NCBI RefSeq assembly: GCF_001507535.1
Contig: NZ_LQBN01000002.1
Span: forward strand, 434,001-498,000
Direction: 5' to 3'
DNA length: 64,000 bases
Source of the DNA: Thiomicrospira sp. WB1
GTDB taxonomy: Bacteria; Pseudomonadota; Gammaproteobacteria; Thiomicrospirales; Thiomicrospiraceae
In this document: positions 1-64,000 of the stretch, piece after piece
How positions within the stretch are numbered: position 1 is the stretch's first letter
Layout of the letters: each line of letters starts with the position of its first letter
The notes under the pieces: model-generated
The model's database searches: none
What the model was told of the DNA's origin: nothing
What the model saw: only the letters and a program-made list of their open reading frames with translations
Made by a program: the position numbers and the translations under genes

Positions 1-2
1 CC

Positions 3-986
3 GGTCTTCAAGCAATCAATCAACAGCAGACACCACCATGGCAAGCGTTGACTCAGTTTCAGCCGATCAAAGAAACCACCGTTGACGCGGAATACCTCGG
101 TTTTCAGGTGGCAACGCGCATCAATGCCGCGAGCCGGGTGAGCGACGTCAAGACCGCTTTTGATTTTTTGAATGCGCCAGACCTGTCAAGCGCCCAATCA
201 GCGCTGCAGCAACTCGAAGCCGACAATCAAGAGAGACGTGCCCAGCAATCTCAAATGCTGGAACAGGCTGATGCCATCGCTAAAGAACTGTACCACGAAA
301 ACAAATTTTCGCTCTGCCTGTCACTGGAAGGCAACGCTGGCATTCAGGGCATCATCGCCACACGCATTGGTGAGCGCTACCATCGCCCCACACTTGCCAT
401 GACCGACCTCAAGGACGGAACGCTGGCCGGCAGTGGCCGCGCGATTGTGCCAGCCGTCAATCTGAAACAGGCCTTTGAAACCATTGCCAGTGCACACCCG
501 GGTTTATTTCGCTCATTGGGCGGACACAGTGCGGCGGCAGGCTGCATGATTGAAAAAAGCGGGTTCGAGACGTTTGCTCGGGCCCTGGAAGAAGACATCG
601 CCAACCAGTTGAACCATCAACCGCCCATCCCACAACTGGAAACGGACGGCCATTTGGCGCCCGAAATGCTGTCACTGGCAACGGTTCAGGAAATCAATGC
701 GTTGGCCCCTTATGGAAGAGAATGGCCCAAGCCGTTGTTTTATGGCGATTTTTTAATCCTGCACTACCGCTGCATCGGCCAGACGCGAACCCACGTGGTA
801 CTGCAACTACAATCCCCAGATGGCAAACGTCATGAAGCCATCTGGTTCAATGCACTGCCCCAGGCCGGGGCGCCTTTTCCATTTGCGCTCAACAGTGTGG
901 TGCGTTGTGTCTACGAGCTCAGCGGCAAACGTTTTCGCGGGCGCGAAAGCCTGCAACTCAAAATCGCTCACATTCACTTGCCTTAA
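3..986 (+). CDS. recJ: Single-stranded-DNA-specific exonuclease RecJ (C-terminal part)
   Basis: The reading frame is open from the window edge, so only the last ~327 residues of a protein usually ~570-580 long are visible. RecJ is a 5'-3' single-strand exonuclease acting in mismatch repair and recombination in the cytoplasm. Visible are the RINAASR segment at the end of the DHH core (RINAAGR in many homologues), a charged linker helix, the DHHA1 domain with its GGHSAAAG motif, and the C-terminal OB-fold region. The catalytic DHH motifs lie upstream of the window. It converges on thrC with about 40 nt between stop codons. Proximity of recJ to hom/thrC is common in gammaproteobacteria. Confidence 0.95.
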   Translation, partial: GLQAINQQQTPPWQALTQFQPIKETTVDAEYLGFQVATRINAASRVSDVKTAFDFLNAPDLSSAQSALQQLEADNQERRAQQSQMLEQADAIAKELYHENKFSLCLSLEGNAGIQGIIATRIGERYHRPTLAMTDLKDGTLAGSGRAIVPAVNLKQAFETIASAHPGLFRSLGGHSAAAGCMIEKSGFETFARALEEDIANQLNHQPPIPQLETDGHLAPEMLSLATVQEINALAPYGREWPKPLFYGDFLILHYRCIGQTRTHVVLQLQSPDGKRHEAIWFNALPQAGAPFPFALNSVVRCVYELSGKRFRGRESLQLKIAHIHLP

Positions 987-999
987 AGCTAAGGCATCT

Positions 1000-1023
1000 C
1001 CCGAGCAAGCCCCCTCACTCGGG
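1000..1023. terminator. Inverted repeat between convergent recJ and thrC
   Basis: CCCGAG (1000-1005) and CTCGGG (1018-1023) form a 6-bp stem with a 12-nt loop between the two convergent stop codons. There is no adjacent T-run, so a terminator role is tentative. Confidence 0.3.
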
Positions 1024-1026
1024 TGC

Positions 1027-2517
1027 TCAGGCGTCGTCTTTTTTCAGAAACGACAAGATGGTCGGTTCAATGTCATCCTTGTCAATCAGGGTTGTCTGCG
1101 CAATCGGCAACTCAAACAAGCGATCGATTTGTGGCGAGATCCTGGAACCGCTCAACCTGGCCACGGCTTTCAGTGCTTCCACATCATGCTCGTAGGACTG
1201 GCCGCTCAATGCCTCGGCGATGATGGTTGAAAACTTGGTCCATTCCGCAGTGGAATAGGCAATGGTCATCAAGGAAGGATCTTTGCGCTGCGTCTCGTAA
1301 GGCTTCAAACAGGTCGCCGTATGTGGGCACATCAGATACCCTTCTTGCTCATACGCCTGTTGAATGTACTGCTTACCTTCGGCGTCGGTACAATAATCGG
1401 CTGCAAAAATCGCTTGAATCTCAGCCAGTTCCGAATCACTCAATTGATAATATTGCTCGCTGTCGAGCTGCTGCATCAACGCACGCGTACGCTCCGGGCC
1501 AAACAAATCAAACAAAATCCGTTCGATGTTGGACGACTTCAAAATATCCATCGCGGGGGATATGGTCGGAATCACATCACGGTCACGCAAATCATAACAG
1601 CCTGTCTCAATAAACCGCGTCAAGACGTTGTTTTGATTGGAGGCAATGTGAATCTGTTCCACCGGCAGCCCCATCTTGTAAGCATAATACCCGCCCAGTG
1701 CGTTACCAAAATTACCACTGGGCACATTGAGGTAGACCTTTTCACCAAGCGTAATGGCATTTTGTCGAACCAGAGCCAGGTAACTGTAAAGATGATAAAT
1801 CGTCTGGAAGATAATCCGCCCGAAATTCACCGAGTTGGCGGCGGACAGATGAATGGCTTCCTCTTCGAGCGTTTCACGGAACGAATCCGATGTCAGTAAT
1901 TTTTTCAGCGCGGTCTGCGCATCATCAAAATCACCGTGAATCCCAATGACTTTCAGATTGTCGGCGTTTTCAGTCACCATCTGCAGTCGCTGCACATCGG
2001 AGGTGCCGCCGTCCGGATACAAACAAGCCACCTGAACGTGGTCGCGGTTCTTGAACGTTTCCAGGGCTGCGGGTCCGGTGTCACCGCTGGTGGCCGCCAA
2101 AATCAGGTAATGTTCGTCTCGGGTTTCAGCGACGGCAGACAGAACCTCACCAAACGGCTGTAGGGCCATGTCCTTGAACGCGCGTGTGGGGCCGTGGAAC
2201 AGCTCACTGATATACAGATCATTGTAAAGCTTCACCACGGGCACCGGCTCGGAGGCGTCATCAAAATCATTGTAGCGTGCCACCGCCCGATCGATGACGG
2301 CTGGATCAATGTCAACGTCGAACGCTTCCAGCACGGCTTTTGCCAGGGTCTGATAATCGGAATCCAGATGCGCCTGCAAAAACGGCAATCCCAGCGTGGG
2401 TAAGGTCTCCGGCGAATAAAGACCGCCAAACGACGACATCGGGCTCAAAATGGCCTCGGAAAATGAAATCTGTGTCGGACGGTGTCCGTCATTGCCTCGG
2501 GTTTCAATAAAAGTCAT
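1027..2517 (-). CDS. thrC: Threonine synthase
   Basis: Converts O-phosphohomoserine to threonine with pyridoxal phosphate, the last step of threonine synthesis. The 496-residue protein has the N-terminal threonine-synthase segment (FGGLYSPETLP), the PLP-lysine motif GPTRAFKDMALQ with Lys115, the phosphate-binding ATSGDTGPAA loop, and the SGNFGNALGGY region. It is somewhat longer than the ~430-470 residues usual in gammaproteobacteria. It is the last gene of an alaC-hom-(374-aa gene)-thrC run on the minus strand, which fits coordinated aspartate-family amino-acid synthesis. Confidence 0.96.
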   Translation of the reverse strand: MTFIETRGNDGHRPTQISFSEAILSPMSSFGGLYSPETLPTLGLPFLQAHLDSDYQTLAKAVLEAFDVDIDPAVIDRAVARYNDFDDASEPVPVVKLYNDLYISELFHGPTRAFKDMALQPFGEVLSAVAETRDEHYLILAATSGDTGPAALETFKNRDHVQVACLYPDGGTSDVQRLQMVTENADNLKVIGIHGDFDDAQTALKKLLTSDSFRETLEEEAIHLSAANSVNFGRIIFQTIYHLYSYLALVRQNAITLGEKVYLNVPSGNFGNALGGYYAYKMGLPVEQIHIASNQNNVLTRFIETGCYDLRDRDVIPTISPAMDILKSSNIERILFDLFGPERTRALMQQLDSEQYYQLSDSELAEIQAIFAADYCTDAEGKQYIQQAYEQEGYLMCPHTATCLKPYETQRKDPSLMTIAYSTAEWTKFSTIIAEALSGQSYEHDVEALKAVARLSGSRISPQIDRLFELPIAQTTLIDKDDIEPTILSFLKKDDA

Positions 2518-2546
2518 GCGATGATCCTGTCACTGATTTGAGATCA

Positions 2547-3671
2547 TTATAGCTGATCTCTCTGTTTGATTGAGCGCGGCAAGCGCCAGAAACGGCGAGC
2601 TGTTTTGGGTGTCAGGTAATATTGCCCCAAGGTGCCAAGGTGCAGAAAAACCGATCCCAGCTCACCTGATTTCAGCCCCTTAAAAATGGGCGCAAACCAA
2701 TCTTTTTCCAAATCGGCCCACAGTGCCAATGCCTGCTCACGATCCACAAGCTCCGTCAGGGCAGGCAAGGTGGCCTCGACATCAACCAGTGAATGGCGAC
2801 AGTCAGGCGCCTGACGATGCTGTTTTAACCAGGCCTGGTAAGTTTGGCAAGGCGCCCAGGCCTGTGCATCCGTCAGCTGAGCCAAACCTTTCAGATACAG
2901 AGATTCGCCGGCGATGGCAGCCTGAGGACGCGCTTGAACCTTCTCGGAATCGACCACGCCTTCACCCCAAAACCAGACACCATTCGCTTGAGGGCGCCCC
3001 GCTTCCTGTCGGCGCTGATTCACCGGGTGCTGATGAAACAGCATTTGCGCTTCATTGATCAGACTGTGCCAATAGGTGGCCGCCGCGCCGGTGGGCAAGC
3101 GCTGATCCACGGACTGACCCGCGGCATCAATCAGATGAGTGGTCTGCAGGTCAATGGCCTGAGGCATCCCCAGCAACCAGATGTCCGGTGCCAGGTAATG
3201 CAGTTGCACCCCGTCTGATTCAAAATGCGCGTTAAACGATGCCAGCAACGCGCGCCCTTCGGCCTCGTCCAGCGCCAGCGTCTCGGGAGGGAAAAGGCGC
3301 AAAGTGTCCCGGTCGGGAATCATCTGCACCGGTGACACCACCACCCAAAACGGCATGTTGGCCACCCCTTCAGCGTCCTGTGGCAGCAAATGTGCAAGCA
3401 CCGGCGCTTCGGGCAAGGTTTGGGGTTGATGAAACAGGTAACTGGCCTGCGCCGCTTGCCCGTGTTTTTGGTCAGGGTAGCGGTCGCCGCGCGAGATCAG
3501 GCGTCGTCCAAATGGCCACAGCGCATTAAGCTGTTTGGCGCCCTCCCAGCTCGTGGCGGGTTCGCTTTGCTGCAGTACCTGAAACCAATCACCTGCCTCG
3601 GGCCACCACCAGGTCAGTGCCAGACGCTCAGGGGGAGGCGTTTGCGACGACGCCTCGTTGTGTTCAGGCAT
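2547..3671 (-). CDS. Conserved hypothetical protein, phosphoglycerate-mutase-like/RpfE-type regulatory protein family
   Basis: A 374-residue soluble protein whose ATG overlaps the hom stop codon by 8 nt, so it is translationally coupled between hom and thrC. The segment GVWFWGEG matches a signature I associate with proteins annotated as cofactor-independent phosphoglycerate-mutase-like or RpfE-type regulators, which often lie near recJ in proteobacteria. I see no complete metal-binding set of a true alkaline-phosphatase-type mutase, so no reaction should be assumed. The N-terminus (LALTWWWPEAGDW) is hydrophobic and Trp-rich but does not resemble a signal peptide. One copy of the ACCAGGCCTGGT palindrome lies inside the gene and encodes QAWLK. 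Confidence 0.55.
   Translation of the reverse strand: MPEHNEASSQTPPPERLALTWWWPEAGDWFQVLQQSEPATSWEGAKQLNALWPFGRRLISRGDRYPDQKHGQAAQASYLFHQPQTLPEAPVLAHLLPQDAEGVANMPFWVVVSPVQMIPDRDTLRLFPPETLALDEAEGRALLASFNAHFESDGVQLHYLAPDIWLLGMPQAIDLQTTHLIDAAGQSVDQRLPTGAAATYWHSLINEAQMLFHQHPVNQRRQEAGRPQANGVWFWGEGVVDSEKVQARPQAAIAGESLYLKGLAQLTDAQAWAPCQTYQAWLKQHRQAPDCRHSLVDVEATLPALTELVDREQALALWADLEKDWFAPIFKGLKSGELGSVFLHLGTLGQYYLTPKTARRFWRLPRSIKQRDQL
2828..2839. repeat. Iterated palindrome copy 1 (coding)
   Basis: Exact ACCAGGCCTGGT with TTTTA on its left arm, inside the 374-aa gene. The gene strand reads Tyr-Gln-Ala-Trp-Leu-Lys across it. Confidence 0.9.
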
Positions 3672-4983
3672 CCAGCGCGCCTACCCGAATGCGCATGATT
3701 TTGCCATCGATTTCCTCAAGCGCCTGTAAGGCTTCGACCGCCTGATTCAAAGAGCGCTCCGGCACTTCGTTGGTCAACATCACCAGGGTCGCATCATTGG
3801 GGTTCACCGCGGATGGCTCCTGGTGCAACAATTCAATATTGATGTCGTACTTGGCCAAAATGGTAGACACCTTCGCCAACACACCGGAATTATCATGCGC
3901 AAAGAATCGCAAATAATAGGCGGTTTCAATGTCTTCGATCGGTGACACCGACTGGCTGCTGAGGCTGTTGGCCGCAAAGCCAAGTGCCGGAACACGATCC
4001 TGAGCGGGTTGATGACGCCAGCGGATCACATCAATCAAATCGGCCACAACGGCACTGGCTGTGGGACCGCCACCGGCACCGGGGCCATAATAAAGAGTCG
4101 GTCCGACATGGTTGCCCTTGACCATCACCGCGTTCATCACCCCATTAATCTGTGACAACAGCACCGATTCCTGAACCAGTGTCGGATGAACCCGCAATGA
4201 AAAACCGTCGTCTGTGCGGCTGGCGATGCCCAGGTGTTTGATTTCATAACCGAGTTTTTGCGCAAACTGGATGTCTTCGGCCGTGACCTCGCTGATGCCT
4301 TCGGTATAAACCTTGTCAAACTGCAGTTCGATGCCGAACGCAATGGCAGCCATAATGGTCAGTTTGTGGGCCGCATCAATGCCCTCGACGTCAAACGTTG
4401 GATCGGCTTCGGCGTACCCCAACTCCTGAGCGGTTCTCAGCACCTGGTAAAAATCAGCTTCCGGCTCTTTCATCTCAGTGAGAATGTAGTTACCGGTGCC
4501 GTTGATGATGCCCGCCACCCATTCAATTCGATTGCCAGCCAGGCCTTCACGCAGGGCTTTGATGATAGGGATACCACCGGCCACGGCCGCTTCATAGGCC
4601 ACGATCACCTGATGTTTCTCCGCCAGCGCCAGCAATTCATTGCCGTGTTCGGCAATCAAGGCTTTGTTGGCGGTCACAATATGCTTGCCCTCTCCAATCG
4701 CCGCTTCCAGACATTTTTTTGCCAGAGTGGTGCCGCCCATCAGTTCCACGATCACATCAATCTCTGGGTGAGTGGCCACCGACATGGGGTCATCGGTCAA
4801 ACTCAGCGATTCGGTATCCAAACCACGAGCACGCTCGAGATCCCGCACGGCTGCGTGCGTGACCTCAACCGTAGTGCGCCCGCCCAGACGTCGTTCGATC
4901 TCTGCCAGGGTGTCTCGCAGGATCGTCAAGGTGGCGCCACCGACTGTTCCCAACCCGAGTAGTCCGACTTTGATTGTTTCCAC
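3664..4983 (-). CDS. hom: Homoserine dehydrogenase
   Basis: Reduces aspartate semialdehyde to homoserine, the branch point to threonine and methionine. The N-terminus carries the nucleotide-binding loop GLLGLGTVGG, the middle has the NGTGNYILTEM and PTFDVEGIDAAHK substrate/catalytic segments, and the C-terminal ~80 residues form an ACT domain (YLRFFAHDNSGVLAKV), consistent with threonine feedback. I prefer the GTG at 4983 because GGAG sits 5 nt upstream; the in-frame GTG at 4989 overlaps that ribosome-binding site. It is monofunctional: no aspartokinase domain is present. It lies 36-41 nt downstream of alaC in the same operon. Confidence 0.96.
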   Translation of the reverse strand: METIKVGLLGLGTVGGATLTILRDTLAEIERRLGGRTTVEVTHAAVRDLERARGLDTESLSLTDDPMSVATHPEIDVIVELMGGTTLAKKCLEAAIGEGKHIVTANKALIAEHGNELLALAEKHQVIVAYEAAVAGGIPIIKALREGLAGNRIEWVAGIINGTGNYILTEMKEPEADFYQVLRTAQELGYAEADPTFDVEGIDAAHKLTIMAAIAFGIELQFDKVYTEGISEVTAEDIQFAQKLGYEIKHLGIASRTDDGFSLRVHPTLVQESVLLSQINGVMNAVMVKGNHVGPTLYYGPGAGGGPTASAVVADLIDVIRWRHQPAQDRVPALGFAANSLSSQSVSPIEDIETAYYLRFFAHDNSGVLAKVSTILAKYDINIELLHQEPSAVNPNDATLVMLTNEVPERSLNQAVEALQALEEIDGKIMRIRVGALDA

Positions 4984-5024
4984 ACTCACTCCAATTTTTT
5001 TAACCGATTCGATTTTCTAATTGA

Positions 5025-6212
5025 TTACAACAATCCGTCTTTGCGGAACATGTCGCGTATCCCACGGATAGCCTGACGAGTCCGGTGCTCGTTTTCGATC
5101 AGGCCAAACCGGACAAACTCATCACCATAATCGCCAAAGCCGATGCCGGGTGAAACCGCCACCTTGGCTTCGCTCAACAGTTTTTTGGAAAATTCCAGCG
5201 AGCCCATTTCCTTGTAGGCTTGGGGAATCGGCGCCCACACAAACATGGTCGCCTTGGGGGGCTCGACTTCCCAGCCCAGAGCATTCAAGCCCTGGCACAG
5301 CACATCGCGGCGGGATTTATACATGTCACAGATTTCCTGCACACAATCCTGTGGGCCTTCCAGCGCAGCAATTGCAGCGACCTGAATCGGGGTAAAGGTC
5401 CCATAATCCAGATAAGATTTCATGCGCTTGAGGGCATGCACCAATTCCGGGTTACCCACCATAAAGCCGACCCGCCAGCCTGGCATGTTGTAGCTTTTTG
5501 ACAGCGTAAAAAATTCCACCGCAATGTCTTTGGCGCCCGGCACTTCCATAATCGACGGCGCTTTATAACCGTCAAACACAATGTCGGCGTATGCCAGATC
5601 ATGAATCACCCAGATGTCGTGCTCTTTGGCGATGGCAATGACTTTTTCAAAAAACTCCAGATCCACGGTCTGCGTGGTCGGGTTGCCGGGGAAATTCAGC
5701 ACCAGCATTTTGGGTGTGGGCCAGGATTCCTTGATCGCTTTTTTTAGTTCTTCAAAGAAATCCACATCCGGGGTCAGACGCACATGGCGGATATCGGCCC
5801 CGGCGATCACAAACCCATAAGGGTGAATCGGGTAAGCGGGATTCGGCACCAATACCGTGTCACCTTTGTCGACCGTTGCCAGCGCCAAATGCGCCAGGCC
5901 TTCTTTGGAACCGATGGTGACCACGGCCTCGGTGTCCGGGTCCATGTCCACGTCATAACGGCGCTGATACCAGTCGCAGATGGCTTTGCGCAAGCGCGGG
6001 ATCCCTTGCGACACACTGTAGCGATGCGTGCCTTCGCGCTGCACCACTTCGACCAGTTTTTCAACAATGTGTGACGGGGTATCCTGGTCGGGATTGCCCA
6101 TGCCGAAGTCAATAATGTCTTCACCACGGCGGCGGGCGGCGGCTTTCAGCTCACCGACAATATTGAACACATAAGGAGGTAATCGATGAATCCGTTGAAA
6201 CTCGTCCGTCAC
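5025..6212 (-). CDS. alaC: Alanine/glutamate-pyruvate aminotransferase, AlaC type
   Basis: A fold-type I PLP aminotransferase of 395 residues. It shows the NFPGNPT motif (about 173-179), Asp205 for the pyridine nitrogen, the Schiff-base lysine Lys239 in [13 protein letters not shown], and the distal Arg in RFGLIEN. AlaC-type enzymes transaminate pyruvate with glutamate, and this subtype is often placed immediately upstream of hom as here. Start is GTG with AAAGG 8 nt upstream. It is the first gene of the alaC-hom-thrC run and has a good promoter about 90 nt upstream. Exact substrate in this organism is inferred. Confidence 0.88.
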
Positions 6213-6300
6213 GCCTGAAACCTTTGCCTAAGTCAATGAATGAACCGCTTGATTGGATGAGGTACCCAAAGCGGAGATTGCGCATGAAAATAAACTGTAA

Positions 6301-6328
6301 ATGATACAGAAACGAAAAAATTCGTCAA
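6301..6328 (-). promoter_or_regulatory. Sigma-70-like promoter for the alaC-hom-thrC operon
   Basis: On the minus strand TTGACG (6328-6323) and TATCAT (6306-6301) are separated by 16 nt, about 90 nt upstream of the alaC GTG. The leader between them and the gene shows no obvious attenuator. Confidence 0.6.
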
Positions 6329-6402
6329 TGAAAACTGCGCCCCATCAAGGCTGAACGCATTTTTTGATAAACTAATCCGACACAAGTCACACAGGGGCAC
6401 CC

Positions 6403-6786
6403 ATGAAATTCACCGAACACCGAGACAGCCAAGTCTACACCGTCAAGCAATATCAACCAGGCCTGGTCAAAATCAATGATTTCACCCTGAATCATAGCTG
6501 TGCAATCAGCCAGCACGAGATTAAAGAAGATTGGGATTGCCCCGACATCACCTCGCTGAATGCCAGCCATCTTGACGACCTGCTGGCCTTTTCCCCCGAA
6601 GTGATTCTACTGGGAACTGGCGAAACCCAGCGTTTTCCCGACCCGGCTCTACTCGCACACTGTGCCGCCCAGGGCATTGGCGTGGAAGTGATGACCAACC
6701 TGGCCGCATGCCGCACCTACAACGTACTGACCACAGAAGACCGGGAGGTGGTCCTGGCACTGATCATATCAGAAGACGCCGATTGA
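6403..6786 (+). CDS. Mth938-like domain protein (DUF498)
   Basis: A 127-residue soluble protein with the hallmarks of the Mth938/NDUFAF3-like fold: the LLGTGETQRFP turn and the C-terminal GIGVEVMTNLAACRTYNVL segment. Its bacterial function is unknown; eukaryotic relatives help assemble respiratory complex I, but that role cannot be transferred. It is divergent from alaC and monocistronic. The ATG is preceded by a short purine-rich stretch (CAGGGG). It contains a palindrome copy read in another frame, encoding Gln-Pro-Gly-Leu-Val-Lys. Confidence 0.85.
   Translation: MKFTEHRDSQVYTVKQYQPGLVKINDFTLNHSCAISQHEIKEDWDCPDITSLNASHLDDLLAFSPEVILLGTGETQRFPDPALLAHCAAQGIGVEVMTNLAACRTYNVLTTEDREVVLALIISEDAD
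6456..6467. repeat. Iterated palindrome copy 2 (coding)
   Basis: Exact ACCAGGCCTGGT followed by CAAAA, inside the Mth938-like gene. It is read here in a different frame from the QAWLK copies. Confidence 0.9.
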
Positions 6787-6980
6787 GCTTGCGTATGCAT
6801 GACCAAACGCCCCGTCGCCTTTATCAATCAACACACGGGCGCGGATGCTGAAACCATTTGCATGCTTGTCGTCATGCGCGCCTCACTGGGTTCATCATGA
6901 TCTTTTGCCGGACAGACGGCCTTGACACACAAACGTTTAGCTGCCAACCTTGAACCGAAACGGAATGACAAAGGAGTGGT

Positions 6981-7490
6981 ATGCAAAAAATTGCTTTATT
7001 GGTGGAAGAGACCGTTGAAGACATTGAATTTCTGTACCCCTACTACCGTTTTCAGGAAGCCGGATACGACGTGGATGTGATCTCACAAACTCAAAAAGAA
7101 GTCCGCGGCAAAAAAGGCGGGACGTTTAAAGCTGACAAAAGCATTAAAAGCATCCAAAGTGATGACTATGAGCTGGTCTTTGTTCCCGGCGGCTATGCAC
7201 CCGACAAGCTTCGAACCAATCCGCAGATCACCGCGTTCGTCAAAGAAATAAACGAGCGAAAAAAACCGGTGGCTGCGATTTGTCACGGGCCTTGGGTGCT
7301 CGCCTCAGCGGGGGTCTGTCAGAATCGAAAAATGACCGCTTTTCCATCGATCCAAGACGACTTGGTCAATGCGGGTGCCACCTATACCGGCGACCCGGTC
7401 ACGGTGGATGACAACCTGATCACTGCCACGGACCCATCGGCGCTGCCACAAATGTTCCGAACCATCCTGAGCGTGCTCAAGCAAGGTTAA
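6981..7490 (+). CDS. DJ-1/PfpI family protein (YhbO/YraA type)
   Basis: A 169-residue DJ-1/PfpI superfamily member. The nucleophile-elbow motif AICHGPW places Cys101-His102 at the active site, and the N-terminal EETVEDIEF supplies the conserved acidic residue. Relatives are stress-linked and have been described as deglycases or proteases; the biochemical role is disputed, so only the family is claimed. A strong ribosome-binding site (AAAGGAG) sits 5 nt before the ATG. It is flanked by a 190-nt upstream gap in which I see no clear promoter, and by a stem-loop downstream. Confidence 0.88.
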   Translation: MQKIALLVEETVEDIEFLYPYYRFQEAGYDVDVISQTQKEVRGKKGGTFKADKSIKSIQSDDYELVFVPGGYAPDKLRTNPQITAFVKEINERKKPVAAICHGPWVLASAGVCQNRKMTAFPSIQDDLVNAGATYTGDPVTVDDNLITATDPSALPQMFRTILSVLKQG

Positions 7491-7497
7491 CGCATTC

Positions 7498-7521
7498 GGC
7501 TGGCCTCGTTATTGGCCAGCC
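7498..7521. terminator. Stem-loop between convergent DJ-1 gene and hydrolase gene
   Basis: GGCTGGCC (7498-7505) and GGCCAGCC (7514-7521) form a perfect 8-bp stem with an 8-nt loop directly between two convergent genes. It lacks a clear T-run but is well placed to serve both directions. Confidence 0.5.
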
Positions 7522-7530
7522 ACCCAGCCT

Positions 7531-9168
7531 CTAAGGCATTTCCTCAAAGTGTGCCCGCAAACGGTTCAACTCTGCGTCCTCCCAATCTTTGGGTTCGCTC
7601 AGGGCCAACCAGGCATCAAAATAATGCTCGGCGGCATACTCATGACCGTAACCCGGTGGCGCTTTTCCCACCGCCATGTCGGCCGCCAGTTGCAGCATGG
7701 TGACAATGGGAAACCAGCGCAATTCCGATGACACATCGGGGCCGCGTGGTGACTCCAGCCAGTCGGGTTGCTGATAAAACGAATCCGGTGAAAAAAAGGT
7801 AATCGGGTCACTGGCATACTGCAAAAACGCAATTCGAAAGTCCCCCCAGGGCGCTGGCCCCTGGTTCAGCCCACCCGACTGATTGGCAAACCGAATCACT
7901 GAATCGTCGCGAAAACGCGGCAACCACTGCGGCGAATCTGGGCGACGTCGCTGAGTCGCCTCGCGCCAGGTGTCCATTCGAAACGGCGGCCCGACCCATA
8001 ACGCGCCGTCAAAGGGCGCATCAATGATGTCAAAAAAGTCAAATGAGGCGTCCAGATTCATCGCGCCCAGACTCAACCCAAACAGGTAAAACGCGGGGCG
8101 CTCTGTTTCCGGCAGCTCGCGCCAACGGCCGTAAACCGCCTGAAACAACGCACGGGTATTTTCCACCGCATACTCACCATCGGCCATCACGGAGATTGGG
8201 CTAGGCAGGTAGCTGTATTGAGCGGCCACACTGGCCACATCGCCCTGATGCAAATACTCCATCGTCTCGACACCTGACGGATCGATCCAGCCGGTGCCAG
8301 TGGGCACAATCAACACCAGCGTCGAACGCTCGAACCCACCGACCCGCTCAAGCTCGGCTAATGCCAGATCGGCCCGTTTTTCGGGCGTTTCAGCAGAGTT
8401 AAGCCCCGCATACACACGCAAGGGAGCTTGTGTGGTCTCATCGGTGAAGGCTGCGATCTCATCCGCCGTGGGCACATTCGCCAGATAACGACGCCCCTGG
8501 CGCCCGAGCGTCTGCCATGGGATCAATGAATCAGGACTGCCTGCCTGCAAAGCGCCCTCTGGTCTGGGTTGCTTGACCTCCATCAGTGCATCAAGCTGTT
8601 GATAGGAATAATCCACCTTTTCCAGAACCGTGGCAAACAACACCCCGTCCACCAACGCCCAGAACAGCGAAAACGACAGTAAGAGTCCGGTGACCACCGA
8701 TACCCGGTGCGGGACCACCCGACGCAAATGGCGTGAAAAAAATCGCCAGAGCGCAAGAAACCCTTTTCCAAACAACAAGGCCGTCAGAAACACCAATGAG
8801 GCAATCAGACCCACCCAGAGGGCTCGTACGCCCTCAACCGGTGCCATGCCCATCAGGACGCGCACCGAATTTTGCCAATCACTGGCTTGTATCAGAAAGC
8901 TGATCGCCAGTAGGCCACAAAGCGTCGCGACCACCCGCTTGATCCAGCGCTGCCACCGACCGGATGGAAACGGCAGTTCAAAATAATGCCATATCCACCA
9001 AGCCAGCACCCCAACCGCATAGCCAGAGGCCATGGAAACACCGGAAATCACACCCTGAACCGTCTCGCCACGCGGCACCAGACTCGGAGTCAGAGACAAT
9101 GCAAAAAACGCCGTGCCGACGATCAGCCCAATGGTAGAAAAGTGTCGTCCGATTCGAATATTTTTCAC
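7531..9168 (-). CDS. Membrane-anchored alpha/beta-hydrolase (Abhydrolase_9-like)
   Basis: A 545-residue protein. The N-terminal ~200 residues hold several hydrophobic helices (for example TAFFALSLTPSLVPRG, GYAVGVLAWW, FSLFWALVDGVLF). The C-terminal half has an alpha/beta-hydrolase nucleophile elbow, FGLSLGAMN. The arrangement, including SLVPRG followed by GVISGVSMASGYAVG, matches the Abhydrolase_9 family with its own N-terminal membrane domain. The catalytic domain probably faces one membrane side, but the substrate is unknown. It is transcribed alone, converging on the DJ-1 gene. Confidence 0.75.
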   Translation of the reverse strand: MKNIRIGRHFSTIGLIVGTAFFALSLTPSLVPRGETVQGVISGVSMASGYAVGVLAWWIWHYFELPFPSGRWQRWIKRVVATLCGLLAISFLIQASDWQNSVRVLMGMAPVEGVRALWVGLIASLVFLTALLFGKGFLALWRFFSRHLRRVVPHRVSVVTGLLLSFSLFWALVDGVLFATVLEKVDYSYQQLDALMEVKQPRPEGALQAGSPDSLIPWQTLGRQGRRYLANVPTADEIAAFTDETTQAPLRVYAGLNSAETPEKRADLALAELERVGGFERSTLVLIVPTGTGWIDPSGVETMEYLHQGDVASVAAQYSYLPSPISVMADGEYAVENTRALFQAVYGRWRELPETERPAFYLFGLSLGAMNLDASFDFFDIIDAPFDGALWVGPPFRMDTWREATQRRRPDSPQWLPRFRDDSVIRFANQSGGLNQGPAPWGDFRIAFLQYASDPITFFSPDSFYQQPDWLESPRGPDVSSELRWFPIVTMLQLAADMAVGKAPPGYGHEYAAEHYFDAWLALSEPKDWEDAELNRLRAHFEEMP

Positions 9169-9260
9169 CTCTGATCAAAGCAAGTGACAGACACTGCAAG
9201 CCATTTCTTACTTTCAACGAACGTTTAAAACTCTAATTAAGTTTGAAAAACCGTTTTAAC

Positions 9261-9275
9261 TCATTGTAACAATGA
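9261..9275. promoter_or_regulatory. Operator-like inverted repeat upstream of the hydrolase gene
   Basis: TCATTGT-A-ACAATGA is a 7-bp inverted repeat around one base, in the AT-rich gap between yqaA and the hydrolase gene. A related CATTGT/ACAATG pair occurs at 22250-22264. No regulator can be named. Confidence 0.3.
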
Positions 9276-9291
9276 ATAAAACCTGTTTTTA

Positions 9292-9303
9292 ACCAGGCCT
9301 GGT
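9292..9303. repeat. Iterated palindrome copy 3 (intergenic)
   Basis: Exact ACCAGGCCTGGT with a TTTTTA left arm, located downstream of yqaA and upstream of the hydrolase gene. Confidence 0.9.
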
Positions 9304-9330
9304 GAATCGACAAGAGAGGATTGTAGTCGT

Positions 9331-9912
9331 TTAAGCGGTCAGACGATAAGCAATATAAACGGCTATGAGAGCAACCAGCAACCAACCGAGAAGGTCAACA
9401 CTGGCTCGAAGGCGAGATTCAAAGCGTTCACCGCCCCACTTCATCAGTCCTGCGACCAGAAAAAAGCGTGCACCGCGTCCAATCAATGAGGCTATGATGA
9501 ATGGCAGCAAGGCCATGTGTGCGGCGCCGGCGGCGATGGTAAAGACTTTGTAGGGAATCGGGCTGAAGCCCGCCATCAGTACGACCCAGAGGCCATACTG
9601 GTCAAAAAAGCTGGCAGCCTTATCGAAGGTGGCGTCATGGCCGGTGGCTTCCAGCCAGGGCCAGACCACGTCCAGCAGTGTGTAGCCAATGACATAACCC
9701 AGCAGGCCCCCGAGCACCGAAAACACGGTGGTGAGCCAGGCGTAATAAAATGCCTTTTCCGGTCTGGCCAGACTCATGGGCATCAGCATCACATCTGGCG
9801 GGATCGGGAAAAACGAGGATTCGGCAAAGCTCAAACCACAGAGATAATGCGGTGCTTTGGGGTGTTTTGACCAGCGAAGCACCTGGTCGTACAAAGGGGT
9901 AAAAAGTTTCAA
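9331..9912 (-). CDS. yqaA: YqaA family membrane protein (DedA/SNARE-associated fold)
   Basis: A 193-residue inner-membrane protein with about four to five hydrophobic segments. It carries the DedA-type motif GLSFAESSFFPIPPD near the N-terminus and AGFSPIPYKVFTIAAG in the middle, both re-entrant-loop sequences of this family. DedA-fold proteins are linked to lipid carrier or undecaprenyl-phosphate traffic, which is knowledge of relatives, not of this protein. It follows pcm on the same strand, the order seen in surE-pcm-yqaA-nlpD-rpoS loci, but nlpD and rpoS do not follow here. Confidence 0.85.
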   Translation of the reverse strand: MKLFTPLYDQVLRWSKHPKAPHYLCGLSFAESSFFPIPPDVMLMPMSLARPEKAFYYAWLTTVFSVLGGLLGYVIGYTLLDVVWPWLEATGHDATFDKAASFFDQYGLWVVLMAGFSPIPYKVFTIAAGAAHMALLPFIIASLIGRGARFFLVAGLMKWGGERFESRLRASVDLLGWLLVALIAVYIAYRLTA

Positions 9913-9959
9913 AACCGTCCTTTTTCAGCGTATGTTAGACAACATAATGGCTGGTAAAT

Positions 9960-10661
9960 TTAATCATGCGAAGTCGAATCAACCCCGGTGAGCATGGGCA
10001 CAAATCGCACCGCACCCAGATCGGTTTCAACCCAGCCGGAGGGTGTGCGGGTCCAGCCCTGCAGGGTTTGGGTTTCACCCCCTACCGGCGCCACCAAACG
10101 CCCATTGATCGCGACCTGATCCAGCAAGCGTTCGGGCAGAGTTTCAGGCGCAGCCGCAGAGAGGATGGCATCAAACGGGGCCTGATCGGGCAGCCCCTCA
10201 AACCCATCCGCCAATTTGACGTGAACATTGTCGAGGTCGAGCTGAGCAATCGCCTGTTTGGCCCGAAGGTAGAGCGGCTTGATTCGCTCCAGAGTCCAGA
10301 CCTGTTCGGCCAGCAAGCCAAGCAACGCGGCCTGATAACCCGAACCGGTGCCGATTTCCATCACCCCGTGCAAGGGCTCTGTGCGCTCGCGCAAGATAAA
10401 ATCCAGCATAATGGCGACCACCTGCGGCTGAGAGATGGTCTGGGCATGACCAATTGGCAAGGCGCTGTCTTCATAGGCGCGGGAGGCCATGGCTTCGTCC
10501 ATAAACAAATGGCGCGGGGTTACCCGCATGGCATAGGCAACACTGGGATGCAATGAGAGGGTTTGCTCCAGACGGTCAATCAACCGGTCTCGCGTTCGCT
10601 GCGAGGTCATGCCCACGCCCTGCAGACGCTCAAACTGGTCGTTGGGATACGTCAGCTTCAT
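9960..10661 (-). CDS. pcm: Protein-L-isoaspartate O-methyltransferase
   Basis: Methylates L-isoaspartyl residues in damaged proteins using S-adenosylmethionine. The 233-residue protein has the SAM-binding motif [15 protein letters not shown], the upstream conserved [13 protein letters not shown] substrate segment, and the C-terminal LVAPVGGE motif. Its ATG overlaps the surE stop as ATGA, so it is translationally coupled. A roughly 15-residue N-terminal extension precedes the usual start; an internal ATG ([12 protein letters not shown]) could be used instead. Confidence 0.93.
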
Positions 10662-11422
10662 AGCCCTTGCTTACCACTTTTGGCCAGCCAGTCGTTCAAC
10701 TGAGATTGCATGGTGTAATGCGTGAGGTCAATTTTCAGAGGCGTGATGGAAACGTAACCGGATTCCACCGCATGAAAATCCGTGCCTTCGGACGCATCCT
10801 GCGCCTCACCGGCCGGCCCCACCCAGTAGATGGGCTTGCCCCGAGGGTCGGTGGTGGCCACCACTTTTTCCGAGGCGTGACGTTTGCCCAAGCGAGTGAT
10901 TCGCACCCCTTTGATGGCGTCATAAGGGCGATCCGGGACATTGATATTAAGAATGGTGTCGGGATCGAGTAACAACGACGGCAACTCATCCAGCAAGGAC
11001 TGCATTACTCGCGCCGCCGTTTCAAAATATTCATCCCCGCACAAAGATACCGCAATCGATGGTTTGCCCAGAAACCGGCCTTCTGTCGCCGCCGCCACCG
11101 TACCGGAATAAAGCACGTCATCGCCCATGTTCGCCCCGGCATTGATCCCGGAAATGACCATGTCCGGCTGGGGGGTCAAGGCGCCATTCACCGCCAGATG
11201 CACGCAATCAGTCGGGGTGCCGTCCACACTGTATACATTGGGCGCTTCACGATTCATGCGTAACGGAGCCATCAGCGTCAAAGCGTTGCTCGCGGCACTG
11301 CGATTGCGTTCCGGTGCGACCAGTACTCGATTTTCGCACCAGCTTAAGCCCTCAAGCACCTCCCATAGAGCGCGAATGCCCGGCGCCTGAAAACCGTCGT
11401 CATTGGATAAAAGCACGTTCAT
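10658..11422 (-). CDS. surE: 5'/3'-nucleotidase SurE
   Basis: A metal-dependent nucleotidase of 254 residues linked to stationary-phase survival. The N-terminal metal site LLSNDDGF, the loop [13 protein letters not shown], and the [27 protein letters not shown] core are intact. It is first in a surE-pcm-yqaA run and divergent from the Smr gene. Confidence 0.96.
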
Positions 11423-11532
11423 GGTGAGTCCATTCCATTAAACACAGGTAAAAACCGCCCTGAGAGACGGTTTGCAACCCGAGGCAATCTGTTATCATTT
11501 GCGCAAGCCCATTCGCATTAACGCACCCTCTG

Positions 11533-12102
11533 ATGAGCAAAACGACCCCGGAAGATCAGGACCTGTTTCGACAAGCCATGTCGGATGTCACGCCACTGCA
11601 AGCCAAAACACCGCGTTTATCGCAGGAGTCAACCCGAACCCGTCAGGCACAGGCGGCCAAACGCCGCGCTTTTCAGCGCTTGCGCCAACCCGTGCAAAAT
11701 GACGCGTCCGAATTCGATTTCGACCAGTCGGGACTGGCGTCAACCCAGCCTGTGAGCCAGCATGCGTCGCTGGCTTTCAAGCGTGCGCCTTGCGACCCCA
11801 AGACCTGGAAAAAACTCAAACAGGGGCGCTTTCCGGTGGAAACAACGCTTGACCTACACGGAATGACGGTGGCGCAGGCTGAACAGGCCATTTTGCAATG
11901 TCTGCAGGACGCCCTCGCTCACCGCGAAAAACAATTACTGATCATCCACGGCAAAGGTTATAACGCCGAAGACAACCTGCCCAAGCTGAAAAACCTGGTC
12001 AATCAGTTGCTGCCGACCTGCCCGCCTGTGCTGGCTTTTTGCAGTGCTCAGCCCAAAGACGGCGGTCTTGGCAGTGTTTACGTGCGCTTGCGTCTGGATT
12101 AA
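11533..12102 (+). CDS. Smr domain protein (YdaL/SmrA-like)
   Basis: A 189-residue protein with a charged, flexible N-terminal half and a C-terminal Smr domain. The LDLHGMT motif, the IIHGKGYN motif and the terminal GGLGSVYVRL all fit the MutS2-related Smr nuclease fold. Stand-alone Smr proteins are thought to nick nucleic acids; the substrate is uncertain, and some relatives cleave mRNA at stalled ribosomes. It overlaps the convergent ftsB by 4 nt at the 3' ends. Confidence 0.85.
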   Translation: MSKTTPEDQDLFRQAMSDVTPLQAKTPRLSQESTRTRQAQAAKRRAFQRLRQPVQNDASEFDFDQSGLASTQPVSQHASLAFKRAPCDPKTWKKLKQGRFPVETTLDLHGMTVAQAEQAILQCLQDALAHREKQLLIIHGKGYNAEDNLPKLKNLVNQLLPTCPPVLAFCSAQPKDGGLGSVYVRLRLD

Positions 12103-12434
12103 CGCTCTGACACCGTGCCACTGGCGCCTTCACCCGGCTTAGCATCATTCTGGTCTCCTGCCGGCAGCTCGATCACCTTCACAAAGACCTCGTCCTGACC
12201 GATCATTCCCAGCTTGTGGCGGGCGATCGTCTCAATGGCCTGTGTATTGGTCTGCAGATCGATGATTTCGCGTTTAAGCAGGGTGTTCTCAGCCGATAAT
12301 TCATCCAACTGGGCCTGCATGCTGGAGAGTTCCTGGTTGAGCGTCATGACCTGAACCAGACCACCGTCCGAAGACAGCAAACGCATCCAGATCACAATCA
12401 ACGCCAGCCCCAGAATGCCCAGCAGCCACTTCAT
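12099..12434 (-). CDS. ftsB: Cell division protein FtsB
   Basis: A bitopic divisome protein that bridges FtsL and FtsQ. The 111-residue product has one N-terminal membrane segment (WLLGILGLALIVIWMRLL), a periplasmic coiled coil rich in Leu/Glu (LNQELSSMQAQLDEL), and the conserved ETIARHKLGMI near the end. It lies 9 nt after eno, the usual place in gammaproteobacteria. The C-terminal tail (after VIELP) is poorly conserved and charged. ispD, often next, is not here. Confidence 0.93.
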   Translation of the reverse strand: MKWLLGILGLALIVIWMRLLSSDGGLVQVMTLNQELSSMQAQLDELSAENTLLKREIIDLQTNTQAIETIARHKLGMIGQDEVFVKVIELPAGDQNDAKPGEGASGTVSER

Positions 12435-12443
12435 GGCAATCGC

Positions 12444-16434
<3,991 letters not shown>

Positions 16435-16528
16435 TCACTGGCCGTGCTGACAAGGTCTTTAGACTCGATGATGACAAATGCCCGTAACCCAACGGCCCGT
16501 TTTGTGAATACGATCAGAATGGATTCGT

Positions 16529-16557
16529 ATTATAGACATTTTCCCGAATCAGAGCAA
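16529..16557 (-). promoter_or_regulatory. Sigma-70-like promoter for pyrG-kdsA
   Basis: On the minus strand TTGCTC (16557-16552) and TATAAT (16534-16529) are spaced by 17 nt, about 195 nt upstream of the pyrG ATG. The long leader contains no stem-loop I consider convincing. Confidence 0.65.
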
Positions 16558-16596
16558 ACCGGAGTCGCGTTCAAGCGCCATTTTCTGTTTTGTTTG

Positions 16597-17964
16597 TCAC
16601 CGTTTTATCCCGGCCTGTTTTTGGGGATCATACCCCAATAACACGCCCTGTTGAATGCTTTGTTTGTCCGGCTCATAGAGCACTGGCCAGACCCGCCTTT
16701 GCCACCAAGGAATTCTTTGGTCCCGAAACCATTGTTTGATCTTTTTTCTGTCCGGGCGTTGTGCCAGCCAATCCGCCGGCAAGGCCGCGATCTTAGCTGT
16801 GGGCCGGGTCGTTTCAAAGGCGTCCAGCGCGTCAAGCAGGCAAACGGCTTCAAACTGGTGGCCATGGGGAGAAAATTCAGTCAATGCCACCTCATAGACC
16901 TCATCCGGGTTTTGCAGATAATACAGGCGCCCTTGATCGATTCGCACCATCGTCTTATCAGGGGTTTGTGAAAGCAACCATTGTGGGTGCGCCTGGACAT
17001 CGGCGTTTTGCAATTGATTCAAACACCACTCCAACAGCTTTGCTGACGGAGGCTCTGGCCAGAAGCGCCGGGCCCAATAACGAATCAGGTTTTTCAGACG
17101 GACTCGATCCGGCGCCTTCTCATCCGACACGGCCAGCAGCGGGCGAAGATCCAGATGAAAAGGCGTATGATTCAGACCGGTAAGGTCCTGTTCGGCCAAT
17201 GTATTGAGCAGCGCATTGGCTTCCTGCATCCATTGCGCGGTCTGAGAGGCTTTTTGCTCAAACGCCGGCCAGATTGACTTGAGCACCGGCATGACTTCAT
17301 GACGGACACGGTTACGCTGGTACTGAGGGCAGGCATTGCTGGGGTCTTCCACCCATCTCAACCCCTCAGACTGAGCGTAGGCCTGCAAGGCGGTCCGCGA
17401 GAAGTCCAGCAAAGGTCGCAGGAGCGTGATCTGTGCCGCCCCCGGCACAGAACCAACTGAGGGCATACCACTTAAGCCGCTGACACCGGCTCCTCGCCCC
17501 AGTCGTTGAATCATGGTTTCTGCCTGATCGTCCGCATGATGCGCGGTGAGCACACAAACCCGGGCATTAGCGGATGCGGCCTGGTCGGTAAGCTGCTGTT
17601 GCCAGCTTTGAGCCAATTGAGTCAGGGCGCGATAGCGGGCCGTGCGCGCAGCCGCCTCCGGACCACCTTCGTCAGCAAGGGTGACAGGCTGCGATTCAAA
17701 TGAAAGAGATCGGGTTCGACACAGCTGTTGGCAGAAGCGTTGCCAGTCGCCGGCAGCCGCTTGAAGCTGGTGATTGATGTGAACAGCATGAATGCGCTCA
17801 CTGGGCACGGTTTGCGCTAACAGGTGCAAAAGCACCACCGAGTCCAAACCGCCGCTGAGAGCAACCAGATAATGAGGATTTTCAACGTCTTGGGTTAGAG
17901 CGTTCAGACGCTGTTTAAACGCCTCAAGGGGCATTGAGTCAAACGTTAAGGCAGCCGCCCTCAC
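16597..17964 (-). CDS. tilS: tRNA(Ile)-lysidine synthetase
   Basis: Modifies C34 of the AUA-reading isoleucine tRNA to lysidine. The PP-loop ATPase motif SGGLDS (residues 37-42) is clear, followed by the HHADDQAETMIQRLGRGAG segment and the RNRVRHEVMP motif. The C-terminal tRNA-binding region ends in QQGVLLGYDPQ. The length of 455 residues is normal. It lies 9 nt after accA on the same strand. Confidence 0.95.
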   Translation of the reverse strand: MRAAALTFDSMPLEAFKQRLNALTQDVENPHYLVALSGGLDSVVLLHLLAQTVPSERIHAVHINHQLQAAAGDWQRFCQQLCRTRSLSFESQPVTLADEGGPEAAARTARYRALTQLAQSWQQQLTDQAASANARVCVLTAHHADDQAETMIQRLGRGAGVSGLSGMPSVGSVPGAAQITLLRPLLDFSRTALQAYAQSEGLRWVEDPSNACPQYQRNRVRHEVMPVLKSIWPAFEQKASQTAQWMQEANALLNTLAEQDLTGLNHTPFHLDLRPLLAVSDEKAPDRVRLKNLIRYWARRFWPEPPSAKLLEWCLNQLQNADVQAHPQWLLSQTPDKTMVRIDQGRLYYLQNPDEVYEVALTEFSPHGHQFEAVCLLDALDAFETTRPTAKIAALPADWLAQRPDRKKIKQWFRDQRIPWWQRRVWPVLYEPDKQSIQQGVLLGYDPQKQAGIKR

Positions 17965-17973
17965 GATTTCAGG

Positions 17974-18930
17974 TTACCCCTCAAAGTTGCCGTATTGCAT
18001 GTAACGCTGATAGCGGGTGTCAAGCAAACTTTCCATGGATTGATTTTTGACAATGTCCAGCTGATGCAACAGGGCTTCTTTCAGAGCCGCAGCGGCTTTT
18101 TCCGGCTGACGGTGAGCGCCGCCCAAGGGTTCCGTCACAATCTGATCCACCAGCCCCAATTCTTTCAGTCGGTTGGCGGTAATGCCGAGCGCTTCGGCGG
18201 CATCCGCAGCATTGGCCGCGTCTTTCCACAGAATGGAGGCACACCCTTCCGGAGAAATGACCGAATAAGTGCTGTATTGCATCATCAAAGTGGCATCCCC
18301 CACACCAATGGCCAAGGCCCCACCGGAGCCCCCTTCGCCGATCACCGTGCAGATAATGGGCACCGAAAGCTGCGACATTTCGATCAGATTACGGGCGATG
18401 GCCTCAGACTGACCGCGCTCTTCGGCGTTGATCCCAGGGTAAGCACCCGGGGTATCGATAAAAGTAAGCACCGGCAGACCAAAGGTTTCCGCCGTTTTCA
18501 TCAAGCGCAATGCTTTTCGGTACCCCTCCGGCTTGGGCATGCCGAAATTTCGGTGAATTTTGTCTTTGGTATCGCGCCCTTTCTGCTGACCGATCACCAT
18601 GACGGCCTGGCCATCAATGCGGGCAAGCCCGCCCACAATCGCCGGATCATCGGCAAATGCACGATCGCCATGCATCTCTTTGAAATCAGTAAAAATGTGC
18701 TTGATGTAGTCCAGCATGTAGGGTCGTTGCGGATGGCGAGCCAACTGAGCCACCTGGACATCGGACAGTTTGCTGAAGATCGACTGGGTTACATTACGGC
18801 TTTTTTCTTCCAAAGCCGAGACTTCTTTGAGCAGATCCATGTCATCTGAGCCATCCAGATGACGCAATTCATCAATCTTTGCTTCCAACTCTGCAATCGG
18901 CTTTTCAAAATCCAAAAATTCCAGTTTCAT
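17974..18930 (-). CDS. accA: Acetyl-CoA carboxylase carboxyltransferase subunit alpha
   Basis: Partners with AccD to transfer carboxyl from biotin carboxyl carrier protein to acetyl-CoA. The start at 18930 gives [19 protein letters not shown], the family N-terminus and 318 residues; the open frame extends upstream to 19053 but that part matches nothing. The core [15 protein letters not shown] and [16 protein letters not shown] are intact. It is first in accA-tilS. Confidence 0.97.
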
Positions 18931-19036
18931 TGTCTTGTCCGTTGTTGTCTCCGAATCATGGTTCATTACGCGAACGGGCCAATGCCCGCCAAGCTCTGAC
19001 ACCAAAGAATCGGGGTTTGCTTCAAATCTTTCGCGT

Positions 19037-19045
19037 ATTCTAGCA
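19037..19045 (-). promoter_or_regulatory. Possible extended -10 promoter for accA
   Basis: On the minus strand TGC precedes TAGAAT (19042-19037), an extended -10 arrangement about 110 nt upstream of accA. No good -35 is visible. Confidence 0.35.
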
Positions 19046-19100
19046 AACTGCACGAAATTGTGCTCACTGCAAGTAGGCTTGCATTGTTGTCTTTCTTTTT

Positions 19101-19112
19101 ACCAGGCCTGGT
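19101..19112. repeat. Iterated palindrome copy 5 (at the ycaO stop codon)
   Basis: Exact ACCAGGCCTGGT with a T-rich left arm; its last base is the end of the ycaO stop codon. It lies between ycaO and accA, which run in the same direction. Confidence 0.9.
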
Positions 19113-20866
19113 TACGTTTGCTCTTGGGGGTCGGCTTTCGCAGAGCGCAGACGATTGTGTACTTGACACAATGCCTGATGCGCTTCACTGTGAGTAAAAA
19201 TGGACGCTCCCATGTCACAGCCCCGCATAAACACCTGCTTTGCCAGATGTGCCCAGACCTCTTTCACCCGGTCAGTGCCGAATAATTTCGCCTGCAGATC
19301 GGCCTGATCCATGCCTGACTGAGGGGACAAACGTGCTTCCAACGCAAACGCCAGTGCTTGATAAAAGCCCTGCAGGGACGCATCCTGCTGGTAAATTGCC
19401 GCCAGCTCGACCGCTTCCAACGCTTCTTCCAGTGCGCCAAGGCGCAACAGCACAAACAAACGCAGGTCCGCCACCATCAATCTGGCCCAAAGGGTGCCGG
19501 GGTCCGGTATCAGCCCCATCAGGTTCGCCACGCCCTGGTGATCGGCAAAGGCCAATTCATCCAGCCGGTCCAGAAAGGCATCAAAGTCCTGCTCAGTCGC
19601 CAAAGCAAACCAAGCCTCACGCAGTTGTCGCCCTCGGTTTTGATTGTTGTCCAGCAATTCGGTCAGCGGAAAGACTTCCGATACGCCCGGCACCACAATG
19701 CGACAGGCCGGCAGGCCGGCATAATCATAGCGTGCAATAAACACGGTGGCATTCAATCCCGCTTCAATCAGATCAATCAACCCCTGGCGCTGGGCAGCCG
19801 TGGTGGCGACATCCGCCAGATACGGCAGAGGCGTTTGGGCTTGCCAGTGCACAAATTCAAAATCAGGTTGATCGGAAATAAAGCGAGCATGCAACCAACC
19901 GCTGGAATCAATAAAGTGATTTTCAATGTTTTCGTCCGATGCCACCATGGTTTCATCAAACACTGGCACATCAAATCCGTCCAGATCATTCAGCTGTCGC
20001 CCCTGAAGGGCTTCGGTCATCGCTCGTTCCAGTGCCACCTCAAACAGAGGGTGCGCTCCGAATGAGGCAAAGCAACGTCCGTTTTCCTGATCAAACAGCG
20101 TCACATTCATCACCGGATAATGACCGCCCAAAGAGGCGTCCCGCACAGAGACTTCCAGGCCCTGCGCCCGCATGGCCGCCAAGGCCTGTGTGACCACCGG
20201 ATATGCCTTAAGAACCGATTCCGGTACTTCGGGCAGACAGAGATTTTGTCGTAAGATCTTTGCCTTAACCCAGCGTTCCAGTATTTCAGATAGACCTTGG
20301 GTTTCGGCTTCGTCAAACGAGTTCCCGGCGCTTAGCCCATTGCTGGCATACAAATTACTCAAAAGATTGGCAGGGAAATAGACGGTTTTTTGCTCAGACA
20401 CCGCTTCAAGCGGCAAACATCGAATCCGGTCGGTCTGATCATTCAAACTCAACAGATCTTCGGCCTCCCATTCCTCATGCGGATCATAAAGAGCCCACAG
20501 CGCCGGCGTCAGACAGTTTCGATAGTCTTCCAATGCAAAGGACTTTTCGTAGGGGAAATAAAGCCAGTTCTTTGCACCGGGTTCCTGGCACAAATAATAG
20601 TCTGAGAAAAAATAATTGGTCTGCAGCCGCTCAAGGTACTCGCCCAGTGCACTGGCCAGGGTCGCCTTTCGACTTGCCCCTTTGCCATTGGTAAAAAGAG
20701 CCGGGCAGAAACGGTCTTTGATGTGCAGCCAGTAGACGTTTTCCACCGGGTTAGCGGCTTTGGCCTGGTGAATGTCAAACCCCAAATCGGACAGAGACGA
20801 TTGCATCCGTGCAATCGAGTCTTCCAGACAGGCATCTTTGCCAATGATATTGGTGCGTTCTGTCAT
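19112..20866 (-). CDS. ycaO: YcaO-domain protein, ribosomal protein S12 methylthiotransferase accessory factor type
   Basis: A 584-residue protein matching the length and layout of E. coli YcaO: a YcaO ATP-binding domain with NGKGASRKATLASALGEYLERL, ETQGLSEILERWVK and AMTEALQGRQL, followed by a helical, tetratricopeptide-like C-terminal domain (ALEEALEAVELAAIYQQDASLQGFY). The E. coli protein is linked to RimO-dependent beta-methylthiolation of ribosomal protein S12. No peptide-natural-product precursor or partner E1-like gene is next to it, which argues against a thiazole/oxazole RiPP role here. Confidence 0.88.
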   Translation of the reverse strand: MTERTNIIGKDACLEDSIARMQSSLSDLGFDIHQAKAANPVENVYWLHIKDRFCPALFTNGKGASRKATLASALGEYLERLQTNYFFSDYYLCQEPGAKNWLYFPYEKSFALEDYRNCLTPALWALYDPHEEWEAEDLLSLNDQTDRIRCLPLEAVSEQKTVYFPANLLSNLYASNGLSAGNSFDEAETQGLSEILERWVKAKILRQNLCLPEVPESVLKAYPVVTQALAAMRAQGLEVSVRDASLGGHYPVMNVTLFDQENGRCFASFGAHPLFEVALERAMTEALQGRQLNDLDGFDVPVFDETMVASDENIENHFIDSSGWLHARFISDQPDFEFVHWQAQTPLPYLADVATTAAQRQGLIDLIEAGLNATVFIARYDYAGLPACRIVVPGVSEVFPLTELLDNNQNRGRQLREAWFALATEQDFDAFLDRLDELAFADHQGVANLMGLIPDPGTLWARLMVADLRLFVLLRLGALEEALEAVELAAIYQQDASLQGFYQALAFALEARLSPQSGMDQADLQAKLFGTDRVKEVWAHLAKQVFMRGCDMGASIFTHSEAHQALCQVHNRLRSAKADPQEQT

Positions 20867-20965
20867 AATTTTCCCTGTTATCAGGCTTAAAAAGATTAAT
20901 GCATGAATTCACGCAAAAATCAGTAGAATGAAATGGAGTTGTTTCAACCGCAAAGGAGGAATACC

Positions 20966-21265
20966 ATGCGCATGTCAACTTTATCCATCGGCTTGCTTGC
21001 CAGTGTATCTTTATTAAGCACTCAGACACAGGCCTCGTCGCCGCATCCAGGCAAGGTTTTGCACGACGATGCCAACTGCATGAAGTGCCATGCGGACATG
21101 GGCTACGCCAAGCCGTCTCTTAAAAAGATGGGCGTCGACTCCTGGCCGGCTCTGAAAAAGGCCGTGTCTTATTGCGAAAGCAACCTGAACGTCGGCTGGT
21201 TTCCGGAGGAACAAGAGCAAGTGGCTGATTACTTGAACCAGGAATACTATCACTTCGATAAATAA
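20966..21265 (+). CDS. Small secreted monohaem c-type cytochrome
   Basis: The start at 20966 is chosen because AAAGGAGGA sits just upstream; an in-frame ATG at 20933 is weaker. The 99-residue product has a signal peptide (LSIGLLASVSLLSTQTQA), then a single CMKCH haem-binding motif (Cys38, Cys41, His42). No obvious Met axial ligand spacing is visible in the short mature chain, so the distal ligand is unclear. It is probably a periplasmic electron carrier or sensor of unknown partner. It is divergent from ycaO and converges on a secreted unknown. Confidence 0.8.
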   Translation: MRMSTLSIGLLASVSLLSTQTQASSPHPGKVLHDDANCMKCHADMGYAKPSLKKMGVDSWPALKKAVSYCESNLNVGWFPEEQEQVADYLNQEYYHFDK

Positions 21266-21281
21266 GCGACGACGCTAAGCA

Positions 21282-22169
21282 TCAATCTCTTTGATAAAGC
21301 CGGTCCAGGCGCTGTTGCATTGTTTGCATGACAGCGGGATCGGCTTTTTCTTTGTTGGCGTCCAGTAACGCCCCTTCCGCATCGCGAACCGCCTTGTCCA
21401 GCGCTTCGATCATGAAGTAAAGATACATGGATTCTTCCAACTGTTTCCATTGACGCTTCTCGGCGAACCAGTGCGCACGCAAAGCAGGCTGCTCTGAGAG
21501 ACGCTGTTCGATGTCGGCCAACATCCGTTCAAGCTGAGGCAGGGTTTCATGGGGCCACTTCGGGGCACCGGTTTCAGCGTCATAAAAACTTTTGCGGTGC
21601 GCGATGGCCACTTCAAACGCCGGAATCATCGGTGCCAGATCCAGTGCGGGCGCTTGGGTCACCGCACGTTCCAGGAACTCCACGGAAAGCACCGGCGCAT
21701 CCGACAGCCAGCGCGAGAAGCGAGTATGCAGGTTATTGCGGTCAATGAAATAGTGTTTGCCCACCGACAGATCCATGGCGTTTTCACCGGGGACGATGTA
21801 TTGCAGACCATCGGTGCTCAAATATTTGGTGTTCTCCCACAACTCCCAGCCGGACTCATCGGTCACCTCACCCGCTGCGTTGACGGCAATGGGTTCACAG
21901 GAAAGACCATAATCATGCCCCACCACATAATCACGCACCTGAATCTGGTAATCGCCTTCCTCGGTCACCCGTGTGACCAGGCCGGTGATAAACGCGTCGT
22001 CTTTGATCGTGGTCGAAGGAAACGCCACCAGGATGGTATCGCCTTTTTCAAAGGTCGCCGCCTGAGCTGGCGACATCAGCAACAGGGCCACCATCATCAG
22101 CAAGTCGCTCAATGATACCCACAATGTTTGGTCAGCGCTTAGCGCACGGTTGACTGTTTTCTGGTTCAT
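21282..22169 (-). CDS. Secreted protein of unknown function
   Basis: I do not recognise this 295-residue protein. The start at 22169 is set by a strong GGAGGAG ribosome-binding site; the open frame extends 11 codons further. A hydrophobic N-terminal segment (SLSDLLMMVALLLMSPAQA) followed by Ala looks like a signal peptide cleaved after AQA. The mature N-terminal half is predicted beta-rich (KGDTILVAF, GDYQIQVRDYVVG). The C-terminal half is helical and charged, with a coiled-coil-like end (MLADIEQRLSEQ, AVMQTMQQRLDRLYQ). It converges on the cytochrome gene. Confidence 0.65.
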   Translation of the reverse strand: MNQKTVNRALSADQTLWVSLSDLLMMVALLLMSPAQAATFEKGDTILVAFPSTTIKDDAFITGLVTRVTEEGDYQIQVRDYVVGHDYGLSCEPIAVNAAGEVTDESGWELWENTKYLSTDGLQYIVPGENAMDLSVGKHYFIDRNNLHTRFSRWLSDAPVLSVEFLERAVTQAPALDLAPMIPAFEVAIAHRKSFYDAETGAPKWPHETLPQLERMLADIEQRLSEQPALRAHWFAEKRQWKQLEESMYLYFMIEALDKAVRDAEGALLDANKEKADPAVMQTMQQRLDRLYQRD

Positions 22170-22249
22170 TTTGCTCTCCTCCAAACCAAACTGCTTTCCC
22201 ATTTACGCATCATAACGCGCCCAACCGGTATGCACACCACTAATCGGAG

Positions 22250-22264
22250 CATTGTCAGACAATG
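22250..22264. promoter_or_regulatory. Operator-like inverted repeat upstream of the secreted-protein gene
   Basis: CATTGTC-A-GACAATG is a 7-bp inverted repeat about 80 nt upstream of the start at 22169. Its half-site resembles that at 9261-9275. No regulator can be named. Confidence 0.3.
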
Positions 22265-22283
22265 GTCATAGAATAAAACGGGG

Positions 22284-22949
22284 TTAACCGGTCACCTGAT
22301 TGCGCAAATACAGTGGCTGAGGCAGGCATTGCGTTACCGGTTGTGCGAGAGAAGCTCGAAGCGCCGCGACCTGGGCGACATCGCTTGCACGAGGGTAGGC
22401 CGAAACAAACTCAGAAAAAGGCGCTTCCCATTCCGGCCATGCCCAAGCCATGTCGCCAATGCCCAGCGCGCCCTGCGGCACCCGCTTCAAAGCTTGGGTC
22501 CGAGGCAACATCTGTGGCGGCTCGCTCACCAGCTCGCCCTGCTCGTTCCGCTGACCCGTTTGCCAATACACCTCTTGCATGCGCGCATCCATACAGGCAA
22601 TCCACGTCTGGTCTGCACGCGTCGGCACTTTTAACCAGGCCTGGTGAATCAACGCTTCAAGCGTGGAAACCTCAATCACGGGTTTTTGCCAGCCATAGGC
22701 CAGCCCCTGAATCACACCCGCGGCAATGCGCACGCCGGTAAAGGCCCCAGGACCGTTGGCATAGGCCAGACAATCAACCTCATCGGGTGCACATCCGGCT
22801 TTTTCCAACACGCGAGTGACCATGCTCAAAATCTTGTCTGCATGCTGCTGAGGCGCCAGCTCAAACTCTTCAAACACGCCTTGCGAGGTCAGCAATGCCG
22901 CCGAACATGCTTGCGTAGACGTTTCAATGGCCAGAATGGTCGATGACAT
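22284..22949 (-). CDS. tsaB: tRNA threonylcarbamoyladenosine biosynthesis protein TsaB
   Basis: A partner of TsaD in t6A37 tRNA modification. The start at 22949 gives MSSTILAIETST with GGGAG 5 nt upstream. The ASKHA-fold motifs ILAIETSTQACSAAL and ANGPGAFTGVRIAAGVIQGLA are intact, and MDARMQEVYW follows. At 221 residues it is near family length. It lies next to a YoaA helicase, as in E. coli. A palindrome copy encodes HQAWLKV at the place where E. coli TsaB has a similar but not identical sequence. Confidence 0.94.
   Translation of the reverse strand: MSSTILAIETSTQACSAALLTSQGVFEEFELAPQQHADKILSMVTRVLEKAGCAPDEVDCLAYANGPGAFTGVRIAAGVIQGLAYGWQKPVIEVSTLEALIHQAWLKVPTRADQTWIACMDARMQEVYWQTGQRNEQGELVSEPPQMLPRTQALKRVPQGALGIGDMAWAWPEWEAPFSEFVSAYPRASDVAQVAALRASLAQPVTQCLPQPLYLRNQVTG
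22634..22645. repeat. Iterated palindrome copy 6 (coding)
   Basis: Exact ACCAGGCCTGGT with TTTTA on the left, in tsaB, encoding Gln-Ala-Trp-Leu-Lys. Confidence 0.9.
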
Positions 22950-23016
22950 GACAGCTCCCATCAATTAAATCACAAATTATAGCCGCCAACTTTCCTAATC
23001 ACCAAACGCCGTTCCC

Positions 23017-24963
23017 TCATTCAGCCTCCCCAGATGGGGTCAGCAAACGTGTCAGTGACGCCTGAGCTTCCTCGGGTGTATAGACCCAGGGACAGGCAGG
23101 TAGGTTTTGCACAAACTGCCGTCCATAAGACTTTGTTTTCAAACGGGGATCACACAGCACCAACACCCCACGATCCGTTGCATCACGAATCAAACGCCCA
23201 CTGCCCTGCTTCATGGCAATCAGTGCCTCTGGCAACTGGAAATGAAAAAACGCACTCAACCCTTTCTGTTTTAAATCGGCTTCACGCGCCTCCACCAACG
23301 GGTCATCAGGCGGCATGAAAGGCAAGCGATCAATCATCACCAGAACCAGGTCTTCGCCTTTGACGTCAACCCCTTCCCAAAAGCTGCCTGTGCCCAGCAA
23401 AAGCGCGCGTTCCTGTTCTCGAAACCGATCAATCAATGACGATTTGGGCCCTTCGCCCTGCACGATCAGTGCGCCTTCCCAGTGATCACGTAAAATGTCC
23501 GCCGCTTTCTGCAAACCGCTGTGACTGGTAAACAATAAAAAGGCCCTTCCCTGTGTTGTTTTCAACAGTGGCCAAACGGCGCGCAGACAGATTCGGGTGT
23601 AGTCATCATGATTGGGCGAAGGCAACCCGACTGGATGATAAATCGCCGCCTGAGATGCAAAATCAAACGGGCTCTGCCAGATTTCCGTGCGAGGCGACGC
23701 CAGACCCAGTTTATGGCTGAAATAATCAAATTCGCCATTCACACTGAGCGTGGCCGAGGTAAAAATCCAACTCCCCCCCAGTTTTTCCTGTTGACGGGAA
23801 AACGGGCCAGCCACACTCAGAGGGGTCAGATGCAAAGAAAAACGTCCTTGTGTGGATTCCACCCAGCGAACCCGGTTTTCTGAGTCCGAGTCCAGCCACT
23901 GGTTGATCTCTGAGGCTTGTTTCTGCACCCGCTGGTAAAGGGCGGCCAGTTGCTTGCCCCGGTCGGTCAAAGGCTTCAGCCCATCTCCCAGGTATTCCAG
24001 CCGATTGCGCAAGGTTTTCAAGGCGGCCACCGATGCCTTTGCCGTTTGAAAGGCTTGCCAGTTCCAGCGTCGTTCGAATTTGCCGAGGCTTTTATTAAAA
24101 TCAGTGATGGCCTGTGACACCGATTGTGCCTGATCCGAAAGCCAAGCCGTATCCGGTGCTTCCTTGGCGTACGCCTCTTTCAAATCGCGCACCAGCTCAT
24201 CCAGCTGATAGCGACTGAGACGAAACCCCAAAAACTGAGCCGCCACATCCGGCAGCTGGTGCGCTTCATCAAAAACATAGACATCTGCCTTGGGTAGAAG
24301 CTCCCCGAACCCCTGTTCTTTTAGCGCCAGATCGGCACAAAAAAGATGATGGTTCACAATAAGAATCTCAGCCTCACTCGCGGCCTTCTTCACCTTGGGG
24401 TAAAAACACGATGAATCCGCGCTTTGACCACATTCATTGGCCTGACAAAACTCCATGCGAGCGCACACTTGTGACCAAACTGGATCGTTTTCATCCAGTT
24501 CTGAAAGCTCGGCCCGGTCGCCATCTTGCGTGGATTGCGCCCATTGTTCGATCTGATTGAGTTTTAACCAGGCCTGCTTTGTATTGGCCTGTGCCGTCTG
24601 CGCAATGGCCAGACGCTGTGTGCACAGATAGTTTTCCCGCCCTTTGAGCAACCGCACACGCCCGCGAAACCCGGTCACGGATTTAATGTAGGGAACGTCT
24701 TTCAAGAGCAATTGCTCCTGCAGGGTTTTGGTGGCGGTGGAGATAATGACTTTTTTGCCAGAGAGCAAGGCCGGCACCAGATACGCAAACGTTTTACCGG
24801 TGCCGGTACCGGCTTCCGCCAGAAAAGTGGCCTCAGCGTCAATGGCATCGGCCACGGCTTTGGCCATCGACTGCTGGGCATCGCGGTGACAAAAGGCTTT
24901 GTCAAAATCGGTCAGGCGACCGTTTTCACAAAAATAGGCATCAGTGGTGTCGGTCAATGACAA
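23017..24963 (-). CDS. yoaA: ATP-dependent DNA helicase, YoaA/DinG family
   Basis: An XPD-like iron-sulfur superfamily 2 helicase of 648 residues. Motif I GTGTGKT is at 52-58. A four-cysteine Fe-S cluster region is present (Cys114, Cys173, Cys178, Cys186 are the likely ligands). The VNHHLF and DEAH (232-235) motifs and a C-terminal [20 protein letters not shown] motif VI complete it. YoaA unwinds damaged or structured DNA and in E. coli pairs with a polymerase III subunit; the partner here is unknown. A near-copy of the palindrome encodes QAWLK at 130-134. Confidence 0.92.
24566..24577. repeat. Palindrome variant in yoaA
   Basis: ACCAGGCCTGCT, one mismatch from the iterated palindrome and preceded by TTTTA. 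It still encodes QAWLK on the gene strand. Confidence 0.6.
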
Positions 24964-25066
24964 AGCGAGGGCGTCTCCCGCGGGGCTTCAAGATCCGCGT
25001 TCTTTAAAAAGAGCAAAATTCTACCAAAAAACTGGACAAGGCAGGGGTTTGTCAGTAAAATTCGCC

Positions 25067-25104
25067 GTTCAAATTTGAACCCGTTGCCGAACCTGTTTGG
25101 CAAC
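25067..25104. promoter_or_regulatory. Two adjacent palindromes upstream of rpmJ
   Basis: GTTCAAATTTGAAC (25067-25080) is a perfect 14-bp palindrome. It is followed at once by GTTGCC (25083-25088) and GGCAAC (25099-25104), a 6-bp stem with a 10-nt loop. They lie 25-60 nt before the rpmJ ATG, in operator or leader position. They do not match the Zur consensus as I know it. Confidence 0.4.
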
Positions 25105-25128
25105 CCACAAAACCATTGGATATCTGAT

Positions 25129-25254
25129 ATGAAAATTCTATCTTCTTTGAAGTCGGCTAAAAAACGTCACAAGGACTGCCAGATCGTTCGTCGTCGCGGC
25201 AAAGTCTATGTGATCAACAAAACCAACCCTCGTTTCAAAGCACGTCAGCGTTAA
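25129..25254 (+). CDS. rpmJ: 50S ribosomal protein L36, type B (YkgO-like)
   Basis: A 41-codon gene beginning [20 protein letters not shown] and ending NPRFKARQR. The order [18 protein letters not shown] is the type B L36 pattern. Only one cysteine is present, so the Cys-Cys-Cys-His zinc site of ordinary L36 is missing; this is the zinc-independent paralogue, often induced under zinc starvation in other bacteria. The ordinary rpmJ would be expected in the spc operon outside this window. It stands alone downstream of the helicase gene (divergent) and immediately upstream of the foreign element. Confidence 0.93.
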
Positions 25255-25267
25255 TCAAACGCTCACA

Positions 25268-25283
25268 GTTTGCACACGCAAAC
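25268..25283 (+). terminator. Small hairpin after rpmJ
   Basis: GTTTGC-ACAC-GCAAAC forms a perfect 6-bp stem with a 4-nt loop, 14 nt after the rpmJ stop. No T-run follows before the element begins, so termination here would be weak. Confidence 0.35.
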
Positions 25284-25292
25284 GGGTTGAAT

Positions 25293-25334
25293 AAAAAAGG
25301 CACCTGATCAGCAAGCCATTTACTAAAGTGGTGG
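25293..25334 (+). repeat. Left terminal inverted repeat
   Basis: A6 then GGCAC, CTGATCAG, CAAGCCATTTACT and AAGTGGTGG. Compared with the reverse complement of the right end there is one substitution and two single-base indels beyond the A-run. Confidence 0.75.
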
Positions 25335-25360
25335 AAAAAGCGTTGAAATGATCATACAAT

Positions 25361-25385
25361 CCTCGTACTGGTCGCCAGTTCGGGG
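25361..25385 (+). promoter_or_regulatory. Hairpin covering the transposase ribosome-binding site
   Basis: Positions 25361-25371 pair with 25375-25385: CCTCG with CGGGG (one G-T) and ACTGG with CCAGT, one T-T mismatch between, loop TCG. The 3' strand contains the GGGG ribosome-binding site of the TTG start at 25395. ATTTTTAT follows directly, so the stem may also end transcripts entering from rpmJ. Confidence 0.6.
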
Positions 25386-25394
25386 ATTTTTATA

Positions 25395-27212
25395 TTGAAA
25401 AAGATATCTTCTGCTAAAAATTCTACCCCTCACAACACCTTTCTACCGCCTGACTCTTCGCATATCAACTGTTGTCGAAACCCTAAGTGCAGCAATTTTT
25501 TAGTTCCATCAGAGTTCCCTGATTTTAAAGTCAAGCCTGGCAGTAAAAATCCAAATAAGCTCTATAAGCGGGTTGGAAATAAAAGTGGTGTTAGGCTTAT
25601 CTGCAACGGATGTGGTGAAACACTTCCAATAAAAAGCGGTATTGGCCTCAAAGACGAACTGTATCGATTAAAAAATATACCAAGAATCAATATTGGCAAT
25701 ATTAGCTGCCCTGACAAAACATGTCAAAATCATAAGATACCTATTACAGAACGACAAAGTTACTATAAGCACGGAAAAAACAAAGCCGGAACCCCTCGAT
25801 ACAAATGTAAATGCTGCGATAAAACCTTTGCGGTCAACACAAACGCTCTAAAAAGACAGCGGATAACTCATTTAAATAAAACGCTTTTCAAGCTCCTGGT
25901 TAATAAATCTCCATCCCAGCGAATCCTAGACATCTTAGATATAAACCCCAAAACTTTTTACGATAAGGTCGATTTTATTTATAAGCAATGCGTTCTCTTC
26001 GCAAGAAGCAGGGAATCCAAACTAGCGGAACTTTTGGCTAATAAACATTTGAGGCTCGCAACAGATGTTCAATTTCATCTGGTGAACTGGTCCAAGCGAA
26101 AAGATAAACGCAATACTCAGTTATTGGCCATTGCGACGACCTGTAACGACACAAGCTATGTTTTTGGGAATCACTTAAATTACGATCCATCTGTTCAACA
26201 GAGTGAAGTTGAAGAAATCATTCAGGCAAACAAAGAAAGCTCAATTGAGCCCGCATTTAGAAAGACAGCAAGATTTTGGAGCCACGAAGACTATTTAAAA
26301 GCAGCTCAGCGAACATATCGAACACAGAAAACAAAATCAAAATCAACGATTCAATCGATTGAGGATACATACAAAAATTCAATCAGCCGTGAGAATATTG
26401 ATTCAAACTTCACGATGTCTGATTTTCTAAAATTGCCTGAGAAAGGTGTCCAAATCCATTCCGAATATACGATGCTTGCTCATTTCAAATATATAAACGA
26501 ATTAACTTACCGTGCAAAAAGCATCCATCATTCAATGGACCAGGATTCAGGCATGAGGGCAGCTTTTATGCTCGGATATGACGAGAAGCTAAAGAATCCG
26601 AAAAAATACCAGGTTAATGGATTTTATATCAATTTCATGAAAAACCATACCGTGGACACCAAAAGAGAGATATTTCAAGAACAAGAGCGGTATGTAAAAA
26701 CCTATGCGGATGCCAAAGGTATTAGTTTTATCGAAGCACAGCATCAAATCATGACCTACAACATTGTAAATGCATTAAGCCTGGGCAAGTGGTCTGATAG
26801 ATGGGTAAGTATTCCGATTCCAAGCATGGGTGAACCGGAGAAAATGGCTTGCCACCTTAATGATTTGGGAGTGTATTCTGACTCAGAGCTTGGCTGGATG
26901 TTTTTAAAAGCTTCGCTTCACAGTGTAGATCGATATTTTATGCAGATACGTCGGATGATTCATTACCTGGAGAGACCGATTAAATCGGCCACCTCTGCGG
27001 GCAATATGTGGAATGGCTATAACGCCTACAACCCGGAAATGGTAGTGAAACTAATTGAAATCTTCAGGGTGTACTACAACTTTTGCAAGAGAGGTGATGA
27101 TGGAAAAACTCCTGCGGAAAGGATTGAGTTGAGCCGTGGAAAAAACGATGTTGAGGATATCTTATATTATCACCCCAACTCAAAATATTTCCGCAAACAA
27201 TTATATGTTTAA
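25395..27212 (+). CDS. Putative DDE-type transposase with two N-terminal zinc ribbons
   Basis: A 605-residue protein starting at TTG with GGGGA 8 nt upstream. Zinc ribbon 1 is formed around Cys26/27, Cys32, Cys70 and Cys73; ribbon 2 around Cys105, Cys110, Cys138 and Cys140/141, ending CKCCDKTFAVN as in IS1 InsA-type fingers. A helix-turn-helix-like stretch follows (about 172-190). The remainder resembles an RNase-H-fold transposase: LATDVQFHL with Asp224, HHSMDQDSGMR with Asp382/384, and a C-terminal FMQIRRMIHYLERP with Glu526, then NPEMVVKLIEIFRVYYNF. The acidic triad is my inference. Codon use is AT-rich relative to its neighbours. Confidence 0.65.
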   Translation: MKKISSAKNSTPHNTFLPPDSSHINCCRNPKCSNFLVPSEFPDFKVKPGSKNPNKLYKRVGNKSGVRLICNGCGETLPIKSGIGLKDELYRLKNIPRINIGNISCPDKTCQNHKIPITERQSYYKHGKNKAGTPRYKCKCCDKTFAVNTNALKRQRITHLNKTLFKLLVNKSPSQRILDILDINPKTFYDKVDFIYKQCVLFARSRESKLAELLANKHLRLATDVQFHLVNWSKRKDKRNTQLLAIATTCNDTSYVFGNHLNYDPSVQQSEVEEIIQANKESSIEPAFRKTARFWSHEDYLKAAQRTYRTQKTKSKSTIQSIEDTYKNSISRENIDSNFTMSDFLKLPEKGVQIHSEYTMLAHFKYINELTYRAKSIHHSMDQDSGMRAAFMLGYDEKLKNPKKYQVNGFYINFMKNHTVDTKREIFQEQERYVKTYADAKGISFIEAQHQIMTYNIVNALSLGKWSDRWVSIPIPSMGEPEKMACHLNDLGVYSDSELGWMFLKASLHSVDRYFMQIRRMIHYLERPIKSATSAGNMWNGYNAYNPEMVVKLIEIFRVYYNFCKRGDDGKTPAERIELSRGKNDVEDILYYHPNSKYFRKQLYV

Positions 27213-27277
27213 GATCAAAATACAATATTTAAAATGGTAGATTAAATTAATGAATAAAGCATTTTTAAAAGGATTTT

Positions 27278-28312
27278 ATGATATTAAACATTGAAGAAAA
27301 TTATGAATATTCATGGGAAGATTTTGATAATTTCAACCATTCTGATAATCCGGGAGAAATTGAAAAGAAAACCGTGGGAGAATTGGTTGTAAAAAATTTA
27401 CATTTTCCTTTAATTGATAAAGAAAGATTTAACACTTTTTTTGTAAACAATAAAAATGGAGGTGTTGGTGATAATAATAGAAAAAAAATAACTTTTAAGT
27501 CATGCAAGTTTGATGAATTTGATTTGGAGGTATCATATAACGACTTAGTTTTTGAAGACTGTATTTTCTCAAAGAAGACATCAATAAAGGCTAATGCACT
27601 AAAATACTTACATTTTAATAGATGCACCTTAGAGTCTGATGTTTTCTTAAAAAATCTATCAATTGAGTCGGCAATTTTAAAACTAGAACGTTGTATTTTC
27701 TTTAGAGAAACAGAACTGCAAGGTTTTTCTTTTAAACCGGAAATTCAAATAGGAAATTTTGTTACAAAAAACTTCTTTAAAAACACCGAATTTTGTCACA
27801 CCCTTAAACTTGAAGGTGTCAGTTTTTCTAAAGATTTTGAACTTCAAAATGTGCGTTGGCCAAAATTTAACAAGTTCACTGCTGAAAGGGATGTTTTCCG
27901 TCAGCTAAAAGTATGCATGTCAGAATCACTAAACTTAATTGAAGAATCCTATTTTCATAGTCTTGAAATGGAGGCTTATCGTAAAGAGCTAAAGCAAAGA
28001 GGATGGTCTAAAAATAATTGGCAAGATCAAATCGTTTTTTTGATTAACAGGCACACATCAAATTTCGCCAACAGCTGGTTTAAGCCTCTAGCTTGGATGG
28101 TTCTTGTTTCTATCGTTTTTTATTCTTTCGTTTGCGGTCCGACTGCACTAATAAACTGCAGCCCAAATAGTTTTTTCTATTTTATAAACCCCCTCAATAG
28201 AACAAATAATTTCTATCTAGCAGACTACTCTATTTGGTTCATTCACAAGATTTTAATTCTGTTTTTTGCTTATCACTTAATAGTTTCTCTAAGAAGAAAA
28301 ACAAAGTTTTAA
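27278..28312 (+). CDS. Unknown membrane protein with degenerate pentapeptide-like repeats (element cargo)
   Basis: A 344-residue protein with AAAGGA before its ATG, 65 nt after the transposase gene. Residues ~60-200 hold repeated short strands with periodic Phe/Cys/Leu (FKSCKFDEF, FEDCIFSK, HFNRCTLES, LERCIFFRE), like a worn pentapeptide-repeat beta-helix. A conserved-looking helical block follows (FRQLKVCMSESLNLIEESYFHSLEMEAYRKELKQRGW). Two hydrophobic segments end the protein (WMVLVSIVFYSFVCG and WFIHKILILFFAYHLIVSL). The beta-helix/helix/two-membrane-span plan recalls uncharacterised bacterial effectors, and a defence role is possible but unproven. It is the most AT-rich gene in the window. 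Confidence 0.6.
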   Translation: MILNIEENYEYSWEDFDNFNHSDNPGEIEKKTVGELVVKNLHFPLIDKERFNTFFVNNKNGGVGDNNRKKITFKSCKFDEFDLEVSYNDLVFEDCIFSKKTSIKANALKYLHFNRCTLESDVFLKNLSIESAILKLERCIFFRETELQGFSFKPEIQIGNFVTKNFFKNTEFCHTLKLEGVSFSKDFELQNVRWPKFNKFTAERDVFRQLKVCMSESLNLIEESYFHSLEMEAYRKELKQRGWSKNNWQDQIVFLINRHTSNFANSWFKPLAWMVLVSIVFYSFVCGPTALINCSPNSFFYFINPLNRTNNFYLADYSIWFIHKILILFFAYHLIVSLRRKTKF

Positions 28313-28454
28313 TGTAACGACCCAGAGAAATAACTGCACATGATATAGTCGATCCAAAAAAAGATAGGAATTAGTTAATAAACCAGAAATTAAACGGTAG
28401 ACCGCAAGCGTAAAACTGAATTGGTCGAACTTGTAATGATTTCAAGAGAAGCCT

Positions 28455-28540
28455 AACTTCAATACGATTATTTTAATGAAGTTGGAGCTTTGAGGTAAAG
28501 AAGACTCAAAAAAAGAAAAAACCTAGCAAAAGCTAGGTTT
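28455..28540 (+). ncRNA. Possible small RNA or structured 3' end
   Basis: Three consecutive stems: AACTTCA/TGAAGTT (28455-28461, 28477-28483), TTTGAG/CTCAAA (28489-28494, 28505-28510), and the terminator stem at 28519-28540. The order suggests a structured RNA ending in a terminator. No promoter is assigned, and it could equally be the 3' untranslated region of the cargo gene. Confidence 0.3.
28519..28540 (+). terminator. Rho-independent terminator of the element
   Basis: AAACCTAGC (28519-28527), loop AAAA, GCTAGGTTT (28532-28540): a perfect 9-bp stem followed by ATTATT and preceded by an A-rich run, so it can work in both directions. Confidence 0.7.
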
Positions 28541-28616
28541 ATTATTGAAAGCCATCTCACTGGGTGGGGGCGACAAGACCTTTTGAAGACTCAGACCTTA
28601 ATTCACCAAATGCTTA

Positions 28617-28659
28617 CCACCACTTAAGTAAATGGCTTGCCTGATCAGTGCCTTTTTTT
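28617..28659 (-). repeat. Right terminal inverted repeat
   Basis: Read outward on the plus strand: CCACCACTTAAGTAAATGG, CTTGCCTGATCAG, TGCC and T7. It pairs with the left end as described there. Confidence 0.75.
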
Positions 28660-28682
28660 ATGCCCGACGTTTTATCAGTGGA

Positions 28683-29672
28683 CTACTCGCTGCCCATGCC
28701 TTTGCTGTAATACTTTTGCTCTACTTTTTTAATGGTATCGACAATCAGGCCGGTATCCACTTTGCCCACAAAGAAATCCGCCCCCATAGCCAGGACTTCC
28801 CGCGTGTTGTTATCACTGGTCATGGACGTATGCACCACGATCGGAATGTGTGCTGATTTGCGGTTCTTACGGAGTTCCTGAATCACTGTGTGCCCGGACG
28901 CGACTGGCATTTCCAAATCGGTAAACACCATGGAAATATCGTCCAAGTTTTCAAGTGAGTCCACGTAATCCAATAACAAACGGCCGTTTTCAAACCCACG
29001 ATGGCGTAATCCCAGTTGCTCGAATACCATGCCCATGTATTTTTGAATGGCCTTACTGTCTTCCGCGAACAGGATTTCACGTTCACGAACTTCCGGCGTA
29101 AAGTCATGATCGGTTTTTTTAACTTCTTCGGCGGACTCGAAAATTTTGCGGGCCATTTGCGGCATGGCTTCAATCAGCATTTTTTCAATGTCCAGAATAA
29201 AACAAAGTGTGTCGCTGTTGTCGAGGTAGGTATGATTGACCACCTGGTTGGTGTTCACGTCCACGTTGTAATTGGTAGCCGGCTTAATGTCTTCCCAATC
29301 TTTCTCTTCCACGCCATGAATATGCGCCACGCGCATGCCGATAAAGTTCTGGCTGAAATCAGAGACGATAATAATCGACTTTTCTTTCTGCTCCGGTGTC
29401 ATTTCAAAGCCCATCCATTTGGGCACATCAATCACCGGAAGATACACGCCACGCAACTCGATCATCCCTTCAATCAGGGGGTTGGCATCCGGCATTTCAG
29501 AGACATTATAAGCCCGCCCTTCCAGAACTTCGCGAACCTTGAACACATTCATGCCATAAAAAGGCGGATCGTACTCTTCTGTTGGAAACTGAACCTGAAA
29601 CACCATCAAGCTCATTTGGTTGTTTTTGCTTAGTTGCGCCGTTTTTTCAACTTGTTCAAGCGTAGTGGTCAT
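28683..29672 (-). CDS. cheV: Chemotaxis coupling protein CheV
   Basis: Couples chemoreceptors to CheA and modulates signalling by phosphorylation. The start at 29672 gives MTTTLEQVEKTAQL with GGA 7 nt upstream. The N-terminal CheW domain (GMNVFKVREVLEG, IEGMIELRGVYLPVIDV) is followed by a receiver domain with acidic pocket FAEDSKAI, phospho-acceptor Asp in VFTDLEMP, the conserved switch Thr/Ser in VVHTSMT, and Lys in FVGKVD. At 329 residues it is full length. No other chemotaxis gene is present in the window. It borders the mobile element. Confidence 0.94.
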   Translation of the reverse strand: MTTTLEQVEKTAQLSKNNQMSLMVFQVQFPTEEYDPPFYGMNVFKVREVLEGRAYNVSEMPDANPLIEGMIELRGVYLPVIDVPKWMGFEMTPEQKEKSIIIVSDFSQNFIGMRVAHIHGVEEKDWEDIKPATNYNVDVNTNQVVNHTYLDNSDTLCFILDIEKMLIEAMPQMARKIFESAEEVKKTDHDFTPEVREREILFAEDSKAIQKYMGMVFEQLGLRHRGFENGRLLLDYVDSLENLDDISMVFTDLEMPVASGHTVIQELRKNRKSAHIPIVVHTSMTSDNNTREVLAMGADFFVGKVDTGLIVDTIKKVEQKYYSKGMGSE

Positions 29673-29816
29673 AGTGCGTTCCAATGGTTCTTTTTATGGT
29701 GTTTGCTTCATTCTGCACGGGCCTCGACCGATTGTAAAGATCGCAACAGACGATTTGTACGCAGAGCCAGACCCATTTATCTCACAGATGTAGCAAAAAC
29801 CTGACCAACTAATGGG

Positions 29817-30443
29817 TCATGTCTGTTCAGCCCCAGCCAGATGTTTGACGGGTTTGAATGAGTAACGATAATGCTCTGCCAGCAGGCCATGTTCCTTAAT
29901 CGCTTGCAGATGCGCTGGCGTAGGGTAGCCTTTGTGGCGATCAAAGCCGTATTGTGGATAGGTTTCATGCAGGTCAGCCATCTGTCGATCACGTGTAACT
30001 TTTGCCAGAATGGAGGCAGCGCTGATCGCCGGCACCTTGTCATCGCCTTTGATCACAGCTTCACTGGGATAGTGCCATGGCGGACACCGATGGCCATCCA
30101 CCCATACTTTTTGGATCGGCACCTGTAAAGTCGCGACCGCCCGCTCCATGGCCAAAAAAGTGGCCTGCAGAATATTGAGCTCATCAATCTCACGAGGCGA
30201 TGCCTGGCCGATCCCCCAGGCCAGAGCCTGCTCTTGAATCGCCACGAACAGTGCTTCACGTTTTTTTTCAGACAATTTTTTTGAGTCCGCCAGCAAAAGG
30301 GGCGATTCCGCGGGCAACACAACCGCCGCGGCCACCACATTACCAACCAATGGGCCCCGCCCCACTTCATCCACACCGACTTCCAAACCGTCAGGGCGTT
30401 CGACACCAAACAACTCAGTTTGTTGCGAAAGCGACAAGGTCAT
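29817..30443 (-). CDS. rnhB: Ribonuclease HII
   Basis: Removes ribonucleotides from DNA and RNA-DNA hybrids. The start at 30443 overlaps the lpxB stop as ATGA. The 208-residue protein has the catalytic [10 protein letters not shown] motif, [11 protein letters not shown], the VDG strand and the [12 protein letters not shown] segment. It ends the lpx cluster as in many gammaproteobacteria; dnaE, often next, is not here. Confidence 0.95.
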
Positions 30444-31615
30444 GAGGCATCGCCTGCCGACCGAAGAGAAGGCAACCATGCGACCAATCCATCGACCACC
30501 CGCTCTGCGGAGGGCTGCTCCAGAGCTACCTGTTGTTGAGCAAAAACAGAGATTTGGTGTTCACGTGCCTGCGGCGAATCAATGAGCGGTATCAATTGCT
30601 GAACCAGTTTGAGCGGTGTGGCCTCATGCTGGATTAACTCCGGCACCACGGATTGCTGTGCCAACACATTGGGTAACCCGACCCATGGCGTGGTGGCTAA
30701 TCGCTTCATCAACCAATAGCTCAACGGATGAACCTTAATGGCCAGAACAAAAGGCCGCTGCATGAGAGCTGTTTGAAGTGTCGCCGTTCCCGACGTCACG
30801 ATCAACTGGTCGCTGGCGGCAATGGCGGTCTTAACCTGGCCCGTTTTGACCTGAAAGTGTGGCTGCTGCCAAGCAGCCAAATTGGCCAGCTGGCCTTTTA
30901 TCATCGCACACGCTTGCTCATTGACCGCGGCGATCACGAATTGCATGGTGGGATAACGGTTCAACAGCAAACCGGCCGCCTGAAGGTACAACGGCATCAT
31001 GACGCTGATTTCTGCTGATCTTGACCCTGGTAAGAGTCCGGTGACTGACACCTTCTCAGAGAGCCCCCAAGTCTCTCGAGCTTGCGATTTGAGTGGGGCC
31101 TGATGACTTTCTGCGGCCATGTAGTGACCGACGTATTTAACCGGAATCCCATAGCGTTCATACAAAGATGTTTCAAACGGAAAAAGCACGAACACACCAT
31201 CGACCTGTTCCCGTATCTTTTTCAATCGATGCTCTCGCCAAGCCCAAACTGAGGGGCCCACATAATGAAACGCCGGCACCCCGTCTGCCTTCAATCGGGC
31301 TTCCACGGTAAAATTGAAATCCGGTGCATCAATGCCAATAAACGCGGTCGGACGCAGTGACCGTAACCGATGAATCAGTTGACGACGAAGCCTGAGCAGG
31401 CCTGGTAAATGTTTGAGGACTTCGAACAACCCCATCACCGATAAACGAGACATGGGGTACCAACTTTCCAACCCCTCTGCCATCATTTCCGGACCACCGA
31501 TGCCGACAAAACGGGCTTGAGGATAACGTTGTTTTAAGGCGCGGATCACACCAGCGCCAAGCTGGTCCCCTGAGGTTTCTCCAGCCACCAGCGCAAAGAC
31601 AGGACAGCGAGCCAT
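30440..31615 (-). CDS. lpxB: Lipid-A-disaccharide synthase
   Basis: Joins UDP-2,3-diacylglucosamine and lipid X to form the lipid A disaccharide. I choose the ATG at 31615 ([20 protein letters not shown]), 4 nt after lpxA; a GTG at 31636 in the same frame would add seven residues and overlap lpxA. The 391 residues include [31 protein letters not shown] and [12 protein letters not shown] one-mismatch palindrome variant lies in the gene. Confidence 0.96.
31395..31406. repeat. Palindrome variant in lpxB
   Basis: AGCAGGCCTGGT, one mismatch from the iterated palindrome, encoding Leu-Pro-Gly-Leu-Leu on the gene strand. Confidence 0.5.
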
Positions 31616-31619
31616 CGGC

Positions 31620-32390
31620 TCAGCGGACAATTCCACGATGGGTCGAGGACAAGAAGGTCAGGAGGGTATCAAGCGTGCCTTGATCGTCATTCAGTGCATC
31701 AATCTCGGTGATGGCTTCTTCCAATCGATAGCCAGTGCGGTAGAGCGCTCGATAAGCTTTTTTGACAAGGTTGATCTGCCCCCGGTCGAAGCCACGTCGC
31801 TTTAACCCTTCCAGGTTGAGTCCGCGAGGCCCAGCCAGATTGCCGGAGACGGTAATAAAATTGGGAACATCCTGGTTGATCACACTGCCCATGCCGCAAA
31901 ATGCGTGCTCGCCGATGTTGCAAAACTGGTGAACCAATGTATAGCCGCCCAGAATCGCCCAGTCATCGACTCGGACATGCCCTGCCAAGGCTGAGGCATT
32001 AGCGAAAATTGTGTGATTCCCCACCACACAGTCGTGTGCAATGTGCACCCCGGCCATAACCCAGTTGTCGTCACCGATTGTGGTCTCGCCACGATCCTGT
32101 GCCGTCCCGCGGTTCAGCGTCACATTCTCACGAAAGGTGTTGCTATCCCCAATGCGTAGGCGTGTGGGCTCATTATTGTATTTTTTATCTTGGGGCGCCG
32201 CCCCGATGGAACCAAACTGAAAAAAACGATTGTGACGGCCAATGTCCGTTGGCCCGGAAATCACCACATGAGGGCCGACCACGGTATGTGCATCGATGCG
32301 CACCTTGCCTTCAATCACGGAATAAGGACCGACTTCCACGGAATCGGCCAGTTCAGCAGCGGGATCAATGATGGCGGTTGGGTGAATCAC
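31620..32390 (-). CDS. lpxA: UDP-N-acetylglucosamine O-acyltransferase
   Basis: First enzyme of lipid A synthesis. The start is a GTG at 32390 with CAGGAAA 7-8 nt upstream, giving MIHPTAIIDPAAELADS, the family N-terminus; the open frame beyond it (to 32471) is not homologous. The 256-residue chain is built of left-handed beta-helix hexapeptides, with the catalytic His in AGVHIAHDCVVGN and the C-terminal helical domain (NLVKKAYRALYR). Confidence 0.96.
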   Translation of the reverse strand: MIHPTAIIDPAAELADSVEVGPYSVIEGKVRIDAHTVVGPHVVISGPTDIGRHNRFFQFGSIGAAPQDKKYNNEPTRLRIGDSNTFRENVTLNRGTAQDRGETTIGDDNWVMAGVHIAHDCVVGNHTIFANASALAGHVRVDDWAILGGYTLVHQFCNIGEHAFCGMGSVINQDVPNFITVSGNLAGPRGLNLEGLKRRGFDRGQINLVKKAYRALYRTGYRLEEAITEIDALNDDQGTLDTLLTFLSSTHRGIVR

Positions 32391-32449
32391 AATGAGTTTC
32401 CTGTGTCCAAGTCGCTTTGCAGAGAAAAAGGAGAATATCGCATAAACCG

Positions 32450-32890
32450 TTAGACATCCCGTTCGGCGCACATCATATCACAGGCGGCAATCACCTTGCC
32501 CTCCACCCGTGTTTCACACTGAAACTTCCAGATGCCTTTTTTATTGGTCAAAGCTTTGACTTCGAATTCAAGTTTATCGCCGGGAACGGCGGGTTTGCGA
32601 AAACGACAGTTGTCGACAGCAGCAAGGTAGTACATAGACTGGCCATCTGGCTTAACGCCTTGGCTTTTGAATGCAAGAATGCCTGTGCACTGAGCCATGG
32701 CTTCGATGATCATAACCCCCGGCATAATCGGATTATCCGGGAAATGTCCCGTAAATTGAGGCTCGTTGTAGGTGACGTTTTTATAGGCTTTCAGCGATAC
32801 GCCCGATTCAAATTCCGTGACTCGATCCACTAACAGAAATGGGTAACGGTGAGGCAGGTAATCAAATATTTCTTTTACATCCAAAATCAT
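32450..32890 (-). CDS. fabZ: 3-hydroxyacyl-ACP dehydratase FabZ
   Basis: Dehydrates 3-hydroxyacyl-ACP in fatty-acid elongation. The 146-residue hot-dog fold shows [14 protein letters not shown] with the catalytic His and [20 protein letters not shown] with the catalytic Glu. The ATG overlaps the lpxD stop as ATGA. Placement between lpxD and lpxA is standard and balances phospholipid and lipid A synthesis. Confidence 0.97.
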
Positions 32891-33933
32891 ATATCTTTTT
32901 CCAAATAGGCTTTTAGGGCCGATAGCTCTTTTTCCAGTACCTTAATCCGACTGGCCATTTTATCAAGGGATTTCACTCGTACCATGTTTTTTTGCCAACT
33001 GGCCGCGTCCGTCGCAGGAAATCCGGCATAAGCGCCAGACTGTTTCAGCGAATGCGTCACACCGGCTTTAGCGCCCACAAACACACCGTCAGAAATGGAT
33101 AGATGCCCAGACACGCCCGACTGCCCACCGAACTGACAGTGCGCGCCGACCTCAGTACTACCGGCAAAACCGGATTGCGCCGCCACCGCTACCCCCTGCC
33201 CAAGCTTCACATTGTGAGCCACCTGAACCTGTGCATCGATAATACAGTCGTCCGAAATAACCGTGTCTTCGAGTGCCCCTCGATGCACCGTCGTATTGTT
33301 ACCAATAAAGACCCGGTCACCGATCACAACACGCCCGATCTGAGGGATGCGATGCCACTGGCCTTGATGTGGGGCAAAGCCAAAGCCTTGCCCGCCAATC
33401 ACGCAACCGGCATCCAGATAGACGTCTGCCCCCACCACAACAGCGTCGGCCAGTGTCACGTTCGCACCCACGTACGACCCCCGACCAATGAACACATTCG
33501 ATTGAATAATGGCCCCTGCTTCAATCACACAATCATCTTCAATGACCGCGTTCTCCCCCACACACACATTCGCGCCCACAAAAACGTTGGCGCCCAATAT
33601 TGCTGAAGGTGCGATCTGCGCACTGGAATGCGTTTCAGCAGGAAACGAGCGCTTATTGAGAGCTTGAGCTACCAACGCATAGGCGTAATAAGGATCCGAA
33701 ACCAACAACTTGGGACGCGTTGTTAATTCCGCGTCAACTGGGCGGATCAACACACATCCCGCCTGGGTTTGCTTTAATTCACGCTTTCGCTTGGGGTCAT
33801 TAAAAAAAGTCAGCTCATGAACACCTGCTTGCCCCAGACTGGCAACCTGATGAATTTCATCCGACATGGCGCCCGTGTAGTCACATTCGACGCCTCGGTG
33901 CGTCAAAAGATTGAGAATCTGTTCAAGTGTCAA
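32887..33933 (-). CDS. lpxD: UDP-3-O-(3-hydroxyacyl)glucosamine N-acyltransferase
   Basis: Third step of lipid A synthesis. The 348-residue protein has an N-terminal uridine-binding domain ([14 protein letters not shown]), a long left-handed beta-helix, the catalytic His in [10 protein letters not shown], and a C-terminal helix. The start appears to be TTG at 33933 with only weak purine-rich sequence upstream; no better in-frame start gives the full N-terminal domain. Confidence 0.95.
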
Positions 33934-33981
33934 AAAGCGTCTCTCTTTATCAGGGAGGAAAAAGGGGCGAAACGACCGGTT

Positions 33982-34512
33982 TTATTGATTAAAGCTGGAG
34001 CGCTTTGATTCATGCGCTTTTTTCAAGTAATTCAATACGTCTTGCGTAATGTCCAGGCGTTCGCTGGTATACGCAATGCCTTCATACAGAATCAGGTCAT
34101 AAGCAGACTCTTTACCAATGCGTTTGATCGCATCATTGACCGTTTCTTGTATTTTAGAAAGTTCTTCGTTACGGCGAATATTCACAAGTTCTTGGATATC
34201 ACTGCGTTTTCGCTGGATGTCACGTGAGAGCATGGTCATCTCACGCTCAGATGCCGCCTTTTGAGCATCAGACATCACCGCCTGATTTTTATCAAATGCC
34301 TGCTTTTTCTTCTCCAACTGCTGAGCCATTTTTTCCAGTTCGGCCTGCTGGGGGGCAAATTCTTTTTCCAAATTTTGTCCGGCTGCTTGTGCCTGCGGGG
34401 CCTGCTCTAGAAGCAAGCCAACATTCACAACCGCAATGTTTGCGGGCTGTTGCGCCCAGGCCGTTGCTGTCAGCATCCAAAGTAACCACCCGGCCATAAA
34501 CAATCTGTGCAT
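33982..34512 (-). CDS. skp: Periplasmic chaperone Skp/OmpH
   Basis: Holds unfolded outer-membrane proteins in the periplasm before BamA-dependent assembly. The start at 34512 gives a signal peptide (MHRLFMAGWLLWMLTATAWA) cleaved before QQPANIAVVNVGLLLEQ. A long charged coiled coil rich in Lys/Glu/Gln forms the tentacles. At 176 residues it fits the family. It lies directly after bamA. Confidence 0.92.
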   Translation of the reverse strand: MHRLFMAGWLLWMLTATAWAQQPANIAVVNVGLLLEQAPQAQAAGQNLEKEFAPQQAELEKMAQQLEKKKQAFDKNQAVMSDAQKAASEREMTMLSRDIQRKRSDIQELVNIRRNEELSKIQETVNDAIKRIGKESAYDLILYEGIAYTSERLDITQDVLNYLKKAHESKRSSFNQ

Positions 34513-34589
34513 GATTCTGCCCTTTGTTCCCAAAATATCCTATTCGTAGCATTATAGCGAAAAGCCGTACTGGTTTTAAGCCAGCGTGC

Positions 34590-36881
34590 TTACATCGGGA
34601 TACCCAAATTAAATTGAAATGACTGCAACTCATCCCCGTCTTCGCTTTTGAGGGGGCGAGCCAGACTGAACGCGAGCGGTCCTACCGGCGTAATCCAGGA
34701 CACCGCCGCCCCGTAAGCGCTTCGCAAAGAGCTGAACTCAACCTCATCGTATGAATCATACACGTTGCCGGCATCCACAAAAAAACTGACACGCAAGTTT
34801 TCAGAGTTCTCAATAAATGGCATCGGGAAAATAATTTCGGCATTGGTCACAACGCGAAAACTCCCCCCCTTGGGATCATCCGAAACCGCATCCGTGGTCT
34901 GATAACGTGGCCCCAATGAGTTAGGTTCGAACCCTCGCACCGAGCCGATCCCACCGGCATAAAAATTCTCGAAAAACGGCAAGCTGTCCTGATTGTTGCC
35001 ATAGCCATCGCCATAGGCCACATCGCCCTTTAGCTTCAGAGTAAAGTCGTCGGTTAGAGGGAAATAAGCGTTTTCTTTCAGAAAAATTTTATAAAAAGAA
35101 AGATCACTATTAGTTGGAATCACCACTTCGGTGCTAACACTGGTGTCATGACCGTCTGTAGGAAAGTAAAAAGAATTTTTAGTATCATAGGTCCAACCGG
35201 CCGTCACACGCACGGACTGGAAATCTTCCCCCATGTCTTCGACAAAACGATCACACGCCTGAAAATCCGAAATGCATTCAATCGATTGATTGTCGAATTT
35301 CAAACCGTAATTCAAACGACTGTATTCACTGGTGGGATACCCGATATTGGTCCGCACCCCATAAGTGTCCACTTTGTAATTCGAGACATTCAGCTCTTCG
35401 GCATCAATGTTACGGAAATAAAAACCACCGCCCAGCGACATGCCATCTTCAGTAAAATAGGGGTTGGTCAGGCTGATGTTTGAAGATTTAATTGATGCGC
35501 TGTAGTTTGCATTAATATTAGCACGATAACCGGAACCAATCACATTACGCTCGGTTACACCAATCTGAAAACTGACCCCATCCAGCTGCGAATACCCCAC
35601 CCCGGCATTGAACGAACCAGTTGACTCCTCTTCCACCTGAACAATCAAATCCACTTGGTTATCGGACACACGATCGGTTTCGATATTCGCTTTGGTGAAA
35701 TAGCCCAATTGATTCAGACGCGTCTTGGAACGTTTAACCGCCTGCAACGAATAGGGGGCACTTTCCAACTGTCGCAACTCACGTCGAATCACATGATCCT
35801 GAGTGCGTGTATTGCCCTCTATACTAATTCGGCGCACATAAACCCGGCTTTTTGGTTCAATTCGAAAATCCAATGAAACGGTGCGTTCCGTTTCATCCAG
35901 TTTGGTAATCGGTTCGATTTCGGCAAAGGCATACCCCTCCTCACTCAAGCGATTGCGAAACGCTTCAACCGACGCAACCACCTTAGAGCGGGAAAACAAC
36001 ATCCCTTCTTCAATCTCTTTCAAAACGTCCAATTCAGTTTCTGAAACGATTGTTTCACCCGAATAACGAACATCGGACACGCGGTATTGATTGCCCTCGT
36101 CCATATTCACCGTGATAAACACTTCGGTTTTATCCGGAGACAAACTTACTTGGGACGAGCGCACATCGAATTTTGCAAAACCGCGATCCAAATAATAGGA
36201 CCGCAAGGTTTCCAGGTCAGATTGAAGCTTTGGTTTGGCATATTTATCCGAATCACCAAAGGTTGAAGATTCGGACAAAAGCATACGACGCTTCAACAAC
36301 TCATCACCGAACGCATGGTTACCAACAAACTGAATCTGACCGATGCTTGCCGGTTCATTTTCAACGATGTCCACAGACAACGCCACACGGTTTCGGGGCA
36401 AGGTTTCCACTGTGACGTCCACGTCAGCGGCGTAATAGCCCTGATTCTGATAACGGCGCTTCAGATCAACAATGATCCGCTCCATTTGCGCTTCATTAAA
36501 AATACGCCCCTGCTTAATGCCCAGTGTTTCCATGGCCTGTTGCATGTCTTCCGTTTTAATCAGCTCGTTGCCTTCAAATCGCACTTCAGCAATGGACGGA
36601 CGCTCCTGGACCTGTATTTGAAGAACACCCTCTTCATCGATGGAAATCGCAATATCCTGAAAAAAATCGGTCGCATACAGTTTACGAATGCTTTCCTGAA
36701 TTGCCTGCTGGGTCAACGCATCCCCCTGATCCAGGGTCAGGTAACTGCGCACGGTTTCCAAACTGACGCGTTCATTGCCTTGAACATTGATGCCTCGGAT
36801 TTCATTTGGCAGCTGTGCCAACGAACTCTGAGCCGTCAGCGCTGTTGAGAGCCCAATGATTTGAATAATTTTTTTAGCCAT
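34590..36881 (-). CDS. bamA: Outer membrane protein assembly factor BamA
   Basis: Inserts beta-barrel proteins into the outer membrane. The 763-residue precursor has a signal peptide (IIQIIGLSTALTAQSSLA), five POTRA domains to about residue 420, and a 16-strand barrel. The barrel contains the loop-6 motif GSVRGFEPNSLGPR and ends in a Phe-rich strand (SFQFNLGIPM). It overlaps the rseP stop by 8 nt and precedes skp. Confidence 0.97.
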   Translation of the reverse strand: MAKKIIQIIGLSTALTAQSSLAQLPNEIRGINVQGNERVSLETVRSYLTLDQGDALTQQAIQESIRKLYATDFFQDIAISIDEEGVLQIQVQERPSIAEVRFEGNELIKTEDMQQAMETLGIKQGRIFNEAQMERIIVDLKRRYQNQGYYAADVDVTVETLPRNRVALSVDIVENEPASIGQIQFVGNHAFGDELLKRRMLLSESSTFGDSDKYAKPKLQSDLETLRSYYLDRGFAKFDVRSSQVSLSPDKTEVFITVNMDEGNQYRVSDVRYSGETIVSETELDVLKEIEEGMLFSRSKVVASVEAFRNRLSEEGYAFAEIEPITKLDETERTVSLDFRIEPKSRVYVRRISIEGNTRTQDHVIRRELRQLESAPYSLQAVKRSKTRLNQLGYFTKANIETDRVSDNQVDLIVQVEEESTGSFNAGVGYSQLDGVSFQIGVTERNVIGSGYRANINANYSASIKSSNISLTNPYFTEDGMSLGGGFYFRNIDAEELNVSNYKVDTYGVRTNIGYPTSEYSRLNYGLKFDNQSIECISDFQACDRFVEDMGEDFQSVRVTAGWTYDTKNSFYFPTDGHDTSVSTEVVIPTNSDLSFYKIFLKENAYFPLTDDFTLKLKGDVAYGDGYGNNQDSLPFFENFYAGGIGSVRGFEPNSLGPRYQTTDAVSDDPKGGSFRVVTNAEIIFPMPFIENSENLRVSFFVDAGNVYDSYDEVEFSSLRSAYGAAVSWITPVGPLAFSLARPLKSEDGDELQSFQFNLGIPM

Positions 36882-38265
36882 TTGTCAGTCTTACCACATC
36901 ATTAAACAACGCAAAAAAGGTCAGTCCCAGAATTAAAAACAAGCCAATTTTCTGTGAAGCGATCTCAACCCCCTCACTGACCGGCGTTCCTTTCAGCATT
37001 TCGATCAGATAAAAAACCAGATGCCCTCCATCCAGTAGCGGAATGGGCAAAAGATTCAAAATTCCCAAACTTAAACTCAAAAGCCCCAGCAGTCCCAGAA
37101 AACTGACCCAGCCAGACTGCATTGCTTTGCCGGAAAACTCTGCAATACTAACAGGTCCAGACAAATTCGACCAGTTCACATCGCCCATTACCATGCCTTT
37201 TAGCATCGACAGGCTCATGGCAATCCAGTCGAGATTATGCTGCCACCCCATAGAAAGCGCTTTCCAGACACCGACTTGCATGGTGCTCTGATAGCGTCCC
37301 TTTATTTGTGCCGGAACCTTCACGCTGGCGCCCATAAAACCAATTGTCTCTGCCCCGACCGGCTTAGCAGCCAACGCCACCTGCTTTTGAAGCCGTTGGC
37401 CCGCACGATCAATCCCCATGCTCACCGTTTCTCCTGGCTGATTTCGAATGATCTGGGTCACGACCTGCCACGACTCAACCGACTGCCCAGAAATAGAAAC
37501 AATTCGATCACCCGCCTGCAAGCCGGCCTTACTGGCCGGGCTCTCGGGAGATATCTGGTTCAAAACCGGAACCAAATCCGGGCCGGACGGTATAACCCCG
37601 AGCTTTCGCCAGCCGTTTTCTTTCAATTGATCCACCGACAAGGGTTTTAAAGAAAACGTTTGTCCCCGACCATCTGATGCAACAACGCCTGACTGTTCCG
37701 AACGATCAAAGGCACGGTAACGCAAGTCTATGGAATCGCGCTTAGCGACCACCGCCTGAAGCAACTGCTGCTGGGCTTCACGCCACGTTTTGACAGGCTG
37801 GCCACCCACCTCGGTCAGCAACCACTGCTGTGCGGGCTCGACCGACTCGAACGAAGACGACTGAGTCTGCCAAACAAACACGGGCTTCAAACCGGACACG
37901 CCGGAGGCAAACATCAACGCAAACACCCACCAGGCGAACAGCAGGTTGATCAGGGGCCCTGCTGCCACCACTGCAAACCGCTTAAAGACAGATTGACGAT
38001 TAAACGCACGCGTTAAATCAGCGCTGGCGACCGGCTCCACCCGTTCATCCGCAAAACGCACATAACCGCCCAGAGGAATGGCCGAAACTTGAAAGCGGGT
38101 TTCACGACCTTGATAGGACCAAAGCGGCTTGCCAAAACCAATGGAAAAATGCGTCACCTTAATGTTAAACAGGCGCGCCATGGCATAGTGACCCCATTCA
38201 TGCACCGTGACCAATACGCCAATGGCCACCACAAATCCCAGCACCGACCAGAAAAAGGTCATCAT
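36874..38265 (-). CDS. rseP: Site-2 intramembrane zinc protease RseP
   Basis: Cleaves anti-sigma factor RseA within the membrane to release sigma-E. The HExxH site is HEWGH in the first membrane segment. PDZ domains occupy the middle (SPASKAGLQAGDRIVSISG), and LLDGGHLVFYLIEM gives the third zinc ligand. I choose the ATG at 38265, which overlaps the cdsA stop as ATGA; a GTG at 38271 is also in frame. In most relatives dxr would lie next to this gene. Confidence 0.95.
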   Translation of the reverse strand: MMTFFWSVLGFVVAIGVLVTVHEWGHYAMARLFNIKVTHFSIGFGKPLWSYQGRETRFQVSAIPLGGYVRFADERVEPVASADLTRAFNRQSVFKRFAVVAAGPLINLLFAWWVFALMFASGVSGLKPVFVWQTQSSSFESVEPAQQWLLTEVGGQPVKTWREAQQQLLQAVVAKRDSIDLRYRAFDRSEQSGVVASDGRGQTFSLKPLSVDQLKENGWRKLGVIPSGPDLVPVLNQISPESPASKAGLQAGDRIVSISGQSVESWQVVTQIIRNQPGETVSMGIDRAGQRLQKQVALAAKPVGAETIGFMGASVKVPAQIKGRYQSTMQVGVWKALSMGWQHNLDWIAMSLSMLKGMVMGDVNWSNLSGPVSIAEFSGKAMQSGWVSFLGLLGLLSLSLGILNLLPIPLLDGGHLVFYLIEMLKGTPVSEGVEIASQKIGLFLILGLTFFALFNDVVRLTNG

Positions 38266-39116
38266 GCCCACATGACCCAGAAAAAGAAAAATAAAGGGAT
38301 GGCCAGCAGTAAACTGTCAATCCGATCAAGCAAACCACCATGGCCGGGCAACAAACGACCACTGTCTTTTTGACCATTGATCCGCTTTAGAAGACTTTCA
38401 AACAAATCACCAAAAACCGACAACACACCCAGCGTCATCAGCCCGAGTGCCAACCAGACGAGCTCCAAGGGGGTGAGCAAACGGCCAACCCCAGCACTTT
38501 GCAGCCAATAAAGCCCGATCAGTGCCACTCCGAACGCCAATACAGCACCGCCCAAAACGCCTTCCCAGGTTTTTCCGGGGCTGACATACAGCGCCAGCTT
38601 GGTTCGACCATAACGTCGACCGGCAAAATAAGCGCCCGTGTCCACGGCCCAGATGACAAACAAGCTCAACAGCAACCAGCCCGGCCCGAAATCACGCAAA
38701 AACCACCAGGCAATCACATGAAAATTGACGATCAACGCCCCACCCACAGGCAAAGACCACCAGGCCTGGCAAGTTTTGACCAACCAGCTGGTCGACCCCG
38801 GCTCCCCTTTGTGACGTTGAAACCAGATGACACTCAGCACCATCCACAGGGCCAGCCCCAATGTCAAAGCCCCCCAAAACATTAACGGCAACCGAACCAG
38901 CCATGGCGTCAAGGCCACAATGGCAGCCACCACTGAGGCAAACGGAATCGAACTTAAGTGAGGTCGGTCAGAAAACGCCAGAGCAAACCACTCTCGCGCT
39001 GCCAAAAAACCGGTAAAAGAAAAGAGGATGAGCCAACTGACCGGGCCGCCCCAAAAAAGAACGCCAAGCAAAAAGACAAACAAGGCACTGGCGGTCAACA
39101 CTCTTTGTTTTAACAT
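38262..39116 (-). CDS. cdsA: Phosphatidate cytidylyltransferase
   Basis: Makes CDP-diacylglycerol, the common precursor of phospholipids, in the inner membrane. The 284-residue protein has about eight membrane segments and the C-terminal signature LKRINGQKDSGRLLPGHGGLLDRIDS. It overlaps uppS by 7 nt upstream and rseP by 4 nt downstream. A partial copy of the palindrome (CCAGGCCTGG) encodes CQAWW. Confidence 0.95.
   Translation of the reverse strand: MLKQRVLTASALFVFLLGVLFWGGPVSWLILFSFTGFLAAREWFALAFSDRPHLSSIPFASVVAAIVALTPWLVRLPLMFWGALTLGLALWMVLSVIWFQRHKGEPGSTSWLVKTCQAWWSLPVGGALIVNFHVIAWWFLRDFGPGWLLLSLFVIWAVDTGAYFAGRRYGRTKLALYVSPGKTWEGVLGGAVLAFGVALIGLYWLQSAGVGRLLTPLELVWLALGLMTLGVLSVFGDLFESLLKRINGQKDSGRLLPGHGGLLDRIDSLLLAIPLFFFFWVMWA
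38759..38770. repeat. Palindrome variant in cdsA
   Basis: ACCAGGCCTGGC, one mismatch at the outer base. The related palindrome ACCAGCTGGT lies about 15 nt further on. Confidence 0.55.
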
Positions 39117-39844
39117 GAAGCAACCTGTTCACTGGTGCGACCGAAACGACGCTCTCTTTGCTGATAAGAGGCCACAGCTAGATCCACCTGCTTTTCATCA
39201 AAGTCGGGCCAGAGGGTATCGGTAAAATAATACTCGGTATAAGCCATTTGCCATATCATGAAATTACTGACACGCTGCTCACCACCCGTTCGAATCAACA
39301 AATCCGGTTCAGGCTGATCACTCAACGCCAGATAAGAGGAAAGCGCTTCAGGGGTAAGCGATTCAAGTGATTCGCCTGGATGTGCCTTTCCCCAAGCTTT
39401 GACCGCCTCCACGATGTCAGCTCGTCCGCCATAGTTGGCCGCCACATTCAGCTTCAAGCGTTCATTGTCGGCGGTGAGTCTTTCGGCTTCGTCAATGTGG
39501 GTTTGAATCGCCTCACTGAATGCACTGCGATCGCCAATCACTTCCAGGCGAACCCCATTTTCATGCAGGTTTTTGACTTCCTTTTGCAGGGCTTCCAGAA
39601 ACAGCCCCATCAGCTTGTTCACTTCCTCTTTGGGGCGCTTCCAGTTTTCAGTACTGAACGCAAACAAAGTCAAAGACGTCACCCCAAGCTCAGCACAGCG
39701 TGTGATCACGCGCTTTAACGCACTCACACCTTTCTTGTGGCCGACAAAGCGCGGCAAAAGCCTTTTTTTTGCCCAGCGACCATTGCCATCCATAATAATG
39801 GCGATGTGGCCAGGCACCGGTGAATCGTTATGCAAGTCAGACAA
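39110..39844 (-). CDS. uppS: Undecaprenyl diphosphate synthase
   Basis: Makes the C55 lipid carrier for peptidoglycan and O-antigen. The 244-residue cis-prenyltransferase shows AIIMDGNGRWAKKR, the LTLFAFSTENWKRP segment and DLLIRTGGEQRVSNFMIWQ. It lies between frr and cdsA with dxr absent, an order like that of pseudomonads for this part. Confidence 0.97.
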   Translation of the reverse strand: MSDLHNDSPVPGHIAIIMDGNGRWAKKRLLPRFVGHKKGVSALKRVITRCAELGVTSLTLFAFSTENWKRPKEEVNKLMGLFLEALQKEVKNLHENGVRLEVIGDRSAFSEAIQTHIDEAERLTADNERLKLNVAANYGGRADIVEAVKAWGKAHPGESLESLTPEALSSYLALSDQPEPDLLIRTGGEQRVSNFMIWQMAYTEYYFTDTLWPDFDEKQVDLAVASYQQRERRFGRTSEQVASC

Positions 39845-39909
39845 ACATCGTCCTTTGATTCTGTGTGATCAGATAACAACTGCGCCGGGAGCCTTCCGAC
39901 GCAATACGC

Positions 39910-40467
39910 TCAGACTTCCAGCAAAGAGGTTTCTTTGGCAGACAAAATCTTTTCAATGCGCTGAACATGCTCATCGGTCAGTTTCTGAATACGATCTTCC
40001 GATTCACGCATCTCATCGTCGGTGATTTCTTTTTCTTTGTTCAGGGCTTTAAAATCGGCGTTGGCGTCCCGACGGATGTTGCGAACCGCCACACGGGCAT
40101 TTTCCGCCTCAGAACGGGCCAGCTTGATGAACTCTTTACGACGTTCTTCGGTCAAAGGCGGCATGGGGATACGCATCACATTACCATGCGTCACCGGATT
40201 AATCCCCAGCTCAGAGGTCATAATCGCTTTTTCAATCGTCGGAATCATGGGCGCTTCCCATGGCTGCACGGTCAAGGTGCGCGCGTCCTCCACGTTCACA
40301 TTCGCCACCTGTGAAACCGGCACCATGGCGCCATAATAATCAACTTTCACCGCATCCAGGATACTGGGGTGTGCCCGCCCGGTACGGATCTTTGCCAGCG
40401 CCATCTCCAGACTTTCAACCGATTTGTCCATCCGTTCACTGGCATCATTAAAAATGTCTTCCAACAT
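39910..40467 (-). CDS. frr: Ribosome recycling factor
   Basis: Splits post-termination ribosomes with EF-G. The 185-residue protein has the expected MDKSVESLEMALAKIRTGRAHPSIL and the PPLTEERRKEFIKLARSEAENARVAVRNIRRDAN helical segments. It follows pyrH closely, the usual order. Confidence 0.98.
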   Translation of the reverse strand: MLEDIFNDASERMDKSVESLEMALAKIRTGRAHPSILDAVKVDYYGAMVPVSQVANVNVEDARTLTVQPWEAPMIPTIEKAIMTSELGINPVTHGNVMRIPMPPLTEERRKEFIKLARSEAENARVAVRNIRRDANADFKALNKEKEITDDEMRESEDRIQKLTDEHVQRIEKILSAKETSLLEV

Positions 40468-40489
40468 GTCTCTGTCCTCCAGACGTTAA

Positions 40490-40531
40490 ATATTATTGTT
40501 CGTCGTCATGATATTATTGTTCGTCGTCATG
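40490..40531. repeat. 21-bp tandem duplication at the pyrH 3' end
   Basis: Two exact copies (40490-40510 and 40511-40531) of a 21-bp unit that includes TTCGTCGTCATG. The copy nearer the gene encodes the final residues HDDEQ and the stop of PyrH; the other repeats this coding information, including a second in-frame stop, just downstream. Confidence 0.85.
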
Positions 40532-41257
40532 ATTTTCCGGGGTGGCATTGTGAACCAACGTGCCTTCGTCCTCCCCCTGAACGATTCGGATCACGGCATC
40601 TTGCTTGAACATATCAAACACTCGAATCGGCATGCTGTGTTCACGACACAATACAAACGCCGTCATATCCATCACTTGCAGATTCTGCTCGATCACCTGC
40701 TCATAACTTAATTCGGAATAGCGAGCGGCACTGGGATTTTTAATGGGATCCGCATTGTAAATGCCATCCACTTTTGTTGCCTTGAGCACAATATCCGCAT
40801 CGATTTCAATACCGCGTAACGCCGCAGCGGTATCCGTGGTGAAAAAGGGGCTGCCTGTGCCCGCCGCAAAAATTGCAATATCGCCTTTGGCCAGTGATTT
40901 TTTGACGTGATTGGCATGAAAACCGTGCGAGACGCCCTCAATCGACATGGCAGAGTACACGACCGCGTGCATATCCATGTCCTCAATCACATCACGCAAG
41001 GCCAGTGCATTGATCACTGTGGCCATCATGCCCATTTGATCGCCTGTGGTGCGCTCGATCCCGGCCCCCTGAATCTGGGCCCCGCGAAAGATATTGCCAC
41101 CGCCCACAACCAGGCCGACTTCCACGCCCAAATCATGCAGTGTTTTCACCTCTGCCACCACATTACGCAGTGTCTCGGCATCCAGTCCAAAACTGTTCTG
41201 CCCCATCAGCGCTTCACCGCTGAACTTCAACAGTACCCGTGAATATTTCAGTGCCAT
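40514..41257 (-). CDS. pyrH: UMP kinase
   Basis: Phosphorylates UMP to UDP; a hexameric enzyme of the amino-acid-kinase fold. The 247-residue protein has LLKFSGEALMG, VGGGNIFRGAQI and the KATKVDGIYNADP segment. AAAGGG lies 7 nt before the ATG. The last five codons are duplicated downstream by a 21-bp tandem repeat. A long perfect inverted repeat precedes the gene. Confidence 0.97.
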   Translation of the reverse strand: MALKYSRVLLKFSGEALMGQNSFGLDAETLRNVVAEVKTLHDLGVEVGLVVGGGNIFRGAQIQGAGIERTTGDQMGMMATVINALALRDVIEDMDMHAVVYSAMSIEGVSHGFHANHVKKSLAKGDIAIFAAGTGSPFFTTDTAAALRGIEIDADIVLKATKVDGIYNADPIKNPSAARYSELSYEQVIEQNLQVMDMTAFVLCREHSMPIRVFDMFKQDAVIRIVQGEDEGTLVHNATPENHDDEQ

Positions 41258-41273
41258 GCTTATACCCTTTCAG

Positions 41274-41350
41274 CTTATTTCAAAACAGTGTTCACCGCCT
41301 TGGATGGATAAACAGTCATGCTAGCACACACCACTGTTTTGAAATAAGCG
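41274..41350 (-). promoter_or_regulatory. 18-bp perfect inverted repeat in the pyrH leader
   Basis: GCTTATTTCAAAACAGTG (41274-41291) is repeated inverted as CACTGTTTTGAAATAAGC (41333-41350), enclosing 41 nt. The stem ends 16 nt before the pyrH ATG and just before the ribosome-binding site. It could be an mRNA control element or a 77-bp miniature inverted-repeat element. No target duplication is visible. Confidence 0.75.
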
Positions 41351-41407
41351 CTGCCAACCTCAAAAACACACTTGAGCACAGCCGTCGTTATTCTAAGCAA
41401 TTCCTAC

Positions 41408-41444
41408 AAAAAAGGCCATGATAAACCGCGGCTTATCATGGCCT
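41408..41444 (-). terminator. Rho-independent terminator of rpsB-tsf
   Basis: AGGCCATGATAA (41413-41424) pairs with TTATCATGGCCT (41433-41444) in a 12-bp stem, and A6 at 41408-41413 gives a U-run on the minus-strand transcript, 24 nt after the tsf stop. Confidence 0.9.
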
Positions 41445-41467
41445 CATACGTCATACAAACGCAACGA

Positions 41468-42352
41468 TCAGGACTTAGCTGCTTCCGCTGCTGCGGCAAC
41501 CTCATCCGCAAAGTTCGTTTCTTCGATTTCGATGCCTTCGCCAACTTCAAGGCGCACAAAATCAGAAACCGACGCGTCGGCTGATTTCAACAGCTTCTCA
41601 ACCGTCTGATCCGGGTCTTTGACAAAGGCTTGCCCCATCAGAGTAATTTCCTGCAGGAACTTACGCATGCGCCCTTCAATCATCTTCTCAATGATCTCAG
41701 CCGGCTTACCGGATTCCTGAGCCTGCTCGATCTGGAACTGACGCTCTTTTTCTACCATGTCCGCATCAACGTCATCCGCTGACACCGCTGCCGGCTTGGA
41801 AGCTGCCACATGCATGGCCACGTCACGCAGCAGGTTTTCATCACCTCCTTCCATGGCAACCACTACGCCAATTTTCTCACCGTGCTGATACTGGCCGATC
41901 TGCCCAGTGGTTTCAATGACTTCGGTACGACGCACCGTCATGTTCTCACCAATACGACCCACCAGCTCACGACGACGCTCATCAATGGTCTGACCATTGT
42001 CCAGCTTTTCATTCATCAGCGCATCTACATCCGTGATACCGGTTTTCAGAATCACAGCGGCCACTTCATCCGCAAACCCTTTGAATTCATCGCCTTTGGC
42101 AACAAAATCGGTTTCACAGTTCACTTCCGCAATCGCTGCTTTCTTTTTGTCCTCGGAAATGGCGATGGCCACAACGCCTTCCGCTGCAGTGCGGCCCGCT
42201 TTCTTGTCGGCACCCGCCATGCCTTTTTTGCGCAAAAACTCAACCGCATCGTCCATATTGCCGTCGGTCTCACCTAGCGCTTTTTTACAATCCATCATGC
42301 CCGCGCCCGTCATTTCGCGCAGCTGTTTTACCATCGATGCTGTCACTGCCAT
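41468..42352 (-). CDS. tsf: Elongation factor Ts
   Basis: Nucleotide exchange factor for EF-Tu. The 294-residue protein has the N-terminal MTGAGMMDCKKALGE domain and the conserved NCETDFVAKGDEF core. It is second in rpsB-tsf and followed by a strong terminator. A palindrome copy lies in the short gap after rpsB. Confidence 0.98.
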   Translation of the reverse strand: MAVTASMVKQLREMTGAGMMDCKKALGETDGNMDDAVEFLRKKGMAGADKKAGRTAAEGVVAIAISEDKKKAAIAEVNCETDFVAKGDEFKGFADEVAAVILKTGITDVDALMNEKLDNGQTIDERRRELVGRIGENMTVRRTEVIETTGQIGQYQHGEKIGVVVAMEGGDENLLRDVAMHVAASKPAAVSADDVDADMVEKERQFQIEQAQESGKPAEIIEKMIEGRMRKFLQEITLMGQAFVKDPDQTVEKLLKSADASVSDFVRLEVGEGIEIEETNFADEVAAAAEAAKS

Positions 42353-42396
42353 CTTTTATCAACCTCTTGATTCGTTTGAAATCAGGCCCGGTTTTG

Positions 42397-42408
42397 ACCA
42401 GGCCTGGT
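42397..42408. repeat. Iterated palindrome copy 7 (intergenic, rpsB-tsf)
   Basis: Exact ACCAGGCCTGGT with TTTTG and TAAAA arms (42392-42413), in the 74-nt gap between two co-transcribed genes, where a full terminator would be unexpected. Confidence 0.92.
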
Positions 42409-42426
42409 TAAAATTCATTCGCACGC

Positions 42427-43167
42427 TTACGCTTGAGCGGCTTCGCCTTCTGCGGCATCGGCTTCACCGGCCGGCGCCGTCGTAATGCTGCCCTTGCCTT
42501 CCAGGATCGCGTCCGCAACGGTTGACAGATAGAGCGACACCGCACGTACCGCATCGTCATTGCCAGGAATGACGTAATCGATGTCACCCGGATCGTTATT
42601 GGTATCAACAACGCCTACAACCGGAATGCCCAGTTTCTTCGCTTCGCTCACAGCAATGTTTTCACTGCCGGTGTCGATGACAAAAATCGCATCAGGCATG
42701 GCACGCATGTCCTTAATACCGCCCAAAGACAAGTCCAACTTGTTTTTCTGACGTGTGCGCATCAACGCTTCTTTCTTAGTAATTTTTTCAAACGTCCCGT
42801 CCTGCTCCTGAACTTCGAGGTCTTTCAGGTTCTTGATCGACTGCTTGATGGTTTTGAAGTTGGTCAGCATGCCGCCCAACCAACGATGATTGATGTAAGG
42901 CATGCCACAACGAGCGGCTTCCTGCTTCACCAAATCACTCGCCGCACGCTTGGTACCAACAAACAGAACCGTGCCTTTGTTGGCAGCGATGCCGCTCAAA
43001 AAGTTCAGCGCATCATTAAACAACGGTAGGGTTTTTTCGAGGTTAACAATATGGATTTTGTTACGAGCACCAAAAATGTATTCGCTCATTTTTGGATTCC
43101 AATAACGGGTCTGGTGACCGAAATGGACGCCCGCTTCCAACATTTCACGCATTGTGACTTTAGCCAT
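42427..43167 (-). CDS. rpsB: 30S ribosomal protein S2
   Basis: The start at 43167 gives [27 protein letters not shown], with TGGAG upstream; the open frame extends 28 codons into the structured leader and is not coding. The 246-residue chain is typical up to [18 protein letters not shown], with an Ala/Glu/Gly-rich tail of the kind common in this protein. Confidence 0.98.
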
Positions 43168-43195
43168 GCTTTTCTCCAGTTTTGGGTTTTGCCTC

Positions 43196-43274
43196 CGCCT
43201 GCCCAGACCACGAACCGACAGTAAACCTCTCTTCGAAGCTTCCGTCGGCACCCCGTGGAATGTGTCGGCAGGCG
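43196..43274 (-). promoter_or_regulatory. Structured rpsB leader (candidate S2 autoregulatory RNA)
   Basis: Three nested pairings are visible: CGCCTGCC/GGCAGGCG (43196-43203 with 43267-43274), CCACG/CGTGG (43208-43212 with 43254-43258) and CCGAC/GTCGG (43215-43219 with 43244-43248). The element ends about 28 nt before the rpsB start. An S2-binding leader is known in gammaproteobacteria; identity here is inferred from position and structure. Confidence 0.65.
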
Positions 43275-43340
43275 TGTGGATTATTTGTTAAAATGCTTTT
43301 TTTCAGCCACCGGAAAGGTGATCTGTCAAAAAGCGACGCA

Positions 43341-43369
43341 TTTATACCACAAAGCGCTTCACAGCGCAA
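43341..43369 (-). promoter_or_regulatory. Sigma-70-like promoter for rpsB-tsf
   Basis: On the minus strand TTGCGC (43369-43364) and TATAAA (43346-43341) are spaced by 17 nt, giving a leader of about 165 nt that includes the nested stems. A TTGACA at 43329-43324 lacks a matching -10. Confidence 0.65.
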
Positions 43370-43418
43370 CGAAAAACCCGATTCACCCTAAAAACAGGAC
43401 CGTTTTTTCTTTAGCATT

Positions 43419-44222
43419 ATGGCCATCATCATCAAAACTCAAAACGATCTCGAAAAGTTGCGCATCGCCGGACAACTCGCGGCCGATGTTCTGGTTCAGA
43501 TTGCGCCTTACGTCAAAGCCGGTGTCACCACAGGTGAGCTGAATGCCCGCATGGCCGAGCACATGGCGAACCAGGGCACGCAGTCAGCGACACTCGGCTA
43601 TCATGGCTTTCCCGCGGAAAGCTGTATTTCGGTGAATGATGTGGTGTGCCATGGCATCCCGGATGACGATAAAAAACTGAAAAACGGCGACATTGTGAAC
43701 ATTGACGTCACCGTGATCAAAGACGGCTATCACGGCGACAACAGCATGATGTTCGAGGTTGGCAAGGTCAAACCCTTTGCCAAACGTCTCTGCCGGGTCG
43801 CACACGAGTGCCTATGGCTGGGAATCGAGGCCGTCAAGCCCGGCGCCACACTGTATGACATCGCCGAAGCCATTGAAACCCATGCCCACTGCAATGACTT
43901 TTCCGTGGTGGAAGAATATTGCGGGCATGGCATTGGCCAGTCCTTTCACGAAGAGCCACAAGTGGTGCATTGCACACAACCGGACCTCAAAAATACCGTT
44001 TTGCGCGAAGGCATGGTGTTCACCGTCGAACCCATGATCAACCAAGGGGGGGCGGCCGTCAAAACCCTTGGACCTAATAAAAAACATCCGGACAACACAA
44101 TTTTCCCGGTCAAAACCGTGGACCGTAAGCTGTCTGCCCAATGGGAACACACCATCGCCGTCACCGCCGACGGCTACGAAGTGCTCACACTGCGCCCGGG
44201 AGAAACACCGGTTCTACCTTGA
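43419..44222 (+). CDS. map: Type I methionine aminopeptidase
   Basis: Removes the initiator methionine from new proteins. The 267-residue enzyme carries the metal ligands in VNIDVTVIKDGYHGDNS (two Asp), GHGIGQSFHEEP (His) and the two Glu of FTVEPMI and WEHTIAVT. It is divergent from rpsB, the classical arrangement, and leads into glnD. There is no strong ribosome-binding site just before the ATG. Confidence 0.97.
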   Translation: MAIIIKTQNDLEKLRIAGQLAADVLVQIAPYVKAGVTTGELNARMAEHMANQGTQSATLGYHGFPAESCISVNDVVCHGIPDDDKKLKNGDIVNIDVTVIKDGYHGDNSMMFEVGKVKPFAKRLCRVAHECLWLGIEAVKPGATLYDIAEAIETHAHCNDFSVVEEYCGHGIGQSFHEEPQVVHCTQPDLKNTVLREGMVFTVEPMINQGGAAVKTLGPNKKHPDNTIFPVKTVDRKLSAQWEHTIAVTADGYEVLTLRPGETPVLP

Positions 44223-44300
44223 AGCCTGCATTAAAAGCAGGGCAAAACAGATCGGTTCCCAAGGCGTTGAGCCTCTCCCTTGCCGCAAAAGGTTTTTTGC

Positions 44301-46973
44301 ATGAGCGACTCCAATCCAGCGCGAAATTTTTACCACTCCCTCAACCAGCAATCACGGCGCGACTCGCTCAGCGCAGGACGCCATCTGCTCAAAGAGTTCA
44401 ACCAGCAGCAGTTTGTGCAATTCGATCAGGGTCAACCCATTGAAACCCTGATCAAAGAGCGCACGTCTTTCATTGACCAGATGCTCAAAAAAATCTGGGG
44501 ACATTTTTTTCCGCAAGACCCGGATCAATCTGACCTGTCTCTGATTGCCGTCGGCGGCTATGGGCGCGGTGAGCTTCAACCCTATTCCGACATTGACTTA
44601 TTAATCCTGGGAGAAAACAAAGATAAACACACCGAAACCATCAGCGAGTTCATCACTTATCTCTGGGATTTGGGGTTTGAAGTCGGCCATGCCGTGCGTG
44701 ATCTGGAAGAATGCATTGAAGCGGGCAAAGCCGATGTGACCACGGCCACCAACTTGCTGGAAGCACGCTGGCTGAGCGGCAACTATGAAGCCTTTATTTC
44801 ACTGCAGAACCTGTTCAATTTGAAACAATTCTGGCCCAGCCAAGCGTTCTTCCAGGCCAAGCTTGCCGAGCAGGCACAACGGCATAAACGCTACCACAAC
44901 ACGCTCAACCAGCTGGAACCCAACATCAAAGAAAGTCCGGGCGGCTTGCGCGACATTCAAACCATTCTTTGGGTGGCAAAGCGCCATTTCGGAGCCAGCT
45001 CCATTGAAGAACTGATGCAGCACAACTTCATCACGCTCAATGAATACAAGGAGATTCGTGCCGCCTACCTGTACCTGAATCGCATCCGTTTTGCCCTGCA
45101 CCGACTGCGACAGCGCCACGAAGACCGTCTACTGTTTGATAACCAACAGAGTCTGGCTGCAAGCATGACTGACACACCCACCGACGATATTTCCAAATCG
45201 GTGGAAGCCTTCATGAAGCCCTACTATCAGAACGTCCACGTGGTGGCGCGCCTGAACGAAATTCTGTTGCAGCATTTCCGCGAAGAGATTTTCGATACCG
45301 GTGAGGAGCGCATTGAACAAATCAACCCACGCTTTCGTCTGGTGGACGATTATCTGGATGTCATTCGCCCTAATCTGTTCGAAAAAAACCCGACCGCTTT
45401 GCTCGAAATCTTCATCATCCTGGAAAACTATGACCATCTGGTGCAAGGCATCCGCTCACGCACCATTCGCCTGATTCGGGACAATCTTCACCGCATTGAC
45501 GACCAGTTCCGGGCCGATCCGATCAACAAAGCGCTTTTCATGGAGATTTTCCGCCAACCCAAAGGCGTCAATGCCGCGCTTAGCCGCATGTATTTTTACG
45601 GCATTCTGGCCGCCTACCTGCCAGCCTTTGCGCGCATTACAGGCTTGATGCAATTCAACATCTTTCATGCCTACACGGTGGACGAGCACACCATGCTGGT
45701 CATCCGTAACCTTCGACGTTTTTATCTGGACGATTATGCCTATGAGTTTCCCACCGCGCACCAGGTAGCCAAACAAATCTGTAAACCCGAAATTCTTCTG
45801 CTGGCCGGTTTGTTTCATGACATTGCCAAAGGGCAAAAAGGTGACCACGAAAAGCTGGGTGCCATCGATGCCAAGGAGTTCAGTTTCCGCCACAATCTTA
45901 ACCAGCGGGATGCGCACCTTCTGAGCTGGCTGGTCCGACACCACCTGGATTTCTCGTACGTCGCTCAGAAAAAAGATTTGTCCGACCCGGAAATCATCGC
46001 TCAGTTCGCCGCCAAAATGGGCACACAGGAACGCCTGGACAACCTGTATCTGTTGACCCTGGCCGATGTCCGTGCCACGTCGGACGAGGTCTGGAACGAT
46101 TGGAAAAACCAGCTGTTTCTGCAGCTGTATCACAGCACCACCCAGGCACTGGATGCCTCCCAGACGCTGCCACAGGACCGGGCTAAACAGGCGATTTTTC
46201 ACAAAGAAAAGGCCAGCGAGCTGCTCAAACAATACGGCCTGGGCTCAGCCGCTTTTCAACCTTTCTGGAAAACATTCGAGCAGACCGACTTTTTCAGCCG
46301 TCAGACCCCTTCGGAAATTGCCCGGATCACGCGGAATCTCTACCAATGTGATCCCGATGAAATCAATCTGCGTCTGCAAAGCCGAACCAATCGTGGCGCC
46401 ACCGAACTCATCATTTATATGCATGATCGCGAATACCTTTTTTCACAGTTCACACAGGCGCTGGACCACTTCAACCTTAACATCGTGGAAGCCAAAATCT
46501 ATTCGGGCGAAAACGACATGACATTGGTCATTATTTACCTGCTTGACCATGATCATTGCCCGATTACCGATGGCAACACGCTCGAGCGCACCCAAACCGC
46601 CCTACTGAGTGAACTTGAGCATCCCCCACAAGACCGGCCGGTCACGCATGCCCCGCCGCCACGGCGCATTCGCGTATTCGAAACACCGACCGAAATCCAT
46701 TTTCATGCGATCAATGATGAATTAACCGAATTGAGCCTGACCACCAAAGACATCCCCGGTCTGCTGGCCAAAATCGGACAAGGCTTCAAACAGTGCCAAA
46801 TCAAGGTGCATGACGCCAAAATCAACACCATTGGTGAGCGGGCCGAAGATGTGTTTCAGATCAGCACGCTCAGCGACGATGGCCTCACCCGCTCTGAGAG
46901 CAAAGAGCGACTGGCTCAGACGTTACTTGATTTGATCGAGCCCTCGGCCAATCGCGATGAATCCGTCGGTTGA
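44301..46973 (+). CDS. glnD: Bifunctional PII uridylyltransferase/uridylyl-removing enzyme
   Basis: Senses glutamine and modifies PII signal proteins. The start at 44301 has AAAGG 8 nt upstream and gives an 890-residue protein of family length. In order: nucleotidyltransferase with GGYGRGELQPYSDIDLLIL, helical linker, HD domain (LLAGLFHDIAKGQKGDHEKLG) for UMP removal, and two C-terminal ACT domains (LIIYMHDREYLFSQ; LSLTTKDIPGLLAKIG). Its last 58 nt overlap the convergent VOC gene. Confidence 0.97.
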   Translation: MSDSNPARNFYHSLNQQSRRDSLSAGRHLLKEFNQQQFVQFDQGQPIETLIKERTSFIDQMLKKIWGHFFPQDPDQSDLSLIAVGGYGRGELQPYSDIDLLILGENKDKHTETISEFITYLWDLGFEVGHAVRDLEECIEAGKADVTTATNLLEARWLSGNYEAFISLQNLFNLKQFWPSQAFFQAKLAEQAQRHKRYHNTLNQLEPNIKESPGGLRDIQTILWVAKRHFGASSIEELMQHNFITLNEYKEIRAAYLYLNRIRFALHRLRQRHEDRLLFDNQQSLAASMTDTPTDDISKSVEAFMKPYYQNVHVVARLNEILLQHFREEIFDTGEERIEQINPRFRLVDDYLDVIRPNLFEKNPTALLEIFIILENYDHLVQGIRSRTIRLIRDNLHRIDDQFRADPINKALFMEIFRQPKGVNAALSRMYFYGILAAYLPAFARITGLMQFNIFHAYTVDEHTMLVIRNLRRFYLDDYAYEFPTAHQVAKQICKPEILLLAGLFHDIAKGQKGDHEKLGAIDAKEFSFRHNLNQRDAHLLSWLVRHHLDFSYVAQKKDLSDPEIIAQFAAKMGTQERLDNLYLLTLADVRATSDEVWNDWKNQLFLQLYHSTTQALDASQTLPQDRAKQAIFHKEKASELLKQYGLGSAAFQPFWKTFEQTDFFSRQTPSEIARITRNLYQCDPDEINLRLQSRTNRGATELIIYMHDREYLFSQFTQALDHFNLNIVEAKIYSGENDMTLVIIYLLDHDHCPITDGNTLERTQTALLSELEHPPQDRPVTHAPPPRRIRVFETPTEIHFHAINDELTELSLTTKDIPGLLAKIGQGFKQCQIKVHDAKINTIGERAEDVFQISTLSDDGLTRSESKERLAQTLLDLIEPSANRDESVG

Positions 46974-47350
46974 AAAAACTCCAGCGCATGATGATCCGGA
47001 TCCCGGCAAAACAGGGCCGCACGGCCGGAACGACTTTGCGTGTAACGAACCCCCGCTTTGTCCAGGCGCTGTCGAACCGCGTCTAAATCAGACACCTGCA
47101 ACGCCATATGCTGATCACGCCCGCCATGCTCGGGCAAGGTTTTCGGACTGACCGCAGACCGTGGATCCGGTAACACCAACAGATGAAGCGCCTGACCTTT
47201 CTCACCCAGCGCCAACCAGGCACCGGGAAAACCCAGGTCGGGCCGAGCTAACCGAGGCAGTTGCAACACCCCTTCATAAAAATGCAATGACCGCGCCAAA
47301 TCCGAAACCAAAAAACTGACGTGATCCACGCCAACAATGCCGTTACCCAT
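46916..47350 (-). CDS. VOC family protein (glyoxalase/bleomycin-resistance fold)
   Basis: A 144-residue protein with paired beta-alpha-beta-beta-beta modules: VDHVSFLVSDLARSLHFYEGVLQL and MALQVSDLDAVRQRLDKAGV, ending FCRDPDHHALEFFQP. Metal-ligand candidates are His in VDHVSF, His in QHMALQV and Glu in LEFF. Substrate is unknown. Start at 47350 has AAGGA 8 nt upstream; an ATG at 47374 is possible. The 3' end runs 58 nt antisense into glnD. Confidence 0.85.
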   Translation of the reverse strand: MGNGIVGVDHVSFLVSDLARSLHFYEGVLQLPRLARPDLGFPGAWLALGEKGQALHLLVLPDPRSAVSPKTLPEHGGRDQHMALQVSDLDAVRQRLDKAGVRYTQSRSGRAALFCRDPDHHALEFFQPTDSSRLAEGSIKSSNV

Positions 47351-47411
47351 AATCGTTTTCCTTTTTCCATTCAAATTTCGCTTTTGGCATTCGTGCTTCC
47401 AGCCAGGATAA

Positions 47412-47420
47412 TGCTATAAT
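47412..47420 (+). promoter_or_regulatory. Extended -10 promoter for dapD
   Basis: TGCTATAAT is an extended -10 with a perfect TATAAT, about 110 nt before dapD. A GCCGGA/TCCGGC stem (47439-47444, 47453-47458) follows in the leader. Confidence 0.6.
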
Positions 47421-47532
47421 TTGCCAAATTTTTAAACCGCCGGACGCTGTTATCCGGCTTCGAGTCGTTTCTTATCGGTCGTCCTGGCCTTGTTCCAGCG
47501 GCGACTGCGTTGAATTAAACACAGGATTTTTC

Positions 47533-48360
47533 ATGTCGGACAAACTTAAAAACATTATCGAAACCGCTTTTGAAAAGCGTGCCGAAATCACGCCAAAAAC
47601 CGTCGACGCCGACACCAAAGCCGCCATCGATGAAGCCATTGGGCTGCTTGACTCGGGTGAAATGCGCGTGGCCGAACAAAAAGGTGTTGGCGACTGGCAG
47701 GTGAATGAATGGTTGAAAAAGGCCGTTCTACTCTCGTTCCGTACCCAGGACAATGTGGTCATGAACAGCTCGGAAACCCGCTATTTTGACAAGGTCCCCT
47801 CCAAATTTGTGGACTGGTCACAAAGTGATTTTGAGCAGGCGGGCATTCGTGTTGTCCCACCAGCGGCTGCACGCCGCGGGTCCTACCTTGCACCCAGCAC
47901 CGTCATGATGCCCTCTTATGTCAACATCGGTGCTTACGTTGATTCCGGCACCATGGTTGACACCTGGGCCACAGTTGGTTCCTGTGCGCAGATCGGTAAA
48001 AACGTCCACCTCTCCGGCGGTGTTGGCATCGGTGGGGTTTTGGAACCGCTGCAGGCAGCCCCCACCGTCATCGAGGACAACTGCTTCATCGGCGCCCGTT
48101 CCGAAGTGGTTGAAGGCGTCATCGTGGAAGAAGGCTCGGTTATCTCCATGGGCGTCTACATCGGCCAATCCACCCGCATTTATGACCGCGAGACTGGTGA
48201 AATTCATTATGGTCGCGTCCCGGCCGGCTCCGTTGTGGTTTCGGGCAACCTTCCTTCCAAAGATGGCACCTACAGCCTGTACTGCGCCGTCATTGTCAAA
48301 AAAGTGGACGCCAAAACCCGTAGCAAAGTGGGCATCAACGAGCTGCTTCGCGACATTTAA
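47533..48360 (+). CDS. dapD: Tetrahydrodipicolinate N-succinyltransferase
   Basis: Commits tetrahydrodipicolinate to the succinylase route to diaminopimelate and lysine. The 275-residue trimeric hexapeptide enzyme shows [48 protein letters not shown] split over successive turns and [28 protein letters not shown]. It is followed by a YffB-like gene and dapE, which completes two steps of the same pathway. Confidence 0.97.
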
Positions 48361-48417
48361 TCGATCAACCGGGCTGAGCTTTTCTGTCTCGGCCCCGTAC
48401 TCCGTTGAAGGATTGTT

Positions 48418-48777
48418 ATGACCGTACGTCTGTATGGCCTGAGCAATTGCGACCAGGTCAGAAAAGCGCGAAAGTGGTTGGAAGCTGAAAGCATTGCGTT
48501 CGAATTCGTGGACTTTCGCAAACCGGCGTTTACTCCGGAATCGGTCCAAAACTGGCTGACCCAAGCCCGTCGCGACCAGATCGTCAATCCGGCCAGCAAA
48601 GCCTGGAAACACTTGTCCGAGACGGAACAGTCCGACTTGATGGCAAGCGATGATCAAACCTTTGGTCAAACTTTGCATGCGCAACCTACCCTGATCAAGC
48701 GTCCGGTTCTCGAAACCGATCACTCGTTGATTTTCCGCTTCAATGCAGAGGCCTACACGGGCGCGTTTGCAAAATAA
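48418..48777 (+). CDS. ArsC/Spx-family protein (YffB-like)
   Basis: A 119-residue thioredoxin-fold protein of the arsenate-reductase-related family. [17 protein letters not shown] carries a single Cys in the usual place and TLIKRPVLE is the family loop with Arg. YffB of E. coli also sits directly before dapE, and arsenate reduction has not been established for that group. A 57-nt gap follows dapD. Confidence 0.88.
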
Positions 48778-48791
48778 GAGAGACCGATCAC

Positions 48792-49976
48792 ATGTCCCAA
48801 TCCGCATTGTCTGATCACCCGGCTCTGGCACTGGCGCAGCAGTTAATTCAAATTGACTCCGTCACCCCCGATGACAAAGGCGCTCAACCGCTGATTCAAT
48901 CCCAGCTCTCGGAGCTGGGCTTTGCCCCGGAAACACTGGTGTTTGAAGAGGTGACCAACCTGTGGACCCTGCACACAGCTCGAAACGCCACCGAACAGGC
49001 GCCGGTCTTTGTGTTTGCCGGTCACACGGATGTGGTCCCGACCGGCCCGATTGAGGAATGGACACATACCCCCTTCAGCGGTTTGATTGATGAGCAGGGC
49101 TGGTTGCACGGTCGAGGCTCAGCGGACATGAAAAGCTCAATCGCGGCCTTTGTGGTGGCGTGCCGTCGCTTTATTCAGGATTACCCTGATTACCACGGCC
49201 AGATTGCCCTGCTGATCACCAGTGATGAAGAAGGCCCCGCCATTCATGGCACCAAAGCGGTGATTGACACCCTGCAACAACGCGGCCAACGCCTGGATTA
49301 TTGCCTGGTCGGCGAGCCCACTTGCAGCCGCCAACTGGGCGATGTGGTCAAAAACGGCCGACGCGGCTCCATGACAGGCGAGCTTCGTGTCAATGGCATT
49401 CAGGGACACATTGCCTACCCGCACCTGGCTCAAAACCCCGTGCATACGCTCGCGCCCGCCTTGACCGAACTGGTCAACACACAATGGGATCAGGGCAACG
49501 CCAATTTCCCGCCCACCTCTTTTCAGGTCTCCAACCTGCATGCTGGCACGGGTGCGACCAACGTCATTCCCGGTCACTGTGATCTTATGTTTAACTTCCG
49601 GTTCTGCACCGAGCAAACGCCGGAATCGCTTCAAGATCGCGTCTGCCAAATTCTGGACAAACATGGACTGGACTACGAGCTCAAATGGACCGTCTCCGGC
49701 CTGCCGTTTGAAACGCCCGCTGAAGGTGAATTGGTGCAGGCGATTCAGTCCGCCATTCACACGCATACCGGCTTGGCCTCCAAACTCGATACCGGGGGCG
49801 GCACCTCAGACGGTCGCTTCATTGCGCCGACCGGCGCACAGGTGCTCGAATTCGGTCCTTTGAACGCCACCATCCATAAAATCAATGAAAAGGTGGTCGC
49901 CCAAGACATCATCGATCTGACTGAGATATACTACCTGACACTCAAGCACCTTTTCATCAAGGAGCCCGAGCAATGA
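48792..49976 (+). CDS. dapE: Succinyl-diaminopimelate desuccinylase
   Basis: A two-zinc M20 peptidase family enzyme of 394 residues that releases diaminopimelate. The zinc/catalytic motifs [34 protein letters not shown] and LVGEPTCS are intact. The dimerisation domain ([17 protein letters not shown]) is present, and the C-terminal zinc-ligand His lies in NATIHKINE. It follows the YffB-like gene by 14 nt and overlaps the next small gene as ATGA. Confidence 0.96.
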
Positions 49977-50188
49977 GTACCGTGATTTCAGTCATTCTTC
50001 AGATTCTGGCGGTGGCCATATTGCTGTTTCTGATCTGGCCACACATCAAAAAAGAAAAGTGGAAAGAAAAATTCATTGACAACAAACAGGCCCGATCGGT
50101 TCTGATCGTGTTTGTGCTGGTACTGGTTCTGGTGGTCGGCATTTCCTGGTCAATGGATGCCCTCTTCCCACTGGAACGGCTTGATTGA
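49973..50188 (+). CDS. Small two-span membrane protein of unknown function
   Basis: A 71-residue protein whose ATG overlaps the dapE stop as ATGA, supporting real, coupled translation. It has two hydrophobic segments ([19 protein letters not shown] and [17 protein letters not shown]) joined by a basic loop ([16 protein letters not shown]), so it is probably a hairpin in the inner membrane with a cytoplasmic loop. I do not recognise the family. Confidence 0.7.
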
Positions 50189-50212
50189 TTTTATTTATCT
50201 TGGAGGATTTTC

Positions 50213-50701
50213 ATGGCTGCAAACGCCGACGCCCAACGCATTGCCGATTCATTGCTCGGCACGGATCTTAACGAACAGGACTGCGAGTTGCTGGCAACCA
50301 TTGTTCGCCAAAAACACCTAAAACCCGAAGAAGTCCTGTTTGAACCCGAGACAGTCGATGGCAATCTCTACATCGTTCTGGAAGGCAAGCTGGATATCCT
50401 GAAAGTGATCGGACCGCACAAGACCATTCACATCAACACCATCAAACCCGGCACTCTGGTGGGCGAACTCAGCTTTATCGACGGCATTGCCCACACCATG
50501 CGTCTGCAGGCCCGCAAAGACGCAACCGTGTTGATGTTACAGCGCGATGAGTTTGAAAAGCTGGGCGAACAGCATCCTCAAGTCATTTTGCACGTCATGC
50601 GCTCCATCCTGCGTTTTTCGCATCAGCTACAGCGAAAAATGCTGCAGGAAAACATGGAAATGCATCGCATCATTCAAAACGAATACATGACGCAATACTG
50701 A
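50213..50701 (+). CDS. Cyclic-nucleotide-binding-domain protein without DNA-binding domain
   Basis: A 162-residue protein that is almost entirely one cNMP-binding fold: LYIVLEGKLDILKV, GTLVGELSFIDGIAHTMRLQARKDATVLML. The phosphate-binding cassette GELSFIDG...HTMRL lacks the Arg-Ser/Thr pattern of CRP, so ligand binding is uncertain. No helix-turn-helix follows; the C-terminus is helical and may dimerise or bind a partner. A good TTGGAGGA ribosome-binding site precedes it. Confidence 0.85.
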   Translation: MAANADAQRIADSLLGTDLNEQDCELLATIVRQKHLKPEEVLFEPETVDGNLYIVLEGKLDILKVIGPHKTIHINTIKPGTLVGELSFIDGIAHTMRLQARKDATVLMLQRDEFEKLGEQHPQVILHVMRSILRFSHQLQRKMLQENMEMHRIIQNEYMTQY

Positions 50702-50723
50702 ACTGCTTCCGCCTTCCGAAAGT

Positions 50724-50753
50724 GTGTTTTTAACCAGGCCTGGTTAAAAACAC
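50724..50753. repeat. Iterated palindrome copy 8, extended 30-bp perfect palindrome
   Basis: The core ACCAGGCCTGGT is at 50733-50744, and arms GTGTTTTTA and TAAAAACAC extend it to a 30-bp perfect palindrome with no loop, between the convergent cNMP-domain and NSS-transporter genes. Confidence 0.95.
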
Positions 50754-50788
50754 CGTTCATACCGGCCACGAATACGGCGCTTCACCCC

Positions 50789-52144
50789 TCAAGCAATTAG
50801 ATTATTCACAAACACAATCGCCACCAGAATCGGTGCCACCCAACGAATGACTACCGTGTAGATCCCTGACCAGCTCGGCGGCATCCCAATCTGCTCATCC
50901 CGTTGCTGACGGCTCCAGACCCAGCCCACAAACAGTGCCGTGAACAAGCCACCCAACGGCAACATCAAATTCGACGTCAAAAAGTCCATGGATTCGAAAA
51001 TGGTCCGATCACCCAATACCGTCACGTCCTGCCACAGATTGAACGCCAACGCGCTGCCAAGACCCAGCAACCAGACACCGCTTCCCAGCAGCCAGGCCCC
51101 TTTCATTCGGGAAATGCCCCAGTTCTGCTCCAACCAGCTCAACCCGGGTTCAATCATGGAAATGGCCGAACTCAACGCCGCCAGCACCACCATGGCAAAA
51201 AACAGGGTGCCCAACAGCCAGCCCATCTGCATTTGGCTGAACGCCACCGGCAGTGTCTGGAACAACAAGCCCGGACCGGCGCCCGGCACCAGATCATTGC
51301 TGAAGACGATTGAAAAAATCACCATGCCTGCCAACAACGCAATCACGGTATCGGCCACCACAATCCATAACGTCGCCCGCACAATCGAAAACGATCGGGG
51401 CAAATAAGAGCCATACACCATCATCGTCCCGAAACCGAGACTCAAGGTAAAAAAGGCGTGGCCCAGAGCCACCAGGATAGAATCCGATGATAATTTGGAA
51501 AAATCGGGTTCAAACAGAAAATCGAAACTTTGAGAAAATGCCGGAGTGGTCAGAGCATAGCCAAACAAAATCAGCAGAATCACCAGCAAACCGGGCATCA
51601 TGATATTGATGCCACGCTCGATCCCGCTGCGCACTCCCTTGACCACGATCAGCACCGTGGCGATCATAATCAGTGTGTGCCAGAAAATCAGCCCGCCCGG
51701 ACTGGCGACAAAGGTTTCAAAGTGGGTTTTCGCAGCTTGGGCGTCAATCCCGACAAAATTGCCGCGCAGACTTTCCAGAAAATAAGCCAACCCCCAGCCG
51801 GCAATCACCGAATAAAACGACAGAATGAACAGACCGCCCAATACGCCGTTAATCCCAAGAAACACCCACATTCGGCTTCCGCCGACTTTTCGCACAATAT
51901 TGGCCATCGCTTGCGGTGGACTGGCCTGACCGGCTCGCCCCAGCGTAATTTCTGCAATCAAAATGGGCAAACCGACGGCCAGAATACACAGCAAATAAAC
52001 CAGAACAAACGCGGCCCCCCCGTTTTCACCGGTAATGTAGGGGAATTTCCACAAGTTCCCCAGGCCGACGGCCGACCCCACTGCCGCCATAACAAATATG
52101 GTTTGTGAACTCCAGGTTGCCCCCAAATTCTTTGACTGCAGCAT
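50789..52144 (-). CDS. Sodium-dependent transporter, NSS/SNF family
   Basis: A Na+-coupled symporter of 451 residues with about 12 membrane segments. The first carries the family signature VGSAVGLGNLWKFPYITGENGG. The start at 52144 has AAAGGA 7 nt upstream; the frame is open further to 52192. Relatives carry amino acids or similar amines, but the substrate is not deducible here. It is divergent from murB. Confidence 0.92.
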   Translation of the reverse strand: MLQSKNLGATWSSQTIFVMAAVGSAVGLGNLWKFPYITGENGGAAFVLVYLLCILAVGLPILIAEITLGRAGQASPPQAMANIVRKVGGSRMWVFLGINGVLGGLFILSFYSVIAGWGLAYFLESLRGNFVGIDAQAAKTHFETFVASPGGLIFWHTLIMIATVLIVVKGVRSGIERGINIMMPGLLVILLILFGYALTTPAFSQSFDFLFEPDFSKLSSDSILVALGHAFFTLSLGFGTMMVYGSYLPRSFSIVRATLWIVVADTVIALLAGMVIFSIVFSNDLVPGAGPGLLFQTLPVAFSQMQMGWLLGTLFFAMVVLAALSSAISMIEPGLSWLEQNWGISRMKGAWLLGSGVWLLGLGSALAFNLWQDVTVLGDRTIFESMDFLTSNLMLPLGGLFTALFVGWVWSRQQRDEQIGMPPSWSGIYTVVIRWVAPILVAIVFVNNLIA

Positions 52145-52227
52145 AGGCCAATCCTTTATAATTGCGATGTTGTTCTGACTCAAAGGCCACAAACATTGTG
52201 CTTTAATTGTGCAAAATTATATCAGAT

Positions 52228-53262
52228 ATGCATATTTACGCGAATTACTCTCTAAAAGACCGCAACACCTTTGACATTGATGTCACCGGTCGTTATTTCA
52301 TCGAGATCAACAAGCAATCTGATATTCCGGCCCTGCGCTCCGATATCAAACTCGCCTCCCTGCCCTGGGTGATTTTCGGTGGCGGCAGTAATCTGCTGCT
52401 GACGCGAGACCTGGAAAAAGTCATTGTCACCTGCCAGTATGACAAGATCCGTCTGATGAAAGAGGACAAGGATCACGTCTGGCTTTCGGCAGGTGCCGGA
52501 CTCAACTGGCATGAATTTGTACGCTACACAGTGGAGCAAGGCTACTGGGGGCTGGAAAACCTGGCCGCCATCCCGGGCACCGTTGGCGCCGCCCCGGTTC
52601 AAAATGTCGGGGCCTATGGCGCCGAAGCAAGAGACACCATTACGCGCGTACAGACACTGAACCTGTTTACCGGCGAACGCATGGAGTTTCGCAATGCCGA
52701 ATGCGATTTCGGTTACCGCTCCAGCATCTTCAAACAGTCATACAAAAACCGTTTGCTGGTCCATCGGGTCACTTTCCGCTTGCGTAAAACACACGCCGGC
52801 CAGCCCAATCTGGTTTATGACCCCCTTAAAAACTGGCTCAAAGCTCACTATCCCGAGGGCCATCTCTTCACGCCCGAAGACATTTTTGAATCCATTGTAA
52901 AATTGCGTGAGCAAAAGATTCCAGACCCACGCATCCAGGGCAATGCCGGCAGCTTTTTCAAAAACCCGCTGATTACCGAAGCTTATTACCACGAGTTAAC
53001 CCGTTTGCACGGCGAGGTCCCCCATCACAAAACCGTGCACAACGAATATAAGATACCGGCCGCTTGGCTGATCGAACAGGCTGGTTGGCAGAAAGGCCGA
53101 CGCCTGAACCGCGCCGGTGTGTCAGAAAAACACTCCTTGGTTCTGGTCAATCTGGGCGACGCCAATGGGGCTGACATTTTGGCACTGGCCCACGCCATCC
53201 AAGAAGACGTGGACCATAAATTTGGCATTCACCTCGAACGCGAAGTCATTGTGATCCGCTAA
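52228..53262 (+). CDS. murB: UDP-N-acetylmuramate dehydrogenase
   Basis: Reduces UDP-GlcNAc-enolpyruvate to UDP-MurNAc, an early peptidoglycan step. The start at 52228 gives MHIYANYSLKDRNTFDI, typical of the family. FAD-binding VIFGGGSNLLLT and ENLAAIPGTVGAAPVQNVGAYG and the catalytic Ser region GNAGSFFKNP are intact. No clear ribosome-binding site precedes the ATG. The 3' end overlaps the convergent mscS-type gene by 4 nt. Confidence 0.96.
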   Translation: MHIYANYSLKDRNTFDIDVTGRYFIEINKQSDIPALRSDIKLASLPWVIFGGGSNLLLTRDLEKVIVTCQYDKIRLMKEDKDHVWLSAGAGLNWHEFVRYTVEQGYWGLENLAAIPGTVGAAPVQNVGAYGAEARDTITRVQTLNLFTGERMEFRNAECDFGYRSSIFKQSYKNRLLVHRVTFRLRKTHAGQPNLVYDPLKNWLKAHYPEGHLFTPEDIFESIVKLREQKIPDPRIQGNAGSFFKNPLITEAYYHELTRLHGEVPHHKTVHNEYKIPAAWLIEQAGWQKGRRLNRAGVSEKHSLVLVNLGDANGADILALAHAIQEDVDHKFGIHLEREVIVIR

Positions 53263-54470
53263 GACGCGGGCGTTATCTGCGTTTCTTTGCCCGAACGCAC
53301 TTCGCCATCGCGAGGCAACCCGGCGATTTCGACGGCGTCTTCCAAATAAAGAGTGCGGGTTGGGAACGCCATTTCCGCACCAGCCGCTTCCACAATCTGC
53401 GAGACCTTCAACAAGACGTCCTCTTTGACCGCATGGAACTTGACCCATTCCCGCGTATGAGTAAAGGTGTAAATCATAATGTCCAGCGTCGACTGATTGA
53501 ATAAATTAAAGTTCACAATCAATGTCTCGGATTCATCGATTTCAGGGTGTTCACGCAACATTTGACGAATCTCGCGTGTGATCCCGGCCACTTTACTGAC
53601 ATCACAATAACGCACCCCGACGGTCTCATAAATGCGACGATGCGACATCCGTGACGGGTTCTCAATCGCAATGTTGGCAAACGCCCCATTGGGAATGTAC
53701 AGAGGGCGCTTATCAAACGTTTGAATCTCGGTAATGCGCCAGCCAATTTTCTGCACCACCCCTTCAATGTTCCGATCCGGCGAGCGCACCCAGTCGCCCG
53801 GCGCAAAAGGCTTGTCCATATAGATCATCAGCCCGCCCAGGACATTGCCCAGAATATCCTTGGCCGCAAAACCGACGGCGATCCCGCCAAACCCGCCAAA
53901 CGCAATCAAACCGGTTAAATTCACATTAAAGGCACTGAGAATAACCAGACCGGTGACCACAAAAACCGTCAGCTTCAACACCTTGGCCGCCGCCTCAACG
54001 GTCACTGGGTCCCAGCGCGTATCCGCCGCGGCCACGGCCTTGAGGTACAGCTCCATGCGTCGGAGCCAACGGAAGCCAAACCAGGCGACGATCAACATAC
54101 TGAGGGTGAAGCGGGTGGCTTTGATCGGTTCCACCCAGTTCGTAAACAAATCAAAGTGGCTGATTAGCGTGAGCAGCGTCGCACTGCCCCCTACCAGCCA
54201 GATATATAATGACACCGGCCCCAGCAGGGCTTCACTGAGTGTCTTGAGAAAGTGCTGTTTTTTACGGTTAAACCGATGGTCCACCCGACTCATGGCAAAT
54301 CGGAACAGCAAATCCACCACAAAGGTCAGACCCAGCACCAGTGTGCTCAGAAGCAACCATTCCTGCCCCGCAAAGACCTGAACCAGCCCGTTCCAGACGC
54401 CCGGAAACAATTCAATCAGCGACGCCATGCCTGTCATGGAAAAGCCATTATCCGCAGCGATTTGTAACAT
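53259..54470 (-). CDS. Mechanosensitive channel, MscS family (YbdG/YnaI-like)
   Basis: A 403-residue inner-membrane channel that opens on osmotic downshock in relatives. Several N-terminal hydrophobic helices precede the pore helix FGGFGGIAVGFAAKDILGNVLGGLMIYMDKPF, the most conserved MscS stretch. The cytoplasmic beta domain follows (GDWVRSPDRNIEGVVQKIGWR; LYIPNGAFANIAIENPSR). GGAAAGGA-like sequence precedes the ATG. Confidence 0.93.
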   Translation of the reverse strand: MLQIAADNGFSMTGMASLIELFPGVWNGLVQVFAGQEWLLLSTLVLGLTFVVDLLFRFAMSRVDHRFNRKKQHFLKTLSEALLGPVSLYIWLVGGSATLLTLISHFDLFTNWVEPIKATRFTLSMLIVAWFGFRWLRRMELYLKAVAAADTRWDPVTVEAAAKVLKLTVFVVTGLVILSAFNVNLTGLIAFGGFGGIAVGFAAKDILGNVLGGLMIYMDKPFAPGDWVRSPDRNIEGVVQKIGWRITEIQTFDKRPLYIPNGAFANIAIENPSRMSHRRIYETVGVRYCDVSKVAGITREIRQMLREHPEIDESETLIVNFNLFNQSTLDIMIYTFTHTREWVKFHAVKEDVLLKVSQIVEAAGAEMAFPTRTLYLEDAVEIAGLPRDGEVRSGKETQITPAS

Positions 54471-54507
54471 CCTTTCCTTCCTTTATGTATTGGGTCTGAT
54501 CACCGTC

Positions 54508-55569
54508 TTAGAGTAACGATTGCTGATTCTGGCGAACGTCGAACGCATCCAAGCGATGACGGGCTGCCTGCCAGCGCGGGTCCTGATGCAATTTTAACCA
54601 GGCCTGGTCAAAATCATAATCACCCTGGCCGTGCAGACCGATCAAGCGGGACTGAGCAACGGGATCTTCCTCCTGATCCTCGCTTTGATCACACACCGAT
54701 TGCACGGCTTCAGGGTCATTGCAGAGCAACGTCAGGTCACACCCGGCCTGGCGAGCAAGCTCGACCCGCTCCCAGGGCGAACCGTACATGGCCGCGGCAT
54801 GCATGGTCAAATCATCGCTGATGATCGCCCCCTGAAAATGACACTGTTCTCGCAGGACTTTCTGCAACCACACCGACGAGAAGCCCGCAGGCATGGCATC
54901 CACTTTGGGGTAACGTACGTGCGCGGGCATCACAGCTTTGGCACCGGCCTCAATCAATCCTAAAAACGGTTGCAGGTCGGCCATACGAATTTGGTCAAAC
55001 GTACGCTCGTCCGTGGCCACTTCGTGGTGGGTATCGGCCTGAATGAACCCATGGCCGGGAAAATGCTTGAGCACCGACGCCATGCCTGCATGTTTCATCC
55101 CCTGAATCAACGCCTTTGCCAGGGCCGTCACCACCATCGGCGCCTGGTCAAAAGCTCGGTCACCGATGACATGGCTGTCACCATAATCCAAATCAATCAC
55201 CGGCGCAAAACTGAAATCCACCCCGGACGCAAGGCACTCACTGGCCATGATCCAGCCGACGTCTTCCGCCAGCGTCAGCGCCGCTTGGGGAGAAGATTGA
55301 TAGTGGCGCCCCAATGCACCCATCGGCGGCAGTCGGGTAAACCCGTCACGAAAACGCTGAACGCGCCCGCCTTCCTGATCGACCGCAATCAATAGGCGCG
55401 GTTGACGCAACTGGCGTATTTCCTGTGTGAGACGATGCAACTGTTCCGGGGATTCATAATTGCGTGCAAACAGCACGACACCAGCAATCACCGGGTGCAT
55501 AAGCCGCGCTTTTTCAGCCGGCAAAATCGTCGTGCCGGCAAGATCCATCATCACATGCCCAAGCGGCAT
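54508..55569 (-). CDS. nagZ: Beta-N-acetylhexosaminidase NagZ
   Basis: Removes N-acetylglucosamine from anhydromuropeptides in the cytoplasm during peptidoglycan recycling. The 353-residue glycoside hydrolase family 3 domain has IAVDQEGGRVQRFRDGFTRLP, the KHFPGHG catalytic-loop motif and DDLTMHAAA with the nucleophile Asp. Start at 55569 (MPLGHVMMDLAG) matches homologues; an ATG at 55596 overlapping the permease stop by 8 nt has a better GGAG site and would add nine residues. A palindrome copy encodes DQAWLKL. Confidence 0.94.
   Translation of the reverse strand: MPLGHVMMDLAGTTILPAEKARLMHPVIAGVVLFARNYESPEQLHRLTQEIRQLRQPRLLIAVDQEGGRVQRFRDGFTRLPPMGALGRHYQSSPQAALTLAEDVGWIMASECLASGVDFSFAPVIDLDYGDSHVIGDRAFDQAPMVVTALAKALIQGMKHAGMASVLKHFPGHGFIQADTHHEVATDERTFDQIRMADLQPFLGLIEAGAKAVMPAHVRYPKVDAMPAGFSSVWLQKVLREQCHFQGAIISDDLTMHAAAMYGSPWERVELARQAGCDLTLLCNDPEAVQSVCDQSEDQEEDPVAQSRLIGLHGQGDYDFDQAWLKLHQDPRWQAARHRLDAFDVRQNQQSLL
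54597..54608. repeat. Iterated palindrome copy 9 (coding)
   Basis: Exact ACCAGGCCTGGT with ATTTTA and CAAAAT arms, near the 3' end of nagZ, encoding QAWLK. Confidence 0.92.
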
Positions 55570-55588
55570 GGTTTTGCCTGTGTTGTGT

Positions 55589-56425
55589 TTAAACATGAGA
55601 CTCCGATGTGCGTTTTTTACCTGTCGAAACATGGCGCACGTCCAGACGATCCCGCCAGTGATCGCCCAGGAGATTCACCGCGAGCACCACGCTCATTAAA
55701 ACCAGTCCGGGCGCCCAGACCAGATGAGGGGCCACCAATAAATAGCGTGTGCCTTCTCGGATCATGCTGCCCCAGGACGCATCCGGCGCCTGAACGCCCA
55801 GACCCAGAAACGAGAGGCCGGCTTCCGAAAGCACCGCGCCCGCAATGCCAAAGGTTGCTTCCACGCCCAGTGGCGCCAGCATCAGCGGAATCAAATGGCG
55901 AAACACAATTCGCCGATCGGACACGCCCATGGCTTTGGCCGCCATCACATGATCACGTTGACGCAAACTCAAAGTCTGAGCACGGGCCAGCCGAGCGAAG
56001 CCAACCCACCCGACCACGACCAGCGCCAGCACCACATTTTCAATGCCCGGCCCCAATACCGCTGCCAACGCAATGGCCAGCAGCAGACCGGGAAAAGCCA
56101 GAAAGACGTCCACAATTTTCAGAAAGACGCGATCAACCCAGCCGCCGACGTACGCGCTCCAGACCCCAAGAGAAGTGCCAATCAGCGCGGAAAAGCCGAC
56201 CACCCAGAACGCCACCCAGAACGACGTCTGAGCCCCTTGAATGATTCTATCCCAAAGAGGACGCCCCAGTTGGTCATAGCCCAACCAGCTTTGCCAGTCA
56301 GCGGTCATAAAAAACCGATCCAGCCGAACCTGTGTGGCCGCTTCCCCCAGAAACGGTGAACTCAGTGCCATCAGTAACCAACCGGTCACCACGGCATACG
56401 CCAAAAGATTCCAACGCCCGCGCAT
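55589..56425 (-). CDS. ABC peptide transporter permease, DppC/OppC type
   Basis: A 278-residue inner-membrane permease with about six membrane segments, a short N-terminal OppC-type domain, and the EAA-loop region (AKAMGVSDRRIVFRHLIPLMLAP). It pairs with the preceding DppB-type permease, whose stop overlaps its start. No ATPase genes (dppD/dppF) are present in the cluster, so ATPases must come from elsewhere. Confidence 0.9.
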   Translation of the reverse strand: MRGRWNLLAYAVVTGWLLMALSSPFLGEAATQVRLDRFFMTADWQSWLGYDQLGRPLWDRIIQGAQTSFWVAFWVVGFSALIGTSLGVWSAYVGGWVDRVFLKIVDVFLAFPGLLLAIALAAVLGPGIENVVLALVVVGWVGFARLARAQTLSLRQRDHVMAAKAMGVSDRRIVFRHLIPLMLAPLGVEATFGIAGAVLSEAGLSFLGLGVQAPDASWGSMIREGTRYLLVAPHLVWAPGLVLMSVVLAVNLLGDHWRDRLDVRHVSTGKKRTSESHV

Positions 56426-57348
56426 CAGCGGCTCACCCGAATACGCGGATCCAGCCAGCCATACAGCACTTCGGTCAACCCGTTAATGCTGATATAGGCC
56501 ACACTGATCACCAGAATACATGCCTGCACCACCGGATAGTCCCGGCGTTGAATCGACTCCACCAGCAGCTGCCCCATACCGGGCCAGTCAAACACCACTT
56601 CTGTGATCACCGCGCCGCCCAACAGGGTTCCGAGCTGCAGCCCCAGCAACGTCACCACTGGCAAGAGCGCATTGGCGAGCGCATGACGTCCATACACCTG
56701 AAAACGGTTCAAGCCTTTGGCCTGCGCGGTGCGGACAAAATCCTCATGCATCACCTCGAGCATGGAAGCACGTAACATTCTCGCCAGAATCGCTGCCAGC
56801 GCAGTGCCCAGTGTGACCGCCGGCAATACCCAGGCAAAGCCCTGCTCGGCCCCACTGACCGGAAACCAGGCCAACCAAAGCGCAAACACCAGAATCAACA
56901 TCGGCCCCAGCCAGAAGTTAGGAATGGAGACGCCCAACATGGACACACTCATCGAGACGAAATCCGGCCACTGCCCCGCTCTTAAAGCAGCCCAGATACC
57001 GAGTGGAAAGGCAATCAGGATCGCGATCAACATGGCCATCAATGCCAACTGAAGTGTGTAGGGAAACCGTTCAGCCACCAGATCCGCCACAGGGGTCTGA
57101 TAAAAAAGAGACTGACCCAGGTCGCCCTGAAGCAACCCGGTTAAAAACGAGAGGTATTGCTGCCAGATTGGCTGATCCAATCCTAGCTGTCGCCGCAGAG
57201 CAGCTTCATCCGCTGCACTGGCCCAATCGCCCAGCATCACCGCCACCGGATCGCCCGGCACCAGATGCAACAAAAAAAAGACCAGTGTTGAAACCACCCA
57301 GGCTGTGAACACCACACTGAGACTCAAGCGAATCAAAAAACCATTCAT
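56425..57348 (-). CDS. ABC peptide transporter permease, DppB/OppB type
   Basis: A 307-residue permease with the DppB-type N-terminus (RLSLSVVFTAWVVSTLVFFLLHLVPGDPV), about six membrane segments and the EAA loop AQAKGLNRFQVYGRHALANALLPV. I choose the ATG at 57348, which overlaps the L,D-transpeptidase stop as ATGA; an upstream start at 57360 is possible. It is coupled to the DppC-type gene downstream. Confidence 0.91.
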   Translation of the reverse strand: MNGFLIRLSLSVVFTAWVVSTLVFFLLHLVPGDPVAVMLGDWASAADEAALRRQLGLDQPIWQQYLSFLTGLLQGDLGQSLFYQTPVADLVAERFPYTLQLALMAMLIAILIAFPLGIWAALRAGQWPDFVSMSVSMLGVSIPNFWLGPMLILVFALWLAWFPVSGAEQGFAWVLPAVTLGTALAAILARMLRASMLEVMHEDFVRTAQAKGLNRFQVYGRHALANALLPVVTLLGLQLGTLLGGAVITEVVFDWPGMGQLLVESIQRRDYPVVQACILVISVAYISINGLTEVLYGWLDPRIRVSR

Positions 57349-57908
57349 GCGCCAATCCAAACGCGTGTTCCAGCGTGCACTTTGTCAAACAAGGTGAGCA
57401 TATCCTGATTTCGCAGCCGAATACAGCCATGCGAACGGGGCACCCCCATCGGCTCGGAATCAGGCGTACCATGGAAATAAATAAACCGCTGCATGCTATC
57501 CCGGTTTCCCAGACGGTTTCGACCGGGCTCCAGCCCCGAAAGCCAGAGTATACGTGTCAAAATCCAATCCCGGTTCGGGTAGCGAGCGGCCAGCTGATCC
57601 GAGTAGATTTCTCCAGTGGGTCGACGCCCTTTGAACACCGCGTTCAAAGGTTGACCCGCCCCGATTTTTGCCCGAATCTGATGCCAGCCCAAAGGCGTCT
57701 TGCCCGAATCCTTTTCCTGACCGACGCCGTTTAACCCAGTGCTCACCGGGCAGGACCAGGTCGCCTTTTCTTCGACGAGTTCCAGTAAAGAAGGCTCCGC
57801 CGATGCAAAACAATCGTTCAGACACCACAGACGCTGCTGAGCGACCGACACAAACAGCCAGTCTGAATGAGCAGCAGACACCGAGTCAGTCAGGCCAGGA
57901 CGAGGCAC
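57345..57908 (-). CDS. L,D-transpeptidase family (YkuD domain) protein
   Basis: The YkuD core is clear: IYFHGTPDSEPMGVPRSHGCIRLRNQD, with His in HGT and the catalytic Cys in SHGCIR. I choose GTG at 57908, 8 nt after GGGA and 4 nt after the TetR stop, giving about 187 residues; earlier starts would overlap the TetR gene. With this start no signal peptide is seen, so the protein may act in the cytoplasm or use an unrecognised export route. Family members cross-link or trim peptidoglycan peptides. Confidence 0.8.
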   Translation of the reverse strand: MPRPGLTDSVSAAHSDWLFVSVAQQRLWCLNDCFASAEPSLLELVEEKATWSCPVSTGLNGVGQEKDSGKTPLGWHQIRAKIGAGQPLNAVFKGRRPTGEIYSDQLAARYPNRDWILTRILWLSGLEPGRNRLGNRDSMQRFIYFHGTPDSEPMGVPRSHGCIRLRNQDMLTLFDKVHAGTRVWIGA

Positions 57909-57912
57909 CGAG

Positions 57913-58473
57913 TTAATCCCGTTCAGGTCTGTCAACAAACACCGCCGCACAATAGGCTTGCCAAACGGCATCCGACAGAGGCATCGACAGGGCACCTGGC
58001 TTGTGGCGAACTCGGTGACTGGCCTTGATCACACCCTCAACCAGTGCATGAGCCCATTCCACCGTCATGCCCGGCTTGACCCACCCCGCCTCGACCAGCT
58101 CATGAAACAGAATGGCAAAGCGTTTTTCCCAGTGCTCGATCTGGTCACGGCATGCCTGAGGGTGGCCGCTTTGTTCGAATACATCCAACAAAAACGTGTG
58201 CGCTTCCACGACATCCAGTGTCCGGCGCAACAATTGTTCCATACGCGTCATGACCGGGTCGGGCATGGCTTCAACCTGATCATAAACGGTCATAATGCGT
58301 TGCATGAACTCTTCAAGAATGGCTTCCAGCAGGGCATCACGCCCATCAAAATGGCGGTGCAACGTCATCCGGCTGACCCCGGCCGCTTCAGCAATATCCT
58401 TCAAAGGCGCGGAGGGGTTCTGATTCCAGACCTGTGTCGCCGCCGCCAGAATTTTTTGCGTGGTGTCTTTCAC
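57913..58473 (-). CDS. TetR-family transcriptional regulator
   Basis: A 186-residue repressor-type protein. The N-terminal helix-turn-helix LKDIAEAAGVSRMTLHRHFDGRDALLEAIL (about residues 24-53) is typical. The C-terminal ligand domain is helical and its ligand unknown. It lies between the peptide-binding lipoprotein gene and the L,D-transpeptidase gene, so it may control this cluster. A TetR gene near nagZ also occurs in pseudomonads, but orthology is not established. Confidence 0.9.
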   Translation of the reverse strand: MKDTTQKILAAATQVWNQNPSAPLKDIAEAAGVSRMTLHRHFDGRDALLEAILEEFMQRIMTVYDQVEAMPDPVMTRMEQLLRRTLDVVEAHTFLLDVFEQSGHPQACRDQIEHWEKRFAILFHELVEAGWVKPGMTVEWAHALVEGVIKASHRVRHKPGALSMPLSDAVWQAYCAAVFVDRPERD

Positions 58474-58562
58474 TCAGTGCTTCCAAAGTCGTTTGCGCTA
58501 GGGGGTGATTGTAGCTTAGGCCAACGCATCTGCCAACTTGACCGAGCCAATCTCATCGCTCG

Positions 58563-60143
58563 TCAAAGGGTTTTCGTGGCAGTGAGCAAGCCATCAAAAC
58601 GACCATCCGGATAAAGACGGTACCCTGTTAAATCGGGTCGATGGACGACGTATTGATCTTCATACCATAAAGGCATCACCGCCAGCGTGGCCTGAAGATG
58701 TCCTTGAAGACGCCGGTACAGACGTGCCTGCTCAGCCACTGATTCGGCAGAGGCAGCCTGTTCGATCAACGCATCGGCGGTGGCATCCACATAGCGGCCC
58801 CGGTTGGCGCCTTTGGGTGGAATGGCCTGACTGTGAAACACATACTCAAAGATATCCGGGCTTTTAATCCCCACCCAGGCCAGGCTGTATAGCTGGAAGC
58901 GTCCCTGCTTGATATCGTTATAAAAAGTCCCCCAGTCATAACTCTGAACAGACAGGTCAATGCCAATGGCTTTTAGTTGCGACTGATAAATGGTGGCCAA
59001 ACGGATGCGGGTGGCATCGGACGAAGTTTTAAAACTTAAGGGCAGTCGACCCTGTGCATCAAACCATTGCGGGTGACGTTGACGCACCCCGGCGATCATG
59101 GCTCGGGCCCGATCCGGGTCATAGGAAATTTGTGGCAAGCCCTCGACGCCTGCCCAGTGCTGAGGTACCAGCAACCCGCCGGCCAGGCGCGCACGCCCTT
59201 GAAAAACCGCCGACACAATGGCGTTACGATCAATGCCAAGCGCGATCGCTTCACGCACTTCCTGACTCGCCAGCGTTTCGTCTGCAAAATTAAATCCGAT
59301 GTAACCAAATCCGGTACCGTCCGACCAGTCCACGGCAAGACCTGGGTGTGCCTGGCAATAAGCGGCTAGCTCGGGAGACAGGTCGTTCTGAACCAGATCC
59401 AGCTCTCCTTTACGCAACTTCAAAACACGAACCGTCGCATCTTTGACTGGCCGAAACACCAATTTCATGCCATCGGGACGTTTCAACACCAGTTTTTGTT
59501 CACTGGCGGACACAAACCGACAAGGCCCGGCCCCAATGGGATGCTCCTGAAAGCGATGTCCTTCAGCCAGCCTTCGTGCTGGCAGAATCCCCAGCACCAG
59601 ACGGCCCACAAACAACGGGTCCGGCTCGGACAGAAAAAAATCCACTTCGGTGGGCGATATGGCCACGACTCGGTTCAGCGCTTTTAACGCCCCGCGATGC
59701 GGCGAACCGGTCGAGCGTGTCAGCACCGATTGATACGTCGCCGCCACATCATGGGCCGACAGTTGGTAATTTTGAGACACAGATGCGTCATGAAAGACAG
59801 GAAATTCACGGAGGGTAAAGCGATAGTGCGTCGGGCTCAGACGTACCCAGTCCGCCAAATCTGGTATGGGTTCAAAGGCAGCGTTAAAATCAATCAACTG
59901 ACGGTATAACAATCGATTGATGCGGCTCGACAAGGCATCGGTGGCAAAGCGCGGGTCCAGCATCCGGGGCCGACCGGTCACGCCCATTTCAATGGTATCC
60001 GCCTTGTTTGATGGCGGTGCCCCCTCACACCCCGCCAATCCGGTTACAGAGGCGGCCAAGGTAATGGAACCCGCCAAAAACGTTCGTCGTTCGTGATTCA
60101 CCGAAGCAGACAGGTGTGGCATGCCCTTGTTAGTTTCCGCCAT
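58563..60143 (-). CDS. ABC transporter substrate-binding lipoprotein, family 5 (oligopeptide type)
   Basis: A 526-residue precursor with a twin-arginine-like start (HERRTFLAGS, Arg19-Arg20) and a lipobox LAGC with lipidated Cys39, so it is probably Tat-exported and anchored in a periplasm-facing membrane. The mature chain has the SBP_bac_5 pattern (PRMLDPRFATDALSSRINRLLYRQL; EVREAIALGIDRNAIVSAVFQGRA). Partner permeases lie three genes downstream. It starts 3 nt after the tolC-type gene. Ligands are inferred as peptides. Confidence 0.9.
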   Translation of the reverse strand: MAETNKGMPHLSASVNHERRTFLAGSITLAASVTGLAGCEGAPPSNKADTIEMGVTGRPRMLDPRFATDALSSRINRLLYRQLIDFNAAFEPIPDLADWVRLSPTHYRFTLREFPVFHDASVSQNYQLSAHDVAATYQSVLTRSTGSPHRGALKALNRVVAISPTEVDFFLSEPDPLFVGRLVLGILPARRLAEGHRFQEHPIGAGPCRFVSASEQKLVLKRPDGMKLVFRPVKDATVRVLKLRKGELDLVQNDLSPELAAYCQAHPGLAVDWSDGTGFGYIGFNFADETLASQEVREAIALGIDRNAIVSAVFQGRARLAGGLLVPQHWAGVEGLPQISYDPDRARAMIAGVRQRHPQWFDAQGRLPLSFKTSSDATRIRLATIYQSQLKAIGIDLSVQSYDWGTFYNDIKQGRFQLYSLAWVGIKSPDIFEYVFHSQAIPPKGANRGRYVDATADALIEQAASAESVAEQARLYRRLQGHLQATLAVMPLWYEDQYVVHRPDLTGYRLYPDGRFDGLLTATKTL

Positions 60144-60146
60144 GGA

Positions 60147-61547
60147 TCAGGACGCGTCTCCGTCCAGGGTCACCGTCGGCACCGTTTCTTGCCGAGGTGC
60201 AGAGAGCAGACGCTCAAAGCGTTGCAACGTATCGGCCGTCAATGAACCTGCCGCAGCTTCTAGGCGTAGGCGACTCAGAACCACATTGTGTAATGATTCC
60301 GCCAGATTGCGGCGGGCCTGAAACATGTTGGTGCGCGCCGTCAGCACTTCCAGCATATTACGCAAGCCCACTTTATACCCCTCTTCGGCGGCTTCCAGAA
60401 ACGCATCGTTTGACACTACCGCCGCTCGATTGGCGCGCACCAATTCCAGTCCTCTTTCCAGATTGCGGGCTTGGACCCGCGCATTCAAGCGTGCCGACTC
60501 TTTGGCGTTGCGCAAAGATTGGTTCGCCGCCTGATAGCTGGCCCGCGCCTGCGCTACCTTGGCTGAGGTGCCGCCGCCGGCATAAAGCGGCAAGCTGGCA
60601 TAGACACCAACCGACAGGGCATTGCTGTCCTGATAACTACTGGCATAGGCTTCTTCATAATCGGCATAACTCTGGTGCTGATACTGACCGCGTAAATCCA
60701 CACTGACCCAGTGACCGGACTGTTGCACCTCGATTGCTTTGGACGCAGCCGATGCAGCCTGTTGGGACTGCAGAACCGTCAGGTTATTCGATTCAGCTTT
60801 CGCTTCCCAAGTTACCACATCAACCGGTTTCATATTCAGTCGTGTGTCCAGGCGAATTTCTTTTAACTCGGAAACCGGCTGACCGGTCAATTTCATCAAT
60901 TCCTCTTTGGCCACATCCAGATCATTTTCAGCCGAAATACGCTGAGAGCGCGACAAATCAAAACTGGACTTGGCCTGCAGTACATCGGTTTTGCTCGCCA
61001 ACCCCACATCCGCAGAAGCCTGAGCCCGTTCCCACTGGGTTTTATCAGAACTTTCCCGAGCTTTGGCCAGACGCACTTCTTCCAACGACAAAAGCACTTT
61101 GAAGTACGCATCCGTCACCCGCTCGATCACGCTTTGTTCGGCTTCCTGCAACGCAAACTGAGCTTGTTGGCGCTGAAAATCCGCCTGATCATAGCGAGCA
61201 AACTGATCTTTACGGTAAAGGGTTTGCGTCAGACTCAACCCGGCCTGTCGACGGGTGTTATCACGCCCTTTCAGGTCCGAATCCTGACGCGTCACATCGG
61301 CATCTGCCGAGAGTTGAGGCAACAAAGGCGCCCGGTTGATCTCCACCACACGTCGATCCGCTTCAAATTGTGCTCGAGCCTGAGCCAGTTGGGCGTCATG
61401 CGTCACCGCCATCTGATACACATCCATCAGACCGGTGGCGCTCTGGGCGGGCATTCCCCAACCTGCCAGCCCCAGCGCCATCACCCAGGTTTTCAAACCT
61501 GCACGGCGGCCGACTTGCTCCGTTTTATGTTTCAAGCAGTTTTTCAT
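60147..61547 (-). CDS. tolC: TolC family outer membrane channel protein
   Basis: A 466-residue outer-membrane efflux channel. Signal peptide (VMALGLAGWGMPAQSA) is followed by two repeated coiled-coil/beta halves: LMDVYQMAVTHDAQLAQARA and NALSVGVYASLPLYAGGGTSAKVAQARASYQAANQ with the GYKVGLRNMLEVLTA segment. TolC serves many export systems, so its position just before a peptide-binding lipoprotein need not mean a shared task. The 5' end overlaps the CYTH gene by 23 nt; an internal ATG could shorten it. Confidence 0.9.
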   Translation of the reverse strand: MKNCLKHKTEQVGRRAGLKTWVMALGLAGWGMPAQSATGLMDVYQMAVTHDAQLAQARAQFEADRRVVEINRAPLLPQLSADADVTRQDSDLKGRDNTRRQAGLSLTQTLYRKDQFARYDQADFQRQQAQFALQEAEQSVIERVTDAYFKVLLSLEEVRLAKARESSDKTQWERAQASADVGLASKTDVLQAKSSFDLSRSQRISAENDLDVAKEELMKLTGQPVSELKEIRLDTRLNMKPVDVVTWEAKAESNNLTVLQSQQAASAASKAIEVQQSGHWVSVDLRGQYQHQSYADYEEAYASSYQDSNALSVGVYASLPLYAGGGTSAKVAQARASYQAANQSLRNAKESARLNARVQARNLERGLELVRANRAAVVSNDAFLEAAEEGYKVGLRNMLEVLTARTNMFQARRNLAESLHNVVLSRLRLEAAAGSLTADTLQRFERLLSAPRQETVPTVTLDGDAS

Positions 61548-62043
61548 CGTGACTCCAATCGCAATATGGTTTCTGACTCAGGCTGATGTTGTAAAACCTG
61601 GGCAGATTCGTGACCTCTTTGGTGACCCAGTCCGGCAGGGCGACCGCTTCGTCCTCGCTCGCCATTTCCACTTCGGCCACAATCAAGCCGTCATTATCGC
61701 CCAAAAAAACATCCACCTCCCAAGTATGTGACTCGAATGTAACATAATGGCGATATTTTTCAATCACAGGCCCCACTGTGAGCGTCGATAACATGGTTTT
61801 TGCATCTTTCAAATCAATCGGATACTCATATTCGTCCCGGCTTAAACCGATTTCAAGGCTTTTGATATTGATGTTGGCCTCATCGTCTTCGATCCGAATG
61901 CGCACAGAGCTTTTGGCATCAGGGTGAGTCATATCATTCAAATACCCCTGGGCAAAATGCTTGCGCTCATGCGCCTGATGCACAGCCGCTTCCTGCCAGG
62001 CAGCCACATCGACCAAAAACTTGCGTTCAATCTCTCTCGCCAT
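61525..62043 (-). CDS. CYTH domain protein (triphosphate tunnel metalloenzyme)
   Basis: A 172-residue protein starting with the defining EIERKFLV motif (Glu4-x-Glu-x-Lys), followed by HFAQGYLND, SSVRIRIED, and paired charged strands that form the tunnel (EYEYPIDLKDA; TWEVDVFLGDNDGLIVAEVEM). Small CYTH enzymes of this length usually hydrolyse inorganic triphosphate or act as adenylate cyclases; inferred here as triphosphatase. It overlaps tolC by 23 nt. Confidence 0.9.
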   Translation of the reverse strand: MAREIERKFLVDVAAWQEAAVHQAHERKHFAQGYLNDMTHPDAKSSVRIRIEDDEANINIKSLEIGLSRDEYEYPIDLKDAKTMLSTLTVGPVIEKYRHYVTFESHTWEVDVFLGDNDGLIVAEVEMASEDEAVALPDWVTKEVTNLPRFYNISLSQKPYCDWSHDEKLLET

Positions 62044-62072
62044 AAAAACCAGACCTGTTGTTTCGCTGAAGG

Positions 62073-62984
62073 TTATAAATCCCGTGATTGGGTAATGGAA
62101 CCGGCCGGGTAAACACCCGTCGACAGATAACGATCACCGCGATCGCAAACAATGGTGACGATCGTCGCCCCCGGCGTTTCTTGGGCAATCTGAAGCGCAC
62201 CCGCCATGGCGCCGCCCGACGAGACGCCGGAAAAAATGCCCTCTGTGGCCGCCATCTCCCGCATGGTCGACTCGGCCAGCGCCTGAGGCATGTCAATAAT
62301 ACGATCCACCCGTCGCTCGTCATAAATCTCGGGCAAATAGGCTTGTGGCCAGCGCCGAATCCCCGGAATCGCTGCCCCTTCCTCGGGCTGCAAACCGATA
62401 ATTTGAATATCCGGATTCTGTTCTTTCAGGTACATGGACGTGCCCATGATGGTTCCGGTCGTACCCATGGCACTGACAAAATGCGAGATACGGCCTTCTG
62501 TCTGTTGCCATATTTCCGGCCCGGTCGTTTGGTAGTGCGCCATCGGATTGTCTGGGTTGGCAAACTGATCCAGCACATGACCCTCTCCCTGATGCTGTAA
62601 GCGTGCCGCCAGATCCCTGGCCCCTTCCATGCCTTCTTCCTGGCTTACCAGTATCAATTCAGCGCCGTAGGCGGTCATGGCCGCACGCCGCTCCTGTGAC
62701 ATATTGGCGGGCATAATCAGCTTCATCCGATAGTCGAGCATCGCTGCGACCATGGCCAGCGCGATGCCGGTATTGCCACTGGTGGCCTCAATCAGCGTGT
62801 CACCCGGTCGAATTTCACCGCGCTTTTGCGCCTGATAAATCATGTTGAAGGCAGGCCGATCTTTGACGGAACCCGCCGGATTATTGCCTTCAAGTTTGGC
62901 CAGCACCGTAGACCCGTTGTCAAATTCAGCCATCCGCTGCAATCTGATTAAGGGGGTATTTCCAACCGTATCCATCAATGTCAT
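62073..62984 (-). CDS. cysM: Cysteine synthase B
   Basis: Makes cysteine (or S-sulfocysteine) from O-acetylserine. The start at 62984 gives MTLMDTVGNTPLIRLQRM and 303 residues, the CysM length; the open frame further upstream is inside the UbiA gene. PLP Lys41 lies in NPAGSVKDRPA, with the TSGNTGIALAM loop and VSAMGTTGTIMG. The ATG overlaps the preceding gene's stop as ATGA. Confidence 0.95.
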   Translation of the reverse strand: MTLMDTVGNTPLIRLQRMAEFDNGSTVLAKLEGNNPAGSVKDRPAFNMIYQAQKRGEIRPGDTLIEATSGNTGIALAMVAAMLDYRMKLIMPANMSQERRAAMTAYGAELILVSQEEGMEGARDLAARLQHQGEGHVLDQFANPDNPMAHYQTTGPEIWQQTEGRISHFVSAMGTTGTIMGTSMYLKEQNPDIQIIGLQPEEGAAIPGIRRWPQAYLPEIYDERRVDRIIDMPQALAESTMREMAATEGIFSGVSSGGAMAGALQIAQETPGATIVTIVCDRGDRYLSTGVYPAGSITQSRDL

Positions 62985-63895
62985 ATCATTTTCCCCATCC
63001 ATAACCCTGTTGCCACCAACGCCGGTGTCAGCAACACCACGACCACATTCCAGCCTAGCACCGCTTTGAGACGTGTCAAATTCCGATGATCGCGCAGAAC
63101 GCGCCATCCCAGCGGTGCGGCCAACAGCATCGTGATGAATCCCAGGGCAGCCGAAGGCGGCAACACCTCGCTCAGAATCGCCGTCGCCAGAACGGCGTAC
63201 GCCAGTCCGAGGCTTTGCACAAACACGGTGGCACTGGCTTGCGTCCCCAATTGCATTGGCAGAGTGAGCCGCCCGACCCGCGCATCGGCGGCGACATCCG
63301 GAAACTGATTCAACAATAACAGGTTATTGACCAAAAAAAACATCATCAAAGCCAACAACAGCATGGCCATCGATATCTGTCCCTGCAACAAGAATTCAGT
63401 GCCCAGCATCATCACCGGACCGAATGCCAGTCCCGGAGCGATTAACATGGCAAAAGGCCGGCGCGTCAAATGCGAGGTATAAAAAACCACCAGCCCCAGA
63501 CCGGCCAGACCAAACCAGATCAGCTCCCCTTGTCGAGTCAAGGCCAGAAACAGACCCGCCGCAGCGATGAACCCAACCAAAAACCAACCGGCCCGCAACA
63601 CCCAGCCCACTGCATCAGGACAGGCCTGCAAGGCACCACTGCCACCACTGAACGGCGTTTTGGCGGTCAACCCATCCAAACCGGAGCGGGCGTCGTCGTA
63701 TTCATTCAGCCAATTCACACTGAGGTGTGCGGCCAGTGCCAGCGAAAAGACCAGCCCCCACTCAACAACTGGTGCAGACGGACCGATTGCAGAGAACGTC
63801 AACGCCATCACCATCACCGTCAACAGCAAAAATGGTGGCCGTGCTGACCGCCATAAGGCGTACACACGTGAACAAGCCACATTGGATGACATCAA
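62981..63895 (-). CDS. UbiA-family prenyltransferase (MenA-like)
   Basis: A 304-residue membrane protein with about eight to nine helices. The first Asp-rich motif is NEYDDARSGLD (Asn64, Asp67, Asp68, Asp74) and the second is NQFPDVAADARVGR. The pattern LNEYDDARSGLD is closer to MenA/1,4-dihydroxy-2-naphthoate transferases than to UbiA proper, but no other menaquinone gene is visible, so the aromatic substrate is uncertain. It is coupled to cysM. Confidence 0.85.
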   Translation of the reverse strand: MMSSNVACSRVYALWRSARPPFLLLTVMVMALTFSAIGPSAPVVEWGLVFSLALAAHLSVNWLNEYDDARSGLDGLTAKTPFSGGSGALQACPDAVGWVLRAGWFLVGFIAAAGLFLALTRQGELIWFGLAGLGLVVFYTSHLTRRPFAMLIAPGLAFGPVMMLGTEFLLQGQISMAMLLLALMMFFLVNNLLLLNQFPDVAADARVGRLTLPMQLGTQASATVFVQSLGLAYAVLATAILSEVLPPSAALGFITMLLAAPLGWRVLRDHRNLTRLKAVLGWNVVVVLLTPALVATGLWMGKMI

Positions 63896-63985
63896 TCATG
63901 ACTCCCGGGCAGGTGTTGCCCACGCTTTGCCAGAAAAAGCAGGCCGGCGCAACAGACAGGGCCGCTGCGTTGAACCCTAGAACTC

Positions 63986-63991
63986 ATTATA
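63986..63991 (-). promoter_or_regulatory. -10 element upstream of the UbiA-like gene
   Basis: A perfect TATAAT on the minus strand about 90 nt before the gene. The matching -35 would lie beyond the window edge. Confidence 0.45.
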
Positions 63992-64000
63992 CCCCAGCCT

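Follow-up and report, generated by a model that had tools for sequence, protein, structure and literature searches.

What is a long perfect inverted repeat doing between the genes for elongation factor Ts and UMP kinase in Thiomicrospira sp. WB1? The repeat was noticed in a stretch of 64,000 nucleotides of this genome (64 kb, called the window below), and an earlier note on it offered two explanations: a leader stem that responds to pyrimidine supply, or a 77-bp MITE-like insertion. The junction is also a concrete place for studying read-through from a strong operon into a gene of another pathway.

The repeat and its surroundings

The two arms, at positions 41273-41290 (GCTTATTTCAAAACAGTG) and 41332-41349 (CACTGTTTTGAAATAAGC), are complementary at 18 of 18 positions and separated by a spacer of 41 nt, as the earlier note had described them, except that its limits of 41274-41350 were one base too high at either end. 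Its remark that the arms lie far beyond chance also held up: the window contains no longer perfect inverted repeat (gap 3-80), and dinucleotide shuffling of the whole window, repeated 60 times, never produced perfect arms of 14 nt or more. The repeat lies in the 251-base gap between two genes that I take to be tsf and pyrH, names that also fit the gene order of E. coli, and all three are read on the minus strand. In the sense of pyrH, the order is tsf, a terminator-like site, the repeat, AAAGGG, and pyrH (Table 1). The 3' arm ends 15 nt upstream of the pyrH ATG and abuts TGAAAGGG, adjoining the presumed ribosome-binding site, as had been claimed. When folded with 8-nt flanks, the WB1 hairpin segment is predicted to form 29 pairs. 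The pyrH most similar to that of WB1, in the records searched, comes from Hydrogenovibrio halophilus DSM 15072 (93% identity).

Table 1. Features at and around the inverted repeat, in coordinates of the window. Arm sequences are given in the sense of pyrH.
Feature	Position	Strand	Basis
pyrH (UMP kinase), 247 aa	40514..41257	-	open reading frame and protein match
Shine-Dalgarno-like AAAGGG of pyrH, shortly 3' of the stem	41265..41270	-	sequence
3' arm of the stem, CACTGTTTTGAAATAAGC	41273..41290	-	sequence
Apical region, 41 nt	41291..41331	-	further short helices predicted
Candidate extended -10, TGC TAGCAT, in the loop	41318..41323	-	consensus match
5' arm of the stem, GCTTATTTCAAAACAGTG	41332..41349	-	sequence
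Candidate -10, TAGAAT, shortly after the terminator	41390..41395	-	consensus match
Terminator-like site after tsf, upstream of the hairpin: 15-pair stem and T run	41412..41445	-	consensus scan
tsf (elongation factor Ts)	41468..42352	-	open reading frame
t44 RNA (rpsB leader)	43186..43296	-	Rfam, 54 bits (gathering threshold 44)

At the gathering threshold, the search of the window against Rfam returned t44 alone, which opens the rpsB-tsf stretch directed towards pyrH. With a low threshold, positions 41200-41500 gave no pyr leader or related-looking family; the sub-threshold hits were to the IhtA sRNA over the terminator and, on either strand of the repeat, to miRNA families. There is also an open frame of 14 codons on the minus strand (41275-41319), with its start in the loop and its stop in the 3' arm. 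A leader peptide was considered and set aside, as the WB1 frame was not seen, by eye, in H. halophilus.

A separate peculiarity of this DNA is the strong overrepresentation of a 12-bp palindrome, ACCAGGCCTGGT, of which the window holds nine copies (starting at 2828, 6456, 9292, 13806, 19101, 22634, 42397, 50733 and 54597), while AGGCCTGGT has 21 matches, against 0.37 expected. ACCAGGCCTGGT occurs 400 times in the genome of WB1, 515 times in G005, 660 times in G019 and 289 times in G013, and is absent from four congeneric species (G001, G004, G007 and G010). It is present in 16 of 32 genomes; the reversed control is absent from all of them except G041, which has three copies. Its abundance recalls that of HIP1 in cyanobacteria.

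The same place in related genomes

The order is represented by 62 genomes, three of which (G027, G064 and G066) have no usable pyrH start. The remaining 59 leaders, WB1 included, comprise 55 of the family outside genus g2 and four of that genus, which were counted apart; the pyrH loci L002-L014 were inspected among 63 and enter none of the counts. Stems were sought by a procedure in which G-U and A-C both count as mismatches and each leader is compared with 200 shuffles of itself; the seeds were not fixed, and counts may shift slightly on repetition.

A stem better than those of the shuffles was found in 41 of the 55 family leaders at p<0.05, and in 33 of the 55 at p<0.01. The "stem" of L089 is the tsf terminator itself, which makes 40 of 55 the fairer figure. 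The 14 family leaders without a significant stem (15 if L089 is counted with them) argue that the stem is dispensable. None of the four g2 leaders has a significant stem, and in that genus tsf abuts pyrH. Only one of 19 leaders taken at the level of the class (L138) has a significant stem, but these leaders make an imperfect control, because few have a located terminator T run (2 of 19, compared to 49 of the 55 family leaders) and some extend back into tsf. L138 itself contains a perfect 25-nt inverted repeat of unrelated-looking sequence, which stops about 10 nt short of pyrH.

Folding energy gives lower counts. Leaders for which at most 5 of 100 shuffles folded as well number 28 of 55 in the family, 1 of 19 at the level of the class and 0 of 4 in g2. 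The post-terminator leader of WB1 (z -1.45, p 0.09) is not among the 28; with the terminator included, its z value is -3.40.

The anatomy of the stems can be described from the 38 significant leaders in which the terminator T run was located. The left arm begins no more than 20 nt from the T run in 24 of them, a spacing into which no whole promoter would fit. At the other end, 14 to 68 nt (median 24) separate the right (3') arm from the start codon. Only three of the 38 have five or more T among the first 8 nt beyond the stem. The hairpins of 48 leaders, among them L089 and the near-duplicates L081 and L108, were folded with 8-nt flanks and are predicted to have from 9 to 32 pairs (median 23, quartiles 19.75-25). 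The stems are mostly rich in A-U, and their predicted pairing amounts to about two turns of double-stranded RNA.

Pairing kept while sequence changes

The pattern of substitution was examined in an alignment (A1) of 26 of the 30 leaders of genus g3, the Thiomicrorhabdus group. The other four (L076, L081, L108 and L112) were left out because no comparable stem was seen in them, an exclusion that favors the count of covariation; L113, misaligned in A1 and dropped from a later alignment (A3), is nonetheless counted. Over the 17 pairs of the stem, 88.8% of the cells in A1 are paired, as compared to 75.0% in shuffles. Thirteen of the 17 pairs have changed on both sides (8.1 in shuffles, sd 1.3), 37 additional kinds of pair occur (25.2, sd 2.1), and 66 cells are changed doubly (23.0, sd 4.4; no more than 17 when the register is slid). 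Not one of 500 shuffles attained any of the observed values. RNAalifold, applied to A1, recovered the stem unprompted, with compensatory changes in 10 of 14 pairs. What is kept of the sequence, according to the table of pairs in A1, is a core of UUU-NN-AA opposite UU-NN-AAA; no conserved loop was found in the 26 leaders.

Closer to WB1, the leader of H. halophilus is 68% identical over aligned positions, and of the 18 pairs in the stem, 13 are the same, three are kept after a change on one side, one is kept after a double change, and one is broken. In a comparison of 17 hand-picked pairs of related leaders, pairing survived a change at 31 stem positions (27 one-sided, 4 double) and was lost at 21. 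MAFFT with RNAalifold found no common structure in 10 Hydrogenovibrio leaders, the arms of which were not aligned.

Mispairs provide a means of distinguishing RNA from DNA. In 47 stems (omitting L108, as a near copy of L081, and leaders with no located T run, except L084), the positions that are not Watson-Crick consist of 42 G-U, 5 A-C and 43 others. The composition of the leaders predicts that about 28% of the G-U and A-C together should be A-C; in fact, 5 of 47 are (p=0.004). The disparity persists in stems scoring at least 9 (A-C 3 of 41, p=0.001) and is weaker in the 26 strongest, scoring at least 11 (20 G-U and 3 A-C, p=0.08). These p values are optimistic, since the sequences are related. 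That G-U is commoner than A-C indicates selection on the RNA of pyrH sense.

Selection on the stem at the level of RNA is supported by covariation, by RNAalifold and by the excess of G-U, all with statistics that ignore the tree. Judged by this comparison of sequences, the repeat in WB1 is one copy of an RNA hairpin kept between tsf and pyrH in most of the relatives examined while its sequence changes. The persistence of pairing through changes of sequence makes the hairpin look like a selected element of the mRNA, and the stem most likely acts as RNA on the strand of pyrH sense. The leader stem put forward in the earlier note gains support in so far as many relatives have a stem at this position, in which base changes are compensated.

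A covariance model (R1) was built from 25 g3 hairpins and used to search 60 genomes with strict filters, at E<=0.05. It matched 24 places in 22 of the 60 genomes. Twenty-one of these matches fall on pyrH leaders, in 19 genomes that all belonged to the training set (in two of the 19, both strands match). The three matches outside pyrH are in G013, G016 and G004, the best being G013:C1:201163-201221 (E 0.001), and no set of co-controlled genes was apparent in the 60 genomes. R1 missed the hairpin of WB1 and those of four searched training genomes (G031, G060, G074 and G075), which argues that there is too little common sequence for one model and that R1 is a weak instrument.

Readings of the hairpin and known counterparts

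That the repeat is a MITE or other mobile element, a view encouraged by its length and its look of terminal inverted repeats, has next to no chance of being right. The 77-bp element has a single match in the WB1 genome, and the 251-base gap has no DNA match at E<=0.001 in 54 other genomes, those of relatives, so the insertion supposed in the earlier note is rejected; in relatives, moreover, the stems found at the same place between tsf and pyrH differ in sequence. The arm by itself, with up to three mismatches allowed, occurs in the WB1 genome at the two places described here, at one with two mismatches and at one with three. A dyad that works in DNA, as an operator or as promoter architecture with a -10 element in the loop, is hard to credit as well. 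It would accord with the extended -10 candidate in the loop, which is common to WB1 and H. halophilus, and with TATAAT within the hairpins of L069, L072 and L073. These candidates are matches to the consensus alone, by a sigma-70 matrix, and a promoter scan of 41200-41500 found none. A promoter in the loop was rejected as a general rule, the matrix having put its top matches inconsistently. If the loop candidate were used in WB1, the transcript would lack the 5' arm, and no stem would be possible. A dyad in DNA is opposed by the drift of the arms with their pairing kept and by the strand-specific preponderance of G-U (42) over A-C (5), which symmetry in DNA does not predict.

The other -10 candidate, TAGAAT, found also in H. 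halophilus (L066) at -126, would place the hairpin inside the 5' UTR of pyrH if it were used; depending on the candidate promoter, the primary pyrH transcript could include the hairpin or leave it out. The hexamer in these two species lends itself to the idea of a hairpin that stays uncut in the 5' UTR, stabilizing or insulating the mRNA by hindering exonucleases or RNase E, with a promoter located on the tsf terminator or immediately beyond it, and the retention of pairing with no conserved loop would suit it too. I consider this unlikely, given that in 24 of 38 leaders a complete promoter would fit before the stem only by overlapping the terminator, and that some 23 pairs would presumably not be needed for the purpose. 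There is a very slim prospect that the stem is a second, weak intrinsic terminator in tandem with that of tsf: it lies close behind the first and has U-rich tails in L079, L114 and L122, but only 3 of 38 have at least 5 T in 8 nt, and stems are mostly A-U rich. The intrinsic terminator was rejected for the want of a U run, the stem of WB1 being adjoined by TGAAAGGG. Finally, the position directly upstream of a pyrimidine gene suggests a leader responsive to pyrimidines or to PyrH, through attenuation, autoregulation or the binding of a ligand to the RNA, and most matches to R1 do lie at pyrH, though in genomes that all served to train the model. I think this improbable to a high degree, and the response to pyrimidine supply proposed earlier finds no support: A1 shows no conserved loop, a U run follows 3 of 38 stems, Rfam returned no pyr leader, and in those 38 leaders the distance from the 3' arm to the start codon is never below 14 nt. 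In Streptococcus pneumoniae, admittedly a distant species, uridine had no effect on a pyrH-luc fusion (PMC6212727). Of the earlier reading, the leader stem is supported, the pyrimidine response finds no support here, and the MITE is rejected.

The reading I prefer, tentatively and with somewhat less than even confidence, is that of an RNA hairpin at the junction of the tsf terminator and pyrH that would be cut by RNase III in read-through RNA, or would insulate it, and in this way set the output of pyrH. The stem would form mainly in transcripts of the rpsB-tsf operon that pass the tsf terminator, where it would present about two helical turns of double-stranded RNA. RNase III would cut it, or the stem would at least insulate, and the mRNA of pyrH-frr would be separated from that of rpsB-tsf. 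The gene rnc is present in the WB1 genome. A bolder version, which I hold to be distinctly doubtful, makes the hairpin an element specific to the order (Hydrogenovibrio, Thiomicrorhabdus and kin) that ties the output of UMP kinase and frr to rpsB-tsf by regulated cleavage of the stem; the regulation might come, for example, from the activity of RNase III or from a protein binding the UUU-NN-AA core.

Long stems that process or insulate are already known, and the pyrH stem would add one more. Among the matches listed from the open-licence literature, none describes a pyrH leader stem for this group. What began as a single odd repeat appears as a covarying RNA element in a group of sulfur oxidizers, at the point where a translation operon meets the genes of a nucleotide kinase and of ribosome recycling.

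Three known systems invite comparison. Pyrimidine leaders of the pyrBI and pyrC type likewise have a hairpin before a pyrimidine gene. The leader of WB1 is unlike them in that its open frame was not seen in H. halophilus, in the rarity of U runs among the family stems, and in the position of the 3' arm, which ends before the Shine-Dalgarno region. The same junction in E. coli has a terminator after tsf and then further predicted hairpins before pyrH, two short ones in place of one long A-U-rich stem. Read-through is known there: long reads show transcription from rpsB-tsf continuing beyond the tsf terminator into pyrH-frr, along with pyrH-frr transcripts that start between tsf and pyrH (PMC6131387).

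The third system is the rpsO-pnp junction of E. coli and others, where one finds the same succession of a translation-related gene, a terminator, read-through, a long stem and a downstream gene. Cutting of that junction by RNase III destabilizes the pnp mRNA, according to PMC8708148, which also names the proximal, middle and distal boxes of RNase III. It is from the likeness of the pyrH stem to the pnp stem in position and size that I infer a processing or insulating stem in read-through RNA. The family has a pnp stem of its own: a strong stem of conserved sequence (CCTGAATC...GATTCAGG) precedes pnp in 13 of the 16 pnp leaders folded, including that of WB1 (L154, L158, L159, L161, L163-L169, L171 and L173). 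In L162, only the 3' arm falls in the folded piece, and L172 and L175 have no such stem. Possibly this is the site of autoregulation by RNase III known from E. coli. The two stems differ in what they conserve: that of pnp keeps its sequence across genera, whereas that of pyrH keeps its pairing more than its sequence.
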